Assembly: GCA_028875055.1 (NCBI GenBank)
Contig: JAPPGG010000043.1
Coordinates: forward strand, 1-64,000
Origin: Chloroflexota bacterium
Lineage (GTDB): Bacteria; Chloroflexota; Dehalococcoidia; Lucifugimonadales; UBA3495
Direction of reading: 5' to 3'
Length of the DNA: 64,000 nt
Under the pieces are notes generated by a model, which was given only the letters and a program-made list of their open reading frames with translations, made no database searches and was not told the origin of the DNA. Positions 1-64,000 of the stretch are shown piece after piece. Position numbers and translations under genes: made by a program. Position 1 is the first letter of the stretch, and the number at the start of each line of letters is the position of its first letter.

Positions 1-345
1 GGGGTGAGGGCAATCCTGCTCTAATGTCCCCTCAAATTGCCCCAGGGCTGGCAGCCAGAAGCCATGTCGCCCTGAGCGCAATCATGTCGCCCTGAGCCTG
101 CCGAAGGGCCTAAACTCCTGGCAGGTAACCGGGGTTCGGCTCCCAATGCCCGACTGGCAGGTAAGAACTTATACACTCCGGCTTCGAGCGGGTAACCGCT
201 CAAAAGTCCCTTCCCCTGGATGGTGGAAGCTTGGGATTGGGGGTGAAACACCGCTCACTGCACCGCTCACCCACCCCGGCCACCAAATACGAAACAGCGG
301 AAAACGAGCGCAAATGACGCCAAAACAGAATTTTTACCCCCATCG
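1..345 (-). repeat. Inverted copy of the 363-bp intergenic repeat
   Basis: This stretch is a diverged reverse-complement copy of the unit that is tandemly repeated at 15466-16333. It carries the same landmarks in reverse order: the block around 1-60, the paired gtcgccctgag blocks near 65-100, the gcccgactggcaggtaagaa block at 148-167 and the aagcttgggattggggg block near 228. No coding sequence is supported here. The right border is approximate because similarity fades after about position 340. Confidence 0.7.
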
Positions 346-475
346 GGAGTGGGTCAGGGGAGTGCAGGCAACCCCGCAATAGTCTTCCACCACCCGCAGC
401 GGGTATAATTTGTGCCAGTTACTACCATCGTAAACCGAATACCTGACCAAAAACTATGAAAAGGCGGTGAGCGTT

Positions 476-1447
476 ATGGGGAAAGACTACAGCATCTGCG
501 TGGGCGCCGTGGGATTCGGCGGCGGCGTGTGGCACAGTCCCGACACCGGCGAGACCTGGAACCGCATTCGCGACCCCTTTGTCCTGGGCGCCCAGGTCAG
601 GGCCCTGGTTCCCTATCCCGATGACCCCAGCCGCATATTGTGTGGCTCCGACCAGGGCATCTTCCGCAGCGAGGACAAGGGCGCCACCTGGGTCAAGCTG
701 TGGTCGCCTATGGAGGGCGTGCCGATCTGGAACATCGCCATCGACCCCGTGGATACCGCCACCATCTTCGTGGGCATCAAGCCGGCTGCCCTTTTCCGCT
801 CCCGGGACGACGGCCAAAGCTGGACGAAACTGCCCGTGGAAATGGCCCAGTACTGCCACATCGGGCCGCCAATGGTTACCGCCCTGATGGTGGACCCCAG
901 GGACCACAACACCGTATGGGCCGGCGTGGAAGTCGACGGCGTCTATCGCAGCCTGGACGGCGGCGACTCCTGGACCCACATTGACACCGGCGTGCACCCC
1001 GACATTCACGGCATGGCCATCAGCCCCGGTGATGAGCACAGGGTGTTGTTCAGCACTCCCCGCGAGATTTACTACACTACCGACGTGGGCGAAAGCTGGG
1101 AGTCCCTGACCACCACCGAGAACTTTCCCCTGCCCTACAGCCGAGGCATTGCCTTCAAGGCCGACGACCCCAACGTCCTCTTCTCGGCCCTGGGCGAGTC
1201 GGCCATCAGCAGCGCCGGCGCCCTGCAGCGGTCCACCGACGGCGGCCAAACCTGGGAGACGCGACCCCTGCCCGTGGAGCCCAACTCCAACATCTGGGGT
1301 TTCGTCACCCACCCGTCGGACCCGGACTTCATCCTGGCCTCCAGTCTGATGGGCGAGCTCTATTCCAGCGAGGATGCCGGCGATTCCTGGAACAAGCTGA
1401 AGCGCGAGTTCACCGAGGTTGGCGCCATGGTCTGGGTACCCAACTAG
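476..1447 (+). CDS. Asp-box (BNR/sialidase-like) beta-propeller protein
   Basis: The protein is about 323 residues long and is built from Asp-box repeats of the form S-x-D-x-G-x-x-W. Seven are visible: SPDTGETW, SEDKGATW, SRDDGQSW, SLDGGDSW, TTDVGESW, STDGGQTW and SEDAGDSW. They are spaced 40-60 residues apart, as in sialidase/VPS10/photosystem-stability-factor type propellers. No signal peptide or membrane segment is seen and sialidase catalytic residues are not evident, so a structural or binding role is as likely as hydrolysis. An in-frame GTG at 467 is possible, but the ATG at 476 has better spacing from the purine-rich stretch at 459-470. A TATAAT lies at 404-409 without a clear -35 box. 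Confidence 0.8.
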   Translation: MGKDYSICVGAVGFGGGVWHSPDTGETWNRIRDPFVLGAQVRALVPYPDDPSRILCGSDQGIFRSEDKGATWVKLWSPMEGVPIWNIAIDPVDTATIFVGIKPAALFRSRDDGQSWTKLPVEMAQYCHIGPPMVTALMVDPRDHNTVWAGVEVDGVYRSLDGGDSWTHIDTGVHPDIHGMAISPGDEHRVLFSTPREIYYTTDVGESWESLTTTENFPLPYSRGIAFKADDPNVLFSALGESAISSAGALQRSTDGGQTWETRPLPVEPNSNIWGFVTHPSDPDFILASSLMGELYSSEDAGDSWNKLKREFTEVGAMVWVPN

Positions 1448-1617
1448 CCAGCCGGCCCGGGAGTCGCGCCGCACCGCGCGCGCCCGCCAGGTTGCGGACC
1501 CTTGTCGGGGGCAGGCCCAGTGGGCAACCCCCGGCATACCGGGCTTCGGGCTCGGAACTAACGCGACCCTTCAATACATTTGAGGACTCTGTACCCGGGA
1601 ATCCCTGCTGCGCCGCA

Positions 1618-1722
1618 GGACAATCGCGTCTTGAATGGAGGCTGACAGTTTAAACAGTGGTCATGTCGCCCTGAGCCAGGCCGAAGGGCTCAGAGCGACG
1701 GTCAGTCAAGGCGCGATTGCGC
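1618..1722 (+). repeat. Short MITE-like element, GGGCAATCGCG family
   Basis: Inverted ends (acaatcgcgtcttg on the left, aaggcgcgattgcg on the right) bracket about 105 bp containing the gtcgccctgagcc/ggccgaagggctcag palindrome. It is the short form of the family seen at 5562-5784, 17951-18150, 40073-40271 and 44078-44212. The inner sequence with taaacagtggtcatgtcgccctga is close to the 44078 copy. It lies between two plus-strand genes and contains no open gene. Confidence 0.6.
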
Positions 1723-1832
1723 CGTGTTGCGCCGCCGCAGCCTTCCCTTGCCCGCCCTTTGGGTGTATCTTACTCTCCAACTTACGCCCGCTATCCCAAC
1801 CAGGGCGCCGGTTCGCCGGCCAGTGAGTCATA

Positions 1833-3134
1833 TTGGCAGACCCTGAACACATTGCCATCGCCAAGGCGGGATCCAACGCCATCTCTCGCTGGCGGGAACA
1901 GACCTTCTGGGTTCCCAACGAGAACCCCATCGTCTATTCCCTGAACTACAGCCTGGGCGACCGGTCCACCGGCGAGACCTTCGAGCAGGAGTACATTCAC
2001 GGGCGCGCCAAGCTCGACCTGTCCGGCGGCTACCTCAGCGGAATCCGGCTGCCCCAGGCCGACCTGGCCCACGACGACCTGAGCCGGGCCGACCTTACCG
2101 GCTGCAATCTCAGGCTGGCCCGACTCGCCGGCGCCAACCTGCAGGCTGCCTCCATATCCCGGGCTAACCTGTCCCACGCTGACCTTACCTTCGCCAACCT
2201 GACCGGGTCTTCCCTCATCCGGACCGATCTGAGCAACAGCACCCTGCACTACACCCAGGCATCGGGAGCCAACCTCTCCTACTCCGACCTTCGTATGGCC
2301 AACCTGGAGGGGGCTAATCTGGCCGGCGCCAACCTCTCCTACACCGACCTTTCCTGGGCCAACCTGAACGGCGCCAACCTGAGGGGAGCTTCCCTCACCG
2401 CCACTACCCTAATGCTGGCCGACCTGACCGGGGCCGACCTGAGGGGGGCGACCATTACCGGCGCGGAACTGGAGAGCGCGGTCTTGATGGACACCCTCCT
2501 GGGCTTCACCAGGCTGGTCAACTGCGACCTGAGCAAGACCATCGGGCTGGAAACGTCGCGCCACTCGGGCCCCAGCTCCATATCCCTGGACACCCTGGCC
2601 AGTTCCAGGGGAATGATACCTGCCGTCTTCCTGCAGAATGCCGGCGTGGCCCACCCGCTGCTGGCCGCCCAGGACGTAATGCGAAGTGAGAACCGGACCT
2701 ATCCCACAACGCTGATCGTCGGTTCCCTGGAGGATGAGGAGCTGGCCGGCAGGCTGCGGTCGGGACTGGCCGCCTTCCAGGTTCCCGCCTGGGCCATAGC
2801 CGCCGACGATGAAGCCGCCATCCAGTCCGGCGGAATCCTGATGGAACACACGCCCTATTACGACGCGCTGGTCCTGTTGGGCACGGAACCGGCCCTGGAC
2901 AGCCCCCAGACCAGCACGTACCTGGCCCAGCTTGCCGGCGCTCGCAGCGGCAGCCAGTCGAGCCAGACCATCGTTATCCTGGGCATCGACCACGCCTTCT
3001 ACCAGCGGGACGACTACCTCTGCAATACCCTCCGCCAGGGACAAGTGCTGGACTTTCGTGGGTGGGATGACCCGGACGCCGGCGGGGAAGCCATCACCTC
3101 TCTCGCCAGCCTGCTCACCGAGAGGCGCCTCTGA
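1833..3134 (+). CDS. Pentapeptide-repeat protein with degenerate TIR-like C-terminal domain
   Basis: Residues 58-235 are pentapeptide repeats of the A(D/N)Lxx type, expected to form a right-handed quadrilateral beta-helix. Residues 240-275 match the linker typical of pentapeptide-TIR proteins (GLE..RHSGPSSI, DTL, GMIPAVFL, AGV). Residues 291-433 follow the TIR layout: TTLIVGSLEDEELAGRL at the first strand and helix, a hydrophobic strand DALVLLG, the strand TIVILGI, and the late motif LDFRGWDDP. The usual ISYSxxD start is degenerate, and the glutamate expected after the WC-type motif is not visible around TSTYLAQLAG, so NADase activity is doubtful. Translation starts at TTG 1833, five bases after GTGAG. 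The protein appears cytosolic and single-gene. Confidence 0.8.
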   Translation: MADPEHIAIAKAGSNAISRWREQTFWVPNENPIVYSLNYSLGDRSTGETFEQEYIHGRAKLDLSGGYLSGIRLPQADLAHDDLSRADLTGCNLRLARLAGANLQAASISRANLSHADLTFANLTGSSLIRTDLSNSTLHYTQASGANLSYSDLRMANLEGANLAGANLSYTDLSWANLNGANLRGASLTATTLMLADLTGADLRGATITGAELESAVLMDTLLGFTRLVNCDLSKTIGLETSRHSGPSSISLDTLASSRGMIPAVFLQNAGVAHPLLAAQDVMRSENRTYPTTLIVGSLEDEELAGRLRSGLAAFQVPAWAIAADDEAAIQSGGILMEHTPYYDALVLLGTEPALDSPQTSTYLAQLAGARSGSQSSQTIVILGIDHAFYQRDDYLCNTLRQGQVLDFRGWDDPDAGGEAITSLASLLTERRL

Positions 3135-3137
3135 GCA

Positions 3138-4334
3138 TTAGCCGGCAGCGCAGGTAAAGTCCGCCGACAGCAGGTCGGCAGGGTCCGGGCCGTCATCGGC
3201 TTCGGTCATGTCCCGGTCGAACACCCGCAGCGGCGAGTTGCCCGCCAGGTCCTCCAGTTGACGCCCCACCACCAGCCGGTGCCGTCCCTCTGCCCAGGGT
3301 AACTCGGGCTCAAACTGCCAGCTCTTCTCATTGGGGCCCGTGGACCCTTTGCCTGCAACCGGCTCACCCTCCGGGCCGCTGACCCCCAGGGACCGCTGCA
3401 GCAGGGCATGGTCCAGGGGACGGTCAAACCCGACCTTCAGGGCATGGAGGGTACCGGCGTCGGGCACGGTCAAGCTCCACTTCGCCGGGTCAACCCTCTC
3501 CCGAACCTCCGGACCCACGGCGTAGCGCCGTTCGGCTCCAGCCGCCATCGGGCGCCCCTTGGCATCCCGAAACTCCGGACCCAGTCGCAGCCGGAAGGGT
3601 ACTCCCTCGATAAGCGGGTACCCCACCTCCATGTTGGGGACCAGCCCGTGCTTGATCCGGGCCGGGTCCAGGAGCAGGGTCAGGCGTTGCCTGGCCCCGT
3701 CCCACAGCTCCGGGTCCATGGGCACGAAGACGCCGTCTATCGGCTCGCCGGTATCGTCCCGGCAGACGCTGATGGCCCGCTGGGCCCGGCCCTCGCTCAT
3801 GGGTTCGGAGAAGTGGACGTAGAACTTCAGCAGGTTCACCGGCACTTCATCCACGTCGGGATAGATGGCAACTACCCTGGCGACGGGGGTGGCGTCAACG
3901 GCGGGCCGCTGAATGTCCCAGGCACGGGGGCCTTGGCGGGTTCCGTCGGCGGCGGCAATGCCAGCGCCGCTGGAGGGGTAAACCAGGAGAGCGTAGCCCA
4001 TCCCGGCCACGAAGGGAAAGCGGGGCACAAACCAGACGGCGCCGTCAGCCACTTCGAAGCGTCCCGCAACCACGGGGAGACTGCTTCCGGGCGGACTCTG
4101 TAGAAGTCTCCCGGGTCCACGGTCGGTATCCGGGGAACCGTCTGGCTCGTTGCCGCTTTGCAGGGCTTCGGAGGTCAACAGGGCCAGACGGCGGTTCAGT
4201 GCATCGCCGTCCGGCCCTTGAAGTTCGGCCAGCTCGGTTTCGGCCCAGCCGGTGGCCTGCAGCGCGTCTCTTCCGTTACGTTCGCGCCAGGCCAGCGCCA
4301 GGTCGGGGTAAGCCTCGTGGCCGCCTTGGGTCAC
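3138..4334 (-). CDS. Unknown protein with SbsA/Big_5-like Ig modules
   Basis: This 398-residue protein starts at GTG 4334, and its GTGA overlaps the stop of the upstream gene, so the two are probably co-translated. Segments around residues 150-190 (RVVAIYPDVDEVPVNLLKFY followed by VHFSEPM) resemble the bacterial Ig-like SbsA domain, in which a strand is followed by a phrase of the type vyFsepM. A second similar segment is near residue 295 (LHALKVGFDRPLD). Repeated phrases with HGLVPNMEVGYPLIEG and GRHRLVVGRQLEDLAGN also fit Big_5 modules. No signal peptide is apparent. The function is not known. It converges on the pentapeptide gene three bases away. Confidence 0.65.
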   Translation of the reverse strand: MTQGGHEAYPDLALAWRERNGRDALQATGWAETELAELQGPDGDALNRRLALLTSEALQSGNEPDGSPDTDRGPGRLLQSPPGSSLPVVAGRFEVADGAVWFVPRFPFVAGMGYALLVYPSSGAGIAAADGTRQGPRAWDIQRPAVDATPVARVVAIYPDVDEVPVNLLKFYVHFSEPMSEGRAQRAISVCRDDTGEPIDGVFVPMDPELWDGARQRLTLLLDPARIKHGLVPNMEVGYPLIEGVPFRLRLGPEFRDAKGRPMAAGAERRYAVGPEVRERVDPAKWSLTVPDAGTLHALKVGFDRPLDHALLQRSLGVSGPEGEPVAGKGSTGPNEKSWQFEPELPWAEGRHRLVVGRQLEDLAGNSPLRVFDRDMTEADDGPDPADLLSADFTCAAG

Positions 4335-5416
4335 AGCTCTCCCACACCGTAGGTATGCAGGTGGAAGTGGCCTTCCCCGTCTTCCTGCAGCATCAGAACA
4401 GTGTCGTCGCCCAGGTTGGCCATGCGTCGCACGCCCGGGTGAGGCAGTATCTGGCGAGGCACTCCCACCCCCGGCGTTACCGGGTCGGCGGGACTGTTGT
4501 CCAGGGACTCGTCAGGTACCGTCAGAGCGCCCTGCTGGTCGATGTCCACGCAGGCAATCTTGATCAGCGGGTGCCGGTCGTTGGCCACCAGCAGGTATTC
4601 CTCGTCGTCGTGCTGGTAGGACACCAGGTCCAGGGGCCGGTTGTGGGCGCCCAGTTCCGCCACCGTCTTGCCGTGGGCCAGTTCCCCGGGCTTGAACTGG
4701 CTGACAGAGAACTGCACCACCGGAGTGCAGGTGTAGCTGGCCAGGATGCTGTTGTTCCCCTGGTAGGGTACGAAAGCGCGGATGGGCGCGGCCGTCTCGT
4801 ACCTGCCGTGGGAGACATGGAAAATCTCCAGGGAGTTGGAACTGGTATCTCCGGAGAATGGGAAGGGGATGCGCCGCAGGGTGGAGGAAAACTCCTCGTT
4901 GGAGGTCCCGGCCACAACCAGCAGGCCGTCCACGTAGGACATATCGGTGATGGTCACCGTGCGTAGCTTGACCCGGGTAACCTCCCGGGGGTCGTCTTCA
5001 TCAGCGGCATCCTCAATGTTCGTCTTAGAGAAACCGATGTTGTCCAGGGCTACGTCGGTGATGCCGCCATCCAGGTCAATGCGCACTATCACCGGTACCG
5101 CGGCTTCACCGCTGCCCCGCATTACCGAGAGAAAGACGTTCCTCGAGAGGGGGTGGACCGCCATGTCCCGAATCTGAACGTCCTCCCGGGAACAGCCCAT
5201 GTAGGATGCCAGCGAAGTGTCCAGGTCTTCCAGGTCCAGGGTTTGGGACTGGCTTCCCGCAGGCGCGTCTCCCACGTCCAGGGCAAAAATAGAGGCGCCA
5301 ACGTTGTCCCCCACGAAGAGGACCCCTTCCGGGCCGAAGGCCAGGGGCCCGACCGACTTAATGCCCGGCGAACCCATTGCCAGACCGAGTTCCTGTGCGG
5401 TGGCTTGATCTACCAT
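4331..5416 (-). CDS. Unknown propeller-like protein, co-transcribed with the Big_5-like gene
   Basis: The protein has 361 residues and repeated strand-like phrases such as PLAFGPEGVLFVGDN, MAVHPLSRNVFLSVMRG and DMSYVDGLLVVAGTSNEE. These suggest a soluble beta-propeller of the WD/NHL/SMP-30 kind, although no strict motif repeats. An acidic segment (NIEDAADEDDPRE) lies near residue 140. There is no signal peptide. It overlaps the next gene by four bases (GTGA), so the pair forms a two-gene minus-strand unit. The start at ATG 5416 is preceded by GGGAGGAGATT. I do not recognise a function. Confidence 0.65.
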   Translation of the reverse strand: MVDQATAQELGLAMGSPGIKSVGPLAFGPEGVLFVGDNVGASIFALDVGDAPAGSQSQTLDLEDLDTSLASYMGCSREDVQIRDMAVHPLSRNVFLSVMRGSGEAAVPVIVRIDLDGGITDVALDNIGFSKTNIEDAADEDDPREVTRVKLRTVTITDMSYVDGLLVVAGTSNEEFSSTLRRIPFPFSGDTSSNSLEIFHVSHGRYETAAPIRAFVPYQGNNSILASYTCTPVVQFSVSQFKPGELAHGKTVAELGAHNRPLDLVSYQHDDEEYLLVANDRHPLIKIACVDIDQQGALTVPDESLDNSPADPVTPGVGVPRQILPHPGVRRMANLGDDTVLMLQEDGEGHFHLHTYGVGEL

Positions 5417-5561
5417 AATCTCCTCCCGTATTGTGGCCGTTTGAAACGGGCCGGACTTGGTCTAACGCCGTAATGCAGTAACCTGTAGAGCCCGAATGCT
5501 CTATATTCGTTGCCAGTTTAGCATTGGAAAGCCGGATTAGCCACAGACGGACAATACTCCC

Positions 5562-5784
5562 CGGGGCAATCGCGTTTTAGATTCAGGCTACAGGGGGCGC
5601 CAATTCGGCAGGCAAAAGTCATGCCGCCGTGAGCCTTTCGGCCTGGCTCAGGGTAAAATCTGCAACAGGGCCTGAAGTCCTCATCCCCAGCCCGTCCGTC
5701 GGCAGTGAAGGTGGTTCCAGGGATAGATCCTGGACGCTTCGGCTGCGCTCAGCATGACATTCAAACAAAGCGCGATTGCCCTGC
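5562..5784 (+). repeat. MITE-like element with GGGCAATCGCG terminal inverted repeats
   Basis: The left end ggggcaatcgcgtttt and right end aaagcgcgattgccctgc are inverted repeats of about 14 bp bracketing 223 bp. The interior is closely similar to 17951-18150 and to the reverse complement of 40073-40271, including aaggtggttccagggat and gcttcggctgcgctcagcatgacat. No gene is present. The element fills most of the gap between the convergent ends and starts of flanking minus-strand genes. Confidence 0.75.
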
Positions 5785-5826
5785 AACACATCCATGCCAA
5801 AGGACTTATCCTCTTCAAAGCCGGAA

Positions 5827-7026
5827 CTACTTCATCCGGCGCACATCGGAGAAAGACGCAAAGGCAAGGATGGCCAGCGCCAGGCTCACTATCCCCACCA
5901 CCAGCACCACCAGATTGACCCTGTAGAACTCCGCCATCAGCCCCAGGGCCATGCTGGCCAGGGGAGTAAGCCCGTTGTCCAGGTTGTAGATGGCCATCAC
6001 CCTTCCCCGGAGCGCATCCGGTATGGTGGTCTGGACCAGCGTATTGTTGTTTATCTTGAATACCAGGCGGAAGAAACCCAGGCCGAACATGGCTGCCAGG
6101 GAAATCCACAGCCAGGTTGATATACCCAGAACGATGGCGGAAGCGGCCAGGAACATCAGCGCTACCAGCCCCACACCTCCTCCCATCACAGATCTGCCCA
6201 GGGAAGCGAAGGAAATCGTCGCGATAATGCCGCCTACCCCCGTAGCCAGCACCAGGAATCCATAGGTCTTCGAGTCCCCTCCCAGCACCACTTCGGCCAC
6301 GACGGGCATGAGATGCACAATGGGAGCTATCATAATGTCCGAAACGCAGGCCAACAGCATTAAACGAAGCACTACCTGCTCGTTGACTACGTAGCCAAAT
6401 CCCTGTTTCAGGTTGGCAAGCACCGAGGTCCGCGTTGCCGTGACCGCTTCCCTGAAGGGCAGCGTAATGGGAATCATCACCAGCACCATCAGGATGTAGA
6501 AGACGCCTTCGATATAGAAATTAAGCGCCGGTCCCAGCCACGCGATCAACACGCCGCCCAGTCCCGGGCCGACCACCCGCGCCACGTTGCCAGCTATGGA
6601 ATTCAGCGCGATTGCGTTCCACAAGTCTTCCCTGGGCACGGTATTGGCCACCATGGCATGCCTGACCGGCTGTATCGAGGCGTGGAGCACCCCGGTGATG
6701 ACCGAGAACACCAGGGCATAAATGACGCCCAGGTTGCCTACCACATACCCCAGGTGGATCGCCGCGGCGAAGGACAGCACCACCACCGCCATGGCCGACT
6801 GCACTACCAGCACCATCTTGCGGCGGTCAATCCGGTCGGCAAGCACGCCGGCCATGGGGCCAACAACCAGGAAGGGTATCGAACGCGAGCCGGCCGCGAT
6901 CCCCACCAGGAAAGGGGAGGCGGAAATTTCCCACACCAGCCAGGGTATCGTTATCTGCTGAAACCACACCGCCGAAGCATTGCAAAGGTTGCTGATCCAA
7001 AGCAGCAGGAAGTTCTTGTGCCGCAA
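5827..7026 (-). CDS. MFS transporter, MFS_3/EntS-like
   Basis: This is an integral membrane protein of about 399 residues with roughly twelve hydrophobic helices and the MFS loop motif GVLADRIDRRK between helices 2 and 3. LRGRVMAIYNLDNG near residue 335 is typical of the MFS_3 group (enterobactin exporter EntS and macrolide efflux relatives). The substrate is unknown. The start is problematic. The reading frame continues upstream as ARFNTFISLRHKNF, which looks like the conserved amphipathic N-terminus of this family, yet no ATG, GTG or TTG occurs between the in-frame stop at 7189-7191 and the TTG at 7026. Either TTG 7026 is used, or a rare start or base change is involved. Confidence 0.8.
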   Translation of the reverse strand: MRHKNFLLLWISNLCNASAVWFQQITIPWLVWEISASPFLVGIAAGSRSIPFLVVGPMAGVLADRIDRRKMVLVVQSAMAVVVLSFAAAIHLGYVVGNLGVIYALVFSVITGVLHASIQPVRHAMVANTVPREDLWNAIALNSIAGNVARVVGPGLGGVLIAWLGPALNFYIEGVFYILMVLVMIPITLPFREAVTATRTSVLANLKQGFGYVVNEQVVLRLMLLACVSDIMIAPIVHLMPVVAEVVLGGDSKTYGFLVLATGVGGIIATISFASLGRSVMGGGVGLVALMFLAASAIVLGISTWLWISLAAMFGLGFFRLVFKINNNTLVQTTIPDALRGRVMAIYNLDNGLTPLASMALGLMAEFYRVNLVVLVVGIVSLALAILAFASFSDVRRMK

Positions 7027-7697
7027 CGATATGAACGTGTTGAAGCGGGCGGGAGGACGGCCCCGGGGCCTTCGTTCAGGTTCGAGGCGCCGGTTTTCGG
7101 GGGGAGCCGTTCCGGCGCCTGGTGATTCTGGAGTTGACGTTTGGAATGCCTCCTGGAGTCCGCCGGGGCGGCAAGTGCGAGCCCGGATTCAGACTGCTCA
7201 CAGACCGGAATGCCGGCAAGCAGTGAATGCTGGGCCAGGGCCATTATACCCCGTGGGCCACCCTGAGCCTCGAGGCGGACAAATGGCGCTGAAGGATCGC
7301 CGGGCAGGGGTCCCTGAAAAAAACGGTTCTATCCGTCACCTGATCTCACTGGCGCTCATTTTGTATCTGGGGCGTTGCCCTCTCCGGGCGGTTTTCGGGG
7401 CAGAATGAGTATTCCTGCAGTAGTTATCTCGGGGTTTCGCGCCGCAACACAGGGCGCGGATTCCCGAGTGATTTGCCCGATCTCTTCTGCTCCATTGTCA
7501 TGGTGGAGGATGGTTGTCCAGGCTGAACAGGGGAAGCTGACAGGAAACGAGACACCGGGCGAGGGAAATTGCGGGGGGGGGGCGACGTTCAAAGGGACGT
7601 CCTTCCTGACAACAGGATTCACCGACATGCGGGGATATCAGGGGTCCCGCCAATGGGCTCCCGGAGAGATGCGAGGGATCTCCGGCCTGGCCCGGGC
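7027..7697. other. Intergenic region without a recognisable gene
   Basis: About 670 bases separate two minus-strand genes. Open frames here have arginine/proline-rich shadow compositions and no family resemblance. A run of nine G residues occurs near 7574. The first part (7027-7100) may encode the true N-terminus of the MFS transporter in frame, as described for that gene. I see no known repeat family, RNA gene or clear terminator. Confidence 0.5.
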
Positions 7698-8768
7698 TCA
7701 CTTGAAGTAGGGCATCACGTGGCGGGCGAAGAGCTTTATGGAGTCCATTATGCGGGAGTGGGCCAGATTGCCCATCTGCATGAAGCACAGAATCTGGTCA
7801 ACGCCGGCCTCTTCGTATTTCTTCAACACCTTGATTACCGTATCGGGGTCGCCCATGGCAAAGGCGCCTGAGGCGATGTGGTCTTCGGCCGTCTTGTTTA
7901 CCCGTTCCTCCTGCACCGCGCTCACGGCGAACTGGTAGGAACTGGGCACGTTCCGTCCCTCCCAGGGCTGGTACAGCTCCTCGGCCTTGTTGACGAACCA
8001 CTCGCCCTCGGGCGAGGCCACCCGCCGGGCCTCCTCGTCATCCTCGCCCACGTGGACCAGGCACAGGGCCGCCACCTGGTCGTTGACGAACCGGCCCACG
8101 GGGCTGGCGTTCTTCACCGCCGCCCGGTAGGCGGCAACCCGCTCCTCCATCTGGGCATAGCCGCCCAGGTTGAAACAGAGGACGCCCAGGCCCATTTCGC
8201 CGGCGGCGCGGAAGCTGTCGGGCTGGCTGCAGGCCACCCACATAGGGGGATGGGGATCCTGCACGGGCTTGGGGATTACCGAGCGGGGAGGGATAGTATA
8301 GAACTGACCTTCGTGGGAAAAGGTCTCCTCGGTCCACATCCGGGGAATCATTCGCACCGCCTCTTCCCACTGGGCGCGGGTGTCTTCCGGGTTAACCTCG
8401 AACCCGTCCATCTCGATGAGAGTGGTGGACCGGCCGGTGCCCAGGTCCATGCGTCCGTTGCTGAGGATGTCAAGGACGGCGGCCCTCTCCGCCACCCGTA
8501 CGGGGTGGTTGTACTGGCCCGGCAAGAGGGCCACGGCATGGCCGATGCGGATACGCCTGGTTCGCTGCGATATGGCGCCGTAGAGGACTTCGGGGGCCGA
8601 ACAGTGGGAAAACTCACGGAGGAAGTGGTGCTCCACCGTCCAGAAGTAGTCAAACCCCACTTCGTCGGCCAGGTCCACCTGGGCCAGCACCTGGTTATAC
8701 CTTTCCTGCTCGGAGCCGGGGTGATGAGGCTCCGGTATCTGGATTTCGTACATCAGGCCGAATTTCAT
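7698..8768 (-). CDS. LLM-class flavin-dependent monooxygenase (bacterial luciferase-like)
   Basis: The 356-residue length and sequence fit the luciferase-like monooxygenase superfamily, which uses reduced FMN or F420 to oxidise small organic substrates. Typical features are MKFGLMYEIQ at the first barrel strand, FDYFWTVEHHF at residues 39-49, RIGHAVALLPGQYNHPVRVAE, the glycine motif GTGRS at 110-114, and PMWVACSQPDSFRAAGEMGLG on the later strands. The start ATG 8768 has the strong site GGGAGG. The gene stands alone on the minus strand. Enzymes of this group are abundant in SAR202-like Chloroflexota. The actual substrate cannot be read from the sequence. Confidence 0.9.
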   Translation of the reverse strand: MKFGLMYEIQIPEPHHPGSEQERYNQVLAQVDLADEVGFDYFWTVEHHFLREFSHCSAPEVLYGAISQRTRRIRIGHAVALLPGQYNHPVRVAERAAVLDILSNGRMDLGTGRSTTLIEMDGFEVNPEDTRAQWEEAVRMIPRMWTEETFSHEGQFYTIPPRSVIPKPVQDPHPPMWVACSQPDSFRAAGEMGLGVLCFNLGGYAQMEERVAAYRAAVKNASPVGRFVNDQVAALCLVHVGEDDEEARRVASPEGEWFVNKAEELYQPWEGRNVPSSYQFAVSAVQEERVNKTAEDHIASGAFAMGDPDTVIKVLKKYEEAGVDQILCFMQMGNLAHSRIMDSIKLFARHVMPYFK

Positions 8769-8917
8769 ACTGCTGCCTCCCTTTCAGAAAAGTCGCCGGT
8801 TGTTGGCATTTCCTGCTATAAGACTCAACGGAAACGAAAAAGCGCTATAAATAAAGCCGGTCTTTCCGCAATCCTACGTTCAAGAGCTGTGACTGTCAAT
8901 TACCGCGCCAGGATGGC

Positions 8918-9086
8918 AACTTTTCAGAGTTGGAAAGTCCTGATCAGGTGAAAACCCTTCGTTAGCGCGCAGGCGGGGAACATCGCACCTGGACAAGTCT
9001 TGGGGTGGGTAGGGGCGCAAGGCCTTGCGCCCCTACGATGCCGGGGGTAGAGGCAGGCAATTTCCCTCAATTCTGAACTCTTGCCC
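8918..9086 (+). repeat. Interspersed repeat family E (gtaggggcgca palindrome)
   Basis: The repeat is about 169 bp, bounded by tcagag and ctctga type ends, with the central palindrome gggcgcaaggccttgcgccc at 9014-9033. It contains a degraded gcgcaggcggggaac block and a conserved tail ggcaggcaatttccctcaattctgaact. Related copies lie at 18235-18408 (reverse) and 23757-23934 (forward). It is non-coding. Confidence 0.65.
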
Positions 9087-9097
9087 AGGACGGAAGG

Positions 9098-9204
9098 TTT
9101 CCATTTCAGGGGGTATAGCTCGGGCAGAAAGGTCGAAACGCAGCCAGGGCGGGTTTGAAGCCCGCCTCTACCTCCATAAACCACCTGGCTCGCAACGCTG
9201 CGAC
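9098..9204 (+). repeat. Interspersed repeat family B (gcgggtttgaarcccgc)
   Basis: A block of about 107 bp begins ttccatttcagg and ends cgcaacgctg. Its core is the palindrome gcgggtttgaagcccgc at 9149-9165. The same plan recurs at 16555-16670, 45409-45476 and 51089-51202, with damaged copies at 24966-25040, 25245-25302 and 47231-47262. It is non-coding and may fold as an RNA hairpin. Confidence 0.7.
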
Positions 9205-9382
9205 CGTGGAGGGGGAGGGGATAATCGAGAGACCCTGCGGTGGAGTCTGCCGGGTTTGATACCGGGGCGGGGCGCAGGTACAATGCCCGCATTGCGCCGG
9301 TTCGGAGGGGGTCAGGGTCAGGGCGGCGAATCCCGTAACACCAGCCGCCGCAAGCGCGTCAATTATCGTCAGAAAAGGGGTA

Positions 9383-10765
9383 TTGGCCTTGAGTTTCGAC
9401 TGGTCAGCCCGGGTAGATTCGCTGCGGGAACAGTACCACTATGCCTGGATGGTGGTGGGCATGGGCACTGTCCTGCGGGTAACCGCCAATTTCGTCAGCC
9501 AGGCCTTTGCCGTAATCCTGGTGGTGCTGCAGCAGGACTTCGCCTGGGGCGTTACCGCCATCATCATAGCCCAGGTATTGCGGAGCGTATCCAACGCCAT
9601 GCTCTCCCCCGTAGCCGGCTGGGTTGGCGACCGTTACGGCGCGCGCCGTACTCTGCTGGTGGCCGCCACATTGTACGTCTGCGGGATGCTGCTTTTGAGC
9701 ACCATGGACCAGCTTTGGCAGCTGTACCTCTACTACAGCGTACTGCTGGGGCTGGCCCAGGCCCTGTTCGCCGTCAACATTCCCACCACCGTAGCCGCCT
9801 GGTTCAAGAAAAAACTGGGGGTCGCCGTGGGCATCCAGCAGTCGGTGGGCGGCATGGGGGCGTCAATTACCGCCCCGGCCCTGGCATTGCTGGTATCTCA
9901 GACAGGCTGGCAGGTGGCCTTCTGGATCATTCCCGCCGTGGGTGGGGTAATTCTGTTCTCGCTGCTGGCCTTCTTCCACAGCGAACCGGCGGACCGGGGC
10001 ATGCGACCCTACGGCGCCGACGAAAACGACCCGAACCCGGTTCCCAACGACCGGGCCACGGCCAAGCTGCGGAGCAAGGTATTCCTGCAGCACGCCCGCC
10101 GCACCAGGGCTTTCTGGAACCTGCCCTTCATCCACTTCCTGGGGTGTGTGGGCCACTCCCTGGTCATATGGCACGTGGTGTTCTTTGCCACCACGCAGGG
10201 GCTGTCCCTGGCGGCGGCGGCGTGGATTGTCTCCATCTACACAATGACCAGCGTGAGCAGTCGCCTGTTCATCCCCATCATCGCCGACCGGTGGGGCGCG
10301 AAGACGGCCATGGTATTGCCCTACTTCCTGCAGGGCGTGACGGTTCTGATGCTCTTCTGGACCCAGAGCGCGTGGCAGTTCTACGTTTTTGCCGCCCTTT
10401 TCGGAATCGGTTTTGGAGGGGAGATGTCCGCCTTCCTGATTGCTAACCGGCAGTATTACGGAATGGGGCCGGTGCGTTCCATCTTCGGGTTCCAGCACCT
10501 GGGGTCCGGTTTTGGCATGGCGGCCGGAGGATTGATCGGAGGGCTGATTTACGACTTCCGCCTGAACGATGGCGCGCCGCTGGAACTGCTGGGATTCATC
10601 ACCCTGGGCGGCGGCTCCTACGACCTGGCGTGGGTCATATCCATCGCGGCCAGCCTGGCGGGGGTGCTGTTCATCGGCCTGCTGGAGCCGACGTCGCGGG
10701 TGCTGATTCCCAACTGGGAGGACTCGCTGCCCAGGGAGGCCGAGGCTTCGCCGGCGGCTACGTGA
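9383..10765 (+). CDS. MFS transporter, monocarboxylate/oxalate-formate type
   Basis: This is a 460-residue membrane protein with twelve hydrophobic helices and a charged central loop (EPADRGMRPYGADENDPNPV) near residues 205-225. The N-terminal WMVVGMGTVLRVTANFVSQAF and the loop AGWVGDRYGARRTL fit MFS_1 carriers of the oxalate/formate antiporter and monocarboxylate group. The start is TTG 9383 or TTG 9389. An AAAAGGGG site at 9372-9379 supports 9383. The protein probably moves a small organic acid, but the substrate is not determinable. It is a single gene, preceded by repeats of families E and B. Confidence 0.85.
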   Translation: MALSFDWSARVDSLREQYHYAWMVVGMGTVLRVTANFVSQAFAVILVVLQQDFAWGVTAIIIAQVLRSVSNAMLSPVAGWVGDRYGARRTLLVAATLYVCGMLLLSTMDQLWQLYLYYSVLLGLAQALFAVNIPTTVAAWFKKKLGVAVGIQQSVGGMGASITAPALALLVSQTGWQVAFWIIPAVGGVILFSLLAFFHSEPADRGMRPYGADENDPNPVPNDRATAKLRSKVFLQHARRTRAFWNLPFIHFLGCVGHSLVIWHVVFFATTQGLSLAAAAWIVSIYTMTSVSSRLFIPIIADRWGAKTAMVLPYFLQGVTVLMLFWTQSAWQFYVFAALFGIGFGGEMSAFLIANRQYYGMGPVRSIFGFQHLGSGFGMAAGGLIGGLIYDFRLNDGAPLELLGFITLGGGSYDLAWVISIAASLAGVLFIGLLEPTSRVLIPNWEDSLPREAEASPAAT

Positions 10766-10969
10766 TCTAAGAGTCGCACCTTTCGCGGCTATGACAAGTC
10801 GGGTTAGGCTCTTTGTGGGAGTTGATCGTTGAGGTCAGTTGGGGTAATGCGCAGTCCAGGTTAGCTGAGTACACTCCAGTAAATTTGGGTGAAAGGCGGA
10901 GGCATACAAGGGATGCCGAGAGAGAAGCAGTAGAGACTTATTATGCCATAATGGGGGTGACCTGCCTCG

Positions 10970-11197
10970 TCACCTGTCACCGACCACTATGTGTCCCCTC
11001 TCCCGGCCTTCCACCATCATCGCTTCGGCGATGTTCCACGCCATTCCTGCCAGAGTGCTCATAACTTCTTTAGCATCGCGATCCACATTGCCGCCTTCCG
11101 ATTTCATATCTAACAGAGCTGACGACCATCTGGGCGACGATAGAATGCCTGCCAGGGCTTGACCGGCGAAATGCTGCCGGAGTTGCTCTTCATTCAT
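10970..11197 (-). CDS. Small phage-like hypothetical protein
   Basis: This 75-residue protein begins MNEEQLRQHFAGQALAGIL and ends with a helix AWNIAEAMMVEGRERGH. That two-part layout (YFAGQAL at the start, iADAMLxaRe at the end) is common in small proteins of phages and integrated elements. It sits 11 bases downstream of another small gene on the same strand and shares its promoter. The local base composition is more A+T-rich than the surrounding genes, which fits transfer. The function is unknown. Confidence 0.6.
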   Translation of the reverse strand: MNEEQLRQHFAGQALAGILSSPRWSSALLDMKSEGGNVDRDAKEVMSTLAGMAWNIAEAMMVEGRERGHIVVGDR

Positions 11198-11208
11198 TCC
11201 AACCTTCC

Positions 11209-11445
11209 CTACCTGTTGGCCAGGGCACGCAAAAGAACCTCGCCTGATCCCGAATCGTGGATATGAGAGTGGAAGTGGTCCAGAATCTCCTGCTTGCCCT
11301 CCAACATTTCCTGCCGGTTCTTGGCTATTTCAGCTAGCAAGTCCGAACGCAGGTCGCGATGTAGCTTGTACATCAAGCCCAGGATGGCGAAAATCGCGAT
11401 GACCGGGGGTAGCCACCCACTTATCACGTCTGAAACCACTTCCAT
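11209..11445 (-). CDS. Small single-pass membrane protein with coiled coil
   Basis: The 78 residues comprise one transmembrane helix (WLPPVIAIFAILGLMYKL, about residues 11-28) followed by a charged helix (RSDLLAEIAKNRQEMLEGKQ) likely to coil, then a His-rich segment HFHSHIHDSG. Similar small proteins occur beside phage lysis or host-interaction genes, but I cannot assign a role. A convincing promoter lies just upstream and the next gene follows after 11 bases. Confidence 0.55.
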   Translation of the reverse strand: MEVVSDVISGWLPPVIAIFAILGLMYKLHRDLRSDLLAEIAKNRQEMLEGKQEILDHFHSHIHDSGSGEVLLRALANR

Positions 11446-11517
11446 GTCTACCTCGTGTCTAACCCGGTTGGTTGCCCTTACCTTCTCACTTGCTTTGCCT
11501 ATATTTACTGCTATAAA

Positions 11518-11546
11518 AGTATCGTAAGGTATCCATTAGCTGTCAA
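11518..11546 (-). promoter_or_regulatory. Sigma-70-type promoter for the small phage-like gene pair
   Basis: Read on the minus strand, TTGACA (11546-11541) is followed after exactly 17 bases by GATACT (11523-11518). The first small gene starts at 11445, giving a leader of about 65 bases. The -35 box is perfect and the -10 box matches four of six positions. Confidence 0.5.
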
Positions 11547-11660
11547 TATCATTTCAGCGCAAACAGATGCTGTCCGGCGTAAATAAGATCCAATGTAGCA
11601 CTTTGAGAGAATTACAAACCACGCTTGGGATGAGGAGACGACAGTTAGAACGTCTCTCCC

Positions 11661-12698
11661 CTACAACGGCAGGTAAACCACCCGTCCCTCCTGGGCGCTG
11701 CGGTGCACGGCTTCCGTCCATTCCATGTAGTGGACGCCCGTTTCGAAGGCCACCATATCCACCTTCTCCCTGCCCCGGATGGCGTTGGTGAACTGTTCCT
11801 CAACGCGGTACCTGGCCTGGGATTCGGGCGGGTTGGGCACCTCGGTCAGTTCCGAGTCGCCCCGCTTGCCGGCCCACACCCTGCGCTGGGGGTCGACGTG
11901 GATGGTGCCTTCCGTGCCGAACATCCAGACGTGGTTGCCACCGTTCAAGCCGGAGGTGGCGCTCATCTGCATATGCACCTGGCCGCCGTTGGCCAGTTCG
12001 TAGAGAATGTCCACGTGGTCGGGGATGGTAACCGAGGTAAGGTTGCCGTTCTCGTCGCGGCGGTAGGGGACGTTGATTCTGGACATGGCCATGACCCGGT
12101 TGCCGCGTCCCAGCCAGCGCATCATGGACTCGTAGGATGCGCCGATGTTGAGGGTGTTGTGGCCGCTTAAGGCTCGGTCGTGACGCCAGTGCAGCGGGCC
12201 TTCCAGGTCGGCGAAGTTGTTCTGGAGGGAAGTGAAGTCCACCGAAAGCAGTTCGCCCAGGTGCCCTTCGTCTATTAGGCGCTTCAGCACGTTGTCAATG
12301 GTGTAGCTGGTGGAAGTGGGGGTGAGCTGGCAGACCAGTTCCGGGTGGTCCAGGGAAGCCCTGAGCATGTCGCGGGCCTCTTCGGCGGTGTTGGCCATGC
12401 GGGCCTCGGTAAGCACGTGCTTACCAGATTCCAGGGCTGCCAGGGTCATGGTTCGGTGGGTGTAAGGCCAGGTGCCGATGCAGACGGCGTTGATGTCCTC
12501 GTCCTCCAGCAGTTCCCGCCAGTTTCCATAGACCCGGGGGATGTTGTACTGGTCGGCGATGGCCCGGCCCGACTCTATGCTGCGGTTGGCGACGGCCACC
12601 AGTTCGCAGTTGTCCACACCCTGGAATCCGGGGATGTGCCGGTTGCGCACGTTCCCACCGGCGCCAATAAGTCCTACGCGTATGGGTTCTTCAGCCAT
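11661..12698 (-). CDS. Gfo/Idh/MocA-family oxidoreductase
   Basis: The 345 residues have the N-terminal Rossmann motif IRVGLIGAGGNVRN (residues 6-19), the second strand CELVAVANRS, and the middle domain with the strand GTEGTIHVDPQRRVW. The family normally has an EKP motif whose lysine helps catalysis. Here the equivalent is TEARMA near residue 98, so the lysine is absent, which suggests altered chemistry or a different catalytic residue. The NAD(P)-dependent sugar or cyclitol dehydrogenase role is family knowledge. The start ATG 12698 is preceded by AGGAGG. The gene is single on the minus strand and diverges from an MFS carrier. Confidence 0.9.
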   Translation of the reverse strand: MAEEPIRVGLIGAGGNVRNRHIPGFQGVDNCELVAVANRSIESGRAIADQYNIPRVYGNWRELLEDEDINAVCIGTWPYTHRTMTLAALESGKHVLTEARMANTAEEARDMLRASLDHPELVCQLTPTSTSYTIDNVLKRLIDEGHLGELLSVDFTSLQNNFADLEGPLHWRHDRALSGHNTLNIGASYESMMRWLGRGNRVMAMSRINVPYRRDENGNLTSVTIPDHVDILYELANGGQVHMQMSATSGLNGGNHVWMFGTEGTIHVDPQRRVWAGKRGDSELTEVPNPPESQARYRVEEQFTNAIRGREKVDMVAFETGVHYMEWTEAVHRSAQEGRVVYLPL

Positions 12699-12997
12699 TG
12701 GTAGCCTCCTGTCCGAGTTATCCGGTTAGGGGTTTTGCCCAGAAATATACCCAGGTCAAGTACGTTTGCCGGAGAGAATAGCACCGGCGGCAGCGGTATG
12801 CCAGCCCGGGGCCGTGGAATGGACGAAAGGCTTGCTCCGGCTGACAGCAAGCTTGTTACTGCCAGCTACCTGGAACAGGCAAAAGCGGACGGCGCTCCAT
12901 ACGCTATAATCCATTTCCATATGTACAACTGTGTAATCAGCCAGGTACTCACCCAAGTCGAGAGCAAGGTATTCCGCAGGGAAAAGATGGGGCCCAG

Positions 12998-14236
12998 GTG
13001 ATGGTTATTGTACGGGCCATAACCCCCCGCCTTCCCAGCATGCGGGCCCTTCGTTACCCCAATTTCCGGTGGTTCTGGATCAGCACTTCAGGGCAGGCCG
13101 TGGCCCAGGGAATGCAGTTCCTGATCCTGGGCTGGCTGGTACTGGACCTGACCGGTTCAACCTCGCAGCTGGGCCTTACCATCTTCTTCTACGGCATACC
13201 CAACCTTACCCTGGTCCTGTTTGGCGGCATTTTCGCCGACCGAGTCAACCGGCGGAAGCTGCTGCTCTTCTCCCAGTTCGGCGTCACCATGATTATGTTT
13301 GTGGTGGCTGCGCTGACGGTGACCGACCTGGTGGCCGTCTGGCAGATCTATGTCGCCTCCTTCCTGCTGGGGACATTGCACGCCATAAACATGCCAACCC
13401 GCCTGGCCATGGTGGTCAACCTGGTGGAGCGGGAAGACATTATGAACGCCGTGGTGCTGAATGCCGCTGTAATGAATGCGGGCCGCATCATCGGGCCGGC
13501 GGTGGCCGGGTTCGTCATTGACCTGCTGGGCCTCGGGCCGGCCCTCTTCGTCAATGCCGGTTGCTACCTGGGGGCCGCCAGCTGCGTGCTGATGATACGC
13601 GGCTTCGTCCAGGATGCGCAGGACCGTCGCACCAATATCCTGGGCGCCCTCAAGGACGGCCTGGTTTATTTCGGCAAGACCCCGCTGGTCTTCACCATCG
13701 TCGGGATAGGTTTCGCCTTCGGGTTTTTCGGGATGCCCCACGTGCAGGTTATGCCCGCCTTTGCCAGGGAAGTGCTGGAGGCCACCGCCGGCGAGGCGGG
13801 ACTGCTGATCACCGCCGCGGGAGTCGGTTCGCTGCTGGCCAATGTGGCGCTGGCGATGCTGGGCAATTTCAGGAAGAAGAACCTGCTGTTGATCGGAGCT
13901 CTGCTGCTGTTTGAGGTAGCCCTGTTTGCCTTTGCCTGGTCCCACTGGTTCTGGGTTTCCTGGGCTATTCTGTTGTTTGTGGGGATGGGCAGCATTGGCT
14001 ACATTTCCCTGGGAACTACGGTGCTGCAACTCTCGGTGCCCCAGGAACTTCAGGGGCGGGTGATGAGTCTGTGGTACGTTTCCGCCGGGTTCATGTTCAT
14101 TGGGTCCCTGCCCATGGCGCTGGTGGCCGACCTGGTAAGCTGGCCGGTGGCCCTGGGCGGCGGGGCGATCATCTGCTTTGCGTTCACCCTGTGGCTGGCC
14201 ATCCTGCGGCCCACCCTGAGGCGGCTGGAAGTTTAA
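12998..14236 (+). CDS. MFS transporter, MFS_3-like
   Basis: This 412-residue, roughly twelve-helix protein has the N-terminal phrase MRALRYPNFRWFWIS, the loop GGIFADRVNRRK and the later motif PQELQGRVMSLWYVS, all typical of the MFS_3 group. It resembles the carrier at 5827-7026 in layout. Translation can start at GTG 12998 or the adjacent ATG 13001. A TATAAT occurs at 12905-12910 without a good -35 box. The direction and substrate of transport are unknown. It converges with the hydrolase gene that ends 15 bases downstream. Confidence 0.85.
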   Translation: MMVIVRAITPRLPSMRALRYPNFRWFWISTSGQAVAQGMQFLILGWLVLDLTGSTSQLGLTIFFYGIPNLTLVLFGGIFADRVNRRKLLLFSQFGVTMIMFVVAALTVTDLVAVWQIYVASFLLGTLHAINMPTRLAMVVNLVEREDIMNAVVLNAAVMNAGRIIGPAVAGFVIDLLGLGPALFVNAGCYLGAASCVLMIRGFVQDAQDRRTNILGALKDGLVYFGKTPLVFTIVGIGFAFGFFGMPHVQVMPAFAREVLEATAGEAGLLITAAGVGSLLANVALAMLGNFRKKNLLLIGALLLFEVALFAFAWSHWFWVSWAILLFVGMGSIGYISLGTTVLQLSVPQELQGRVMSLWYVSAGFMFIGSLPMALVADLVSWPVALGGGAIICFAFTLWLAILRPTLRRLEV

Positions 14237-14251
14237 GGGGTTTCCGTCACA

Positions 14252-15265
14252 TCAGGAAGCCAGCAGCTCCTTCAGCTGCCGGTCAATGAAAGCGGTGTCC
14301 ACGGGGTTGCGGCCGGGGCCGCCGCCGGTATGACCCCAGATGGTCTCGATGGGGCGCAACTCGGCATTGGGCATAAGGCTGACCTCAATCTCGTTGTCCT
14401 CGGGCGGGAAGTACTGGTCGGTGCGGGAGGGCATAACGAAGGCGCGGGCCCTGATTGAACCCAATGCCTTCTCGAAATCGCCCTGGTAGAGGGGATTGTT
14501 GCTGATGTCGCCGGCCTGCCAGGTAGCCACCATGGCCAGGATGTCGTTGGCGTCCAGCTGGAGGTACCTGCCCTCCCAAGCGGTGATCAGGTAGTCTTCC
14601 AGGGAAGAGAAACCCAGGTCCAGGTACACCTTTTCCCGGTAGAAAGCCTGGGAAGGGGCCCAGCCGGCGTAAACCCGGGCCATGGCCCGCAAGCCTTTGG
14701 TGGGCGGAGAATCGTACCAGCCGTTGTTCCAGGCAGCGTCGGCGCAGAGGGCTGCCTTTACTCCCTCCAGGAAGACGTGGTTATGGCGGGAGATTCGGGC
14801 TGATCCACACCAGGGAGCAATGCGCTCCACCATATCCGGATACAAGGCGCCCCAGTGGAAAGTCTGCTGGGCCCCCATGGAGAAGCCGCAGACCAGGGGA
14901 AGCCGCTCAATGCCGAATTGTTCGGTAACCAGGCGGTGCTGGAAGCAGATGTTGTCGTAGTAGCTTACCAGGGGGAACCGGGCCCGGTCGTAGGGCTCGG
15001 GCGTGTTGCTGGGAGAAGAGGAGAGACCATTGCCAAACAGGCAGGGCACGATGATGAAGTAACGGGATGGGTCCAGGGCCATGCCCGGGCCAATCATGGG
15101 TTCGTTGGCCTCGTGACGGGACGAGAAGAAGGTGGGAAAGACGATGGCGTTGTCCCGGCGGGGGTTCAGTTCCCCGTAAGTCTGGTAGGCCAGGCGGGCG
15201 TCCCGTAGCCGCAGTCCGCACTGCAGGTCAACGTCTCCCAGCTGGAAGAGCTTGTAGTCGGTCAT
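14252..15265 (-). CDS. MetX-like alpha/beta-hydrolase (homoserine O-acetyltransferase-like)
   Basis: The 337 residues begin YKLFQLGDVDLQCGLRLRDA and continue AYQTYGELNPRRDNAIV, the phrase shared by homoserine acyltransferases and their relatives. The triad is visible: Ser129 in the elbow GFSMGA, Asp283 in PSRTDQYFPPED, and His312 in WGHTGGGPG. The protein is shorter than many true MetX enzymes, and the acyl acceptor cannot be proven, so esterase activity is an alternative. The start ATG 15265 follows GGAGGCAGC. No methionine genes lie nearby. Confidence 0.8.
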   Translation of the reverse strand: MTDYKLFQLGDVDLQCGLRLRDARLAYQTYGELNPRRDNAIVFPTFFSSRHEANEPMIGPGMALDPSRYFIIVPCLFGNGLSSSPSNTPEPYDRARFPLVSYYDNICFQHRLVTEQFGIERLPLVCGFSMGAQQTFHWGALYPDMVERIAPWCGSARISRHNHVFLEGVKAALCADAAWNNGWYDSPPTKGLRAMARVYAGWAPSQAFYREKVYLDLGFSSLEDYLITAWEGRYLQLDANDILAMVATWQAGDISNNPLYQGDFEKALGSIRARAFVMPSRTDQYFPPEDNEIEVSLMPNAELRPIETIWGHTGGGPGRNPVDTAFIDRQLKELLAS

Positions 15266-15465
15266 GCTGCCTCCGAGGTCAGTTCAGAGTTCACCCACAT
15301 CCTAGCCCCCCGCATGGCAGATGTGAAGGGATAGCAGGGCAATCGCATTTTAGCCATCGTTATTCCGATCCCTTGGGCAGACCCAGGGTAAACTCCGCCG
15401 ACGAGTCCTGGCCCCATCGATCGAGCCGGCCTGCGTACCCGAACCACGGCTACCCGCCAGGAGTT

Positions 15466-16333
15466 GAGGCCCTTCGGCTGCGCTCAGGGCGACATGATAG
15501 TGGTTAGGGCGACATGATTGCTGGCGGCCAGCCACTGGGGCAATTTGAGCGGACATTAAAGCGGGTTTGCCCTCACCCCCGGCCCCTCTCCCACGAGGAG
15601 AGGGGTGAAATTTGGTTTTTGGGTTATTTGTGCTCATTTTCGGCTGTTTTGTATCTGGCGGGCGGGATGGGTGAGCGATGCGGTGAGCGGGGAAGCGCCC
15701 CCAATCCCAAGCTTCCCCGTCGCGGGGGAAGGGACTTTTGAGCGGTCTGCCGCTCGAAGCCGGAGTGTATGAGTTCTTACCTGCCAGTCGGGCATTGGGA
15801 GCCGAACCAGGATTACCTGGCAGGATTTGAGGCCCTTCGGCTGCGCTCAGGGCGACATGATAGTGGTCAGGGCGACATGATTGCTGGCGGCCAGCCACTG
15901 GGGCAATTTGAGGGGGCATTAAAGCGGGATTGCCCTCACCCCCGGCCCCTCTCCCTGAGGGCGAGGGGTGAAATTTGGTTTTTGGGTTATTTGCGCTCAT
16001 TTCTGCCTGTTTTGTATTTGGCGGGAGGGATGGGTGAGCGTTTTGGTGAGCAGGGCATCAGACCCAATCCCAAGCTTCCGCCGTTGAAGGGAAGGGACTT
16101 TTGAGCGGTCTGCCGCTCGAAACCGGAGTGTATGAGTTCTTACCTGCCAGTCGGGCATTGGGAGCCGAACCAGGATTACCTGGCAGGATTTGAGGCCCTT
16201 CGGCTGCGCTCAGGGCGACATGATAGTGGTCAGGGCGACATGACCTCTGGCTGCCAGACTTAGGGCAATTTGAGGGGACATTGGAGCAGGATTACCCTCA
16301 CCCCCGGCCCCTCTCCCTGAGGGCGAGGGGTGA
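15466..16333 (+). repeat. Tandem array of a 363-bp repeat, about 2.4 copies
   Basis: The block starting gaggcccttcggctgcgctc occurs at 15466, 15829 and 16192, an exact period of 363 bases. The third copy stops near 16333. Each unit contains a hairpin-prone segment (ggcccctctccc ... gagaggggtgaaatttggtt), an aagcttcc block and a conserved tail ending cctgccagtcgggcattgggag. Because 363 is divisible by three, short open frames repeat within it, but they look spurious. A diverged inverted copy occupies the start of the window. Confidence 0.9.
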
Positions 16334-16554
16334 ATCTGGTCTTGGTATTGTCATTTGATGGTAGGGGTGGGTTATGCAGCGGGGGAAGGGGGTGGTGTCA
16401 GTGGGGTGGGGTTCCTGGGACGGGGGATTGGAGGGAAGGAGTTCAGGCCCTTCGGCTGCGCTCAGGGCGACATACTCTGCGGCCAGGACTACATACCACC
16501 ACGGGACAGGGCGACATGTCTCTGCGGGGCAGGGGGACATACTTTCCAGGAAGG

Positions 16555-16670
16555 GTTCCGTTTCAGGTGGTATTGCAGAGGGAGAAGGGTCGAAATGCTG
16601 TCAAGAGCGGGTTTGAAACCCGCCCCTGCAGGCTATAGACCACCTGAATCGCAACGCTACCTACTTTCCG
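16555..16670 (+). repeat. Interspersed repeat family B copy
   Basis: The copy is a 116-bp block with ttccgtttcaggtggtat at the start, the palindrome gcgggtttgaaacccgc at 16608-16624 and the tail cacctgaatcgcaacgct. It is closest to the copy at 51089-51202. It lies in the 1.5-kb gene-free stretch downstream of hrcA. Nothing else was recognised between it and hrcA. Confidence 0.7.
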
Positions 16671-16831
16671 ATTGTGATTACTTGCCAGTATGGGCCAGAT
16701 CCGAAACGGGATTGCCCTGTAGGGGATAACGGTGGCATTGGACAGGCGGCGGAAGTGTTCGCGCTGCTTGTGGGGCGCGGGGGGATCCGGGTTGCAAAGG
16801 GCTGGAGAAAGGGGGTGATGCAGGGCCGGGG

Positions 16832-17869
16832 CTACTGTCCGGAGCCGGGCCGGCCGCCGTAAAGTTCCAGCACCAGGCGGCTCATCAGAGAGGAGAGGAA
16901 GCCCACGCCGCTGATGGCGCCGGCGTAGCTCATACGGGTGGGGCCTATGACGCAGATGGTGCCGCTGGCGTGCTGGGGTATGCCGTACTGGCACAGGATG
17001 ACGCCAAAGGGGCGCAGGGGTTCTTCCATGTTTTCGCCGCCAATGAAGACGGCAATGTCGCCGGTTTCGGGCTGCTCGGACAGGAGGCTGTCCAGCAGCA
17101 CCTGTTCCTCCAGCAGTTCCACCAGTTCCCGGGCCTGGCTGCCCTGGGCCATTTCCGGCTGGTTTAACAGCCAACGGAGACCGTCCACGTAGTGTTCGGG
17201 AATGGAATAGGCGTCGGCTTCCCGCAGCAGCGACAGGGTGCTCTGCCGTATTCGTTCCGATATGGGCCCCAAGTCTCCGGACACCCCTTCGATTTCGGGC
17301 AGGCTCTGGCCGCTGAAACGGTCGCTAAGGTAGTTGGCGGACTGGTTCAGGACGTCCTGGTCAATGGGTTCATCCAGGGTAAGCAAGCGGCGGAGCAGGC
17401 GGGCGTCCTGCAGCACCAGGATCAGCAGGGCCGAATACTCGTCCAGGTAAACCAGCTGGATGTGCCTGACGCGGGGCATCCTGGCCTGGGGCACGGTGAC
17501 GATGGCCATGTTGGTGGTAATGCGCGACAGGATAAGGGCGCACCGTCGGCTCAACTCGGCCAGGTCGGCATCGGAGCGGTCGAAATCCTGGTGTATCTGC
17601 TGGCGGACGCTCTCGGGGAGTGGAGGGACCTCCTCCAGGGTTTCCACGTGGTATCGGTAACCCCGGTCCAGGGGCACGGCGCCGGCGGATACGTGGGGCC
17701 TGGAGATGTAACCCTCCTCGGCAAGCAGGGACATGGCGTTTCGGACGGTCGCGGAACTCACCCTGGTAGGGGATAGCCTGGCAATCTCGTCTGACGCCAC
17801 GGGGTTGGCGGTAGAGATGTACTCGTTGACCAGTATGTTCAATACGCTGCCAGCGCGTTGGGTAAGCAT
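16832..17869 (-). CDS. hrcA: Heat-inducible transcription repressor HrcA
   Basis: The N-terminal winged-helix segment reads MLTQRAGSVLNILVNEYIST, ANPVASDEIAR and SSATVRNAMSLLAEEGYI, followed by PHVSAGAVPLDRGYRYHV. These are hallmarks of HrcA, which binds CIRCE operators and represses chaperone genes. The C-terminal part has FIGGENM and ICVIGPTRMSYAGAI, the conserved HrcA end. The ATG at 17869 matches the usual MLT start and has GGGA six bases upstream. A TTG at 17881 is less likely. No CIRCE element and no grpE/dnaK genes are visible nearby, so the gene is isolated here. Confidence 0.93.
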   Translation of the reverse strand: MLTQRAGSVLNILVNEYISTANPVASDEIARLSPTRVSSATVRNAMSLLAEEGYISRPHVSAGAVPLDRGYRYHVETLEEVPPLPESVRQQIHQDFDRSDADLAELSRRCALILSRITTNMAIVTVPQARMPRVRHIQLVYLDEYSALLILVLQDARLLRRLLTLDEPIDQDVLNQSANYLSDRFSGQSLPEIEGVSGDLGPISERIRQSTLSLLREADAYSIPEHYVDGLRWLLNQPEMAQGSQARELVELLEEQVLLDSLLSEQPETGDIAVFIGGENMEEPLRPFGVILCQYGIPQHASGTICVIGPTRMSYAGAISGVGFLSSLMSRLVLELYGGRPGSGQ

Positions 17870-17950
17870 GGCAATTCCCAAAAAGCCAACCGGGTATTAC
17901 AACGATTATATACGATTCTGCCGAGACTGCAGACTCGCCAGCAGCCAGGG

Positions 17951-18150
17951 CCAGGGCAATCGCGTTATAGATTCAGTCTGTAGGGAGCACAAATTCAGCG
18001 GGCAAAGGTCATGTTGCCCTGAGCTTGCCAAAGGGCCTAAAGTCCTCATCATCAGCCCGGCTGCGGGTCGTGAAGGTGGTTCCAGGGATCGATTTTAGAT
18101 GCTTCGGCTTCGCTCAGCATGACATTTAATTGAAGCGCGATTGCCCCGCA
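17951..18150 (+). repeat. MITE-like element with GGGCAATCGCG terminal inverted repeats
   Basis: The ends ccagggcaatcgcgtta and gaagcgcgattgccccgc form inverted repeats around 200 bp. The interior matches the 5562-5784 element almost block for block, including gtgaaggtggttccagggat and gctcagcatgacat. It lies directly upstream of hrcA in the divergent gap. Confidence 0.75.
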
Positions 18151-18234
18151 GCCAAGACGATAGTCACGCAAGGAGCAAACTGTTTTGGGAAAGTAGCACG
18201 GGGCCAAAATTGCTGTCAAGCTTGAGGGCCCGAG

Positions 18235-18408
18235 GTTACTGTTCAGAGTTTAGGGAATTGTCTGCCCATACACCCGTCATATCCCCGACTTCACAGGGGC
18301 GCATGGCCATGCGCCCCTACCCAACCCAAGACTTGCACAGGTTCCAGGTTTCCGCGCAGGCGGGAACGACGGGTTTTCCAGCCTTGTAACACACCAAGTC
18401 TGAGATCT
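18235..18408 (-). repeat. Interspersed repeat family E copy
   Basis: This is a reverse-orientation copy of the family at 8918-9086 and 23757-23934. It has the end gttactgttcagag, the palindrome ggggcgcatggccatgcgcccc near 18296, and the ccgcgcaggcgggaacgacggg block. It is non-coding. Confidence 0.65.
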
Positions 18409-18426
18409 TCCTCTAGCAATGGAAAG

Positions 18427-18455
18427 TTGCTGCTTTGGTGGGCCGCACTTATACT
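18427..18455 (+). promoter_or_regulatory. Possible sigma-70 promoter for the anchored protein and bioY
   Basis: TTGCTG at 18427-18432 is followed after 17 bases by TATACT at 18450-18455. The next gene starts at 18695, leaving a leader of about 235 bases in which I see no recognised riboswitch. Confidence 0.35.
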
Positions 18456-18694
18456 CCACAGTGTTCCACCGTTTCGTGAAAGCCGGTGCGCCACGCTTCC
18501 ACCCCTGAACTGGGCAGGCGCGGCAAGGGAAGCTGGCATCCGGGCCGCAACGTTGCCGCCGCAGAAGTCAATGGGTTGCCGGCGCCTTTGCCGCATTGCT
18601 ATCACCGGCACGAGTGGCGAACCGGCGGTGGTACGAGGGCGGCTGCTGGAAGGCAATTGACCGGCAACGCCCCCGGCATACTGGGGAGAGGGCA

Positions 18695-19336
18695 ATGGCC
18701 CACAGCATTAGCACCTATGCCTTCCTGGCCCTGGCGGCGGTCCTGCTGGTGACCGGAGCCGTGGCAACGGTGCGATACCTGATGGACCCTGTCCCGCCGG
18801 ATGCGCCAGTCGGAGTATCGGCGCCGGTTTCCAGGGCCGTTCCTGTCGCTCCCGCGCCGGCAGTGCAATCGCGTCCGGAAACCGGCCCAACCCGCGTAAC
18901 GGTCCGGCCCACTCCCCCGCCGGCGCCGGAGCAGGTCGCGGCCACGCCCTTGCCTCCCGCCACTCCCAACGTGGTAGCAGCCGGTCTGTCGAAGGCGACG
19001 CCCGATTCCGGTGAGGGAGCAGCGACAGCGGGGCCGGGTTCCCCGGAGGGTCCCATGGCCGTCGGCGGTGCAGACCCGGGGGTATCCGTGCCCGTGGGCG
19101 AAGCTGTGGCCCCGCTGGGAGACAGCCTGGTGGTGGCCTGGCACTACATCGATGCCACCGACGAGTTCGTGTATTACGATCCCGAGCTGCCGGATGAAAG
19201 CACCCTCAAGGCCATGACATCAGGGCAAACGTATTTGATTATGGTGGACGAATCCGTTACCGTAGTAATTGACGGGAAGGAACTGCACTTCGTTTGCAAC
19301 GAAAAAACATGCTGGAACACGGTGGTATGGCCGTGA
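18695..19336 (+). CDS. Membrane-anchored Pro/Ala-rich protein with a CWN-type C-terminal module
   Basis: An N-terminal hydrophobic helix (FLALAAVLLVTGAVATV, residues 9-25) is followed by about 110 residues of low-complexity Pro/Ala/Val sequence and then a compact domain of about 75 residues. That domain contains VYYDPELPDESTLKAM, GQTYLIMV and the end CNEKTCWNTVVWP. It is clearly related to the C-terminus of the large exported protein at 21083-23527. The low-complexity part looks like a stalk that holds the module off the membrane. Start 18695 follows GGGGAGAGG. The function is unknown. Confidence 0.7.
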   Translation: MAHSISTYAFLALAAVLLVTGAVATVRYLMDPVPPDAPVGVSAPVSRAVPVAPAPAVQSRPETGPTRVTVRPTPPPAPEQVAATPLPPATPNVVAAGLSKATPDSGEGAATAGPGSPEGPMAVGGADPGVSVPVGEAVAPLGDSLVVAWHYIDATDEFVYYDPELPDESTLKAMTSGQTYLIMVDESVTVVIDGKELHFVCNEKTCWNTVVWP

Positions 19337-19401
19337 TGAGCCGCTGACCCCGGACCCGCTACAGCTCGAACTCCCGATTCTCGAAATCAGGTACAAGCCT
19401 C

Positions 19402-20016
19402 TTGAACATTAGAGCGCAACAGCCCTTGCCGGTGCTGGCCGACGCCGTACTGCCCGCCAGCGAGGGAAGCAGAAGATTCGCCCAGGACGCAGCGCTGGTT
19501 GTGGGAGCCTGTCTCTTCACCGCCCTGCTGGCCCAGGTAAAGATTCCCCTGGGGTTTACCCCGGTACCCATAACCGGCCAGACCTTTGCCGTGCTGGTAG
19601 TCGGCGCGGCCCTGGGCAGCCGGCGGGGCGCGACAGCCATGCTGCTGTACCTGGTAGCCGGTACGTGGCTGCCCTTCTACGCCGGGGGAGCTTCAGGCTT
19701 CGTATTCAGCATTGCATCGGGGGGCTACATAGTAGGCTTTATTCCGGCGGCGTTCGTGGTGGGCTGGCTTTCGGAACAGGGCTGGGACCGCGGGCCCCGG
19801 GTATTGCTGTCCATGCTGGCGGGCAACGTTATTCTCTACGTGCCGGGCCTGCTGTGGCTGGCGACCTTCGCGCCGGCGGAAACCCGCTGGACAACCACGA
19901 TGGAGTGGGGACTGTACCCGTTTATAATTGGTGACGCAATAAAACTGGTGGCGGCATCGCTATTGCTGCCGGTCGCATGGGAAGCTGTGAATTTGGTGAG
20001 GGGGCGAAAACAGTAG
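19402..20016 (+). CDS. bioY: Biotin transporter substrate-binding subunit BioY
   Basis: The 204-residue membrane protein shows the BioY signature: IPLGFTPVPITGQTFAVLV near residues 48-66, LGSRRGATAMLLYLVAGTWLPFYAGG, GYIVGFIPAAFVVGWL, and YPFIIGDAIKLVAAS at the end. BioY is the S-component of the biotin ECF transporter and binds biotin at high affinity. No energy-coupling genes (ecfA, ecfT) are adjacent, so it probably uses shared modules or works alone. The start is TTG 19402, with a weak ribosome site. It is followed after two bases by a metallo-beta-lactamase-fold gene. Confidence 0.9.
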   Translation: MNIRAQQPLPVLADAVLPASEGSRRFAQDAALVVGACLFTALLAQVKIPLGFTPVPITGQTFAVLVVGAALGSRRGATAMLLYLVAGTWLPFYAGGASGFVFSIASGGYIVGFIPAAFVVGWLSEQGWDRGPRVLLSMLAGNVILYVPGLLWLATFAPAETRWTTTMEWGLYPFIIGDAIKLVAASLLLPVAWEAVNLVRGRKQ

Positions 20017-20018
20017 CA

Positions 20019-20663
20019 ATGGAAATCATCTGGCTGGGCCACGCGTGCTTTAGACTCCGTTCCGACGACCTTGTGGTGGTCACCGACCCTTATCCCGGCT
20101 CCATCGGTCTCCGGCCGGAAACCCGGCCCGCCACCGTGGTGACGGTGAGCAACTCCCACCCCAACCACAGTAACCGCCTGGAAGTGGGCGGATCTCCCCG
20201 GATTTTCGATTCCCCGGGGGAGTACGAGTTTTCGGGGATTGCGGCGCGGGGCGTGATGACCAGCCTGAAAGAGGACCAGCCCCAGGGGGAGCGCAACGTG
20301 GCCTACTCCATCGTTATGGACAACGTAAACGTGTGCCACCTGGGGGATATTTCCACGCCACTGACCACCCGCCAGGCGGAGGAACTGCAGCCGGTGGATG
20401 TGCTGCTGGCCCCGGCCGGCGGTGGCTGCACGCTGGACCTGGAACGGATTCTGCAGCTGATGCAGGACCTGGACCCGAAGATTGTGATACCCATGCACTA
20501 CCAGATTCCGGGAGTAACGGAACCCCTGGGCAACCTGGATACTTTCCTGCAATTGATGGGCGTAAGCGATGTGCAGCCCCGGCGCAGCCTGACGGTTACC
20601 ACCGGCAACCTGCCGGCCAACATGCAGGTAACCATCCTGGAGTCAAGGGCGCGCACCGGATAG
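20019..20663 (+). CDS. Metallo-beta-lactamase-fold protein with altered metal motif
   Basis: The 214-residue protein starts MEIIWLGHACFRLRSDDLVVVTDPY, the opening of the small MBL-fold hydrolases related to UPF0173. Where the HxHxDH metal motif is expected it has SNSHPNHSN, so the usual aspartate is asparagine and only two histidines remain. Later elements are present: DSPGEYEFSGI, VCHLGDI, and VIPMHYQIPG with a further histidine. Metal binding may therefore be reduced to one site. It starts at ATG 20019, two bases after bioY stops, so translation is probably coupled. Confidence 0.75.
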   Translation: MEIIWLGHACFRLRSDDLVVVTDPYPGSIGLRPETRPATVVTVSNSHPNHSNRLEVGGSPRIFDSPGEYEFSGIAARGVMTSLKEDQPQGERNVAYSIVMDNVNVCHLGDISTPLTTRQAEELQPVDVLLAPAGGGCTLDLERILQLMQDLDPKIVIPMHYQIPGVTEPLGNLDTFLQLMGVSDVQPRRSLTVTTGNLPANMQVTILESRARTG

Positions 20664-21082
20664 CACAGGGCTATCGCATGAGTGAGTAAATTGTCATTCT
20701 GAGCTTGCCGAAGAATCTAAACTCCTCCCCACCAACTGGCTTTCGGACCCGTAGCGAGGCCGTGGGGAAGGATTTCAGGCCCTTCGGCAAGCTCAGGGCG
20801 ACATAGCTTTGCCTTGTGGACATTAGCCGGCTGCAGGACGAATCTTTCATGCGAAAGGCCCTGCGGGCTAGCAGCTAAACAAGGGTGCAAAGAAGTACGC
20901 GCGGCCGGCACCGTCATTCCGGCCTTGAGCCGGAATCCAGGAAGGTTGCCAAAGGCCAATTGTATAGTGGTGGAGAGTCCCTGGATTCGCTGGACCGCCG
21001 TTCCCATCTTCACGGGAACGGCGGTCTCCTTTTGGGGCCGAAGGCAATGCCGGCATGTCTCGGGGCCGGACGCGCCCGGCCT
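20664..21082. repeat. Gene-free stretch with several palindromic repeats
   Basis: An inverted repeat pairs gtcattctgagcttgccgaag (20692 onward) with cttcggcaagctcagggcgac (ending near 20802). A hairpin gtcattccggccttgagccggaat lies at 20913-20936, and ccgccgttcccatcttcacgggaacggcgg at 20997-21026 forms another. All resemble REP-type extragenic palindromes. No gene, tRNA or clear terminator is visible. The stretch separates the plus-strand MBL gene from the 3' end of the exported protein. Confidence 0.6.
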
Positions 21083-23527
21083 CTACCAGACGATGTGGTT
21101 CCAGCAGTGGCCGTTAAGGCAGGAGAGGTTGCGGGTCCGGCCATTGAGAATAGCCTCCGTAGTTTCTTTCACCAGCGCCAGGTAGGTCTCTCCGGCAACC
21201 AGAAAATTGAGGGTATTCTCCTCGGTGAAAAGGGGATCGTAATAGGTCCAGGCCTTGGTGTCGTTGTTGAAGTGGAATAGTACCTCCAGCCCATCTCCCA
21301 GTTCTGCCAGCCCTTCGGCCACCGGCACAATTGCTCCGGGGGTAACGCCCGGGGGCGCTATCTCGAAGGGGGTGCTGGCGGTTACGCCGGCAATGGTAAC
21401 CTGGACGGTCTGCAGGCCGGGGTCCAGGCCCGGGGCCGTCACCTCAACCGCGAAGTCGCCAAGGGCGTCGGTAGCTATGGAGCCGCCAGGCGTGACGTCA
21501 ATATTCCCGAACAGCACCGAGACCACCCGCACGTGCTTGCGGAAGCCGGAACCAGTCAGGGTGAAGGTGGAGCCGGGCGGTCCAGAAGCGGGCTTGACCT
21601 GCACGACCGCCCCGGGAACTTCGTGGGGGGCCGAGGTTATGACGGTGATACCGCTGTCGTCATTAAATTCGGCCCGGACCCAGTTGGAAGAAGGGGTGGG
21701 CATATTGAGAGGAAGGCGCAACTCCTGAGTGAAATCCCCGTTGGCGTCGGGCTCTGCCGAGGTGATGGCAACGCCGCTGCCAAAGTCGTATATGATGCGA
21801 ACCGAAACGCTGGACCCGTAATCGTTGCGGCTGGGGAAGCCTGTGCCCGTTACTGTCACAATGGAGCCCGGGAGGCCCCAGATGGGGGTCACCCGCAACT
21901 GGCGGGGCGGTACGGTAACCTCCGCGGAACCGGTGCGGCCCCGACTGTCCGTTACTTCCAGAGTGCGCGTCCCGGGGTTCGTGGTGGCCTCGACGATGGG
22001 CAGGTTGACGTGTCCCGACCAGTTGCCGTTGCGGTCCACTTCGGAGCCTCCCGCGCCGTTGTTTAGGCGGGAAGGTTTGAGGACATAGCCGCCAATCTTC
22101 ACCTGGTCAACCACGGTGTCGGGCGAACCGGAGAAACCCAGCCCGGAAAGGGATATCCGCTGGTTGGGAAGAACAGTCTCAGGAAATACCCGCAACAGGG
22201 CCTTGGGCTGGCTGATATCCACGATGACTTCGCCGGAGTAGATACAGTCGTCTTCGGAACAGTCTCCCGCTTCGGTTAGTTCCACCCGCAGGTACTGGCG
22301 GCCCAGGCGGACGCTGTCCGGCACTGGAACGCTGAAGAAAAGCCTCCCCGACCGGCCAACCCTCAGGCTGTCAATTTCCGCGGGGACGCCGCCGATGGTG
22401 ACGGAGGTAATGTCGCCCTCGGGAAAGTCGATAATCTCCACCTGGATGTTGCCCCCGGGGCCCTGCACGGTGTCGGCCAGGACCCTGCCCACCAGTTCCA
22501 GGGCCTGGTCGGCCTCCAGTATTTTCTCCGTGTCCCTGCCCAGGATGATGGTTGAACCGCCAAGGCCGTCCACCGCGTTGATGAAGTTGCAGTTCAGGTC
22601 AGCCTCAACCCCGTTCCAATCTTCGTCAGGGCATTGACCAAAGGTGGGGGAGAATGGGGGCAAGTGTACTACGAAGCTGCAGTAGCCGATGTCGTTGCCT
22701 TCCACCTCAATCCGGCACAGTTCGCTCTCGCCACTGTCCCGCCGGCCGTCCACATTGGCGTCGCGCCAGACAGTCAGGGTATGGCCGTTCTTGAAGCCCC
22801 GGCCAATGACGGTGATCTCCTCGCCCCGGCCGATTTCCTCGTGGCTTAGCTGGATTTCGCGGTCCACCAGCAAGCCAACATCAGCGTCCTCGTCGCCGCC
22901 GGAGGCTGCCACGAAGGCCTTTCTCACCTCCTCCACGGGGTGGGAAGCTTCCACCAGGTTGTCCTCCCCTTCCAGACCCACTTTCCACGAGAAGGCCCCG
23001 CCCTCGGTGGGATTGGTAATGCCCGCTCCCTTCTGGAAGGTAACGGTGACGATTGCCTGGGCGGGGATGTTTACCGGAGTTTCGCCCCTTCGTATGGCAG
23101 GGGTTACTCTGATGACGGTGGGATGACGGGGATCGTCCTGGTCAGTAAGGGAAACATCGGCGGCTGTGCCGCTGCCCCGGTCGACCTCCATCCCGTCCTG
23201 ATCAGCGTCCAAGCAGTACTGGATCCTCACCGCAGGTGGAGCGATGCCCCGGGGCACCCGGATATCTTCGTGCAACTCCATTTTGATGGCGTCGGAAAAG
23301 AAGGTAATTTCGCTGGAGGTCTTGAATTTTACCTCGTAGCTGGCGCTGGTTGCCGGACTGCGGGAGGATGCCTTAACGGTTGGTACGTCAACCTGCTGCC
23401 CCTGACAAGCATCCTGAGCCTCAACGGTGGCCGGCTGGCCGGAAATGGCAAATATGGCAGCCAGAAGGACGAGGACAAGGCCGGCGAGAAACAGGGGAGT
23501 GGCTGCGCCACGGAGGAGCTTAAGCAT
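21083..23527 (-). CDS. Large exported protein with IPT/TIG-like repeats and CWN-type C-terminal module
   Basis: The 814 residues start with a hydrophobic signal segment (LFLAGLVLVLLAAIFAISG, residues 12-30) and a likely cleavage site near VEAQDA. The body contains repeated IPT/TIG-type starts such as ETVLPNQRISLSGLGFSG, IWGLPGSIVTVTGTGFPS and ASGPPGSTFTLTGSGFRK, each heading an Ig-like domain of about 90 residues. Residues 735-814 form a module with WTYYDPLFTEENTL, GETYLALV and CLNGHCWNHIVW, shared with the 18695 protein. No sortase or S-layer anchor motif is seen. It is probably a cell-surface or adhesion protein. The ribosome site upstream of ATG 23527 is weak. Confidence 0.75.
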   Translation of the reverse strand: MLKLLRGAATPLFLAGLVLVLLAAIFAISGQPATVEAQDACQGQQVDVPTVKASSRSPATSASYEVKFKTSSEITFFSDAIKMELHEDIRVPRGIAPPAVRIQYCLDADQDGMEVDRGSGTAADVSLTDQDDPRHPTVIRVTPAIRRGETPVNIPAQAIVTVTFQKGAGITNPTEGGAFSWKVGLEGEDNLVEASHPVEEVRKAFVAASGGDEDADVGLLVDREIQLSHEEIGRGEEITVIGRGFKNGHTLTVWRDANVDGRRDSGESELCRIEVEGNDIGYCSFVVHLPPFSPTFGQCPDEDWNGVEADLNCNFINAVDGLGGSTIILGRDTEKILEADQALELVGRVLADTVQGPGGNIQVEIIDFPEGDITSVTIGGVPAEIDSLRVGRSGRLFFSVPVPDSVRLGRQYLRVELTEAGDCSEDDCIYSGEVIVDISQPKALLRVFPETVLPNQRISLSGLGFSGSPDTVVDQVKIGGYVLKPSRLNNGAGGSEVDRNGNWSGHVNLPIVEATTNPGTRTLEVTDSRGRTGSAEVTVPPRQLRVTPIWGLPGSIVTVTGTGFPSRNDYGSSVSVRIIYDFGSGVAITSAEPDANGDFTQELRLPLNMPTPSSNWVRAEFNDDSGITVITSAPHEVPGAVVQVKPASGPPGSTFTLTGSGFRKHVRVVSVLFGNIDVTPGGSIATDALGDFAVEVTAPGLDPGLQTVQVTIAGVTASTPFEIAPPGVTPGAIVPVAEGLAELGDGLEVLFHFNNDTKAWTYYDPLFTEENTLNFLVAGETYLALVKETTEAILNGRTRNLSCLNGHCWNHIVW

Positions 23528-23756
23528 TACTACACTGGATCAAGGGATGGGAGAACGGACCTTCGGGCTGAAAATAGTGGCCTTTGCGCAGCAATCAGTG
23601 TGCCTCGGTGCAGGACTTGCAGAGCAGCATTCGGGCCTGGGCCCGCCGGAGTCACAGGGACAGGATACATACCAAATGTGAACAAATTATGGAGATGAAT
23701 GCGTGCCGGATAAATTATACACCGAAGACTATTGAGCAAGACGGCGCCTGAAAGGC

Positions 23757-23934
23757 GTAACTGTTCAGACTTGGTGTGCTATTAGGCTGAAAAACCCGTC
23801 GTTCCCACGCAGGCGGGAACCTGGAATCTGTACAAGTGGTGGGTTGGGTAGGGGCGCACGGCCGTGCGCCCCTACGAAGTCGGGGGTATGACGGGGTGTA
23901 TGGGCAGGCAATTCCCTCAGCTCTGAACTGTTAC
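23757..23934 (+). repeat. Interspersed repeat family E copy
   Basis: Inverted ends gtaactgttcaga and ctctgaactgttac bracket 178 bp. The interior has the gttcccacgcaggcgggaac hairpin and the central palindrome ggggcgcacggccgtgcgcccc near 23850. It is the best-preserved member of this family in the window. Confidence 0.7.
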
Positions 23935-24082
23935 CTAAATGGGTCCGCCCCCGAGACAGGTTACAGCAGCTGCCTGCCTGGAGCCTGGCAGGCGCGGAAG
24001 GATTTGAAGCCGAGAGCCGGGGAACGGCAGGGCGGCACTGTCGTGGCCTGCCCGGGGTCCTCCGCTGGTCCTCTGCCGGTCT

Positions 24083-24844
24083 CTAACCGGCGGGCGCGGA
24101 CGCCGCCGCTGGGGAGGGTTCGCCGGCGCCAGCGCTTTCCTGGGGCCCTTCTTCGTAAGCTTGGGACTCGTCGGCTTCTTCGGGCGGGGGTTCGGCGGCG
24201 CCTGGGGATTCCCTTCGGGCCAGAATGCGCCGGCGGCCGGTAATCAGGAGCATCAGATACCCCATCACAATGCGGAGAACGAACTCCAGGGCCACCAGCA
24301 GGACGAATGCATAGAATATCGTCTCCCGGTGGTTGCTTGCATCCCGAATTATCGCCAGAGAATCATCGGCGGCGAAGAAAGAGGCGTCGATGATGAAAAC
24401 ACCCAGCACGGCGAAGGGCAGTATCTTGGACAGGTCACGCGACAGGTCCTCGTGGTAGTAGGCGGTAACGCGAATGGCGCAAACGGTGGCAAGGGCAATC
24501 AGCAGCACGTCGGCGAAGGACCGGTCCTTGGACAGAATGGCCAGAATGAGCGTAAGGACCGCCAGCCAGAAGAAGGCGAAGAAGGGGAACACGACAATAT
24601 ACTTCAGCAGGTAGCCAACGGCGTGGATGAGGCCTCGCACGCCCCGAAAACGCGAGCCTTCGTAGCGGGACAGGTCGAAGGTGAACATGTCCCGAGCCGC
24701 CAGGAACCGGTAGAAATGGAAGATGAAGACGCCGTAAAGGCAGATGCCAATTATGTAAACGCCTACGTTGAACAGAAGGACCAGCCCATCATCCAGGCTG
24801 AGGCCATTGGGGAAGATGAGGTTCAAATAGGAATCGTAATTCAT
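24083..24844 (-). CDS. Multi-pass membrane protein of unknown function
   Basis: About 253 residues from ATG 24844, with five or six hydrophobic helices: GLVLLFNVGVYIIGICLYGV, YIVVFPFFAFFWLAVLTLIL, FADVLLIALATVCAIRV, ILPFAVLGVFIIDASFF and YAFVLLVALEFVLRIVMGYL. An acidic, Ala/Glu/Pro-rich cytosolic tail follows. A GTG five codons upstream (24859) is an alternative start. The layout resembles small bacterial ion-channel-like or stress-membrane proteins, but I find no decisive motif. It is a single minus-strand gene flanked by repeats. Confidence 0.65.
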   Translation of the reverse strand: MNYDSYLNLIFPNGLSLDDGLVLLFNVGVYIIGICLYGVFIFHFYRFLAARDMFTFDLSRYEGSRFRGVRGLIHAVGYLLKYIVVFPFFAFFWLAVLTLILAILSKDRSFADVLLIALATVCAIRVTAYYHEDLSRDLSKILPFAVLGVFIIDASFFAADDSLAIIRDASNHRETIFYAFVLLVALEFVLRIVMGYLMLLITGRRRILARRESPGAAEPPPEEADESQAYEEGPQESAGAGEPSPAAASAPAG

Positions 24845-24965
24845 TACGCCACCACCCACCTGAGGTACTATTGCATTGCGCCAACGGGGCCCGAACCGGC
24901 TACATTACATAACAATGTTATGTTTGCCAGCCTTCCCCGTCAATACGAACTGCGGCCTTAGGAAG

Positions 24966-25302
24966 CTTCCCATTTCAGGTCGTATCGCCCAGGCAGAACG
25001 CTCGAAATGTAGCCAGGACGGGTTTGAAACCATCTGTTCCAACAAATTCAAGCGTAAATAGGTCTATTGGCTACAGGCTTTGTCATTCTGAACGGAGTGA
25101 AGAATCCCAACGGTTTCAGGAAGGACTCATTCCATAGCGCTATTTGGTTGCTTCCTTACCGTTGGGATTCTTCGTCGCTGCACTCCTCAGAATGACAATT
25201 CAAGATGACCTGGGTGTCTTCAGAAACAAACCGGCATAATTAGTTGGAGCAAATGGGGTTTGAGACCCGCCTCTGCCGGCATAAGCCACCTAATCCGCAA
25301 TA
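24966..25302. repeat. Two damaged family B copies (24966-25040 and 25245-25302)
   Basis: The first has ttcccatttcaggtcgtat and agccaggacgggtttgaaacc but loses the second palindrome arm. The second has ggggtttgagacccgcctctgccggcataagccacctaatccgcaa. Between them lies the 120-bp palindrome listed separately. Together with 25388-25904 they make this kilobase the densest repeat region of the window. No gene is supported between 24845 and 25903. Confidence 0.6.
25080..25199. repeat. 120-bp imperfect palindrome
   Basis: The left arm (25080-25114) starts ttgtcattctgaacggagtg and ends atcccaacggt. The right arm (25158-25199) starts accgttgggattcttcg and ends ctcctcagaatgacaa. The arms pair over about 33 positions with one small bulge around a 43-base loop. 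It has the form of a MITE or a large extragenic palindrome. Confidence 0.7.
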
Positions 25303-25387
25303 ATGGTTCGCCCTTAGCGGAAGTGGTGACGGTCATGCCCGGGAAGCCGACGGGATCAGGTATTGCAGCTGGATGCCGGCTCGGCAC

Positions 25388-25487
25388 TCGGCGGGGTTCC
25401 CGCCTTCGCGGGAACGGCGAAATGGTACGCTGGGAGAAGTGGTACGCTGGGAGACTTCAATCTTCAATTTGACGGCAGCCGCCAGTA
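25388..25487 (+). repeat. Truncated copy of the 134-bp TA-flanked element
   Basis: It keeps the core ggcggggttcccgccttcgc plus gggaacggcgaaatgg, and the right end caatttgacggcagccgcc, as in the intact copies at 25771-25904 and 46471-46604. The left inverted end is missing, and a ggtacgctgggaga unit is duplicated inside. Confidence 0.6.
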
Positions 25488-25628
25488 GATCAACCAGATT
25501 GTATTGATGGGTTGGGGCTAAACCGTCGTTCCCGCGAAGGCGGGAACCTCGGCTCAACTTGTAAGATCAGGTTCCCACATGAATGGCGATAGACAAGTGC
25601 CATCCATCACTCCAATAGCGATACACTA

Positions 25629-25771
25629 CTAGTACTCAGTCAAGGCTGTAATGATAGGAAACGACCCGTTCGCTTTGAGCTTGTCGAAAGGCCATCCGCT
25701 GGTGGTTCGACAAGCTCACTAGGAACGGAATTTCGTACAACCCGTTTATTTCTGGCTTGACTACGTACTAG
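25629..25771 (+). repeat. 143-bp element with ctagtac terminal inverted repeats
   Basis: The left end ctagtactcagtcaaggc and the right end (reverse complement ctagtacgtagtcaagcc) match at 16 of 18 positions. The interior has the hairpin cgttcgctttgagcttgtcg pairing with cgacaagctcactaggaacg. Its right end abuts the next element, whose left flanking TA (25769-25770) lies inside this repeat, implying sequential insertion. Confidence 0.65.
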
Positions 25772-25904
25772 GGAGTGTCGTCAAGTTGGCTGGCGATGCT
25801 TGAAAGAGGAGAAATGTTGACTACAGCCCGCGGGGTTCCCGCCTTCGCGGGAACGACGAAATGGGGCGCTGGGAAACTTCAATCTTCGATTTGACGACAG
25901 CCGC
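25771..25904 (+). mobile_element. 134-bp TA-flanked MITE in the stop codon of the histidine kinase gene
   Basis: Terminal inverted repeats of about 17 bp with the common core TGTCGTCAA lie at both ends, and TA dinucleotides flank the element (25769-25770 and 25905-25906). A second copy of exactly the same length is at 46471-46604. The interior carries the ggttcccgccttcgcgggaac hairpin. The TA target and non-coding interior fit an IS630/Tc1-type miniature element. The last element base plus the right-hand TA form the TAG stop of the kinase gene on the minus strand. Confidence 0.7.
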
Positions 25905-28315
25905 TAGGAACCCACCGTGGATTCCTGCTCCGTTTCCTCTGGCACTTCGTCTTCCGGCATTTCGCTTTCTGGCACTTCGCCCTCTGCCCCATTCTCGTCA
26001 ATGCTGATAATCGGCTTTACCAACGGGAGTTGAACCACCATCTGGGTGTATTCGTCCGGCTCCGAGGTAACGGTGATGGAGCCGCCGTGCTCGCGCACAA
26101 TGTCGCTGGAAATGGCCAGGCCCAGCCCCGTCCCCTGGTCGGTGGGCTTGGTGGTAAAGAAGGGGTTGAAGATCTTGTCAATGACGTCCTGGGGCATGCC
26201 GCTGCCGTTGTCCCTGATGGATATTTCCATATCGTTTTCGTTACGGCGGGTTGACAGGAGCAGGGTGGGGAAATAACTCTCGCCCTTTTCGGTGAGGATC
26301 TTCCGTTTCTCGTTGGTGGCGTAGCAAGAGTTGCTCACCATGTTCAGGAACACCCGGCCCAGGTCCTGGGGTATCACTTCCAGCTCTCCCATTTCGGGGT
26401 CAAGGTCATACTGCAGGTCCAGCTGGAACTCGGAATCGGTTGCCCTGGCGCTGTGGAAGGCCAGCCTGGAGTGTTCGTCAACCAAGCGATTGATGTCCAC
26501 CATCTGGAATTCGCCGGAGCCCCGGCTCATCATCAGCATGTCGTGGACGATGCGATTGGCCCGGTCGCCGTGGTTCTGGATGCGGTCCATATTGTCATGC
26601 AGGTCGTCGGAGATCTCCTGGATCAACCCCTTCTGCTCTTCGCTGAGGTTTTCTCCGGCCTCTTCCAGGACTTCCTGCAGCTCCGACAGGAGTTCCACCG
26701 AAGATTCAGAGAAGTTCTTGACGAAGTTGAGGGGGTTCCTGATTTCGTGAGCCACTCCGGCGGTCAGTTCGCCCAGGCTGGCCAGCTTTTGCTGAGTAAC
26801 TATCTGGTCCTGGGCCCGGCGCAGCTCTTCGAAAGCCGCCTGAAGTTCATCGTTTTTTTCCTGAAGGTCGCCGGCCAAAAGCTCTACCAGGTTAAGCCGC
26901 TGCACTTCCAGGGCGTGAAGGCGGAACACTTCCACCGCCGCGGCCATATCCGCCACCTCGTCGTGTCCACCCACGTCAACCTGGGCCTCAAGGTCGCCGG
27001 CGGCCATTCTTCTCATCCACGCGGATACCATGCCGATGCGCCGCAGCAGCACCCGCCCAACCAGCAGCCACGCCACCAGGGCGGCAACTACAACGCTGGT
27101 CAAGCTGATCACCAGGAGGAAGGTACGACCGGTCAATATGGCCTGGAGAGAGGCTTCCGTGGCTTCACTGGCCGTGGCCCGGGCGATGGTTACCAGTTCA
27201 TCAACCTCACCGACCAGGTCCAGCGCAGACTCCTGGTTACTTTCAAGAAGCTCGGCCTGCCGCTGAGCCAGGCGCAATTCTTCGGCCAGGAGGTTGAAGC
27301 CCGTCCCTTCGGATACCCCCAGCTTTTCCAGATTCTCAAATATGGGCACCAGGTCGTCATGAGTTTCCGTGCCCTCAAGGGAAGCGAGGTTGAATCCGAT
27401 GCGGTTCATGGCCGCTTCAAACCGTTCCCTGAGGGGCTCGAGGGACGCCGCCTCCGTTACGGCGAAGGCGCTGGCCATCAGTTCGGTAGCGATATTGCCG
27501 TCAACCTGCAATTCGGAAAGAAGGCGATACTTGTCAATCTCCCGGGGTGAGGCATGAACCACTTCGGGGTGGGGGGACAGGTCAATGTCATAATAGCCGG
27601 TTACAACGTAGAACAGCTGGTCGTCCAGGGCTTCCGTCATGTTGATCTCAAGGCTTCTCCGGACTTCCGACAACTCTTCCCGGAGATTGGCCCGCTTTTC
27701 GGCCTGGACAATCAGCTCGGTACGTTGATTCCTGAGAGTCTTGATGTTGGAGGTCAGCAGATTCGCGCCTTCCCGAATTTCCTGGAAGCTGAACTCTTCC
27801 AGGTGCGGGTCCAGCGCCGGGGCGGTCCGCTCCAGTTCGGCCAGTTCCACCTCCAGGGCATTGCTGGCCCCGGCTATAACGTAGGCATAAGTCTGGTCCA
27901 GTTCCACCACGGTCTGGGCGGTGACGATCCTGGGCGCGGCGGTAACCAGGCTGTTGCTGTACTGGGCGACCTCGAAGGCGGCCACCATCTCCGGAATGCT
28001 CTCATCATTCACGTGGCGCTGGGCATTGGCCACGCGGTCGAAGGAGAACCAGCCCACAATGGTGGCCAAAAGGGTGAGGGCCACAATGACGGCGAAGGCC
28101 ACGTACAGCTGGGTGGAAATCTTTCGACGGCTCTGCAGCAGACGGGGGCCCAGACCGGCTACGAAGTCCCTGGCCGAGTTGAGGCTGTCAGCGCTCAGGG
28201 GATTGCTGCCGCGGCGTTCCGGAGCGCCGGCGACACCCGCATCTGCCGGCTCGGGCTGGCTAGGGGCCCCGGTTTCCGGGGTTGGCGTCGATTCATCGGT
28301 CATGTCATCGGTCAT
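25904..28315 (-). CDS. Membrane sensor histidine kinase with HAMP domain
   Basis: The 803 residues comprise an unusual 68-residue disordered N-terminus rich in Pro/Glu/Ala, TM1 at about 70-91, a helical extracytoplasmic region to about 398, TM2 at 399-421, HAMP at about 422-475 (MRRMAAGDLEAQVDV, HDEVADMAAAVEVF), a coiled coil, and then the kinase core. His523 lies in the H box GVAHEIRNPLNF, the N box is NMVSNSCYA (658-666), G1 is DNGSGMP (702-708), the F box is FNPFFTTK, and G2 is GTGLGLA. The acidic tail ends at a TAG formed at the edge of a 134-bp repeat. Its ATG overlaps the stop of the binding-protein gene by four bases, so the kinase probably senses that protein's ligand. Confidence 0.92.
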   Translation of the reverse strand: MTDDMTDESTPTPETGAPSQPEPADAGVAGAPERRGSNPLSADSLNSARDFVAGLGPRLLQSRRKISTQLYVAFAVIVALTLLATIVGWFSFDRVANAQRHVNDESIPEMVAAFEVAQYSNSLVTAAPRIVTAQTVVELDQTYAYVIAGASNALEVELAELERTAPALDPHLEEFSFQEIREGANLLTSNIKTLRNQRTELIVQAEKRANLREELSEVRRSLEINMTEALDDQLFYVVTGYYDIDLSPHPEVVHASPREIDKYRLLSELQVDGNIATELMASAFAVTEAASLEPLRERFEAAMNRIGFNLASLEGTETHDDLVPIFENLEKLGVSEGTGFNLLAEELRLAQRQAELLESNQESALDLVGEVDELVTIARATASEATEASLQAILTGRTFLLVISLTSVVVAALVAWLLVGRVLLRRIGMVSAWMRRMAAGDLEAQVDVGGHDEVADMAAAVEVFRLHALEVQRLNLVELLAGDLQEKNDELQAAFEELRRAQDQIVTQQKLASLGELTAGVAHEIRNPLNFVKNFSESSVELLSELQEVLEEAGENLSEEQKGLIQEISDDLHDNMDRIQNHGDRANRIVHDMLMMSRGSGEFQMVDINRLVDEHSRLAFHSARATDSEFQLDLQYDLDPEMGELEVIPQDLGRVFLNMVSNSCYATNEKRKILTEKGESYFPTLLLSTRRNENDMEISIRDNGSGMPQDVIDKIFNPFFTTKPTDQGTGLGLAISSDIVREHGGSITVTSEPDEYTQMVVQLPLVKPIISIDENGAEGEVPESEMPEDEVPEETEQESTVGS

Positions 28316-29571
28316 GGGAAGACTTCTCGCATATTTTCAATTGCCCGGTAACTGCCGTCGGGCCCGATAACTGTGAGAAAGACCTGGTCAGAGCCCTGGT
28401 TATCCGCAAATCCATATTTCAGTCCGAACCCGTCCAGTTCAATGGAGTCAAAGGCGGAGATGGAATCGAGGAAACACTCGCGGGAAACCTCGCGACCGCA
28501 GGCCCGCAGGCCCTCAATGGCCAGGCGGCCCGCCAGGTAACCCTCAAGGGAAACCCAGCCGGGGCTGGCCTCGGGATCGTAGGCCTCCAGGGAGTTGAGG
28601 TAAGAGTCCACTATGGGGAGGGAATCGTCTGTGGGGAAGGGGACCACCTGGGTAACGAAGACATTCTCGCCGTCCCGGTCCAAAAACTTGGCCAGGGCAT
28701 TGCTGCCCACGAAGGAAATGGTAATGAACACCACATCCTCCATTCCGGCGCGCTTGGCCCAGGAGACAAAGGTGGCAACGGGCTGGTAGGCGCCAACCAT
28801 TATCACGGCCTCGGGATCGTCGTCCCGAATTTTCAGAATTGCCGACTTTACCGCCAGGGTATTGCGAGGATAAAAGCCCACGGACACGGGCTCCATGTCC
28901 CGGCGGTCCAGGGCCCGAGTGGCTCCGGTAAGCCCGGCCAACCCAAAGGAGTCATCCTGGTACAGAACGGCAATGCGCTCGATGCCCAGGTCCTCGGTAA
29001 GGCGAGCCACCATCTCCTCGGTTTCCTGGAAATAGGAGGCGCGGAGGTTTACAACATTGGGGTACGTAGTTTCGCGCAGGAAGGCGGCGCCGGTGAAGGG
29101 CGCCACATAGGGCACGTCGGCATCCAGGGCAATCGGGACGGCGGAGCGGGAGGTGGGCGTGCCCACGGCCCCGATCAAAGCGAAGATCTGGTTTTCCTCA
29201 ATCAGCTGGAAGGTGTTGGCGATGGCCGCTTCGGGTTCGTAGGCATCGTCCAGGGCAACCAGGTCCAGTTCCCGACCGTTGACTCCCCCGGCCTTGTTGG
29301 CCTCCTGGAAGGCGGCCAGAATGCCCAGCTGCATGTTGGTGCCCAGTTCCCAGGCAGGACCGCTGAAGGCGGCGGACTGGCCAAAGGTTACCTTGTCGTC
29401 GGTGACGCCGGGGTTTCGGTCCGGAGCGGGAGCGGAGTCCGGTTCCTGGTCAACGGAGTTTTCCTGGGGGGAAGGCTCGTCGGAATTGTTGCCGCACGCC
29501 GTTGCGGCCGGTCCCAGAAGGAGGACAAGGGCCAGCAATGCAAGCAGGAATGGCGCCGAGAAAGCTTTCAT
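28312..29571 (-). CDS. Periplasmic-binding-type lipoprotein (branched-chain amino acid ABC family)
   Basis: The protein is 419 residues with a lipoprotein signal ending LLGPAATAC, where Cys26 is the likely lipid anchor, followed by an acidic Pro-rich linker. The mature part is a Peripla_BP_6/LivJ-type domain: VTFGQSAAFSGPAWELG, GGVNGRELDLVALDDAYEPE, FALIGAVGTPTSRSAVPIA, and IERIAVLYQDDSFG. No permease or ATPase genes accompany it. Instead it is translationally coupled (ATGA) to the histidine kinase downstream, which suggests a ligand-sensing role rather than uptake. The ligand is unknown. Confidence 0.9.
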   Translation of the reverse strand: MKAFSAPFLLALLALVLLLGPAATACGNNSDEPSPQENSVDQEPDSAPAPDRNPGVTDDKVTFGQSAAFSGPAWELGTNMQLGILAAFQEANKAGGVNGRELDLVALDDAYEPEAAIANTFQLIEENQIFALIGAVGTPTSRSAVPIALDADVPYVAPFTGAAFLRETTYPNVVNLRASYFQETEEMVARLTEDLGIERIAVLYQDDSFGLAGLTGATRALDRRDMEPVSVGFYPRNTLAVKSAILKIRDDDPEAVIMVGAYQPVATFVSWAKRAGMEDVVFITISFVGSNALAKFLDRDGENVFVTQVVPFPTDDSLPIVDSYLNSLEAYDPEASPGWVSLEGYLAGRLAIEGLRACGREVSRECFLDSISAFDSIELDGFGLKYGFADNQGSDQVFLTVIGPDGSYRAIENMREVFP

Positions 29572-29596
29572 AGACCGCTGGACAAGCCCGGAGAAG

Positions 29597-30016
29597 TTAA
29601 TCGGACTTGCGAATCACCATCGTGGAATGGTTTCTTGAATCTTCCCGCCGGTACTGGAAATCTTCGGTCATTTCCATGACGAAGTGGATTCCCAGCCCGC
29701 CGATTGGTCGTTCACTGATGGCGCCGTCAGTAACGGCGGGGCGGCCATCCTCCAGGGGATTGAAGGGACGACCATCGTCCATGAATTCAATGGTAATGGT
29801 ATCCGGGCCGGTGGAAACGGAAATGTCGAAGGTATGCAGGCCTTCGTCGTAACCGTAATTCATGATGTTGAGCCCGAACTCCTCGAGGACCAGGTTGGTC
29901 TTGAAGACCAGGGCAGGAGACCAGTCCTCTGCCTCTGCCAGCTGCTCCACGGACTGAAAAATGCGCTGCAACTCCTCCGGCCGGGTTTCCACTTTGAGGT
30001 CTATCTTGCTGGCCAT
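29597..30016 (-). CDS. Anti-sigma-factor serine kinase, RsbW/SpoIIAB-like
   Basis: The 139-residue protein with a GHKL ATPase fold has N box LVLEEFGLNIMNYGY (residues 43-57), G1 MDDGRPFNP (79-87) and G2 GGLGIHFV (106-113). Such kinases bind a sigma factor and phosphorylate a STAS antagonist. The ATG at 30016 overlaps the TAA of the upstream phosphatase gene by one base (TAATG) and is preceded by a G-rich site, so I prefer it to the ATA-containing upstream extension. The partners are present in the same operon, but no sigma factor gene is visible in the window. Confidence 0.9.
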   Translation of the reverse strand: MASKIDLKVETRPEELQRIFQSVEQLAEAEDWSPALVFKTNLVLEEFGLNIMNYGYDEGLHTFDISVSTGPDTITIEFMDDGRPFNPLEDGRPAVTDGAISERPIGGLGIHFVMEMTEDFQYRREDSRNHSTMVIRKSD

Positions 30017-31179
30017 TATGTAGCCCCCCCTCGGCAAAGGGTAAGGCAGGTTATATCGTCCGACTGAGGCGTATTGCCGGCAAAAGCGCGAACGGCGGCA
30101 AACATGGCTTCATTGATATCCATAGGGTCCTGCGACGGAGTGTTGGCTAACACCTCGGCCATGCGCTCCAACCCAAACTCCTCCCCTTCACTGTTCATAG
30201 CCTCGGACACGCCATCGGAATAAAAGAATGCGGCGTCGCCTGGCAGCATTTCAAAGCTGTCCTGAGAGTACTCCAGGTCTTCCAATACGCCGATGGCAAT
30301 GCCGCCGGTAAACGGAAGGGCTATCACGGTCCCATCCGCCCGCCTGACGTAGGGCGTGGTGTGGCCGCCATTTGCGTAGGTAAGCTTTCCATTCTTGGTG
30401 TCGTAGATTGCGTAGAGAAGAGTTACGAACATCATTGCCTCGTTGCCTTCGCAGAGGATGTCGTTAACTTCCTTCAGAACGTCGCCCGGTTCGTAGGTGC
30501 CTATGGCGGACCCCTTGAGCAGGGTCCTGCTGGACATCATGAACAGGGCCGCCGGAACACCCTTGTCGGACACGTCGGCGATGGCTACGCCAATGCGCTC
30601 GTTGTCCAGGCTGATAATGTCGTAGAAGTCGCCGCCCACTTCCCTGGCCGGCTCCATGCTGGCGAATACGGCATAGTCGCTGCCGCGGGGAAACTCGGTG
30701 GGCAGGATGGACTGCTGGATTTTGGCGGCAACGTTTAGTTCGTTCTCCAGGCTTACCAGCCGGTCCCGGGAAGAGAGGGCTTCCCGCCATTCCACCAGGT
30801 GGGCCAGGGTGCGGTCTATGGTCAACTGGAGGTCATCAAAGTCGAGAGGCTTGGTGACGAAGTCAAAGGCTCCGCGATTCATCGCGGTGCGAATGTTCTT
30901 CATATCCCCGTAAGCCGAAATGATGATGGACCTTACATTGGGGTCCACCTTGGGTATCTGCTCAAGGAGGGTAAGTCCGTCCATCTGCGGCATATTGATG
31001 TCCGAAATTACCATGTCGATATCATCTTCCTGCCGCAGAACGTCCAGGGCTTCTACGCCGTTATGGGCGAAAACAAAGCTGTATTGCCCGGCCCGGATGC
31101 GGCGGCGCATCCGCTGGAGCACCAGTGGCTCCAGGTCCGGTTCGTCATCCACCACTAGAATCTTGAATGCCTCTGGCAT
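30016..31179 (-). CDS. Response regulator fused to a PP2C-type SpoIIE/RsbU phosphatase
   Basis: The receiver domain spans residues 1-125 with KILVVDDEPD, phospho-acceptor Asp60 in DMVISDINMPQMDG, and conserved Lys110 in DFVTKPL. A coiled-coil linker with ENELNVAAKIQQSILP leads to a SpoIIE-type phosphatase with metal motifs VGGDFYD (181-187) and ADVSDKG (201-207), TYANGGH, and SDDITCL near the end. In partner switching this enzyme dephosphorylates the STAS antagonist, and the receiver implies control by a histidine kinase, probably the one encoded in this operon. The stop overlaps the start of the anti-sigma kinase gene. Confidence 0.93.
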   Translation of the reverse strand: MPEAFKILVVDDEPDLEPLVLQRMRRRIRAGQYSFVFAHNGVEALDVLRQEDDIDMVISDINMPQMDGLTLLEQIPKVDPNVRSIIISAYGDMKNIRTAMNRGAFDFVTKPLDFDDLQLTIDRTLAHLVEWREALSSRDRLVSLENELNVAAKIQQSILPTEFPRGSDYAVFASMEPAREVGGDFYDIISLDNERIGVAIADVSDKGVPAALFMMSSRTLLKGSAIGTYEPGDVLKEVNDILCEGNEAMMFVTLLYAIYDTKNGKLTYANGGHTTPYVRRADGTVIALPFTGGIAIGVLEDLEYSQDSFEMLPGDAAFFYSDGVSEAMNSEGEEFGLERMAEVLANTPSQDPMDINEAMFAAVRAFAGNTPQSDDITCLTLCRGGAT

Positions 31180-31291
31180 CTTTCCCCTTCACTCCACAGT
31201 CTTGGTACTCTATATCGTTTATTCTTGTGGCGTTAACTGCATCAAATGGGGCCGGCGGCCAACAGGTCGCCGGAGGAACGCCGAGGATCCC

Positions 31292-31627
31292 TTACCCAAT
31301 GGCGCCGATAGCAGCGTCCTGGGAGTCGTGGATGGGGATAATCTTGTCGAAGCCGCTGATAACGAAGACCTCTTTAACCGGCTCGGACAGGGAGCAGGCG
31401 GCCATTTTGGCGCCCTGACGCTGGAGGTCCTTGGCAATGAGCAGCACCACGCGCAGACCCGCGCTGCTGATGTAGGTCAGGTCTTCCAGGTCGAGAATTA
31501 CGGCCCGGTCGTTTTCATCAATTTAGCCTTTCATTGCGTCCTGGAATTCGCTGGCATTGGTGCCATCCACACGTCCATCGGCTTTCAATACCAGATTGGT
31601 GCCCTCGCGACGAGACTCTACGTTCAT
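31292..31627 (-). pseudogene. STAS-domain anti-anti-sigma factor gene interrupted by an in-frame TAA
   Basis: Translation from ATG 31627 (AGGAGG eight bases upstream) gives MNVESRREGTNLVLKADGR, then VDGTNASEFQDAMKG, then a TAA at 31525-31523. The same frame continues without frameshift for 76 more codons: DRAVILDLEDLTYISSAGL, RVVLLIAKDLQRQGAK, SLSEPVKEVFVISGFDKI. It closes with TAA at 31294-31292. That is a complete RsbV/SpoIIAA-like STAS domain, including the phosphorylatable serine in ISSAGL (codon 54 or 55). A single base change (for example from GAA or CAA) explains the stop. Possible explanations are a young pseudogene, readthrough, or an assembly or sequencing error. Confidence 0.85.
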
Positions 31628-31731
31628 TTATCCAGCCTCCTAACGTTTCGTTTGCAAGCTTAGCCTTGTGTTCTTTTCAGGCGCTTCCCGGCGCAAGGAC
31701 TGCGGGGAAAGCCTCGGAATTCTACCTATCA

Positions 31732-31760
31732 ATAATAACCCATAGTCAGCTTTCCAACAA
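31732..31760 (-). promoter_or_regulatory. Sigma-70-type promoter of the partner-switching operon
   Basis: On the minus strand TTGTTG (31760-31755) and TATTAT (31737-31732) are separated by 17 bases. The STAS start codon is about 105 bases downstream. Spacing is ideal and the -10 box matches five of six consensus positions. Confidence 0.45.
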
Positions 31761-31868
31761 ACCCCGCAATGGCGGCCCCGAACCGGCGGCCACAGAGACG
31801 CACTGCATGGGAGAGGCCTCCGGACGCAAAAGGGCACATCGGGAAGCGGCCGGTACATTTGCCCCTCT

Positions 31869-31906
31869 GGAGTTCAGCCCATATGGTGGAGTTCAGCCCA
31901 TATGGT
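31869..31906. repeat. Two direct 19-bp repeats
   Basis: The sequence ggagttcagcccatatggt occurs twice in immediate succession (31869-31887 and 31888-31906). It lies in a gene-free gap of about 410 bases between the VOC gene and the signalling operon. Nothing else was recognised in that gap apart from the operon promoter. Confidence 0.8.
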
Positions 31907-32041
31907 CCTGGAATAAGGGCAATTGCTGGGCGACCGGCTGAGGAAACGAACCGGGGAAGGGCCGGAGAAGAAAATCTCCGGCCACAGGAAGGTATTGGTT
32001 CTGGGGAAGAACTCGCCCTGTCGCTGCCAGGCGTCGGCGGA

Positions 32042-32443
32042 CTAGGTACCGATCCAGCCGGAACCGGAAACGTCTATGACCTGTTCATCCGGCCCGCGGA
32101 ATTTCTCCTCGTAGTAGCCGCGACCGTCGCCGGCATGACCGCCTACGTTAATGCGCATATTCATGGCGCGGGCGCCCTCGGCTTCCAGCTTTTCCTTGAT
32201 TTCGTCCATATCCTCGACCATGAAGCCGAGGTGGTCAATTCCGGCATAACCGGCGACGTCGCGGACGCTTTCCTCGTTACCCTCGTCAATGGACCTCAGG
32301 ATGGCCAGGTTGATGTAGCCATCAGAAAGGTAGAGGCCGGAGCCGGCCTTTCCCACCTCTTCCAGGCCAAAGACGTTGATGTAGAACTGGGCGGTTTTTT
32401 CCGGGTCAGGAGTTCGAATGGCGATATGTTTGATCCTGGGCAT
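32042..32443 (-). CDS. VOC-family (glyoxalase/dioxygenase-fold) protein
   Basis: The 133 residues contain a single vicinal-oxygen-chelate unit pair: IKHIAIRTPDPEKTAQFYINVFGLEEV, then IDHLGFMVEDMDEIKEKLEAEGA, and the C-terminal strand with FRGPDEQVIDVSG. The metal-ligand positions expected are His6 (KHIAI), a mid-domain residue and the acid region near EQVIDV. Members include glyoxalase I, dioxygenases and resistance proteins, and the exact reaction cannot be chosen. It starts at ATG 32443 after GGAGGAG. It is a single gene in the same direction as the DinB gene upstream. Confidence 0.85.
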   Translation of the reverse strand: MPRIKHIAIRTPDPEKTAQFYINVFGLEEVGKAGSGLYLSDGYINLAILRSIDEGNEESVRDVAGYAGIDHLGFMVEDMDEIKEKLEAEGARAMNMRINVGGHAGDGRGYYEEKFRGPDEQVIDVSGSGWIGT

Positions 32444-32532
32444 ACTCTCCTCCTATCCGATGAGCTTTGTTTCCAGCAGGGTTTCCGGTTGGCTGGGATT
32501 ATAGTAGGGGGCCAACCCTTTTTCAACTTGAC

Positions 32533-33060
32533 CTAACGGTGCCAGCCCATGCCCTGGAACAGGCCCCGCAGATAGGCGATCTGACCGCCGTGGGCCACGT
32601 TGTCCCACACCAATTGTCCCAGGGCCGTATTGAGAGTGTGGTCACGGGTCTCGGCCTCGGGGGGAAAGGTTATCTCGCGCTCCATATCCTCCCAGGTCAG
32701 GGTGTTGATATAGTCGCGGGCAGCCTGCCGCACTGCCTCCTGGTACCCGAGAAGGACTTCCATATCCGGCGCCGACCAGCTGGCCAGTTCCTCGGGCGAC
32801 CAGCCCATGCCGCGGACGTTCTCAGCCATCCCGAACCTTTCGTTCCAGCCTTGGCTGGTCCAGAAGGGCGGCAGCCCCTGTAGCCGCTGGTTGATGAAAG
32901 TGTCAATAACGCGATTCATGTGCCACAGAATCCAGGCGATGGAATTGCATTCGGGCGCCGGTTGACGGGCCAAGGTTTCGGCGTCCAACCCCGCCACGGC
33001 GGCATCCACCATGTTCCAGTTCCGGCCCAGGGCCCAGAGTACCGCGTCGCCAGCAGCCAT
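32533..33060 (-). CDS. DinB-like superfamily protein
   Basis: About 175 residues from ATG 33060, which is preceded by GAGGAGGT. The four-helix-bundle layout is recognisable: ALGRNWNMVDAAVAGL in helix 1, SIAWILWHMNRVIDTFI with the first metal-ligand histidine, and the C-terminal VWDNVAHGGQIAYLRGLF with another histidine before the GQI phrase. DinB/YfiT proteins are metal-dependent and often act in bacillithiol or mycothiol-linked transfer or detoxification. The longer in-frame extension upstream to 33243 is unlikely to be translated. Confidence 0.8.
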   Translation of the reverse strand: MAAGDAVLWALGRNWNMVDAAVAGLDAETLARQPAPECNSIAWILWHMNRVIDTFINQRLQGLPPFWTSQGWNERFGMAENVRGMGWSPEELASWSAPDMEVLLGYQEAVRQAARDYINTLTWEDMEREITFPPEAETRDHTLNTALGQLVWDNVAHGGQIAYLRGLFQGMGWHR

Positions 33061-33188
33061 GGGCGCACCTCCTCGCTTTCTATAGTCGCCTGCTTTCGCA
33101 GAGACAGTATAAGGCATTTGATATCGGCGAAAGCAGAAAAGGCCACCCTGGCCGGGCGGCGGCGGAAAGAAGCTGACGGGGCATTCCT

Positions 33189-34040
33189 TCAGCCGGTAAG
33201 CCAGGTAATCAGCAGCTCCTTCATTGGACAGGGACCCCGCCACAGGGGAAGGTATCCGTCAGGGGTTGACCGGAACAGCCCATCAAATCCGGCTTCAAAC
33301 AGGTCGCGGGCCCGCTGCCGGTCTGCGGGTTCCAGCCAGACGCTGTCCAGCAGGATTTCGACCGCGTCCTCCCTGGTGGCGGGCAAATCCATCTCCCACC
33401 AGGCGGGTTCGGGAAGGACCCGGACATCGGGCAGGATGCCCATTTCCCACAGGGCGGCCAGCAACTCAGCATGTCCCGCGCAGGGGGCCTGCTCTTCACC
33501 GTAAACCAGGCTGAACAGGTGACTGTCCCGGCTGGGTGGCGGCACGCTCCACAGGGCAATGATTACCCGGCGTCGGGCGGCGGCCTCCATCTTCCGGATG
33601 AAGGCCTCAATGTCGCGGATGAAGTAAACCACGTCGGCGGCGAATACCACGTCGCCCGTGACATCCTCCGCGCCCTGCCAGCCGTCGGGGACGAGCCTGG
33701 CGTTTTCCACGCCCGCTTCGGCAGCGGAAGCGGCAAACTCGGCGCGCATGGCGGGGGAGGGTTCCACATTTATGAGTTCCCGGCAGCGCAGGGCCATGGG
33801 GAGGCCCACACGCCCCGCGCCGCCGCCCACATCCACGAACACATCGCTGGGCTGAAGGTATTGGGAGATCGCTTCCAGGTTTGGTGTCAGCGTTCGACGC
33901 GGGTGGAAGCGAAAAAGCCCGGCCAGGGACCCGCCCCAAATGTCCCTTTCACCCGCAGGACCAAACAGGCGATTCTGCTGTTCTTCGATTCGGTCCTGAA
34001 ATGCGGCGAACCTTTCCAATGCAGTCACAGCAAACCTCAT
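33189..34040 (-). CDS. Class I SAM-dependent methyltransferase
   Basis: The 283-residue protein has motif I VFVDVGGGAGRVGLPMAL near residues 67-84, an acidic motif II at NVEPSPAMRAEF, and VVFAADVVYFIRDIEAF in place of motif IV/post-II. The N-terminal 60 residues look like an accessory helical region. The methyl acceptor is unknown. The 3' end extends past the start of the DinB gene region by convergence of spacing rather than overlap (gap of 128 bases). It starts at ATG 34040 with weak ribosome-site evidence (AGAAATGAG). Confidence 0.8.
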   Translation of the reverse strand: MRFAVTALERFAAFQDRIEEQQNRLFGPAGERDIWGGSLAGLFRFHPRRTLTPNLEAISQYLQPSDVFVDVGGGAGRVGLPMALRCRELINVEPSPAMRAEFAASAAEAGVENARLVPDGWQGAEDVTGDVVFAADVVYFIRDIEAFIRKMEAAARRRVIIALWSVPPPSRDSHLFSLVYGEEQAPCAGHAELLAALWEMGILPDVRVLPEPAWWEMDLPATREDAVEILLDSVWLEPADRQRARDLFEAGFDGLFRSTPDGYLPLWRGPCPMKELLITWLTG

Positions 34041-34262
34041 TTCTTTTCAAAAACCGGATTCAGGCCGAAATTCCCGGGTGGGCGGCAGGATTGATCAGGA
34101 TTGATATTGTAGGACCAGGTCTTCCTGCGCGCGAGTTGAGGACTGGGTTTCTCCCCTCGGGGCGCACTGCCTGTAGCTTGCAGCGGGAAGGGTATGAGAC
34201 AATAGCCAGGGGCGAATACCGGTCTCGGACTGAGGCCCCCAATTCGACAGGAGGTGGGAAGA

Positions 34263-34625
34263 ATGGACCTGGTTGACGAACAGTTGCAGAACAGCAAGAC
34301 CATTGCAGTTGTGGGCATTTCCGATAACCCGGAACGACCCAGCTACGGCGTTTCCCGCTATATGCAGGCCCAGGGCTACCGCATCATTCCGGTCAATCCG
34401 ATGATTGAAGAAGTTCTGGGAGAGAAGAGCTACCCGGACCTGAAATCGGTGCCGGAGCCCATTGACATGGTGGACATCTTCCGCCGGTCTGAACTGGTGG
34501 GTCCGGTGGTGGACGAGGCTATCGAGGTTGGCGCCAGGTACATCTGGATGCAGGACGGGGTGATTAACGAGGAGGCCGCGGCCAAAGCGGAAGCCGCCGG
34601 CATTCCCGTGATCATGAATGATTGA
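34263..34625 (+). CDS. CoA-binding domain protein (YccU-like)
   Basis: The 120 residues form one CoA_binding_2 Rossmann domain: KTIAVVGISDNPERPSYGVSRYMQ, YRIIPVNPMIEEVLGEKSYPDL, PIDMVDIFRRSELVGPVVDEA and YIWMQDGVINEEAAAKAEAAGIPVIMND. The family is related to the N-terminal domain of succinyl-CoA synthetase alpha and binds CoA. Its cellular role is uncharacterised. The ATG at 34263 has a strong AGGAGGTG site. The gene is monocistronic and followed by a good intrinsic terminator. Confidence 0.9.
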   Translation: MDLVDEQLQNSKTIAVVGISDNPERPSYGVSRYMQAQGYRIIPVNPMIEEVLGEKSYPDLKSVPEPIDMVDIFRRSELVGPVVDEAIEVGARYIWMQDGVINEEAAAKAEAAGIPVIMND

Positions 34626-34731
34626 ACCCTCCGGCAACATCGCCGCCGGTACGGCGGCAGCTAGGCCCCCCGGGGATTTCAGAACAGGTTGAAGCAGGCC
34701 CGATTTCCCAGTCAGCAACACGTTCATTGCA

Positions 34732-34769
34732 GCCGCCGGACATTCAATAAGTCCGGCGGCCTTTTGTTT
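34732..34769 (+). terminator. Rho-independent terminator after the CoA-binding gene
   Basis: The stem gccgccggac pairs with gtccggcggc around an attcaataa loop, followed immediately by cttttgttt. It closes the transcript of the 34263 gene. Confidence 0.85.
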
Positions 34770-34906
34770 CAAGACAGTGACCCTGGGGAAAAGGCCCAAT
34801 TGCACGGCAGAAATCGCCGTCCCCCGACACTTGCAAGTCAATTCCTCGAAAAGACTTAACGTTTTTCGTTTAGTGTACGGCTATAGTGTGCAGTATTTGC
34901 AGTTTC

Positions 34907-34935
34907 TTGACACCAAAATACTCATTGCATAATAT
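34907..34935 (+). promoter_or_regulatory. Near-consensus sigma-70 promoter of the DUF1800-DUF1501-NHL operon
   Basis: TTGACA at 34907-34912 and TAATAT at 34930-34935 are separated by 17 bases, the best promoter in the window. The first gene starts at 35033, so the leader is about 90 bases and ends in a strong AGGAGGT site. It implies strong, probably constitutive transcription. Confidence 0.75.
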
Positions 34936-35032
34936 GGTGACACACAATCGGTGGCAGAAATCGTATTTCTGAATGCGATTTGGTCTGACCACTTTGCCCC
35001 CAACTTCAGCAAAAAATAAAGGAGGTCCGAGG

Positions 35033-36436
35033 ATGGCAAACAACGACATCGCTCTAATGGCTCACCTGATGCGCCGGGCCGGTTTTGGCGCGTCCTACGA
35101 GGAGCTGGAAAGGCGGGCCGCCGCCGGCTACGAAGCCACGGTGGAAGACTTGCTGAATCCTGCCAATCGCCCCAGCCTGGAAATGGACGTGCTGGAACGC
35201 CGTTTCGTTGACTGGAGGGAGATGAACGCCCTGGAAGTCAACCAGGCCTTCTGGACCTACGCCATGATCAATACGGAGCGGCCCCTGGAAGAGAAGATCG
35301 CCCTGTTCTGGCACGGCATCTTCTGCACCGGCAACTCCAAGTGCGAGCACGGCCGTCAGATCAAGCTGCAGATCGACATGTTCCGCCAGCATGGCCTGGG
35401 CAGCTTCCGCGACCTCCTGCTGGGCCTGTCCAGCGACCCTTCCATGATTTTCTACCTGGACAACTGCATGAGCCACAAGGACGCCATCAACGAGAACTGG
35501 GGCAGGGAACTGCTGGAACTGTTCTCCATGGGCGTGGGCATGGACGGGGAAGCCAACTACAGCGAGGACGACGTTAAGGAATGCGCCCGGGCCTTCACCG
35601 GCTGGACCATTACCAACGCCATCCCCCGCTATCCTTATGGCCGCTACGAGGCCGGCTTCATTTACAATCCCGACGACCACGACGAGGACAACAAGACCTT
35701 CCTGGGCGAGACGGGCAACTTCAACGGAGACGACATAATTGACATCATCGCCAGGCAGCCTTCCACTGCCCGCTTCATCTCCCGCCACATTTACAACTTC
35801 TTCGTGGCCGACGACGTTCAGGTGCCGGCGTGGCAGAACACCCCGCCTCGGGACGAGGAAGCCATCAAGATGCTGGAGGACGAGTACTTCCGCTCCGGCT
35901 ATAACATCGGCTCCATGCTGCGGGTCCTCTTCAACTCCGACGCCTTCAAGAATGCCCGCTTCGCCAAGGTAAAGAGCCCCGCCGAGGCCGTTATCGGCAC
36001 AATGCGGGTGGTGAAGGACTTCACCTCGCCCAAGCCGGGCCTGCACAACCTGGCCAGCAACATCCGCTACATGGGCCAGGACCTGATGAATCCCCCAACG
36101 GTGGAAGGCTGGCACACCGGCGGCGAGTGGATTGACAGCGGCACGCTGGTGGAGCGCATCAATTTTGCCGCCGACCAGGTGGGCAACCTGGAGCTTCCCG
36201 GCGTCCAGGACATGGTGGCCCGGGTGGGCTCCGACGGCCCCTCTACTGCGGAACAGGTGGTTGACCGCTGCCTGGAGCTGCTTGGCGCCTACGAACTGGC
36301 CGACGACACCCGCGCCCAGCTTATAGACCACGTGGGCCGGAGCGGCGACCTCATCCCCGGCACGCCCGAGTTCTCCCAGCGGGTGGGACAGACCCTCCAG
36401 TTGATCGTCTCCACCCAGGAGTACCAGTTCGCATAA
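35033..36436 (+). CDS. DUF1800 family protein
   Basis: The 467 residues begin MANNDIALMAHLMRRAGFG, the typical opening of DUF1800, followed by the hallmark segments EEKIALFWHGIFCT, GSFRDLLLGLSSDPSMIFYLD, NENWGRELLELFSMGVG, YSEDDVKECARAFTGW and PTVEGWHTGGEW. It has no Tat or Sec signal, whereas many relatives are exported. DUF1800 genes almost always precede DUF1501 genes, as here (49-base gap). The function is unknown; an enzyme acting with the sulfatase-like partner is a guess. The ATG at 35033 follows GGAGGTCCGAGG, which rules out the upstream in-frame start at 34973. Confidence 0.92.
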   Translation: MANNDIALMAHLMRRAGFGASYEELERRAAAGYEATVEDLLNPANRPSLEMDVLERRFVDWREMNALEVNQAFWTYAMINTERPLEEKIALFWHGIFCTGNSKCEHGRQIKLQIDMFRQHGLGSFRDLLLGLSSDPSMIFYLDNCMSHKDAINENWGRELLELFSMGVGMDGEANYSEDDVKECARAFTGWTITNAIPRYPYGRYEAGFIYNPDDHDEDNKTFLGETGNFNGDDIIDIIARQPSTARFISRHIYNFFVADDVQVPAWQNTPPRDEEAIKMLEDEYFRSGYNIGSMLRVLFNSDAFKNARFAKVKSPAEAVIGTMRVVKDFTSPKPGLHNLASNIRYMGQDLMNPPTVEGWHTGGEWIDSGTLVERINFAADQVGNLELPGVQDMVARVGSDGPSTAEQVVDRCLELLGAYELADDTRAQLIDHVGRSGDLIPGTPEFSQRVGQTLQLIVSTQEYQFA

Positions 36437-36485
36437 TAACCCCGGCAAGCGCAAATCGGCTCCAACAGTCTGAGGAGGAAAGGAA

Positions 36486-37619
36486 ATGACTTCGATAAAG
36501 AAAGACCCGGTGCTGGTTGTCCTGCAGCTTTCCGGGGGCAACGACGCACTGAACACGGTGGTCCCCTACGGAGACCCCCTCTATGCCGACAACCGGCCGT
36601 CCGTGCGGGTGCCCGACGACCAGGTCTTGAAGCTCAGCGACTACGTGGGCCTCAACCCCAACATGGGGCCCATGAAGCAGCTTTATGACGAAGGCAAGAT
36701 GGCCATCATCCAGGGTGTGGGTTACCCCAACCCGAACCGGTCGCACTTCCGGTCCATGGACATCTGGCACACCTGCGAGCCCGACAAGGTGGGTACCGAG
36801 GGCTGGCTGGGCCGGGCCCTCAAAGAGATTGACCCCAACGCCGAGAACGTGCTGACGGGCGTCAACTTCGGCCGCGGTCTGCCCCGCGCCCTGGCCATGC
36901 CCGGCGTGCCGGTGGCCTCGGTGGGCAACCTGGCTACCTACGGGGTTTTGACGGGCATTGAAGAAGATGACCAGCGGGCCGATGCCCTGGACGTCTTCTC
37001 CCGCATCTATTCCCCGGCCATGGGCCGGGGCGGCGTGGTGGACTACCTGTCCCGCACGGGTATGGACGCCCTCAAGGGAGCCGACATCCTGAGCACTGCC
37101 CCGGAAATGTACTCTTCGACGGTGGAGTACGGCGGCGACGTGGTGGGCCAGTACATGCGCAACATCGCCCAGACCCACCTGGCCGGCTTCGGCACCCGGG
37201 TGCTGTACACCACGGCCCCCTATAACAGCTTCGACACCCACGCCGGCGAACTGCAGGCCCACGCCAAGCTGTGGAGCGAGACCTCCCAGGCCGTCGGCGA
37301 CTTTATGGACGACCTGCGCGAGCATGACGCCACCGACAACGTTACCCTGCTGGTCTTCACCGAGTTTGGTCGCCGCGTGCACGACAACGGTTCCGGCACC
37401 GACCACGGTTCGGGCGGCATGGCCTTTGTCATTGGCGAGAACGTCAAGGGCGGGCTGTACGGCGAGTATCCTTCCCTGGAGGCGGACAAGCTGCTGGAAG
37501 GCGACCTGCATTTCAACAACGACTTCCGCAGCATCTACAGCACGCTGCTGGAAAACTGGATGGGACTGGATGCCCAGCCCCTGGTCAACGGCAGCTTCGA
37601 AAAGTTCGACTTCATCTAA
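36486..37619 (+). CDS. DUF1501 family protein (alkaline-phosphatase-like fold)
   Basis: The 377-residue protein opens VLVVLQLSGGNDALNTVVPYGD, the DUF1501 hallmark. It continues MAIIQGVGYPNPNRSHFRSMDIWHT, YNSFDTHAGELQAHAKLW and the late metal-site-like phrase FTEFGRRVHDNGSGTDHGSGG. The family belongs to the alkaline phosphatase/sulfatase-fold clan, and the HSGG-like and DTHA phrases are candidate metal ligands. No Tat signal is present, which is unlike many members. Start ATG 36486 follows GAGGAGGAAAGG. It is transcribed with DUF1800 upstream and the NHL gene downstream. Confidence 0.92.
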   Translation: MTSIKKDPVLVVLQLSGGNDALNTVVPYGDPLYADNRPSVRVPDDQVLKLSDYVGLNPNMGPMKQLYDEGKMAIIQGVGYPNPNRSHFRSMDIWHTCEPDKVGTEGWLGRALKEIDPNAENVLTGVNFGRGLPRALAMPGVPVASVGNLATYGVLTGIEEDDQRADALDVFSRIYSPAMGRGGVVDYLSRTGMDALKGADILSTAPEMYSSTVEYGGDVVGQYMRNIAQTHLAGFGTRVLYTTAPYNSFDTHAGELQAHAKLWSETSQAVGDFMDDLREHDATDNVTLLVFTEFGRRVHDNGSGTDHGSGGMAFVIGENVKGGLYGEYPSLEADKLLEGDLHFNNDFRSIYSTLLENWMGLDAQPLVNGSFEKFDFI

Positions 37620-37774
37620 ACAGAGCCGGAAATTCCTTTCCCTTAACCGGGGAAGGTTAGCAGGGAACAACCCCCCAAAGCCCTTCCCCCTCCACGGGGG
37701 AAGGTCGGGATGGGGGTGAGGGGCAGCCTTACAGGTTGGCCCGGTCCCATTCAACGCCTGACAGGGAGGGCAAT

Positions 37775-38803
37775 ATGACGACCACAAGATTTACCGGAAT
37801 TACGCTGCAGCCCAGCCACACCATCGGCCGGGCAGAGTTCTCCGGCCCCGGCTTCCGCAACCCGGTGGCCATGGTCCGGGGCGAGGACGACACCATGTAC
37901 GTCGTCAGCCGGTCCTACGATTACCGGCCCGACGGCAAGCGGATAACCATCTGCACCCTGGACGAAGAATACATCGGCGAGTTTGCCCGGGGCGTCACCA
38001 CCGCCGGCGAGGGCGACCCGTCGGACGCTGACGGCTCCCTCATCTGGCCCACGGCCATTGCTCTTGACAGCGAGGGCAACGTATTTGTGGCCGACGAGTG
38101 GCTCAACCGCATTTCCATCTATACCGGCGACGGCGCCTACACCAGCAAGTGGGGGACCCAGGGCTCCGGCGACGGCGAAATCAGCAGCCCCTCGGGCCTG
38201 GCTTTCGACCAGGACGACAACCTGCTGCTGGTGGACTGCGACAACCACCGGATCCAGAAGTTCACCAGGGACGGCCAGTACATTTCCCAGTTCGGCAGCA
38301 AGGGCGACGGCGACGGGGAGTTCAACATGCCCTGGGGAATTACCGTTGACCGCAACGGCGACATCTTCATCGCCGACTGGCGCAACGACCGCATCCAGAA
38401 GTTCGACCGGAACGGCAATTTCCTGATGAAGTTCGGGACTTCCGGTTCGGGCGACGGGGAGCTGGACCGGCCCACCGGCGTGGCGGTGGACAAGGACGGC
38501 AACATCTATGTAACCGACTGGGGCAACGACCGCCTGCAGGTCTTCACCTCCGAGGGCGAGTACGTTACCCAGACCACCGGAGACGGTTCCCTGTCCAAGT
38601 GGGGCAAGGAGAAGCTGGACGCCAACTCTGAAATGTGGCAGGAACGGGACATTGCCCAGGGACTGGAACGGGAGAGGCTGTTCTGGGGCCCGATAGCGGT
38701 CACCGTGGACGATGACGACAATGTTTTCGTCGTTGAGTCGGCCCGCTCCCGGGTTCAGATTTTCCGCCGGCAGGTGCCGGTCTTCTTCGGAGGTCGCCTC
38801 TAG
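37775..38803 (+). CDS. NHL-repeat beta-propeller protein
   Basis: The 342 residues carry at least five NHL repeats, for example WPTAIALDSEGNVFVADEWLNRI, SPSGLAFDQDDNLLLVDCDNHRI, MPWGITVDRNGDIFIADWRNDRI and RPTGVAVDKDGNIYVTDWGNDRL, spaced about 47 residues apart. It probably forms a six-bladed propeller similar to those of peptidyl-alpha-hydroxyglycine lyase and TRIM proteins. No signal peptide is seen. The start is ATG 37775 after GGGAGG. Between this gene and DUF1501 lie 155 bases with a ccttccccctccacgggggaagg hairpin, so read-through from the operon promoter is likely but not certain. Confidence 0.9.
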   Translation: MTTTRFTGITLQPSHTIGRAEFSGPGFRNPVAMVRGEDDTMYVVSRSYDYRPDGKRITICTLDEEYIGEFARGVTTAGEGDPSDADGSLIWPTAIALDSEGNVFVADEWLNRISIYTGDGAYTSKWGTQGSGDGEISSPSGLAFDQDDNLLLVDCDNHRIQKFTRDGQYISQFGSKGDGDGEFNMPWGITVDRNGDIFIADWRNDRIQKFDRNGNFLMKFGTSGSGDGELDRPTGVAVDKDGNIYVTDWGNDRLQVFTSEGEYVTQTTGDGSLSKWGKEKLDANSEMWQERDIAQGLERERLFWGPIAVTVDDDDNVFVVESARSRVQIFRRQVPVFFGGRL

Positions 38804-38841
38804 GCAGGTCGCCTCTTCCACAAGAAGGTGGATACAGTAAA

Positions 38842-38881
38842 GGGCCGGTGCAGTTTGAATTGTATCGGCCCTGCTTTCTTT
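38842..38881 (+). terminator. Terminator after the NHL gene
   Basis: The stem gggccggtgca pairs imperfectly with tgtatcggccc around a gtttgaat loop, followed by tgctttctttg. It ends the DUF1800 operon. From here to 39172 I see no gene or repeat family. Confidence 0.7.
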
Positions 38882-39172
38882 GTTACGAAGCTATTGAGTC
38901 AAGGTCCGGAGGAGGCCTTCTCCAGTCCGGGGCACGCACGCTCAGCAACTATCTGAAAACTGATGAATTGCTGATCGAAAGGTTTTCCTGGCAACCTTCT
39001 CACTCTCACCCCAGCCTTCCCCCGTCAGGAGCGAGACTGGGAACCCAATACCCCAACCGTCATACAGACTTTCGCCGGAAAGGCGTACCTGTGGGTTGAA
39101 AGGCTGGAAAATGCCAACCGTTCTCCCTGGCCTTCAAACCATACAATTAACCCACGGTTCCAGGCCGTGCTG

Positions 39173-39526
39173 CTACCGGTTGCGGTCTATGATGGCCCGG
39201 CGGTGGGTGCCCTCTCCAATTTTGCGGTCTCCGTCGTAGGCCTCCACCTGGAAGTTCAGCCGGTTGCGGTTCACTTCCAGCAGTTCGGCGTGGGCGATAA
39301 CGGTGGCCCCGATGTCCGAAGGGGCCAGGTGCCGCACATTGACCTCGAATCCCACGGATGTCTGCCCCTCTTCCAGGTGAGGGTCAATGGCCGCAATGGC
39401 CGCCCGTTCCATCAGGCTGATCATTGAGGGAGTGCTGAACTTGTCCACGTGCCCCGCCACGTTGTGCTCGCATACCATGGTCTGCCGTTCCCCCTTCAAT
39501 CCGGGGGCAATACTCTCGCTTGCCAT
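39173..39526 (-). CDS. Hotdog-fold thioesterase, fluoroacetyl-CoA thioesterase (FlK)-like
   Basis: The 117 residues from ATG 39526 (AGGAGG upstream) fit the FlK-type hotdog family. The FlK catalytic residues Thr42, Glu50 and His76 have exact counterparts in spacing here: Thr32 in FSTPSMISLMERAA, Glu40, and His66 in VNVRHLAPSDIG. Other family phrases are VGFEVNVRHLAPSDIGATV and YDGDRKIGEGTHRRAII. FlK hydrolyses fluoroacetyl-CoA; related proteins act on other acyl-CoAs, so the substrate is open. It is a single gene on the minus strand. Confidence 0.85.
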   Translation of the reverse strand: MASESIAPGLKGERQTMVCEHNVAGHVDKFSTPSMISLMERAAIAAIDPHLEEGQTSVGFEVNVRHLAPSDIGATVIAHAELLEVNRNRLNFQVEAYDGDRKIGEGTHRRAIIDRNR

Positions 39527-39771
39527 TCCCGATGTGCCTCCTCTGTCCCTCAGATTCAATCAGGGAAAAGGGTAAACAGGATGGCAGAAAATTACAAACG
39601 CCCACGGCCACCCGGGTACAGGTGATACACAAGGCCATCGAAAAAGCGTGAGGCGCGGGTCCGAAGCGGGCCCAAAGAGGAAGGGTTGGCGAACCTGGAA
39701 CTTGGGGGACAGCGAAGTCTTTCCGGCCCCACGCAATGAGTAAAGCAAGGACCTGTTTCGCGAACGGGATA

Positions 39772-40023
39772 TTAAAGGGGCCGTTGGGGTTTGATGAAGT
39801 ACGCGCTGTCGCCCCTTTGTGCCGCTTCAGCCTCGAGCCGGTTCTTCCGTTCCTGCCGGGGGCTCCGGCTGCCATAAAACATCCCATAGACCGCCGCAGC
39901 TACGAAAAACGTCGCAAACAAGGCAAACAGGACATGCAGGAAAATGAAGGCCAGTACGGCGCCTGGAAGAACAACCCCCAACATAACGGCCGCAAACACC
40001 AGAAGCCGGATTCTGCCTTTCAT
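39772..40023 (-). CDS. Small membrane protein, two helices
   Basis: The 83 residues from ATG 40023 (GGAGG eight bases upstream) have two hydrophobic helices (LLVFAAVMLGVVLPGAVLAF and LFALFATFFVAAAVYGMFYG) with only a short turn between, then a basic and polar tail RSPRQERKNRLEAEAAQRGD. No family is recognised. A GTG three codons upstream is also possible. Confidence 0.6.
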   Translation of the reverse strand: MKGRIRLLVFAAVMLGVVLPGAVLAFIFLHVLFALFATFFVAAAVYGMFYGSRSPRQERKNRLEAEAAQRGDSAYFIKPQRPL

Positions 40024-40072
40024 TTGCTCCACCTCCGCCCAGGCATCTCTGCAGGAACGAGCTTATCATATA

Positions 40073-40271
40073 GCAGGGCAATCGCGTTTTAATTGAATGT
40101 CATACTGAGCGAAGCCGAAGCATCTAAGATCTATCCCTGGAACCACCTTCACTACCCGCAGCCGGGCTGAGGATGAGGACTTCAGGCCCTTCGGCAAGCT
40201 CAGGGCGACATGACTTCTGCCCACCGAATTGTGCCTCCTGTAGCCTGATTCTATAGTGCAATTGCCCTGTA
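40073..40271 (-). repeat. MITE-like element with GGGCAATCGCG ends, reversed copy
   Basis: The ends gcagggcaatcgcgtttt and gtgcaattgccctgta bracket 199 bp that match the reverse complement of the elements at 5562 and 17951, including atccctggaaccaccttcac. It occupies the gap between the small membrane protein and argF, both of which read away from it. Confidence 0.75.
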
Positions 40272-40346
40272 TCACATAGGCAAATTCTTGAACACCTGGA
40301 GGAATTGATATATGATTGCGCCGCCGGATTGGGGGGCCGAATTTCC

Positions 40347-41279
40347 ATGAATCAGCAGTCTGCTACTCGCCATTTCCTTTCAGTTACCGACATAAGTTCC
40401 GAAGAAACTGCGGCCCTGGTCCAGCGGTCCCTTTCGATGAAGCAGACCGAACATGGTGGCGCGTCCAACGCGCTGGCCGGTAAGAAAGTCGCCCTCCTGT
40501 TCGAGAAGCCATCCCTGCGCACCAAGGTCAGCTTCATGGTCGGCATCCAGGAAATGGGAGGCTACTCCCTGTACCTGGGCCCCGATGAGGTGGGCCTGGG
40601 GTCAAGGGAGCCCGTTTCCGACGTGGCCCGGGTCCTGTCGGGCTACGTGGACTGTATCGTGGCCCGCGTCAACTCCCACAACAGCCTGGAAGAACTGGCC
40701 GAATATGGCTCTGTACCGGTTATCAACGCCCTGTCCGAGTGGGAACACCCCTGCCAGATAATGGCGGACCTGCTGACGGTGGCGGAGCACCAGGGGGACC
40801 TGGCCGGCCGCAAGCTGGCCTTCATCGGCGACGGCAACAACGTGGCCCGCAGCCTGTGCCTGGCGCTACCGGCGGTGGGCATGGATTTTGCCATTGCCTC
40901 GCCCCTGGGCTACATGCTGGAGCGGGAAACGCTGCAAAGGGGCAGGGAGATTGGCGGCAGGCAGGAAGGGATACAGTCGGGGCGGGACCCGGCGGAAGCG
41001 GTACGGGACGCCGACATAGTCTATACCGACGTCTGGACCAGCATGGGTGACGAGGCGGAGCGCTACGGCCGCCTGGAGGCCTTTCAGGGCTATACCGTGG
41101 GTCCGGAGCTGCTGCGCCAGGCCAAGCCCACGGCCAACTTTATGCACGATATGCCGGCCCATTACGGCGAGGAAGTGCCGCCGGGGATGCTGGAGCACCC
41201 CCAGTCCATCGCCTACACCCAGGCCCACAACCGCAAACACGCCCAGAAAGCCGTCCTGGAATTCCTCCTCGCGAAGTAA
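40347..41279 (+). CDS. argF: Ornithine carbamoyltransferase-like protein
   Basis: The 310 residues show the carbamoyl-phosphate loop FEKPSLRTKVSF, the EHPCQIMADLLT motif, FIGDGNNVARSLCLA and the ornithine-binding loop DVWTSMGDE. These place it with anabolic ornithine transcarbamylases, which make citrulline in arginine synthesis. Two normally invariant C-terminal motifs are altered: FMHCLPA reads FMHDMPA, and FDQAENR reads YTQAHNR. The cysteine that contacts ornithine is therefore aspartate, so a changed acceptor amino acid is possible. The start is ATG 40347, preceded by a G-rich stretch. The gene symbol is tentative, given the substitutions. Confidence 0.8.
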   Translation: MNQQSATRHFLSVTDISSEETAALVQRSLSMKQTEHGGASNALAGKKVALLFEKPSLRTKVSFMVGIQEMGGYSLYLGPDEVGLGSREPVSDVARVLSGYVDCIVARVNSHNSLEELAEYGSVPVINALSEWEHPCQIMADLLTVAEHQGDLAGRKLAFIGDGNNVARSLCLALPAVGMDFAIASPLGYMLERETLQRGREIGGRQEGIQSGRDPAEAVRDADIVYTDVWTSMGDEAERYGRLEAFQGYTVGPELLRQAKPTANFMHDMPAHYGEEVPPGMLEHPQSIAYTQAHNRKHAQKAVLEFLLAK

Positions 41280-41313
41280 TTTATCCACGAATATGCACGA
41301 ATAATCACTAATG
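41279..41313 (+). repeat. Left inverted repeat flanking the GxxExxY gene
   Basis: The sequence starting tttatccacgaatatg contains three short units of the form (C/T)CAC(G/T)AAT. Its reverse complement matches 41786-41820 at about 29 of 34 positions. It begins within the stop region of argF. Confidence 0.8.
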
Positions 41314-41358
41314 GATATACTTGCAGAATAGCAGGAATCTATAGGACGAGCTTGTTTT

Positions 41359-41736
41359 ATGGCGGGATTAGTTGCCGGGGACGAAGTGTACGCCATCATG
41401 GGCGCTGCCTTCGACGTGCACAATGAGTTGGGCTCGGGCTTCCTTGAGGCGGTTTACCAGGAGGCTATGGAGGCCGAACTACGCCTGCGCGACATTCCCT
41501 TTGTAGCCCAGCACCCCATTGGAATTGAATACAAGGGGCAGGCGCTGAAGAATTACTATTACGCAGATTTGCTTTGCTACAACACAATAATAGTCGAGCT
41601 AAAGGCGCTCAAGAGCATGAGCGGAGTCGAGGAAGCTCAACTGCTGAATTACCTGAAAGCCACAGGAATCAAGATCGGCCTTCTCGTCAATTTTGGCAAG
41701 CATCCCAAGCTGGAATGGAAACGCCTGGTTCTCTAG
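41359..41736 (+). CDS. GxxExxY family protein
   Basis: The 125-residue protein carries the defining motif in LGSGFLEAVYQEAME, followed by PFVAQHPIGIEYKGQALKNYYYADLLCYNTIIVELKA. The latter is PD-(D/E)xK-like, with the acidic D in YADLL and E-x-K in VELKA. The family is scattered among bacteria, and its function is unproven. Here it is bracketed by near-perfect inverted repeats (41279-41313 and 41786-41820) between the housekeeping genes argF and der, which suggests a mobile cassette. No ribosome site better than gcttgtttt is seen upstream. Confidence 0.88.
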   Translation: MAGLVAGDEVYAIMGAAFDVHNELGSGFLEAVYQEAMEAELRLRDIPFVAQHPIGIEYKGQALKNYYYADLLCYNTIIVELKALKSMSGVEEAQLLNYLKATGIKIGLLVNFGKHPKLEWKRLVL

Positions 41737-41785
41737 GATGTGCAGGAGTTAACGGCTTCTGACGGTTATCAGGATAAGTATGGCA

Positions 41786-41820
41786 AAATTAGTGAACATT
41801 TGTGAATATTAGTGGATAAA
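41786..41820 (-). repeat. Right inverted repeat flanking the GxxExxY gene
   Basis: The segment aaaattagtgaacatttgtg plus aatattagtggataaa is the inverted partner of 41279-41313. It ends three bases before the der start codon, so the der ribosome-binding region is supplied or displaced by the repeat. Confidence 0.8.
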
Positions 41821-41822
41821 AT

Positions 41823-43277
41823 ATGGTAATGGAAAGTAATCTGGAAAGTGACATGGGTGAAGTGGAGGAGCGGCCGCTGCCGATTGTGGCGGTGGTGGGG
41901 CGGCCCAACGTGGGCAAGTCCTCCCTCTTTAACCGCATACTCGCCCGCCGCCACGCCATAGTCTCCGACGTGGCGGGCACCACCCGCGACCGCCTCATGT
42001 CCGAGGTGGAATGGGAGGGGCATCGTTTCATCCTGGTGGACACCGGCGGCCTGGAGTCTGACCCCGAGGGCCACATCCGGGAAATGGTGCAGGAACAGGC
42101 GGATATGGCCATGTCGGGCGCGGAGGTCATTGTCTTTGTGACCGACGGGGCAGACGGCATGACGCCCACCGACCTGGAAATCGCTGACCGGCTGCGCAGA
42201 GCCCAAAGGCCCGTAATTCTGGCCGTTAACAAGATAGACAACGACGGCCGGGAAGTGATGGCCTCCGAGTTCTACCAGATGGGCATCGCGGAAACGGTCA
42301 TGATCAGCGCCTACCACAACTACGGCATTTACGACCTGATGGACCGGGTCCTCTACCACCTGCCTCCCCCGGAATATGTCCCGCCCCAGGAAGAGGAAGA
42401 CGAATGGGACGAGGAGTTCGACGAGGAAGACGACATAGACGTCAATCCGCCGATACCCGCCTCCGCCCAGGAAATGAGGCTGGCCATCATAGGGCGCACG
42501 AACGTGGGCAAGTCCATGCTGCTGAATGCCATCCTCGGTCAGGAACGGTCCATTGTAAGCAGCGTGGCCGGCACCACCCGGGACGCGCTGGACACGGAAA
42601 TGACCTACCGCGACCGGTCGGTTACCCTGATAGATACCGCCGGCATCCGGCGGCCGGGGCAGGTGCAGCCGGGCATCGAGAGATACAGCGTGCTGCGCTC
42701 GGTGAACGCGGTAAGCCGCGCCGACATCACCCTGCTGATTACCGACGCCTCGGAACTGGCCACGGCCCAGGACGCGCACATTTCCGGCCTGGCCTGGGAC
42801 CTGTGCAAGGGTATCATCGTGGTGGTGAACAAGTGGGACCTGGTGCCCGATACCAACCGCTATGCCCGGGAAGAAGCCATTGCCCGCATCCAGGACCGGT
42901 TCCATTTCATGCCCTACGTGCCGGTGTGCTTCACCTCGGCCCTGAACCGCCAGGGAATCACCACCCTGATGAACACCGCCATCGACCTGTGGGAGGAGCG
43001 GATGCGGTGGATTCCGGGGCGGGACCTGCAATACCTGCTGGCCGATGCCCTGTCGGAACACCATCCGCCGCCGGTCAAGGGCAAGGGCATCCGGCGGGGC
43101 GAGTTCCTCCGCATCACCCGGGTGAACCAGGTGGGCGTTAACCCGCCCACCTTCCTGTTTTCCTGCAACAACCCCCGACTGGTGCACTTCACCTACCAGC
43201 GGTACCTGGAAAACCGGATCCGCGACAAGTTCCGCTTTGACCGCACCCATCTGAAGCTGGTCTTTCGGCGGCGATGA
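41823..43277 (+). CDS. der: Ribosome assembly GTPase Der (EngA)
   Basis: The 484 residues contain two tandem G domains: GRPNVGKSSLFNR (26-38), DVAGTTRD, DTGG and NKID, then GRTNVGKSMLLNA (224-236), SVAGTTRDALD, DTAG and NKWD. A KH-like C-terminal domain with FLFSCNNPRLVHFTYQRYLENRIR follows. The inter-domain linker is strongly acidic. The second P-loop has Thr where Pro is usual. Der assists 50S subunit maturation. ATG 41823 directly follows the right inverted repeat; MES at 41829 is an alternative start. plsY overlaps its stop by four bases. Confidence 0.96.
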   Translation: MVMESNLESDMGEVEERPLPIVAVVGRPNVGKSSLFNRILARRHAIVSDVAGTTRDRLMSEVEWEGHRFILVDTGGLESDPEGHIREMVQEQADMAMSGAEVIVFVTDGADGMTPTDLEIADRLRRAQRPVILAVNKIDNDGREVMASEFYQMGIAETVMISAYHNYGIYDLMDRVLYHLPPPEYVPPQEEEDEWDEEFDEEDDIDVNPPIPASAQEMRLAIIGRTNVGKSMLLNAILGQERSIVSSVAGTTRDALDTEMTYRDRSVTLIDTAGIRRPGQVQPGIERYSVLRSVNAVSRADITLLITDASELATAQDAHISGLAWDLCKGIIVVVNKWDLVPDTNRYAREEAIARIQDRFHFMPYVPVCFTSALNRQGITTLMNTAIDLWEERMRWIPGRDLQYLLADALSEHHPPPVKGKGIRRGEFLRITRVNQVGVNPPTFLFSCNNPRLVHFTYQRYLENRIRDKFRFDRTHLKLVFRRR

Positions 43278-44014
43278 AGGGTTACCTGACGCCCTCAGCC
43301 CTAAGTTCCCTGCTCGCCGTGCCGGCGCTGATAGCGGCATCGGTGGCAGCCCTGCTGACCCTGTCCGAGGCGCCAACCCTGTACCGTTACGCCGCCGTCC
43401 TGCCCCTGGCCTACATTATGGGGGCGCTGCCCTGGGGGTACGTTGTCCTCCTGATGCACCGGGGCATTGATATTCGGGACTATGGCAGCGGACGGACGGG
43501 CGTTTCCAATGCCCTGCGCACCGCCGGCTACCGTCCGGCAGGCATAGTGCTCGCGCTGGACCTGGTCAAGGGGATTTCGGCGGTGATGCTGGCCCGCACC
43601 CTTATCGGAGACCCCACATCCGAAGTTGCGGCAGGCCTGGCAGCCCTGGTCGGCCATAACTGGCCCGTGTTCCTCGGCTTTCGCGGGGGACGCGGCATCG
43701 CCCCGGGCCTGGGGGGTCTGGCGGTAATGTCTCCCATTGCCGCGGTGTGCGGCGTGGTGGTGTTTCTGCCCGTTTGCGTATTCACCCGGTACCTCTCCCT
43801 GGGCTCCATCATGGGGGTGGTATCTGCCTGCGGCGTGCTGGTGGTACTGATTCTGCTGAACTTCAACCCCTGGGGACTGGTGTCCAACCTCTACCTCATC
43901 TACGGTCTGCTGGGTGGAACCGTCATAGTTTGGCAGCACCGGGACAATATTCAGCGGCTGCTGGCAGGAACCGAGCGTCGAATAGGCAACCCAGCCGCAC
44001 GCATAGAAGAGTAG
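43274..44014 (+). CDS. plsY: Acyl-phosphate glycerol-3-phosphate acyltransferase PlsY
   Basis: The 246-residue membrane protein has PlsY motifs: ALPWGYVVL, then IRDYGSGRTGVSNALRTAG, then GHNWPVFLGFRGGRGIAPGLGG, and HRDNIQRLLAGTERR at the end. The GSGNxGATN motif is relaxed to GSGRTGVSN. PlsY transfers acyl groups from acyl-phosphate to glycerol-3-phosphate in phospholipid synthesis. The ATGA overlap with der and the following gpsA, which makes its substrate, fit the known gene order. Confidence 0.93.
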   Translation: MKGYLTPSALSSLLAVPALIAASVAALLTLSEAPTLYRYAAVLPLAYIMGALPWGYVVLLMHRGIDIRDYGSGRTGVSNALRTAGYRPAGIVLALDLVKGISAVMLARTLIGDPTSEVAAGLAALVGHNWPVFLGFRGGRGIAPGLGGLAVMSPIAAVCGVVVFLPVCVFTRYLSLGSIMGVVSACGVLVVLILLNFNPWGLVSNLYLIYGLLGGTVIVWQHRDNIQRLLAGTERRIGNPAARIEE

Positions 44015-44077
44015 TCCCGCTGCCGGACCACCGGGACCGCTGAAGCGGATTGCGCGGGTGGCCATGGCTCCGCCCAT

Positions 44078-44212
44078 CAGGGCAATTGCGTCTCAAATAG
44101 AGGCTGATGCTTTAAACAGTGGTCATGTCGCCCTGAACCCTTCGGCCTGGCTCAGGGTAAACGCTGCCGTGGCCCCCAGGGTGACCGTCAGTTTAGGCTT
44201 GATTGCCCTGCC
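44078..44212 (+). repeat. Short MITE-like element, GGGCAATTGCG family
   Basis: The ends cagggcaattgcgtctcaa and ggcttgattgccctgcc bracket 135 bp, with a gtcatgtcgccctga plus tcggcctggctcagggt palindrome inside. Its interior resembles the 1618-1722 element more than the longer family members. It separates plsY from gpsA. Confidence 0.7.
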
Positions 44213-44342
44213 GCCAATACAAGCTGTCCGGCAAGCCGGTTTAGGCTGTGCTATCATTTAAACGAGCCCCCGGGTTCAATTCCGTACGCGTGCACGCCTC
44301 TCCCGAGGAATTGCCGGACACGCGCATGACATCGGAACGCTT

Positions 44343-45347
44343 GTGACCGCTACCGCCGCCATAGTCGGGACAACCACCTGGGGCACCACCCTGGGGATAA
44401 CCCTGGCCCGCAACGAAGTGCCCGTCACCATCCTGGCGCGTACCCCCGCAGAGGCCGAACTCCTCAACCAGCACCGGGAGAACCGACGGTTTCTGCCCAG
44501 CGTACCCTTCCCCGACCTGCTGAAAGTAAGCAGCGATCCGGCGGCAACTATCGGACTCGCCGAACTGGTCATCCTGGCAGTCCCCACCGAGCATTTCCGC
44601 CGCAACGTGCAGCAAATCACCCCGCACCTGTCACCGCAGGCCACCGTGGTCAGCGCGTCCAAGGGGCTGGAACTGCCCGAAGGCAACCGCATGAGCCAGG
44701 TGCTGGAAACTGAGCTGCCCCCGGAAATGCACGAAGGAATCTGTGTCCTGTCCGGGCCCAACCTGGCCCGGGAAGTGGCCGAAGAGAAGCCCGGAGCTTC
44801 CGTTGTGGCGGGCCGCAACGAGGATAGAGCGGCCCTGGTCCAACGCATGCTGATGTCCCAGGCCTTTCGTATCTATACCAGCGACGACGTTATCGGCGTA
44901 GAGCTGGGAGGCACCCTGAAAAACATTATCGCCCTGGGGGCCGGCATTGCCGACGGGATGGAAATGGGGCAGAACAGCAAGTCCACGCTGATCACCCGGG
45001 GGCTGGCGGAGATTACCCGCCTGGGAACCGCAGCCGGCGCCCAGTCCCTTACCTTTGCGGGACTGGCGGGCCTGGGCGACCTGGTGGCCACCTGCTACAG
45101 CCAGTTAAGCCGCAACCGGTTCACGGGCGAACAGCTGGCGCGGGGCCGCACGTGGCTCGAAATCCGGGAAAGGATGGACAACGTGGTGGAAGGCGTCAAC
45201 ACCACCGGCGCCGCCCTGGCCATGGCGGAACGGCTGAACGTGGAAATGCCCATCACCGAAGTCACCTATCGCATCCTCTTTGAGGACCTGCCTCCCAAAG
45301 ACGCCATAGCCGAGCTGATGGGACGGCCGCCCCACTCGGAGTGGTAA
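44343..45347 (+). CDS. gpsA: NAD(P)H-dependent glycerol-3-phosphate dehydrogenase
   Basis: The 334 residues have a Rossmann N-terminus AAIVGTTTWGTTLGITLARN, HRENRRFLPSVPFPD, VILAVPTEHFRRNV, SASKGLE, LSGPNLAREV, ELGGTLKNIIALGAGIADGMEMGQNSKSTLITRG with the catalytic lysine (GGTLKN), and FAGLAGLGDLVATCYSQLSRN. The usual GAGSWG reads GTTTWG, but the other motifs are intact. The enzyme makes sn-glycerol-3-phosphate for PlsY. The start is GTG 44343. A 328-base gap with a repeat element separates it from plsY. Confidence 0.95.
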   Translation: MTATAAIVGTTTWGTTLGITLARNEVPVTILARTPAEAELLNQHRENRRFLPSVPFPDLLKVSSDPAATIGLAELVILAVPTEHFRRNVQQITPHLSPQATVVSASKGLELPEGNRMSQVLETELPPEMHEGICVLSGPNLAREVAEEKPGASVVAGRNEDRAALVQRMLMSQAFRIYTSDDVIGVELGGTLKNIIALGAGIADGMEMGQNSKSTLITRGLAEITRLGTAAGAQSLTFAGLAGLGDLVATCYSQLSRNRFTGEQLARGRTWLEIRERMDNVVEGVNTTGAALAMAERLNVEMPITEVTYRILFEDLPPKDAIAELMGRPPHSEW

Positions 45348-45408
45348 GCGGGGCCTGGGTGAAGCGTTTGCCGGCTATGGATGGTGCATAAACCAGCTTC
45401 AGCCACGG

Positions 45409-45476
45409 CCAAAATGCAGCCAGGGCGGGTTTGAAACCCGCCCCTTGCTGTATAGACCGACTGAATCGCAACGCTG
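45409..45476 (+). repeat. Interspersed repeat family B copy, short
   Basis: A 68-bp copy with aaaatgcagccagggcg, the gcgggtttgaaacccgc palindrome and a tagaccgactgaatcgcaacgct tail. It lacks the ttccatttcagg start. It sits between convergent gpsA and an SDR gene. Confidence 0.65.
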
Positions 45477-45529
45477 GTCGAGGGCGGACCATACCTGACA
45501 TTCAGCCATTGAGGGCGTGGGGGTTTGCC

Positions 45530-46417
45530 CTACGGCCCCTCCACAGGCAAATTGGGGTAGGAAGGTGAGGTGGGGAAGGGCCGGTCCGGGTCCACGCGGC
45601 GAAGCTGGTAAGCCTCCGAGGTCATTATTTCGTCCACCTTCGCCGGAAACTCCTCAAACCGGTCGGCAAAGGCCCGGATGAGGCGGCCGGAGAGCGTCCC
45701 GCAGTCGTCGCTGCCCAGGAACACGGCCAGCTCCGCCGCCCGTTCAATGGACGCGCCCTGTCCGGAGGTTACCTGAACGCCCCGCCGGTAGGTGGCCATA
45801 TCGCCGATGGCCAGCGCCAGGTCGCGATTCTCCTCCCACATCCGGGTGTGGATGGAACCGGGGCTGATGGCGTTGACGGTTATCGGCGTTCCCTGCAGTT
45901 CCAGGGCCAGGTTCTCCGTCAGGTTGACTATGCCCGTCTTGGCGGCATCGTACGCTGAGGAGTTGGGGCCGCCCACACCCGACATATTGACGATACGGCC
46001 CCGTCCCCGATCCAGCATCCCCGGGATCACGGCATGGCACCCGTAGAAGACGCCCATCAGGTGCACCGCGATGGTACGCGCCCATTCTCCGGGATCGTTG
46101 TCCCATACCCGCCCTACGGGGCCGATATTTCCGGCGTTGTTGACCAGCACGTCAATGCAGCCATAGTGGTCCAGGGCCCCGGCGACGGCCTGCCGGACCT
46201 GGTCGCAATCGGTCACGTCGGCGATGGCGGTGATGGCTTCGGCGCCGTGCTCGTCCCTCACGAGGCTGGCGGTTTCCTCCAGCTCGGCAGCAGTGCGGGC
46301 GACCAGGGCCAGGCGGGCCCCTTCCGCGGCATAGGCCCGGGCTATGGCCCGCCCGATGCCGCGGCCGCCACCCGTAATGAGGGCAACACGCTCTGCCAGC
46401 CTCTGCGATTCAGCCAT
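45530..46417 (-). CDS. Short-chain dehydrogenase/reductase (SDR)
   Basis: The 295 residues form a classical SDR: cofactor motif TGGGRGIG (15-22), VTD at 68-70, NNAGNIGP (93-100), and the catalytic Ser146 with Tyr156 and Lys160 in SSAYDAAK. VNAISPGSIHTRM follows. Arg at LVART after strand 2 suggests NADP(H). It has a 40-residue C-terminal extension beyond the usual core, with no known domain. The start is ATG 46417 with AGGAGG upstream. The substrate is unknown. Confidence 0.92.
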   Translation of the reverse strand: MAESQRLAERVALITGGGRGIGRAIARAYAAEGARLALVARTAAELEETASLVRDEHGAEAITAIADVTDCDQVRQAVAGALDHYGCIDVLVNNAGNIGPVGRVWDNDPGEWARTIAVHLMGVFYGCHAVIPGMLDRGRGRIVNMSGVGGPNSSAYDAAKTGIVNLTENLALELQGTPITVNAISPGSIHTRMWEENRDLALAIGDMATYRRGVQVTSGQGASIERAAELAVFLGSDDCGTLSGRLIRAFADRFEEFPAKVDEIMTSEAYQLRRVDPDRPFPTSPSYPNLPVEGP

Positions 46418-46470
46418 AGGAAAGCCTCCTGGTGCGCCGGTTGTGGCGGGTGTGGGACTCGGCTTTGCTA

Positions 46471-46604
46471 AGGCGTGTCGTCAAATTGCGCCGTCATTCC
46501 TGCAAAAGCAGAAATCTTGACTTCAGCCAGCGAGGTTCCCGCCTTCGCGGGAACGACGGAAAGGGACGCTGGGATATTGCTACTTTCAATTTGACGACAG
46601 CCCC
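46471..46604 (+). mobile_element. 134-bp TA-flanked MITE in the stop codon of the RidA gene
   Basis: The copy is the same length as that at 25771-25904. Left end aggcgtgtcgtcaaattg and right end caatttgacgacagcccc are inverted repeats, with TA on both sides (46469-46470 and 46605-46606). Inside is the ggttcccgccttcgcgggaac hairpin. The base at 46604 plus the flanking TA read as the TAG stop of the minus-strand RidA gene. Confidence 0.75.
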
Positions 46605-47074
46605 TATTCCTCTACCTCGACGATCATTTCAATCTCAATGGGCATTCCGCCGGGCAGGGTGGCCATGCCAACGGCGGACCTGGCGTGCCGGCCCCGGTCG
46701 CCGTAGAGGCTGATGAGCAGGTCCGATGCCCCGTTGGCCACCCTGGGCGTGTCGCCAAAGTCGGGGGTCGAATTGACCATGCACAGCAGCTTGACGATGC
46801 GCTTCACCTTGTCCAGGTCGCCAATTTCTCCCTTCAGGTTGGTCAGCAGGTTCAGCATGGTCTGGCGGGCGCAGTCGTAGCCCTGCTCCACCGTTACTTC
46901 TCCGCCCAGCTTGCCCACGTGCAGCATTCCGCCGCCGGGCAGGCCGGGGCCGGTGCCCGAAAGGAAGACCAGGTTGCCGGTGCGCACCAGGGGAATGATG
47001 TTGCCGGCGCCGGGAGCGCGGGGCGGCGGCAGCTCGTAACCCAGTTCATTGAGCTTGTTCTCGATTTCGGGCAT
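46604..47074 (-). CDS. RidA/YjgF-YER057c-UK114 family protein
   Basis: About 156 residues from ATG 47074 (AGGAG seven bases upstream). Family phrases are LVFLSGTGPGLPGGG, QGYDCARQTMLNLLTNLKGEIGDLDKVKRIVKLLCMVNSTPDF, and the late GRHARSAVGMATLPGGMPIEIEMIVEVE, where the arginine that contacts substrate (GRHARSAVG) is conserved. RidA-type enzymes deaminate reactive enamines and imines. The gene ends at a TAG produced at the border of the 134-bp element, so its original C-terminus may have differed. Confidence 0.9.
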   Translation of the reverse strand: MPEIENKLNELGYELPPPRAPGAGNIIPLVRTGNLVFLSGTGPGLPGGGMLHVGKLGGEVTVEQGYDCARQTMLNLLTNLKGEIGDLDKVKRIVKLLCMVNSTPDFGDTPRVANGASDLLISLYGDRGRHARSAVGMATLPGGMPIEIEMIVEVEE

Positions 47075-47548
47075 TTGAACACTCCTTGTCAGGTGATTTG
47101 CGGGAGTAGCGCGGTCCATACCCCGGCAAGGTCAATTGTAAATGACCAGCGCATTGTGGCAACCCGTTAGCGGCGCCCGTCCGGGGCACTCGGGTTTTAT
47201 GGTAATGGGGAGTCCAGCGATTGCCGTAGTGACGGGTTTGAAACCCGGCCCTGCCCAAAGGGTAAAATGAACCCGCATCGCCGCCACTGCAAAATCGGGG
47301 CAGTTGAACTTGAAACAGGCTGCCCACTTTGCCCTTTGACAAACAACCGAGAGGGGCTTGCCCAGCACTCGAGGTTCCTGCCTCGGCAGGAACGACGGGT
47401 CAGACCCAAAGCTGAAATGCGACGGCCCTGCCGCAATATGCTCCCGCTTGTGCCGCAACTACTGCCCGAGTATCATACGCCTCAATCAGGGGGCTTCACG
47501 AACCCCCGTGGACGGGAAGCAAGCGGAGCTGGATCGAAGGGGTAAGCG
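47075..47548. other. Intergenic region with palindromes
   Basis: It contains a reduced family B copy (gacgggtttgaaacccggccct near 47231) and a hairpin gaggttcctgcctcggcaggaacgacgg near 47371. It also holds the divergent starts of the RidA gene (minus) and the flavoprotein gene (plus). No gene or clear promoter is visible. Confidence 0.5.
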
Positions 47549-49147
47549 ATGCCAAGGAAGAGTTTCTGGGCCTGGGGAATGGAAGCCGATGAACCCACCG
47601 AGGCGCAGCGCCGCGACCTGGCCGCCAGCCTTTCCGGCAAGTACGGGGTTTCCATAGACGTCCCGCCCGTACCGTCCAGCAGCGACCTGGACCTGCGCAA
47701 ACCCCGCATTGCCGTGCCCGACTCCCTGGCATCCATCTGCTCCACCGATACGCACGAGCGGGCAGTCCACACCTACGGCCGCAGCTTTGGCGACCGCATA
47801 CGGGCCTTCAGCCTGCAATTCCCCAACCCACCTGACGTGGTGGCCTTCCCCAGGACGGAAGAGGATGTGACGGCCCTGCTGGACTGGTGCTCGGGCCGGG
47901 GCTATGCCGCCATTCCCTACGGCGGGGGAAGTTCGGTGGTCGGCGGCTTTGAGCCGCCCGAGGACTATGACGGCGTGGTGTCCATTGACCTGGGCGGCCT
48001 GGACCAGGTGCTGGAGCTTGATGAAGTTTCCCGTGCGGCCCGAATCCAGGCGGGCATTTACGGGCCCGCCCTGGAGGAAAAGCTTCGACCCCACGGCTAC
48101 ACCCTGCGCCATTTTCCCCAGAGCTTCGAGTTTTCCACGCTGGGCGGCTGGATCGCCACCCGGTCCGGCGGACACTATGCCACCAATCAGACCCATATTG
48201 ACGACTTTGTGGAGTCGGTCCGCATGGTCACTCCCCAGGGCGTATGGGAGTCCCGCCGCCTTCCCGGCAGCGGCGCCGGTCCCAGTCCCGACAGGATTGT
48301 GCTGGGCAGCGAAGGCGCATTGGGCATCATCACCGAGGCCTGGATGCGGATTCAGGCCCGGCCGCGCTTCCGGGCCTCGGCCGCCGTTACCTTTCCCACC
48401 TTTGAGACGGGCGGCGAGGCGGTGCGGCAGATTGTCCAGACCAAGCTGTGGCCGGCCAACTGCCGCCTGCTGGACCCCGGCGAGGCCGCCGACGCCCTGG
48501 GCTACGACGGCACGCAGGCCATCCTGGTGCTGGGGTTTGAGTCCTCGGACCTGCCCCAGGGCGAGCAAATGCGCCAGGTCATAGACATCGCCCGTGAGTG
48601 CGGGGGCTCGGTCAGCGACGACCAGGTGCGAATAATAGACGGCAGCAGCGAGGAGGCCCGCCGCCCCGAGGCGGTGGGGGCGTGGCGCAACTCCTTTATC
48701 GGGGCCCCCTACCAGCGGAACATTGCCATGGGCATGGGGCTGGTGGCGGAGACCCTGGAGACCTCCATCACCTGGGACCGCTGGCATGAAATGGACGCGG
48801 CGGTCAGGGGCGCTTTGCAGGATGCCCTTGACCGGGTCTGCGGCGGCGGAAGGGTCACCTGCCGGTTTACCCACGTTTACCCGGACGGGCCTGCCCCCTA
48901 CTTTACCTTTGAGGGAATGGGACGGCCCGGCGCTGAACTGGAGATGCACGAGGAAATCAAGCAGGCCGCTTCCGACGCCATCATCGCCCACGGCGGCACC
49001 ATCACCCACCACCATGCCGTGGGCCGGGTGCACCGTCCCTGGTACGACCAGCAGCGCCCCGACCCCTTCGCCGCCGCCCTGCGGGCCGCCAAGTCCGCCG
49101 TGGACCCCAACTGGGTGCTTAACCCCGGAATCTTGATTGACCGGTAG
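47549..49147 (+). CDS. FAD-linked oxidase, alkyldihydroxyacetonephosphate-synthase-like
   Basis: The 532-residue protein opens RKSFWAWGMEADEPT and shows FAD_binding_4 phrases DVVAFPRTEEDVTALLDWC, PYGGGSSVVGGFEPP, HFPQSFEFSTLGGWIATRSGG and GSEGALGIITEAWMR. The C-terminal part has the FAD-oxidase_C arrangement and a triple-His motif GGTITHHHAVGRVHRPWY, as in alkyl-DHAP synthase, which makes ether lipids. D-lactate and glycolate dehydrogenases are the alternative, but the FWAWG start and HHHAVG favour the ADPS branch. A bacterial role in ether-lipid synthesis is inference. It is monocistronic. Confidence 0.85.
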   Translation: MPRKSFWAWGMEADEPTEAQRRDLAASLSGKYGVSIDVPPVPSSSDLDLRKPRIAVPDSLASICSTDTHERAVHTYGRSFGDRIRAFSLQFPNPPDVVAFPRTEEDVTALLDWCSGRGYAAIPYGGGSSVVGGFEPPEDYDGVVSIDLGGLDQVLELDEVSRAARIQAGIYGPALEEKLRPHGYTLRHFPQSFEFSTLGGWIATRSGGHYATNQTHIDDFVESVRMVTPQGVWESRRLPGSGAGPSPDRIVLGSEGALGIITEAWMRIQARPRFRASAAVTFPTFETGGEAVRQIVQTKLWPANCRLLDPGEAADALGYDGTQAILVLGFESSDLPQGEQMRQVIDIARECGGSVSDDQVRIIDGSSEEARRPEAVGAWRNSFIGAPYQRNIAMGMGLVAETLETSITWDRWHEMDAAVRGALQDALDRVCGGGRVTCRFTHVYPDGPAPYFTFEGMGRPGAELEMHEEIKQAASDAIIAHGGTITHHHAVGRVHRPWYDQQRPDPFAAALRAAKSAVDPNWVLNPGILIDR

Positions 49148-49281
49148 CGTACCCATAATCCTGTGGCTAAGGTGAATCCGGTGAAGTTTAGAAAGGCGTC
49201 TCCCCCACCGATAAGCAGGCAGGTGAATACCACTACCGAAACATTCTTCAATTCCCGACTTTCTTCAAGCAAGGAGGGCAG

Positions 49282-49482
49282 ATGGGTATTTCCAACGAGA
49301 CCATGCGAGCCATAATCCGGGATTACGGCGGCTTCGAACTGTCCGACGAGGAACTGGAACAGGTACGGCCCGAAGTGGACAGCTACATCGAGGCTATGGC
49401 GGAAATAGCGGAACTGGACCTATCGGACATCATGTCCAGCCGGCTGCTCCGCGCCGCCGAAGGAGGCGCCCAGGATGCCTGA
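49282..49482 (+). CDS. Small acidic protein upstream of and overlapping an amidase
   Basis: The 66 residues read MGISNETMRAIIRDYGGFEL, then DEELEQVRPEVDSYIEAMAE, and end in EGGAQDA. The helical, acidic character and the position directly before an amidase (8-base overlap) recall GatC, the small subunit of the amidotransferase GatCAB, though sequence similarity to GatC is not clear. A second small protein is placed the same way before the amidase at 56753. The start ATG 49282 follows AAGGAGGGCAG. Confidence 0.65.
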   Translation: MGISNETMRAIIRDYGGFELSDEELEQVRPEVDSYIEAMAEIAELDLSDIMSSRLLRAAEGGAQDA

Positions 49483-50896
49483 CGAAGCGTTGCTCGACCT
49501 GACCATCAGCGAACTGGCCCCCAGGATAGCATCCGGAGAGGTTTCTCCCGTGGCAGTCACCGAGGCTGCCCTGGCCCGGGCGGAACGCCTCCAGCCCGTC
49601 CTTAACTCCTTCATCACCCTGCTGTCGGAACGTGCCCTGGCCCGGGCGCGGGAACTGGAGGCGGAAGTGGCCGATGGCAAGTATCGCGGCCCCCTTCACG
49701 GCATTCCCATCGGCATCAAGGACAACATCGCCACCCGGGGCATACGCACCACCGTGGGCAGCCTGGTCCTTTCCGACAACATCCCCGACGAAGACGCGCA
49801 GGTGGTCGCGCTCTGCGAAGAGGCCGGCGCCATCATCCTGGGCAAGGAGAACCTGGAAGAGTTTGCCGCCGGCGCCACCTCCAACAATCCCCACTACGGC
49901 GCCGTTCACAACCCCTGGGGCCTGGACCACATCCCAGGCGGCTCCAGCGGCGGCGGCGGGGCCAACGTGGCAGCGGGAATCACCTTTGCTTCCCTGGGTA
50001 CCGACCTGGGTGGTTCGGTGCGGCTGCCCGGTACCTTTTGCGGCGTGGTTGGACTGAAGCAGACCTTCGGACGGGTCAGCCAGCGGGGCCTGCTGGTTAC
50101 CAGTTTCAACGGCGACCATATAGGCCCTATGACCCGCTCCGTGGCCGACAGCGCCCTGGTACTGCAGGCCATAGCTGGCTACGACGCGCTGGATCCCAGC
50201 ACCGTACCCGTGCCGGTTCCCGATTACCTGGAAGGGCTGGGGTCTTCCCTGGCCGGACTGAAGGCGGGAGTCCCCTCCAATTACTTCTTCGACGAGGTTG
50301 ACCCGGAGGTGGAGACCAGCGTCCGGAACGCCATCGCCGCCCTGCAGGAACTGGGCGTGGAGGTGGTGGAGGTCAGCCTGCCCAGCATGCAGTACGTGGG
50401 AGCGCTGCGGGCAGCCAGCCTGTCCGACGGTATCGTCACCCACGAACCCTACCTGGCCAGCGCCCGGGACAAGTACGGGCCCAACGTGGTTAACCGTACC
50501 ATGGCCGGGCAGTTTGTGCTGGGCCGGGACTACTCCAGGGCAATGAAGGTGCAGCGCATTATCAAGGAAGAGTACGCCCGGGTTTTGCAGGAGGTTGACT
50601 TCCTGGTGACTCCCACCGCGCCCATTCCCGCGCCCCGCATTGATGCGGTGGATATTGACGTCAACGGCGAGACCCACCGGGTTCGGGGCCCCGGCTCGGG
50701 CTTTATCTCCCGCAACACCAGCCCCATGAACGGCAATGGCCTCCCCGCCATCACAGTGCCCTGCGGATTCAGCGGCAACGGCCTCCCCATAGGCGTGCAG
50801 TTCATCGGCAGCCCCTTTGAAGAGGGCCTGCTGTTCCAGGTAGCGTCAAGCTACGAGCAGGTCTCGCCCAGCAAGGGAGTCAAGCCGGACCTGTAG
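49475..50896 (+). CDS. Amidase-signature family amidase
   Basis: The 473 residues contain the Ser-cisSer-Lys machinery: Lys in LHGIPIGIKDNIATRG, the Gly/Ser-rich segment PGGSSGGGGANVAAG and the nucleophile region LGTDLGGSVRLPGTFCG. The family consensus is GSDTGGSIRxPA, so Thr is Leu here. It resembles GatA-like and aryl/aliphatic amidases, which hydrolyse amides to acids and ammonia. It overlaps the small 49282 gene by eight bases, implying stoichiometric translation. The real substrate is unknown. A strong hairpin follows its stop. Confidence 0.92.
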   Translation: MPDEALLDLTISELAPRIASGEVSPVAVTEAALARAERLQPVLNSFITLLSERALARARELEAEVADGKYRGPLHGIPIGIKDNIATRGIRTTVGSLVLSDNIPDEDAQVVALCEEAGAIILGKENLEEFAAGATSNNPHYGAVHNPWGLDHIPGGSSGGGGANVAAGITFASLGTDLGGSVRLPGTFCGVVGLKQTFGRVSQRGLLVTSFNGDHIGPMTRSVADSALVLQAIAGYDALDPSTVPVPVPDYLEGLGSSLAGLKAGVPSNYFFDEVDPEVETSVRNAIAALQELGVEVVEVSLPSMQYVGALRAASLSDGIVTHEPYLASARDKYGPNVVNRTMAGQFVLGRDYSRAMKVQRIIKEEYARVLQEVDFLVTPTAPIPAPRIDAVDIDVNGETHRVRGPGSGFISRNTSPMNGNGLPAITVPCGFSGNGLPIGVQFIGSPFEEGLLFQVASSYEQVSPSKGVKPDL

Positions 50897-50907
50897 GCCA
50901 GAGACGT

Positions 50908-50943
50908 CCGTACCGGCGGGGTCACACGGTCCCGCCGGTACGG
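50908..50943 (+). terminator. Terminator-like hairpin after the amidase
   Basis: The 13-bp stem ccgtaccggcggg pairs perfectly with cccgccggtacgg around a ten-base loop. No T-run follows, so termination would be less efficient or need a factor. From here to 51088 nothing else was recognised. Confidence 0.55.
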
Positions 50944-51088
50944 CCCGGCCGGCTGGGGGAACTTCGGGTCTCCCCGTATCATCACCCCCTCGTCTTCGAC
51001 AGGGTCAGGATGGCCTGACCACCTGCCGCCAGCCCTGCCGCAATCTGAGCGGAAATTAACATGCTCTCGTCCTGACTTTCCTGAAAGC

Positions 51089-51202
51089 GTTCCATTTCAG
51101 GTGGCATGGCACAGACAGAACGGTGGAAATGCAGCCAGGGCGGGTTTGAAACCCGCCCCTACCCACCATAAACCAACTGAATCGCAACTCTACCGACTTT
51201 CC
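51089..51202 (+). repeat. Interspersed repeat family B copy
   Basis: A 114-bp full-length copy has the ttccatttcaggtggcat start, the gcgggtttgaaacccgc palindrome and the tail aaccaactgaatcgcaact. It lies about 110 bases upstream of the coxS-like gene. Confidence 0.7.
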
Positions 51203-51315
51203 TTCACAAATTTCCCCGCCCTTGGGAGCGTGCTATAGTATGAGCAGTGCAATCCCCGGGAATTGTCGAGCGTTATCCAATCTCCCAAAGGAAATTGACC
51301 GAAGGAAAACAAGCT

Positions 51316-51807
51316 ATGCCCCAACGCATAAACCTTAGAGTGAATGGCGAGGACCGGGAGGTTGAAGCTCCGGCCCGCCGCCTGCTGGTGGACCTGCTGC
51401 GGTACGACCTGGGACTGACCGGCACCAAGGAAGGCTGCAGCGTCGGTGTCTGCGGCGCCTGCACCGTCCTGGTGGACGGGGAAATGGTGGCTTCCTGCAT
51501 AACCCTGGCCGCTGCCGTGGACGGCTCGGAAATCACCACCATCGAAGGGCTGGCCCAGGATGGCAGGCTCCATCCCGTCCAGCAGGCCTTCATTGACTAC
51601 GGCGGGTTCCAGTGCGGCATCTGCACCCCCGGCCAGGTAATGGCCGCCAAGGCGCTGCTGGACGAGAATGCCGAACCGACCGAGGAAGAGATTCGTGGCT
51701 GGATGATGGGCAACCTGTGCCGCTGCACCGGCTATTACAAAATCCTGGAATCGGTGGTAGCCGCCATGAGCCCCGCCAGCTCAAATGGGGAGGGGCAAGG
51801 CAGCTGA
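51316..51807 (+). CDS. CoxS-like 2Fe-2S subunit of a molybdenum hydroxylase
   Basis: The 163-residue protein has the two iron-sulfur cluster motifs of xanthine oxidase-family small subunits. The plant-ferredoxin type cluster is bound by Cys41, Cys46, Cys49 and Cys61 (GCSVGVCGACTVL, ASC), and the second cluster by Cys100, Cys103, Cys135 and Cys137 (QCGICTPG, LCRCTGY). It passes electrons from the Mo centre to FAD. ATG 51316 follows GAAGGAA. It overlaps the FAD subunit gene by one base (TGATG). No large Mo-binding subunit gene is adjacent. Confidence 0.95.
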   Translation: MPQRINLRVNGEDREVEAPARRLLVDLLRYDLGLTGTKEGCSVGVCGACTVLVDGEMVASCITLAAAVDGSEITTIEGLAQDGRLHPVQQAFIDYGGFQCGICTPGQVMAAKALLDENAEPTEEEIRGWMMGNLCRCTGYYKILESVVAAMSPASSNGEGQGS

Positions 51808-52682
51808 TGATTGATTTCGAATTTCACCAGGCCAGCGACCTGGACCATGCCTTTGCCCTGCTGGCTGACTACGGCGACGACGCCAGGCTCATGTCCGGCG
51901 GTACCGCTTTGGTATTGCAAATGAAGCAGCGCTTCTCTCAGCCGGGGCACGTCATCGGACTAAGGCGCATCCCCGGCCTGGGCTCCATTGAGAAAACTGA
52001 CGCCGGCGCGGTACGTATCGGGGCCCTTTGCACCCAGCGGCAGGTGGAAAACCATCCCCTGGTGGCCCAGCGCCTTCCCCTGGTGGCCGGAGCTTACCGC
52101 CACGTGGCAACGCCCCGGATCCGCAACATGGCCACGGTAGGTGGCGGCCTGGCCCACGGCGATCCCAACCAGGACCCGCCGCCTTCCCTCATAGCCCTCG
52201 GCGCATCAGTGGTATTGTCCTCGGCCGGCGGCGAAGAGCGCATCGTAGCTGCCGAAGACCTGTTCGTGGACTACTTTGAGACCGATGTTCGACCGGGCGA
52301 GATAATCACCGGCCTGGTGGTACCTCCCGCTCCGGAGGGATCGGGAGCCGCCTATCTGAAATTCCTGCCCCGCACCGCCGACGACTACGCGACGGTATCG
52401 GTGGCCGTCGTGGTTACGCCGGATGAGGCTGGCAACTGTGGCGACATCCGCATTGTGCTGGGGTCGGTGGGCCTGACGCCCATCCGGGCCACCGCCGCCG
52501 AGGATGCGCTGCGCGGTCAGCCCCTGAACGACGAAACCATGCGCGCGGCAGCAGCCACAGTCCAGGATGCGGTGGACCCGCTGGAAGACCACCGGGGTTC
52601 CACGGAGTACAAGCGGGAAATGGCCGAGGTCTTCACCCGCCGGGCCGTCCGCCAGGCCATGACCGACACCGGGATGGTGTAG
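51807..52682 (+). CDS. CoxM-like FAD-binding subunit of a molybdenum hydroxylase
   Basis: The 291-residue FAD-binding_5 protein has ARLMSGGTALVLQMKQR in place of the GG-T/S-L loop, ATPRIRNMATVGGGLAHGDPNQD (the NxGGNxxxxxPxSD-like loop with relaxed residues) and the C-terminal CO_deh_flav_C domain FLPRTADDYATVSVAV. The start at 51807 shares one base with the stop of the upstream subunit gene and has GGGGAGGGG ahead of it. The substrate depends on the missing large subunit. Confidence 0.92.
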   Translation: MIDFEFHQASDLDHAFALLADYGDDARLMSGGTALVLQMKQRFSQPGHVIGLRRIPGLGSIEKTDAGAVRIGALCTQRQVENHPLVAQRLPLVAGAYRHVATPRIRNMATVGGGLAHGDPNQDPPPSLIALGASVVLSSAGGEERIVAAEDLFVDYFETDVRPGEIITGLVVPPAPEGSGAAYLKFLPRTADDYATVSVAVVVTPDEAGNCGDIRIVLGSVGLTPIRATAAEDALRGQPLNDETMRAAAATVQDAVDPLEDHRGSTEYKREMAEVFTRRAVRQAMTDTGMV

Positions 52683-52686
52683 GTCC

Positions 52687-53142
52687 ATGAAGCTGGAGAA
52701 CCGCTGCGTGGTTCCCGTTGACCGGGATACGGCCTGGAACCTGGTGATGGACCTGCCCCGGGTGGCGCCCTGCGTCCCCGGCCTGTCGGCGCTGGAGGCT
52801 GACGGTGATGACCAGTACTCGGGGACCCTGCAGGCCCAGGCTGGCCCCATGCGGGTGAATTTGTCGGGCAAAGTGCGGGTAACAGCAAAGGACTCTGATA
52901 AAGGCGAGGCCCACTTCCTGCTGGAGGCCGCGGACCGTCGCATTGGAGGTTCGGTCAAGACCTCCATGACCCTGCAACTGGCATCCACCGATGATGGCCA
53001 GACCGAACTGACCATCAACACCGACACCGCCTTCATGGGCGCCCTCGGCACCCTGGGCCAACCCATAATCCGCCGCAAAGCCGCCGCCACCGTCGAGGAG
53101 TTTGCCCGCAACCTGGCGGGGCTGGTAGCAAGCACGGGGTAG
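52687..53142 (+). CDS. CoxG-like SRPBCC protein
   Basis: The 151 residues begin KLENRCVVPVDRDTAWNLVMDLPRVAPCVPG, the CoxG opening, and continue with MRVNLSGKVRVT, RIGGSVKTSMTLQL and the late FMGALGTLGQPIIRRKAAATVEEFARNL. CoxG is associated with CO dehydrogenase and other Mo hydroxylases, and it has been linked to membrane recruitment. It follows the FAD subunit gene after four bases, so the order is S-M-G. The next gene, the AAA ATPase, follows after four bases. Confidence 0.9.
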   Translation: MKLENRCVVPVDRDTAWNLVMDLPRVAPCVPGLSALEADGDDQYSGTLQAQAGPMRVNLSGKVRVTAKDSDKGEAHFLLEAADRRIGGSVKTSMTLQLASTDDGQTELTINTDTAFMGALGTLGQPIIRRKAAATVEEFARNLAGLVASTG

Positions 53143-53146
53143 GGTA

Positions 53147-54304
53147 ATGGAACCGGCCAGCAAGATCGAGTCCATCAAGATCCAGGGCTTCCGGTCGCTT
53201 GCCGATGTGGAACTTACCGACTTGCCCAACGCCGCCGTGCTAATCGGCCCCAACGGTTCGGGCAAGTCCAACGTCTTCCTGTTCCTGGAAATGCTGCGGC
53301 AGATGCTGCGCTACCGCCGGCTGGGCGAATTTGTGGCCAGGCACGGCGGGGCGGACGACCAATTGTTTGGGGGGAGTGCCGTAACCTCCACTCTTTCCGG
53401 TGAACTCCAAGTGGACGCCGGTACTGGTCGCTATTGCCATAGGTTCAGCCTGTCGTACATTCAACCTGACCGGTTTTTTGTAGACAAAGAGAGCATTGAC
53501 TTCGCTCCCTCGAGACACTCTGGACCCATGGGACGGCTGGTCTTTAACATGGATACAGAAAGCGGTCTCCTGGATTTGGACGACATTGACGAATCTAGCA
53601 ATGAAGTTGCCAATAAGGAACTTAAACAGGCTTTGAACCAAATCAGGGAAATTTTTGGCAATCTTGCCTTCCACCAATTCCACAACACCGACTTTAACTC
53701 CAACATCAAGAAAAGCTGGGACGTAACTGACAGTGTCCGACTCCGGCCGGATGGCGGCAACCTGGCGGCGGTGCTTTACCGGCTGGAACGGGAGGATGCG
53801 AAGCGGTACGACTACATCTGCAGCCATATCCCGCGCATACTTCCCAATTTTGACCGGTTTGACCTGGAGGAAAGCTACGGCAAGGTCCTGCTGCGCTGGA
53901 AGGCCAAAGGGTCCGACAAGACTATGGGCGCCCACCTTACGTCCGACGGCTCCCTGCGCTACTTCTGCCTGGTGACGCTGCTGAACCTGCCCGAGGAGAT
54001 GCTGCCCAGCGTCATCCTGCTGGACGAACCGGAACTGGGCCTGCATCCTTCCGCCGTGGGGCTGGTGGGGGCGATGATCAAGCGAATGTCCAGACACAGG
54101 CAGGTAATAGTGGCTACCCAATCGCCTCTGATGTTAAACGAGTTCGATTTGGGAGAGGTTTATGTCTTTGACTTGAATGACGGTCAGACCAGGGTTCATC
54201 GTCCGGACGAAGAAGGCTTAAAGAACTGGGGGGAAGAGTATTCAACGGGCGAAATATGGCTCACTAATCTCATAGGCGGACGCCCGTGGTCCGTCTGGCC
54301 GTAG
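53147..54304 (+). CDS. AAA ATPase (AAA_21, RecF/SMC-like) with DUF4276 partner
   Basis: The 385 residues start IESIKIQGFRSLADVELTDL, the typical opening of RecF/OLD-type AAA_21 proteins. Walker A is GPNGSGKSN at 34-42, Walker B with the D-loop is VILLDEPELGLHPSAVG near 289-305, and a late ATQSPLMLNEF follows. The central part has a lid- or coil-like insertion. It overlaps the DUF4276 gene by 19 bases. The pair resembles the ATPase-plus-TOPRIM layout of phage-defence systems such as PARIS or AbiL. Parts of the gene are more A+T-rich than the neighbours, which suggests transfer. Confidence 0.85.
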   Translation: MEPASKIESIKIQGFRSLADVELTDLPNAAVLIGPNGSGKSNVFLFLEMLRQMLRYRRLGEFVARHGGADDQLFGGSAVTSTLSGELQVDAGTGRYCHRFSLSYIQPDRFFVDKESIDFAPSRHSGPMGRLVFNMDTESGLLDLDDIDESSNEVANKELKQALNQIREIFGNLAFHQFHNTDFNSNIKKSWDVTDSVRLRPDGGNLAAVLYRLEREDAKRYDYICSHIPRILPNFDRFDLEESYGKVLLRWKAKGSDKTMGAHLTSDGSLRYFCLVTLLNLPEEMLPSVILLDEPELGLHPSAVGLVGAMIKRMSRHRQVIVATQSPLMLNEFDLGEVYVFDLNDGQTRVHRPDEEGLKNWGEEYSTGEIWLTNLIGGRPWSVWP

Positions 54305-54900
54305 TGGTCGAAGGGGAAACCGAAGGGGACTTCGTGGACCAGGTGCTTGCGCCCTATCTCTTGGAATGTGGCGTATATGCGAAGCCCACTTCCCTGGGGG
54401 GAAGGATTTCGGTAGTACGGTTAGCTGGTAGAATTGCGGAACTTTTCCAGAATTTTGACTTTGTAACTTCGCTGGTTGACTTCTATGGGTTCAGAGACAG
54501 GGGAACCAGAACTGTTGACCAGCTGGAACGGGACATTGTTCAGGGCGTAGATGGAAGGCTGCGGCCAAATTGGGACAGCAGGAGAGTAATTCCCTACGTC
54601 CAACTGCACGAGTTTGAAGGACTGCTCTTCTCCCAGGTCAGCGGGTTCCTTAACGTTCCCGGCGCGGACCAGGCAGCCATCCGCCAATTGGAGAGCATTC
54701 GTGGTCAATTTCCCTCTCCTGAAGAAATCAACGATGACCCCAATACCGCCCCCAGCAGACGCATCTTGCAGGTGCTGCCAGACTATGTAAAGAGAGTCGA
54801 CGGCCCCCAAATAGCCCAGGCCATCGGCATCGCCACCATCCGCCGCGAAAGCCCCCGCTTCAACTGTTGGCTGACTCGCCTGGAATCCCTCGCCACCTAA
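54286..54900 (+). CDS. DUF4276 family protein (TOPRIM-like)
   Basis: The 204 residues open VRLAVVVEGETEGDFVDQVLAPYL, with the E-G-x-T-E motif that resembles the glutamate motif of TOPRIM nucleases. SLVDFYGFRD has an aspartate (Asp65) in the place of the DxD motif, and QLHEFEGLLFS is a hallmark of DUF4276. GTG 54286 lies inside the AAA gene. Such ATPase-plus-DUF4276 pairs are found as accessory modules in many bacteria and are suspected defence genes. The nuclease function is inference. Confidence 0.85.
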   Translation: MVRLAVVVEGETEGDFVDQVLAPYLLECGVYAKPTSLGGRISVVRLAGRIAELFQNFDFVTSLVDFYGFRDRGTRTVDQLERDIVQGVDGRLRPNWDSRRVIPYVQLHEFEGLLFSQVSGFLNVPGADQAAIRQLESIRGQFPSPEEINDDPNTAPSRRILQVLPDYVKRVDGPQIAQAIGIATIRRESPRFNCWLTRLESLAT

Positions 54901-54920
54901 TCGCCTCCCAGAAGAAGATG

Positions 54921-54945
54921 CGCCCGGGAGTTCAACTCCCGGGCG
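54921..54945. terminator. Perfect hairpin between convergent genes
   Basis: The palindrome cgcccgggagtt-c-aactcccgggcg has a 12-bp stem with a single central base. It lies between the DUF4276 gene (plus) and the CapA-like gene (minus). Long T-runs are absent on both sides, so it is terminator-like or an extragenic palindrome. Confidence 0.5.
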
Positions 54946-54970
54946 TAATGGTTCCTTGGCAAGTTTTCCC

Positions 54971-56338
54971 CTATACCCGTATCACCCCCACCAGGTCCCC
55001 GTTCTCTTCCTCAATGGATATCTCGGTGCCGAAGGGCTTGGAGACTTCCTGCAGCCAGGTAAGGGTTTCGCGAGCTATGGGTTCTTCGGCCAGGACGGGG
55101 CGGCCCCGCTGGGGGATGGGGCGGCCGAACCCCATATCTATGGGGTAGAGAATCACTTCCCGCAGGTCTCCTCCGGCGTAGTTGCAGACCGCCACCACGC
55201 TCTGCCAGAAGACCGGGTCGGCGGCGAAGGCGCGGGTGCCGCTGCCGGAACGGGTGTCCAGGTAGTCGCCGGGGGTGCTGTTGAAGTCCAGGCCGAATCG
55301 GCGGTAGGCCTCGTGGGGCAGCCACAGGACGCTCTCGTTCTGGAAGATGAAGTTGCCCAGGCTGTAGAAGATGGGCCGGTTCTTGTAGATCTCAATGCCC
55401 CGCAGGAAGTGGGGGCCATGGCCCACGAAGGCGGCGCAGCCCTGGTCAATGGTCCAGTGGGCGAAGTCCGTCAGGAAGTGGGGCGGCGACAGCCGGGAGT
55501 GCCCGTGGAAGTCGCCGTCGGGGCCGCTTTCGTGGCAATGGACGCCGTACACCTGCCAGTCCGACTGCTTCTGCGTTCCCCGAATCCAGTTGCCGATGCC
55601 CAGCCGGTCATCCTCATTCAGGGCGGTGCGGATGGCATATTCCTCGTCGAGAATGAATTTGTTATCCAGGAAATCTATCTCGGTGTTGTGGTCCGGCTCG
55701 TTTTCGTTGCCCCGGAACCCGAAGTGGCGGTGGAAGGCGTGTTCCTCCTCGTAACCAAGTTCCAGGTTGGCCTTGCGCAGGGCGTCGAAAACGTCCTGCT
55801 GTACGTGGTGAGTAATGTCGTGGCGGAGGGCGTTGACCCCGGGGCGGCCGCGGAAGTCGGGACGGCCGGCGCCGGCGCGGGACTGCTCGCTATAGGTGCT
55901 GGTGGCGCCCATTACCGCCACCCTGCCCCTGGCCGAGTCCACGTAGGCGGGGGCGCGGGCCTCGTCCAGGTCGCGGCCGCCGCCGGCGTAGGGCAGGTCA
56001 ATCTCCCGGCAGTGCTCCAGGGTGGTCAGAAAACCGCCCTCCGAGTAGTCGAATGAGTGGTTGTTGGCGGCGGTTACGGCGTTGATGCCCATCCACTTCA
56101 GCTCGTCCAGGTTATGGGGATCGGAGCGGGTGTAGGTGGCGCTGCTCCACTGCCAGCTGCTCTCGAAGTCGTGAAAAAGCATTTCCAGGTTGACCAGGGA
56201 CACGTCGGCGCCCCGCAGGATGTCCACCAGCTTCAGGAAACGGGGTTCCTGGAAGGCCCGCATCCGGCGGGTTATCATGGCGTCGCCGCCCAGGGCAATG
56301 GAAATATCGCGGCACTCGGCATCATAGATGGTAGTCAT
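54971..56338 (-). CDS. CapA-like (poly-gamma-glutamate synthesis) protein
   Basis: The 455-residue protein matches the PGA_cap/CapA metallophosphatase-like family: ISIALGGDAMITRRM, RGADVSLVNLEMLFHDFE, GINAVTAANNHSFDYSEGG, GVHCHESGPDGDFH, and FVGHGPHFLRGIEIYKNRPIFYSLGNFIFQN. These are the metal-binding Asp, Asn-His and His-x-His elements. No signal peptide is present, unlike Bacillus CapA. It is often seen in degradation or surface polymer loci, and its role here is unknown. The start is ATG 56338, preceded by AAGGAGG. Confidence 0.88.
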   Translation of the reverse strand: MTTIYDAECRDISIALGGDAMITRRMRAFQEPRFLKLVDILRGADVSLVNLEMLFHDFESSWQWSSATYTRSDPHNLDELKWMGINAVTAANNHSFDYSEGGFLTTLEHCREIDLPYAGGGRDLDEARAPAYVDSARGRVAVMGATSTYSEQSRAGAGRPDFRGRPGVNALRHDITHHVQQDVFDALRKANLELGYEEEHAFHRHFGFRGNENEPDHNTEIDFLDNKFILDEEYAIRTALNEDDRLGIGNWIRGTQKQSDWQVYGVHCHESGPDGDFHGHSRLSPPHFLTDFAHWTIDQGCAAFVGHGPHFLRGIEIYKNRPIFYSLGNFIFQNESVLWLPHEAYRRFGLDFNSTPGDYLDTRSGSGTRAFAADPVFWQSVVAVCNYAGGDLREVILYPIDMGFGRPIPQRGRPVLAEEPIARETLTWLQEVSKPFGTEISIEEENGDLVGVIRV

Positions 56339-56421
56339 GGCTTCCTCCTTGCAGTATGGGAGCCGGGGTGGCTTGGGTGGGGGCATTTTAGCAGATTTGG
56401 GGTGGGGGGTTGCGTTTACTG

Positions 56422-56454
56422 TTTATCCACGAAGGGACACGAAGAAACACGAAG
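56422..56454 (+). repeat. Solo tttatccacgaa repeat resembling the GxxExxY flank
   Basis: The segment tttatccacgaagggacacg plus aagaaacacgaag contains three CACGAA units. Its first twelve bases are identical to the left flank of the GxxExxY gene at 41279. No GxxExxY gene and no inverted partner are present here, so this is an orphan copy. Confidence 0.7.
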
Positions 56455-56541
56455 CAGGCGCGGGTCTGGCCTGGATTCGAGATACAGGCCATTCCCGCTG
56501 TAGTAGAATGGGCCGACAAGGTGTCCCGGGGAGGAGTACCC

Positions 56542-56751
56542 ATGACCACCGACGCCAACAACAGCCTGGAACAGGACCTGCTTTTCGCCATTGTCAAGGA
56601 AAGGTACGGCCACCTTCTGACTGGCGAACAGCTGGACGGGGTCAGAACTGCCATCATCGGCCAGCGGGATGTGTTCCGTCCCATACGGGAGCACCGGTTG
56701 ACCAACGATGTGGAGCCCTTCGCCAGCTTCACCCCTTTCCGGGGGGATTAG
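56542..56751 (+). CDS. Small protein directly upstream of an amidase
   Basis: The 69 residues begin MTTDANNSLEQDLLFAIVKE, continue RYGHLLTGEQLDGVRTAIIG, and end FASFTPFRGD. It starts at ATG 56542 after GGGGAGGAG and stops one base before the amidase start. The size, helical character and position match the 49282 small protein in plan but not in sequence. It may be a small partner subunit or a coupling peptide. No family is recognised. Confidence 0.65.
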   Translation: MTTDANNSLEQDLLFAIVKERYGHLLTGEQLDGVRTAIIGQRDVFRPIREHRLTNDVEPFASFTPFRGD

Positions 56752-56752
56752 C

Positions 56753-58168
56753 ATGGTAAATTCCTTCGTCTTCAAGCCAATCCGGGAGCTTGCGGGCCTC
56801 ATCGCCAGCAAAGAGATTTCTCCCGTCGAGTTGACCCAGACCTTTCTGGACCGGCTGGAAGAGTTTGGCCCCCACTACAACTCCCTGGTTGCCCTGACCG
56901 CCGAAAGGGCCTACCGGACGGCCCGACTGGCAGAGGCGGACATCGCAGCCGGCCGCAGCCGGGGGTTGCTGCATGGCATCCCCTGGGGAGCCAAGGACCT
57001 GCTGGCCACCAGCGGGGGTATTCCCACTACCTGGGGCGCAGCGCCTTTCAGGGACCAGCAGTTCGATTACGATGCCACCGTGGTATCGAAGCTGGAAGCG
57101 GCTGGCGCTCCCCTGGCGGGCAAGCTGGCGATGATTGAACTGGCCGGGGGCATGGGCTACATCCACCCCGACGCGTCCCTGACCGGCCCGCCCAAAAATC
57201 CCTGGGACACGGGCCGCTGGACGGGAGGCTCCTCCAGCGGGTCCGGGGCGGCGGTGGCGGCTGGGCTGGTCCCCTTTGCCATCGGTTCGGAGACCTGGGG
57301 TTCCATCCTCGTTCCGGCCAACAACTGCGGGCTGGCCGGCCTGCGCCCCACCTACGGACGGGTAAGCCGGTACGGGGCCATGGCCCTGTGCTGGACCCTG
57401 GACAAGCTGGGGCCCCTGTGCCTTACCGCCGATGACTGCGGCATTGTCCTGGAAACCCTTTCCGGACCGGACCCGAAGGACGGTTCTACCCACCCGCAGC
57501 CGTTCAGCTACAACCCGGACTTCAACCCGGGACGCCGCTTCCGAATTGGCATCATCAGCGGCGTTATGGGCGAGGCGGCGGACGCGGTCAGGGAGAACTT
57601 CGAGACCGCCGTATCTGTCCTGGCAGACGTGGCCGACTTTGAGGAGGTGCGGTTGCCCGAACTCCCCTACGTGGAGGTAACGTCAACCGTCCTGATGGTG
57701 GAGTCGGCCAGCGCCTTTGAGGACTTTCTGGCCGAGGGAGGCCCGCTGGAACTTTCCGGTACCGGGTGGCACGGCCGCAGTCCCTACGCCCGGCCCGCCG
57801 TCCTGGCCACCGATTACATCAAGGCCCTGCGACTGCGAGGCGTTATTGCCCGAGAGGTTGACGGGGTGATGTCCGGTTACGACGCCCTGGCCGCGCCAAC
57901 GGCCATGAACACCGCAACGCCCATAGACGAGGAGTTTCGCAGCCGGTCCATGACCTCGGCAGGGGCCGGCGACCTGATGGGCTCCATCGGCAATGGCTGT
58001 GGCCTGCCCTCCATTTCAGTGCCCAGCGGCTTCGACGGCGACGGCCTGCCCACGGGCATCCAGTTCATGTCCCGCGCCTACGACGAGAACGTCTGCCTGG
58101 CCATAGCCCGCGAATACCAGGCAAGGACGGAGTGGCACCGGCAGCGCCCGCCGGAGCCGATAACATAG
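56753..58168 (+). CDS. Amidase-signature family amidase
   Basis: The 471 residues have LHGIPWGAKDLLATSG with the catalytic lysine, WTGGSSSGSGAAVAAG with the cis-serine segment, and the nucleophile region GSETWGSILVPANNCG. The consensus DTGGSI is replaced by ETWGSI, as in one amidase branch. The C-terminus ends ISVPSGFDGDGLPTGIQFMS. It starts one base after the small upstream gene, so translation is coupled. The substrate is unknown. It is related to, but clearly distinct from, the 49475 amidase. Confidence 0.92.
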   Translation: MVNSFVFKPIRELAGLIASKEISPVELTQTFLDRLEEFGPHYNSLVALTAERAYRTARLAEADIAAGRSRGLLHGIPWGAKDLLATSGGIPTTWGAAPFRDQQFDYDATVVSKLEAAGAPLAGKLAMIELAGGMGYIHPDASLTGPPKNPWDTGRWTGGSSSGSGAAVAAGLVPFAIGSETWGSILVPANNCGLAGLRPTYGRVSRYGAMALCWTLDKLGPLCLTADDCGIVLETLSGPDPKDGSTHPQPFSYNPDFNPGRRFRIGIISGVMGEAADAVRENFETAVSVLADVADFEEVRLPELPYVEVTSTVLMVESASAFEDFLAEGGPLELSGTGWHGRSPYARPAVLATDYIKALRLRGVIAREVDGVMSGYDALAAPTAMNTATPIDEEFRSRSMTSAGAGDLMGSIGNGCGLPSISVPSGFDGDGLPTGIQFMSRAYDENVCLAIAREYQARTEWHRQRPPEPIT

Positions 58169-58198
58169 GATTGCAGCGCCCTTGCTTGAATAGAGCAG

Positions 58199-58774
58199 CT
58201 ACTGAAGTGATCGGGCTACTTTGATGAGCTCCTCCGGGGAAATACGGCTCTCGACCCAAACGTAAACACGGCGGCCAGGGTCGTCCCAGATCAAATTGAA
58301 GGTGCCGCCCGAGCTTAGGCTTGCCTCGGCTTCAATCCCTCCAACGTCAACCGGGGGACGCTCCAACGAATTCATGATGGACATTTCCGCCTTCGTACCA
58401 GCATTCTGCTTTATGAGAATGGAGGGGGCCTCCCGGGAAGCGTTGTCAGCGCCTTCCTTCTGGTATTGCAGGAATACCCCCTTGACGCGACTGGTGTCGG
58501 TCAGTTCTTTCTGAACGAACACCTTCTGCAAGGGTTCATAACCCTCGGGCAAATACGATGGGGTCATGATGTAGAAAGGCACCGCGTCCCGGGCGCTCGC
58601 CAGGCTCATCTCCTCGTGAAAGGGGCCGGAGGCAGGTCCGGTCTCAGAATGATCCTGGGGCGGGTTAGCCGCGAAGAATTCTTCGCGCGCGTCGGTACCC
58701 GCTCGGGTCATGTAAACAGTGGCAATCACGAACAGGAGAAGGACGGCCAGTATTCCATAGTTTGTGTAGTTCAT
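58199..58774 (-). CDS. Membrane-anchored DUF4367-like protein
   Basis: The 191 residues have an N-terminal helix YGILAVLLLFVIATVYM (about residues 6-22) and an external domain with AVPFYIMTPSYLPEGYEPLQKV, SILIKQNAG, SSGGTFNLIWDDPGRRVYVWVES and SPEELIKVARSL. This sequence of blocks is the DUF4367 pattern often seen beside anti-sigma or lipoprotein-carrier-like domains. No sigma factor lies nearby. The function is unknown. Confidence 0.7.
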   Translation of the reverse strand: MNYTNYGILAVLLLFVIATVYMTRAGTDAREEFFAANPPQDHSETGPASGPFHEEMSLASARDAVPFYIMTPSYLPEGYEPLQKVFVQKELTDTSRVKGVFLQYQKEGADNASREAPSILIKQNAGTKAEMSIMNSLERPPVDVGGIEAEASLSSGGTFNLIWDDPGRRVYVWVESRISPEELIKVARSLQ

Positions 58775-58804
58775 AAGAAATGCGGCCGCATTTCTGAAAA
58801 TAGG

Positions 58805-58830
58805 ACTCCCCGCCCAGGTTGGCGGGGAGT
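58805..58830 (-). terminator. Terminator of the kor operon
   Basis: On the minus strand the stem actccccgcc pairs with ggcggggagt around a short loop and is followed by cctatttt. It sits about 40 bases after the korB stop and upstream of the DUF4367-like gene. Confidence 0.7.
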
Positions 58831-58871
58831 TCCAGTTTTACCGTATAGGTGTGGGGAACGAGAGTGAAAGC

Positions 58872-59738
58872 CTAGAAGGCGAAGCTGTCCATCAGTTCCT
58901 CGACGGAACGACGGGGGGCCTTGGCCTTGATTTCCTCCAGCCGCTGCTGCAGGGAGGGGCGGGTCTCATCCTTGTAAATAACGCCCACCGGCATTCCTCG
59001 CTGCTGGACCAGGTTGTAGGCCGCCCCCTTGTCGGAAACGTCGTGCTCTTCAGGAATGTCGTACATCAGGGGCTCGATACCCTTGCGGGCGTTGCCTTTC
59101 ATCAGTTCGTAGGTGTCGTTGTAGGTGGTGCAGGGCGACTGGACGTGGACCATGGCAAAGCCCTCGTGGTCCATGCCCTGGTTGATCAGCTTGGCCAGCT
59201 CCCGGGGCTGACCGGAGAACCCGGAGGCTATGAAGGTGGCGCCCAGGGTCAGGTACAGTTCCAGGGGGTCGGCTTCCGCCTCGATCTTGCCGTAGGGAGT
59301 GGAACTGGTTACAGTTCCCAACTGGGTGGTGGGGGAGCTCTGGCCCTTGGTCAGTCCATACACCCCGTTGTCCATTATCACGGCGCAGATGTTCAGGTTC
59401 CGGGCAGCCTGGGGGCCGATGTGCTCGCCGCCGATGCTGAGGAAGTCACCGTCGCCGGCAACTACCACCACGTTGAGCTCCGGGCGGGCCATTTTGACGC
59501 CCATGGCCACGGGCAGGGTCCGACCGTGAATCCCGTGGAAGCCGTAGGGCTGCTGGCCTTCCAGCAGGTGGACCAGGTTGCCGGAGCAACCGATGCCGGC
59601 CACCACCACGTTATTCTCCATGGGCAGGCCGGTCTCCTCCAGCCGATTGATCATGGCGAATTCAATGGCGCGACGAACGCCGAAGTCACCGCAACCGGGG
59701 CACCATTTGAAATCGTATTCGGGATTCTTCTTGCTCAT
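58872..59738 (-). CDS. korB: 2-oxoacid:ferredoxin oxidoreductase, beta subunit
   Basis: The 288-residue thiamine-diphosphate subunit has KWCPGCGDFGVRRA (Cys13, Cys16) near the start, GIGCSGN, GFHGIHGRTLPVAMG, and the TPP/Mg motif GDGDFLSIGGEH at 95-106 with DNGVYGLT at 123-130. It works with KorA to oxidise 2-oxoglutarate or a related 2-oxoacid to the acyl-CoA, reducing ferredoxin. The ATGA overlap with korA implies coupled translation. The precise substrate (2-oxoglutarate or another 2-oxoacid) is not settled by the sequence. Confidence 0.92.
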   Translation of the reverse strand: MSKKNPEYDFKWCPGCGDFGVRRAIEFAMINRLEETGLPMENNVVVAGIGCSGNLVHLLEGQQPYGFHGIHGRTLPVAMGVKMARPELNVVVVAGDGDFLSIGGEHIGPQAARNLNICAVIMDNGVYGLTKGQSSPTTQLGTVTSSTPYGKIEAEADPLELYLTLGATFIASGFSGQPRELAKLINQGMDHEGFAMVHVQSPCTTYNDTYELMKGNARKGIEPLMYDIPEEHDVSDKGAAYNLVQQRGMPVGVIYKDETRPSLQQRLEEIKAKAPRRSVEELMDSFAF

Positions 59739-61450
59739 GCTCGCACCATCTCCTTGCGATGGGAATTGTTCATTTCGGTGATGCGCTCCACCAGGTCCCG
59801 TACCTTGAAGGGAAGGCCGGTGTACTGGGTAATGGAAACCGCATTCACGCCCTGGGAGCGGAGAATGCCGGAGAACTGGCCCTGGTAGTTAAGCTCGGGG
59901 ACGATGACCAGTTCCTTCTGCTTCAATTCTTCCAGCATCTGGGGCGGCAGGGGGCTCAACAGCATGGTGTAGTACCAGCCTACGGGAACTCCCTGCTCCC
60001 GCAACTGGTTATAGGCCTCCAGGGCAGGGCCCTTGGACCCACCCCAGGGCATTACCACCACGGGTTCGTCTGCGTTTTCAGCTTCGTACTCGTTCTCTTC
60101 CAGCAGCTTGAGCTTGCTGAAGCGCCTCTCCGTCATCTGGACATGGCGGCTGGGCAGGTGAGTGGTGTCGCCCATCTCGTCATGCTCGCTGCCGTTGGCC
60201 ACGTAGGCGCCGGGGCTGCCGGGCAGGGGCATGGGCGAAATCTCGTATCCCTGGTACCGGTTGTAGCCATTACTTCCGTCATAGACCATTCGCCGCTCGG
60301 GCTGGACCTTGGACAGGTCGGGGCGGTGAATGTTCTGCACCCGCTCGGCCAGGGCCATTTCCGTCATCAGGATTACCGGCCCCTGGTATCGTTCCGCCCA
60401 GTTCAACGCCTTAACGGCGCCGTGGAAGCACTCTTCAACGGTTCCGACGGCGATAACTGGAAGCTTTACATCGCCGTGGGCCGGGTACATGCAGGCCAGC
60501 AAGTCGGACTGTTCCGTCTTGGTGGGAAGACCGGTAGCCGGGCCACCCCGCTGCACGTCCACTACCACCAGCGGTATCTCAGCCATCCAGCCCAGGCCAA
60601 GACCCTCGCTCATCAGCGAGAAGCCGGGGCCGGCAGTGGCAGTCATGGCCTTCTTGCCGGCATAGCCGCCACCAAGAAGGGCGGTGATGGATTCAATCTC
60701 GGAGCTGACCTGGTAGGCAAACTTGCCCTCGCCGACCAGGTTGCGTTCCATGAAGACCAGGATGGTGGTTGCGGGGGAGATGGGGTAGCCGACGTAGAAG
60801 TCGAGCCCTGCGGCCAGGGCGCCCAGGCAGATTGCCTCGTTGCCTTTCAGCATTACCTGGGGATACTCGGGCATTTCAGGAGGGGTAAGGTCGCCCAGGA
60901 CAAAGCCACTTTGGGAGGTTTCGTCCCGACCCAGTTTCAGGGCCAGGTTGTTGGAGTCGATGATTTCGTCGTCGTTGGCCCGGCCCCGTCGGAAGCGAGC
61001 TTCTACAAACTCTTCCAGGTACGCCTGGGGCATGTTCACCAGGTGGGCCAGGGCGCCCATGATAACCATGTTGGCCGCCCGGTTGTTGCCGGTGGAACGG
61101 GCCAGTTCGTCTATGGGGAGGCCGTAGCTGCGGTCATCGCCGTCCAGCTGAAAGTCGTTGGAATTGTAGATGACCAGGCCGCCCTCCCGAACCTCTTCCC
61201 GGTGGGAGTCGTAGGCTTCGCGATTGAACGCGACCAGCACATCGACGTCGTCACCGGCGCTGAGGATGGGGTCCACCGAAACCCGGGCCTGGGTCCAGGT
61301 GGGACCGCCCAGAATCTGCGATGGGAAAGTGGCGTAGGTGAGGGCGTGGTAACCTACCTGGGTCGAGGCCTGGGCCAGACCTTCCGCCGATGTCACTACG
61401 CCTTGTCCGCCTTCACCGGCGAAGCGGACGACAAAGTCGCGCATCTGCAT
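59735..61450 (-). CDS. korA: 2-oxoacid:ferredoxin oxidoreductase, fused gamma-alpha subunit
   Basis: The 571 residues start with the gamma domain (RFAGEGGQGVVTSAEGLAQA, TYATFPSQILGGPTWTQARVS) over residues 1-190. The alpha domain follows: GNEAICLGALAAGLDFYVGYPISPATTILVFME, GYAGKKAMTATAGPGFSLMSEGLG, and VVDVQRGGPATGLPTKTEQSDLL. The gamma-alpha fusion with a separate beta gene is the usual two-subunit 2-oxoglutarate ferredoxin oxidoreductase. The start is ATG 61450 with GGAGGA eight bases upstream. No ferredoxin gene is adjacent. Confidence 0.93.
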   Translation of the reverse strand: MQMRDFVVRFAGEGGQGVVTSAEGLAQASTQVGYHALTYATFPSQILGGPTWTQARVSVDPILSAGDDVDVLVAFNREAYDSHREEVREGGLVIYNSNDFQLDGDDRSYGLPIDELARSTGNNRAANMVIMGALAHLVNMPQAYLEEFVEARFRRGRANDDEIIDSNNLALKLGRDETSQSGFVLGDLTPPEMPEYPQVMLKGNEAICLGALAAGLDFYVGYPISPATTILVFMERNLVGEGKFAYQVSSEIESITALLGGGYAGKKAMTATAGPGFSLMSEGLGLGWMAEIPLVVVDVQRGGPATGLPTKTEQSDLLACMYPAHGDVKLPVIAVGTVEECFHGAVKALNWAERYQGPVILMTEMALAERVQNIHRPDLSKVQPERRMVYDGSNGYNRYQGYEISPMPLPGSPGAYVANGSEHDEMGDTTHLPSRHVQMTERRFSKLKLLEENEYEAENADEPVVVMPWGGSKGPALEAYNQLREQGVPVGWYYTMLLSPLPPQMLEELKQKELVIVPELNYQGQFSGILRSQGVNAVSITQYTGLPFKVRDLVERITEMNNSHRKEMVRA

Positions 61451-62101
61451 TGCCTATCTCCTCCTGATCCTAATGCTCAGGACTTGGTTATCAGACTTTT
61501 CCACCTTGCGGCCTACCGCAGTAGTGCAAGGAATGGCCCACTGAGCTATTCCGGAAAAAAGGGCAGCCTAAATTCTGACCGTGCAAGGCAACAGGTCAGG
61601 AAAATACAAAAGGGAAGACTCTAGAACAAAATTAATGCCCCGAGGATGGGGGCTGGAGGATTTCCCGGTGGCTGTCATTTTCTATAGCGGAACTATACCC
61701 AGGGCCCGCGCCGTTGTTTAACTTTCCAACCCCAGGTGCCGGGCCAGTTATGGACGCCGGGCCGAAGGCCTCCGGTATTGCGCCGGAGAGCGCCCAGCCA
61801 AGCCGGAAACGTGCTGGGGTCAATTAGGCAGAGTTTAACATCGGCGCATATTTGTTGTCAACGAAATTTCAATTGGCGACATCGGGTTATCGACAGCCCG
61901 ATGGGCGCATTTCGTAACCTTTCCAATCCCCGGGGGAGGCGGGGAGGCCGGTCGAGGCTGCTGCGGCCATGCCAGTCGGCCAGCGGAGTGGAGGGCCCCG
62001 GCAGCGAAACGGCTGGCTTTGCTTGACCGCCCACGGGGTAAATGCAAAAATTGGGATATGAGCAACCTATTCTGCGACGACCCTGAACGGAGGAATTAGC
62101 T
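61451..62101. other. Intergenic region with possible korAB promoter
   Basis: About 650 gene-free bases lie between the divergent korA and the FAA-hydrolase gene. On the minus strand TTGACA (61861-61856) and TAAACT (61837-61832) are 18 bases apart, a weak promoter candidate for korAB that would leave a leader of nearly 380 bases. No member of the repeat families was recognised. Confidence 0.4.
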
Positions 62102-62890
62102 ATGAAGTGGTGCAGATTCCAGACCGCGGACGGCCCGTCTTACGGCATCATCGAGGGCGACAACGTTATCCAGGTCAGCGGCGACCCCATTCGCGGGACC
62201 TACGAAAGGACGAGCAACAGCCAGCCTCTCAGCGACGCCAGGCTGCTGGTGCCCGTTATTCCCCCAACCTTCTACGCGGCAGGCATTAACTTCCGGGAGC
62301 ATGTGGCGGAGATGGCAGCCAAGCGCGGCGAGGAACCCCAGTACCCGGACGCCGCCGACGTGGGCTACCGGGCCAACAACGCGCTGGTGGCCGATGGCGA
62401 GGCAATTGTGGTGCCCAGCGACGCCCATGAACAGCTGCAGTACGAGGGCGAACTGGTGGTAATAATCGGCAAGCAGTGCAGGAACGTCTCCGAAGAGGAA
62501 GCGCTGGACTATGTCTTTGGCTACACCATCGGCAACGATGTCAGCGAGCGGCACTGGCAGCGGAACGACCGCACCATGTGGCGGGGCAAGAACGCCGACA
62601 CCTTCAAGCCCATGGGACCCTGGATAGTCACCGACGGAGTGGACCCGGAGGACTGCGAGGTCCGCATCGTTCTGAACGGCAAGTTCATCAGCAAGTACAA
62701 TATGTCGGGAGCCATATTTGGGGTCAAACACTACATCAGCCGGATGAGCAAGTACCTGACCCTGTACCCGGGGGATGTGATCTGGATGGGAACAGATGGC
62801 GCGCCCGAGAACATGAAGCATGGCGATGTCATCAACATTGAGGTTGACGGCATAGGCACCCTGAGCAACCCGGTGGTGTGGGAGAAGTAA
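62102..62890 (+). CDS. Fumarylacetoacetate hydrolase family protein
   Basis: The 262 residues have the FAA-hydrolase C-terminal domain: PTFYAAGINFREHVAEM, QYEGELVVIIGKQCRNV, GYTIGNDVSERHWQ, KNADTFKPMGPWIVTD and LYPGDVIWMGTDGAPENMKHGDVINIEVDGIG. The metal ligands of the family are the acidic residues in YEGEL and ND. Such enzymes hydrolyse or decarboxylate beta-diketo acids in aromatic catabolism (for example HpcE/HHDD-type). It starts at ATG 62102, preceded by GGAGG, and is followed by a terminator. Confidence 0.92.
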   Translation: MKWCRFQTADGPSYGIIEGDNVIQVSGDPIRGTYERTSNSQPLSDARLLVPVIPPTFYAAGINFREHVAEMAAKRGEEPQYPDAADVGYRANNALVADGEAIVVPSDAHEQLQYEGELVVIIGKQCRNVSEEEALDYVFGYTIGNDVSERHWQRNDRTMWRGKNADTFKPMGPWIVTDGVDPEDCEVRIVLNGKFISKYNMSGAIFGVKHYISRMSKYLTLYPGDVIWMGTDGAPENMKHGDVINIEVDGIGTLSNPVVWEK

Positions 62891-62916
62891 CGGCTGCCCT
62901 GCAGGCCAGGCAAATT

Positions 62917-62958
62917 AAGGGGCCGGGGTTTCCACCTGAGGGGCCCCGGCCTTATTTT
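62917..62958 (+). terminator. Terminator after the FAA-hydrolase gene
   Basis: The stem aaggggccgggg pairs with ccccggcctt around a loop of about 15 bases (tttccacctgagggg region) and is followed by attttgt. It ends the transcript of the 62102 gene. Confidence 0.75.
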
Positions 62959-63058
62959 GTCTGATGATTGCAGATACCCGTTTTTGGAGGGGATGGCGGG
63001 CGAAAGGGTTTTCCGAGGTGGAGAGAAATCAGTACGGGCAGCCGTTTGGGCTGCCCGT

Positions 63059-63262
63059 CTATTTAACTGTTGTTTTTCCCGTCTCGTCTTCTGACGAATC
63101 GTCAGGGTCAGGAGATCGAAAATCTTTCTTCACCACCCTGACAGCAGGAATCCCGCCCGGAGTGCGCCCAAAATACAGGCGCCAGGAATCTTTGGGCTGG
63201 TTGCTTGCAGAGTCCACTTCCCTGGCTTTGTCATTCCCCTGTTTTCTGAATGAGGACGTCAT
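63059..63262 (-). CDS. Small hypothetical protein
   Basis: The 67 residues from ATG 63262 (GGGAG eight bases upstream) have a polar N-terminus SSFRKQGNDKAREVD, a short core DSWRLYFGRTPGGIPAVRVVKKD and an acidic end PDPDDSSEDE. It lies five bases after the stop of the membrane protein gene upstream, so they form one unit. No family is recognised. A hairpin gggcagccgtttgggctgccc at 63036-63056 follows it. Confidence 0.5.
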   Translation of the reverse strand: MTSSFRKQGNDKAREVDSASNQPKDSWRLYFGRTPGGIPAVRVVKKDFRSPDPDDSSEDETGKTTVK

Positions 63263-63267
63263 GCTGT

Positions 63268-63909
63268 TCACTCCCTGGCGCTGGTGAACTCTGATTGGTT
63301 CACCAATATATCATACACTGAGGTAATTCCCCATCCTTGTCCGTGGTCTGTCGAATGGGTCGAGTCATAGAAGAAGTAGTGTATTAGCACGGCAGTAACT
63401 TCAACAGGGATCATGAATTGCAGTACCTCCTGGAGAGACTGACCTGGTTCAATGATCAACACTTCGTCTCCCAGGTCAAAAGTAGCTTCATCCAGGATCT
63501 GCCAAGGGGGATAGAGCATGGTTGTTTCGGTGAAACCGCCCCCGTTCGGTACGGGTTCAATGCTTTGCAGCACGTAGTAGCCTTCCTGTAGCACGACCCT
63601 GACTTTTGAACTGTTGAGCAATGATGCCGTTACATCGATATGAACGTAACTGGCTCCCAGTCGCCGGTGATTAATGGTGTGGGTAATAGTCAAGTGGGGT
63701 TCGAAGTCCCGAAACAATTCGAACTTTACGGCAGCAAATAGTCCGCCGAACAATATGGCGAGAATAGTAACCAGGGCCAGCACGATATCTGCCCAGTCAC
63801 CCAGGGGGGCTGCATCCGGCAGGACCCAGTCGAGCAGGGCGACCAGCAGGAACAAGCCAACTACTCCTGCCAATACGCCTAACAGGATTTCAACAAGCTT
63901 GTCCAGCAT
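63268..63909 (-). CDS. Membrane protein with extracytoplasmic beta domain, unknown
   Basis: The 213 residues have two N-terminal helices (LLGVLAGVVGLFLLVALLDWVL and ADIVLALVTILAILFGGLFAAV, about residues 9-62) and a beta-rich domain with LTITHTINHRRLGASYVHIDVTASLLNSSKV and YYVLQSIEPVPNGG. The start is ATG 63909. The large soluble part reads like a small sensory or scaffold domain, but no known family is evident. Confidence 0.6.
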   Translation of the reverse strand: MLDKLVEILLGVLAGVVGLFLLVALLDWVLPDAAPLGDWADIVLALVTILAILFGGLFAAVKFELFRDFEPHLTITHTINHRRLGASYVHIDVTASLLNSSKVRVVLQEGYYVLQSIEPVPNGGGFTETTMLYPPWQILDEATFDLGDEVLIIEPGQSLQEVLQFMIPVEVTAVLIHYFFYDSTHSTDHGQGWGITSVYDILVNQSEFTSARE

Positions 63910-63941
63910 CCCGCAAGAATCCTTTCACACCGGAGTTAAGA

Positions 63942-63975
63942 ACGCCCCCGGAGGCCAAAACTGCTCCGGGGGCGT
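63942..63975 (-). terminator. Terminator-like hairpin at the window edge
   Basis: The 12-bp stem acgcccccggag pairs with ctccgggggcgt around a ten-base loop. Read on the minus strand it is followed by tcttaa, so it probably ends a minus-strand transcript that begins beyond the window. Confidence 0.55.
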
Positions 63976-64000
63976 AAGTACCTGTCTTAAAAGAGTAGGC

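Follow-up and report, generated by a model that had tools for sequence, protein, structure and literature searches.

An in-frame stop codon in the STAS gene of an otherwise intact partner-switching operon of a Chloroflexota bacterium

What does it mean when the first gene of a signalling operon carries a stop codon inside an otherwise complete reading frame? The window analysed here, a 64,000-nucleotide stretch of a Chloroflexota genome, contains a gene for a STAS-domain protein that runs from ATG to TAA over 111 codons plus stop, is preceded by AGGAGG ~8 nt 5′ of the start, and has a single internal stop, the TAA of codon 35. Apart from this codon, start, frame, ribosome site and terminal stop are all intact, which confirms how the gene had been described in a sequence-only reading of this DNA, and a search of the whole genome recovers the locus with the same one TAA inside. 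The frame is not a chance ORF, because its counterparts in congeneric genomes align over the full length at 90–99% amino-acid identity and without a stop.

With an X in place of codon 35, the protein matches Pfam family PF01740 (E 3.5e-21) from residue 5 to 106 of 111, i.e. the STAS domain spans almost the whole protein, as in STAS-only anti-sigma antagonists of the RsbV/SpoIIAA type. The intact protein also matches the SpoIIAA structures 1auz, 1th8 and 1tid, and its YISSAGL segment aligns with FMDSSGL of SpoIIAA, placing a conserved, predicted phosphorylatable serine (~Ser55) downstream of the internal stop. Domain match and alignment thereby bear out the STAS identity assigned earlier. Read with the bacterial code, the frame is interrupted here and intact in all congeners; judged by its sequence, the gene is a broken, non-working member of the RsbV/SpoIIAA type.

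Table 1. Features of the interrupted STAS gene and its operon (window coordinates)
Feature	Position	Strand	Evidence
STAS gene (anti-sigma antagonist, RsbV-like), one in-frame TAA inside	31292..31627	-	ORF and Pfam
Internal TAA, codon 35 of the STAS gene	31523..31525	-	GAA in four congeneric genomes
Receiver and SpoIIE/PP2C phosphatase (RsbU-like), intact	30016..31179	-	PF00072 E 3.9e-25, PF07228 E 2.6e-50
HATPase_c_2 serine kinase / anti-sigma factor (RsbW-like), intact	29597..30019	-	PF13581 E 2.3e-20
Periplasmic ligand-binding protein (Peripla_BP_6), intact	28312..29571	-	PF13458 E 1.3e-53
HAMP sensor histidine kinase, intact	25904..28315	-	PF00672, PF00512, PF02518

The STAS gene heads a five-gene operon that continues with a receiver-PP2C phosphatase, an RsbW-like kinase, a periplasmic ligand-binding protein and a HAMP histidine kinase, all on the same strand and with frames that overlap or sit close together (Table 1; the start of the RsbW-like kinase was set where its frame overlaps the stop of the phosphatase gene, the ORF list giving a longer version with a TTG start at 30037). 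A partner-switching context had been proposed for the gene and is upheld by its neighbours, a Response_reg plus SpoIIE protein and a HATPase_c_2 protein, whose genes lie next to each other in an order kept across phyla. Indeed, loci from Chloroflexota, Acidobacteria, Acidimicrobiia, Rhodothermales and Opitutia share the complete five-gene order; some alphaproteobacterial loci depart from it, with a STAS gene that points towards the other operon genes or has none of them beside it in the stretch examined. In one Chloroflexi MAG (L044, 3929–6881) the full phosphatase gene is preceded by three matches to STAS and an additional, partial one to the phosphatase, which looks like a tandem duplication or a repeat introduced by assembly. 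We regard this operon, common to several phyla, as more interesting than the stop itself.

Adjacent genes for a STAS protein, a PP2C/SpoIIE phosphatase and a HATPase_c_2 kinase also occur in Rsb/SpoIIA partner switching (RsbU-RsbV-RsbW; SpoIIE-SpoIIAA-SpoIIAB), in whose canonical scheme the dephosphorylated STAS protein sequesters the kinase (PMC8256260). Unlike in those systems, the phosphatase here bears a receiver domain, a ligand-binding protein and a histidine kinase are added, no sigma factor gene lies within the five-gene operon, and the STAS gene is interrupted. Control of a STAS-only protein via a conserved serine, exerted by a regulator that has phosphatase activity, is likewise found in Pseudomonas aeruginosa PA3346/PA3347, where PA3346 is a response regulator, and in Vibrio SypE/SypA (PMC8256260); in contrast to both, the RsbW-like kinase here has a gene of its own, and the operon includes a periplasmic binding protein. 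In Bordetella BtrV/BtrW, the logic differs from canonical partner switching (PMC8256260).

The stop is confined to this genome among its relatives. Codon 35 is GAA (Glu) in all four congeneric genomes (G001–G004), each with an uninterrupted frame, and GCG in G007, a member of another genus of the same family. Compared with the closest relative, G003, only 2 of 336 nt differ, namely the stop and one synonymous change, so that dN is 0 and dS 0.013 once the stop is set aside; against the other congeners, dN/dS is 0.06–0.07. By these values, the operon gene had been under strong purifying selection, and it bears no further signs of decay beyond the stop. A class-wide search returned 50 other matches, including a stand-alone STAS paralogue of the same genome, none of which has an internal stop, and the search of relatives yielded as its sole other case a distant paralogue whose C-terminal end contains a TAG; no other homologue found contains a disabling internal stop. 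A search for a second occurrence of the species with a 30-nt pattern centred on this codon gave matches in no genome but this one and G003 among the loci compared, and none in viral_contigs.

The remainder of the operon is intact, as had been stated before: the other four genes and their aligned orthologues in relatives are free of stops, dN/dS for these genes is 0.04–0.17 against congeners G001, G002 and G004, and the phosphatase gene has a dN of 0 against G003. Decay of the whole locus was rejected in view of these low ratios and the lack of stops.

The neighbourhood of the operon bears on the age of the stop. From ~25.9 to 32.5 kb, the window is ~99.3% identical to G003; beyond 32.5 kb, identity to G003 (C485) is lower and uneven, mostly 89–98% per 500 bases (~95%), with a sharp step at ~32.5 kb. 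Likewise, dS against G003 is 0.013–0.044 for the five operon genes and an adjoining glyoxalase-like gene and 0.087–0.228 for genes further on. Low operon dS and the identity step together suggest that the whole signalling operon probably lies in a segment lately exchanged between this lineage and that of G003. As only two bases separate the two STAS genes, the stop arose, or was miscalled, after divergence at dS ~0.02; if real, it is by this reckoning younger than the divergence of the operon from G003.

On this evidence, the TAA is probably a very recent nonsense change in this strain, in which a single-base substitution from GAA (Glu) hit codon 35 of a previously constrained STAS gene. Translation would then stop after 34 residues, ahead of ~Ser55 and the greater part of the fold, so that a functional anti-sigma antagonist would not come from this copy. 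If the circuit works as Rsb systems do, its RsbW-like kinase would remain on a putative target, and the phosphatase, histidine kinase and ligand-binding protein would be left without a substrate from the STAS gene to act through; both the reality of the base in cells and this effect on the circuit are what we infer. Rescue by downstream re-initiation was considered and rejected, as the first in-frame ATG, GTG or TTG after the stop, the GTG of codon 60, already lies beyond the conserved serine. A genuine stop would mean that the circuit has been caught at the first step of its loss, before further decay. A precedent may be seen in Listeria, where natural loss-of-function alleles of SigB regulators are described and inactivating mutations arise readily (PMC13068326); those alleles come from cultured isolates, as opposed to the assembled genome considered here.

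The earlier alternative of a very recent mutation or a sequence error fits the two differences from G003, the GAA of the congeners and the intact operon, and its second half has a substantial, if minority, chance of being true: the stop may not be fixed in the organism, and metagenome assembly may instead have miscalled one base of the consensus or taken up the allele of a minority strain. Since all congeners are MAGs, this genome (75 contigs, 98% complete) is probably one too. In line with an error, the STAS protein is otherwise identical to that of G003 and neighbouring genes are intact; the lack of a second lesion in the STAS gene is equally expected from one. Among ~78 loci with congener orthologues, moreover, no internal nonsense codon but the STAS stop is convincing, which is how a rare random error would look. 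Two points speak against this: the stop is well away from the edges of its contig of 131,789 bases, and the change is a clean substitution of one base with no frameshifts nearby. Should it prove an error, the case would call for caution over single stops in assembled genomes. Either way, a mutation or an error suffices and no new mechanism is needed.

The count of convincing stops derives from a comparison with congeners that at first gave many apparent stops, most of which fell before the true start of a gene or in ORFs that were antisense or in another frame. Limited to called genes, it left three cases besides STAS; all three are close to gene starts, where the alignment is poor or gapped, and a high rate of error or decay was rejected on that ground. 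A separate codon-model scan covering 1.48 of the 3.75 Mb of this genome undercounts short interruptions and misses the STAS stop, because the first part of that gene is only 34 codons long. It returned 12 interrupted frames: four selenocysteine-like TGA frames, one TAG in an APH-like phosphotransferase frame (L205 4502, minus strand; G000:C74:4502), perhaps a second nonsense allele, and seven others, of which three (L143, L198, L134) resemble junctions or the ends of genes and four remain (two in L179, plus L141 and L195).

Could the operon gene simply have become dispensable? The stand-alone STAS paralogue (G000:C31:4779-5120, in this genome) is intact, 50% identical, retains YISSAGL and occurs in G003 as well, and might partly substitute for the operon copy. 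It therefore softens the expectation, reasonable in itself, that losing the STAS protein should inactivate the circuit. That it has taken over the role, making the loss neutral or selected, is nevertheless improbable, given that G003 and G002 retain both the intact operon gene and the stand-alone paralogue and that the operon gene was under strong purifying selection.

Least of all do we favour readthrough or recoding of the UAA, by which the complete STAS protein would be produced. In its favour, the frame runs on unaltered either side of the stop, and the genome very probably does recode another stop, as indicated by a tRNA-Sec gene and selenocysteine-like TGA sites; that machinery, however, reads UGA and not UAA, none of the 48 tRNA genes found in the genome has a UUA or CUA anticodon to read UAA or UAG, and three of the five operon genes (STAS, phosphatase and kinase) themselves terminate in TAA. 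Since relatives have an ordinary sense codon at this position (GAA or GCG), there is no conserved recoding site either. With no second convincing internal stop among the genes compared with congener orthologues, the readthrough or recoding suggested by the sequence-only reading found no backing; the set of tRNAs, the use of stops and the codon of relatives all led us to reject a suppressor tRNA or recoding, and it is hardly credible that the UAA is decoded often enough for readthrough to govern how much anti-sigma antagonist this strain makes.

A tRNA-Sec gene (G000:C71:25495-25587) coexists with in-frame TGA codons in a deiodinase-like protein (FGSYT[TGA]PPF; L156 17433, minus strand) and a rhodanese (FAY[TGA]QGGIRAAHG; L182 16630, minus strand), so the genome very probably makes selenoproteins. 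Two paralogous frames (L210 17568, plus strand; L150 3648, minus strand) carry an in-frame TGA at matching positions, SIYRA[TGA]EEGQVRRAYES, and are possible further selenoproteins; a Pfam scan of one of them gave no match. A second tRNA with a UCA anticodon and a long variable arm (G000:C8:38325-38413; L271 325-413) scored 41.3 bits, below the tRNA-Sec cut-off, and is possibly a second UGA reader.

Elsewhere in the window, a ~196-bp element at 40074–40270 has ~20 further copies in the genome, roughly 88–99% identical, and occurs in G003 too; it looks like a small dispersed repeat.
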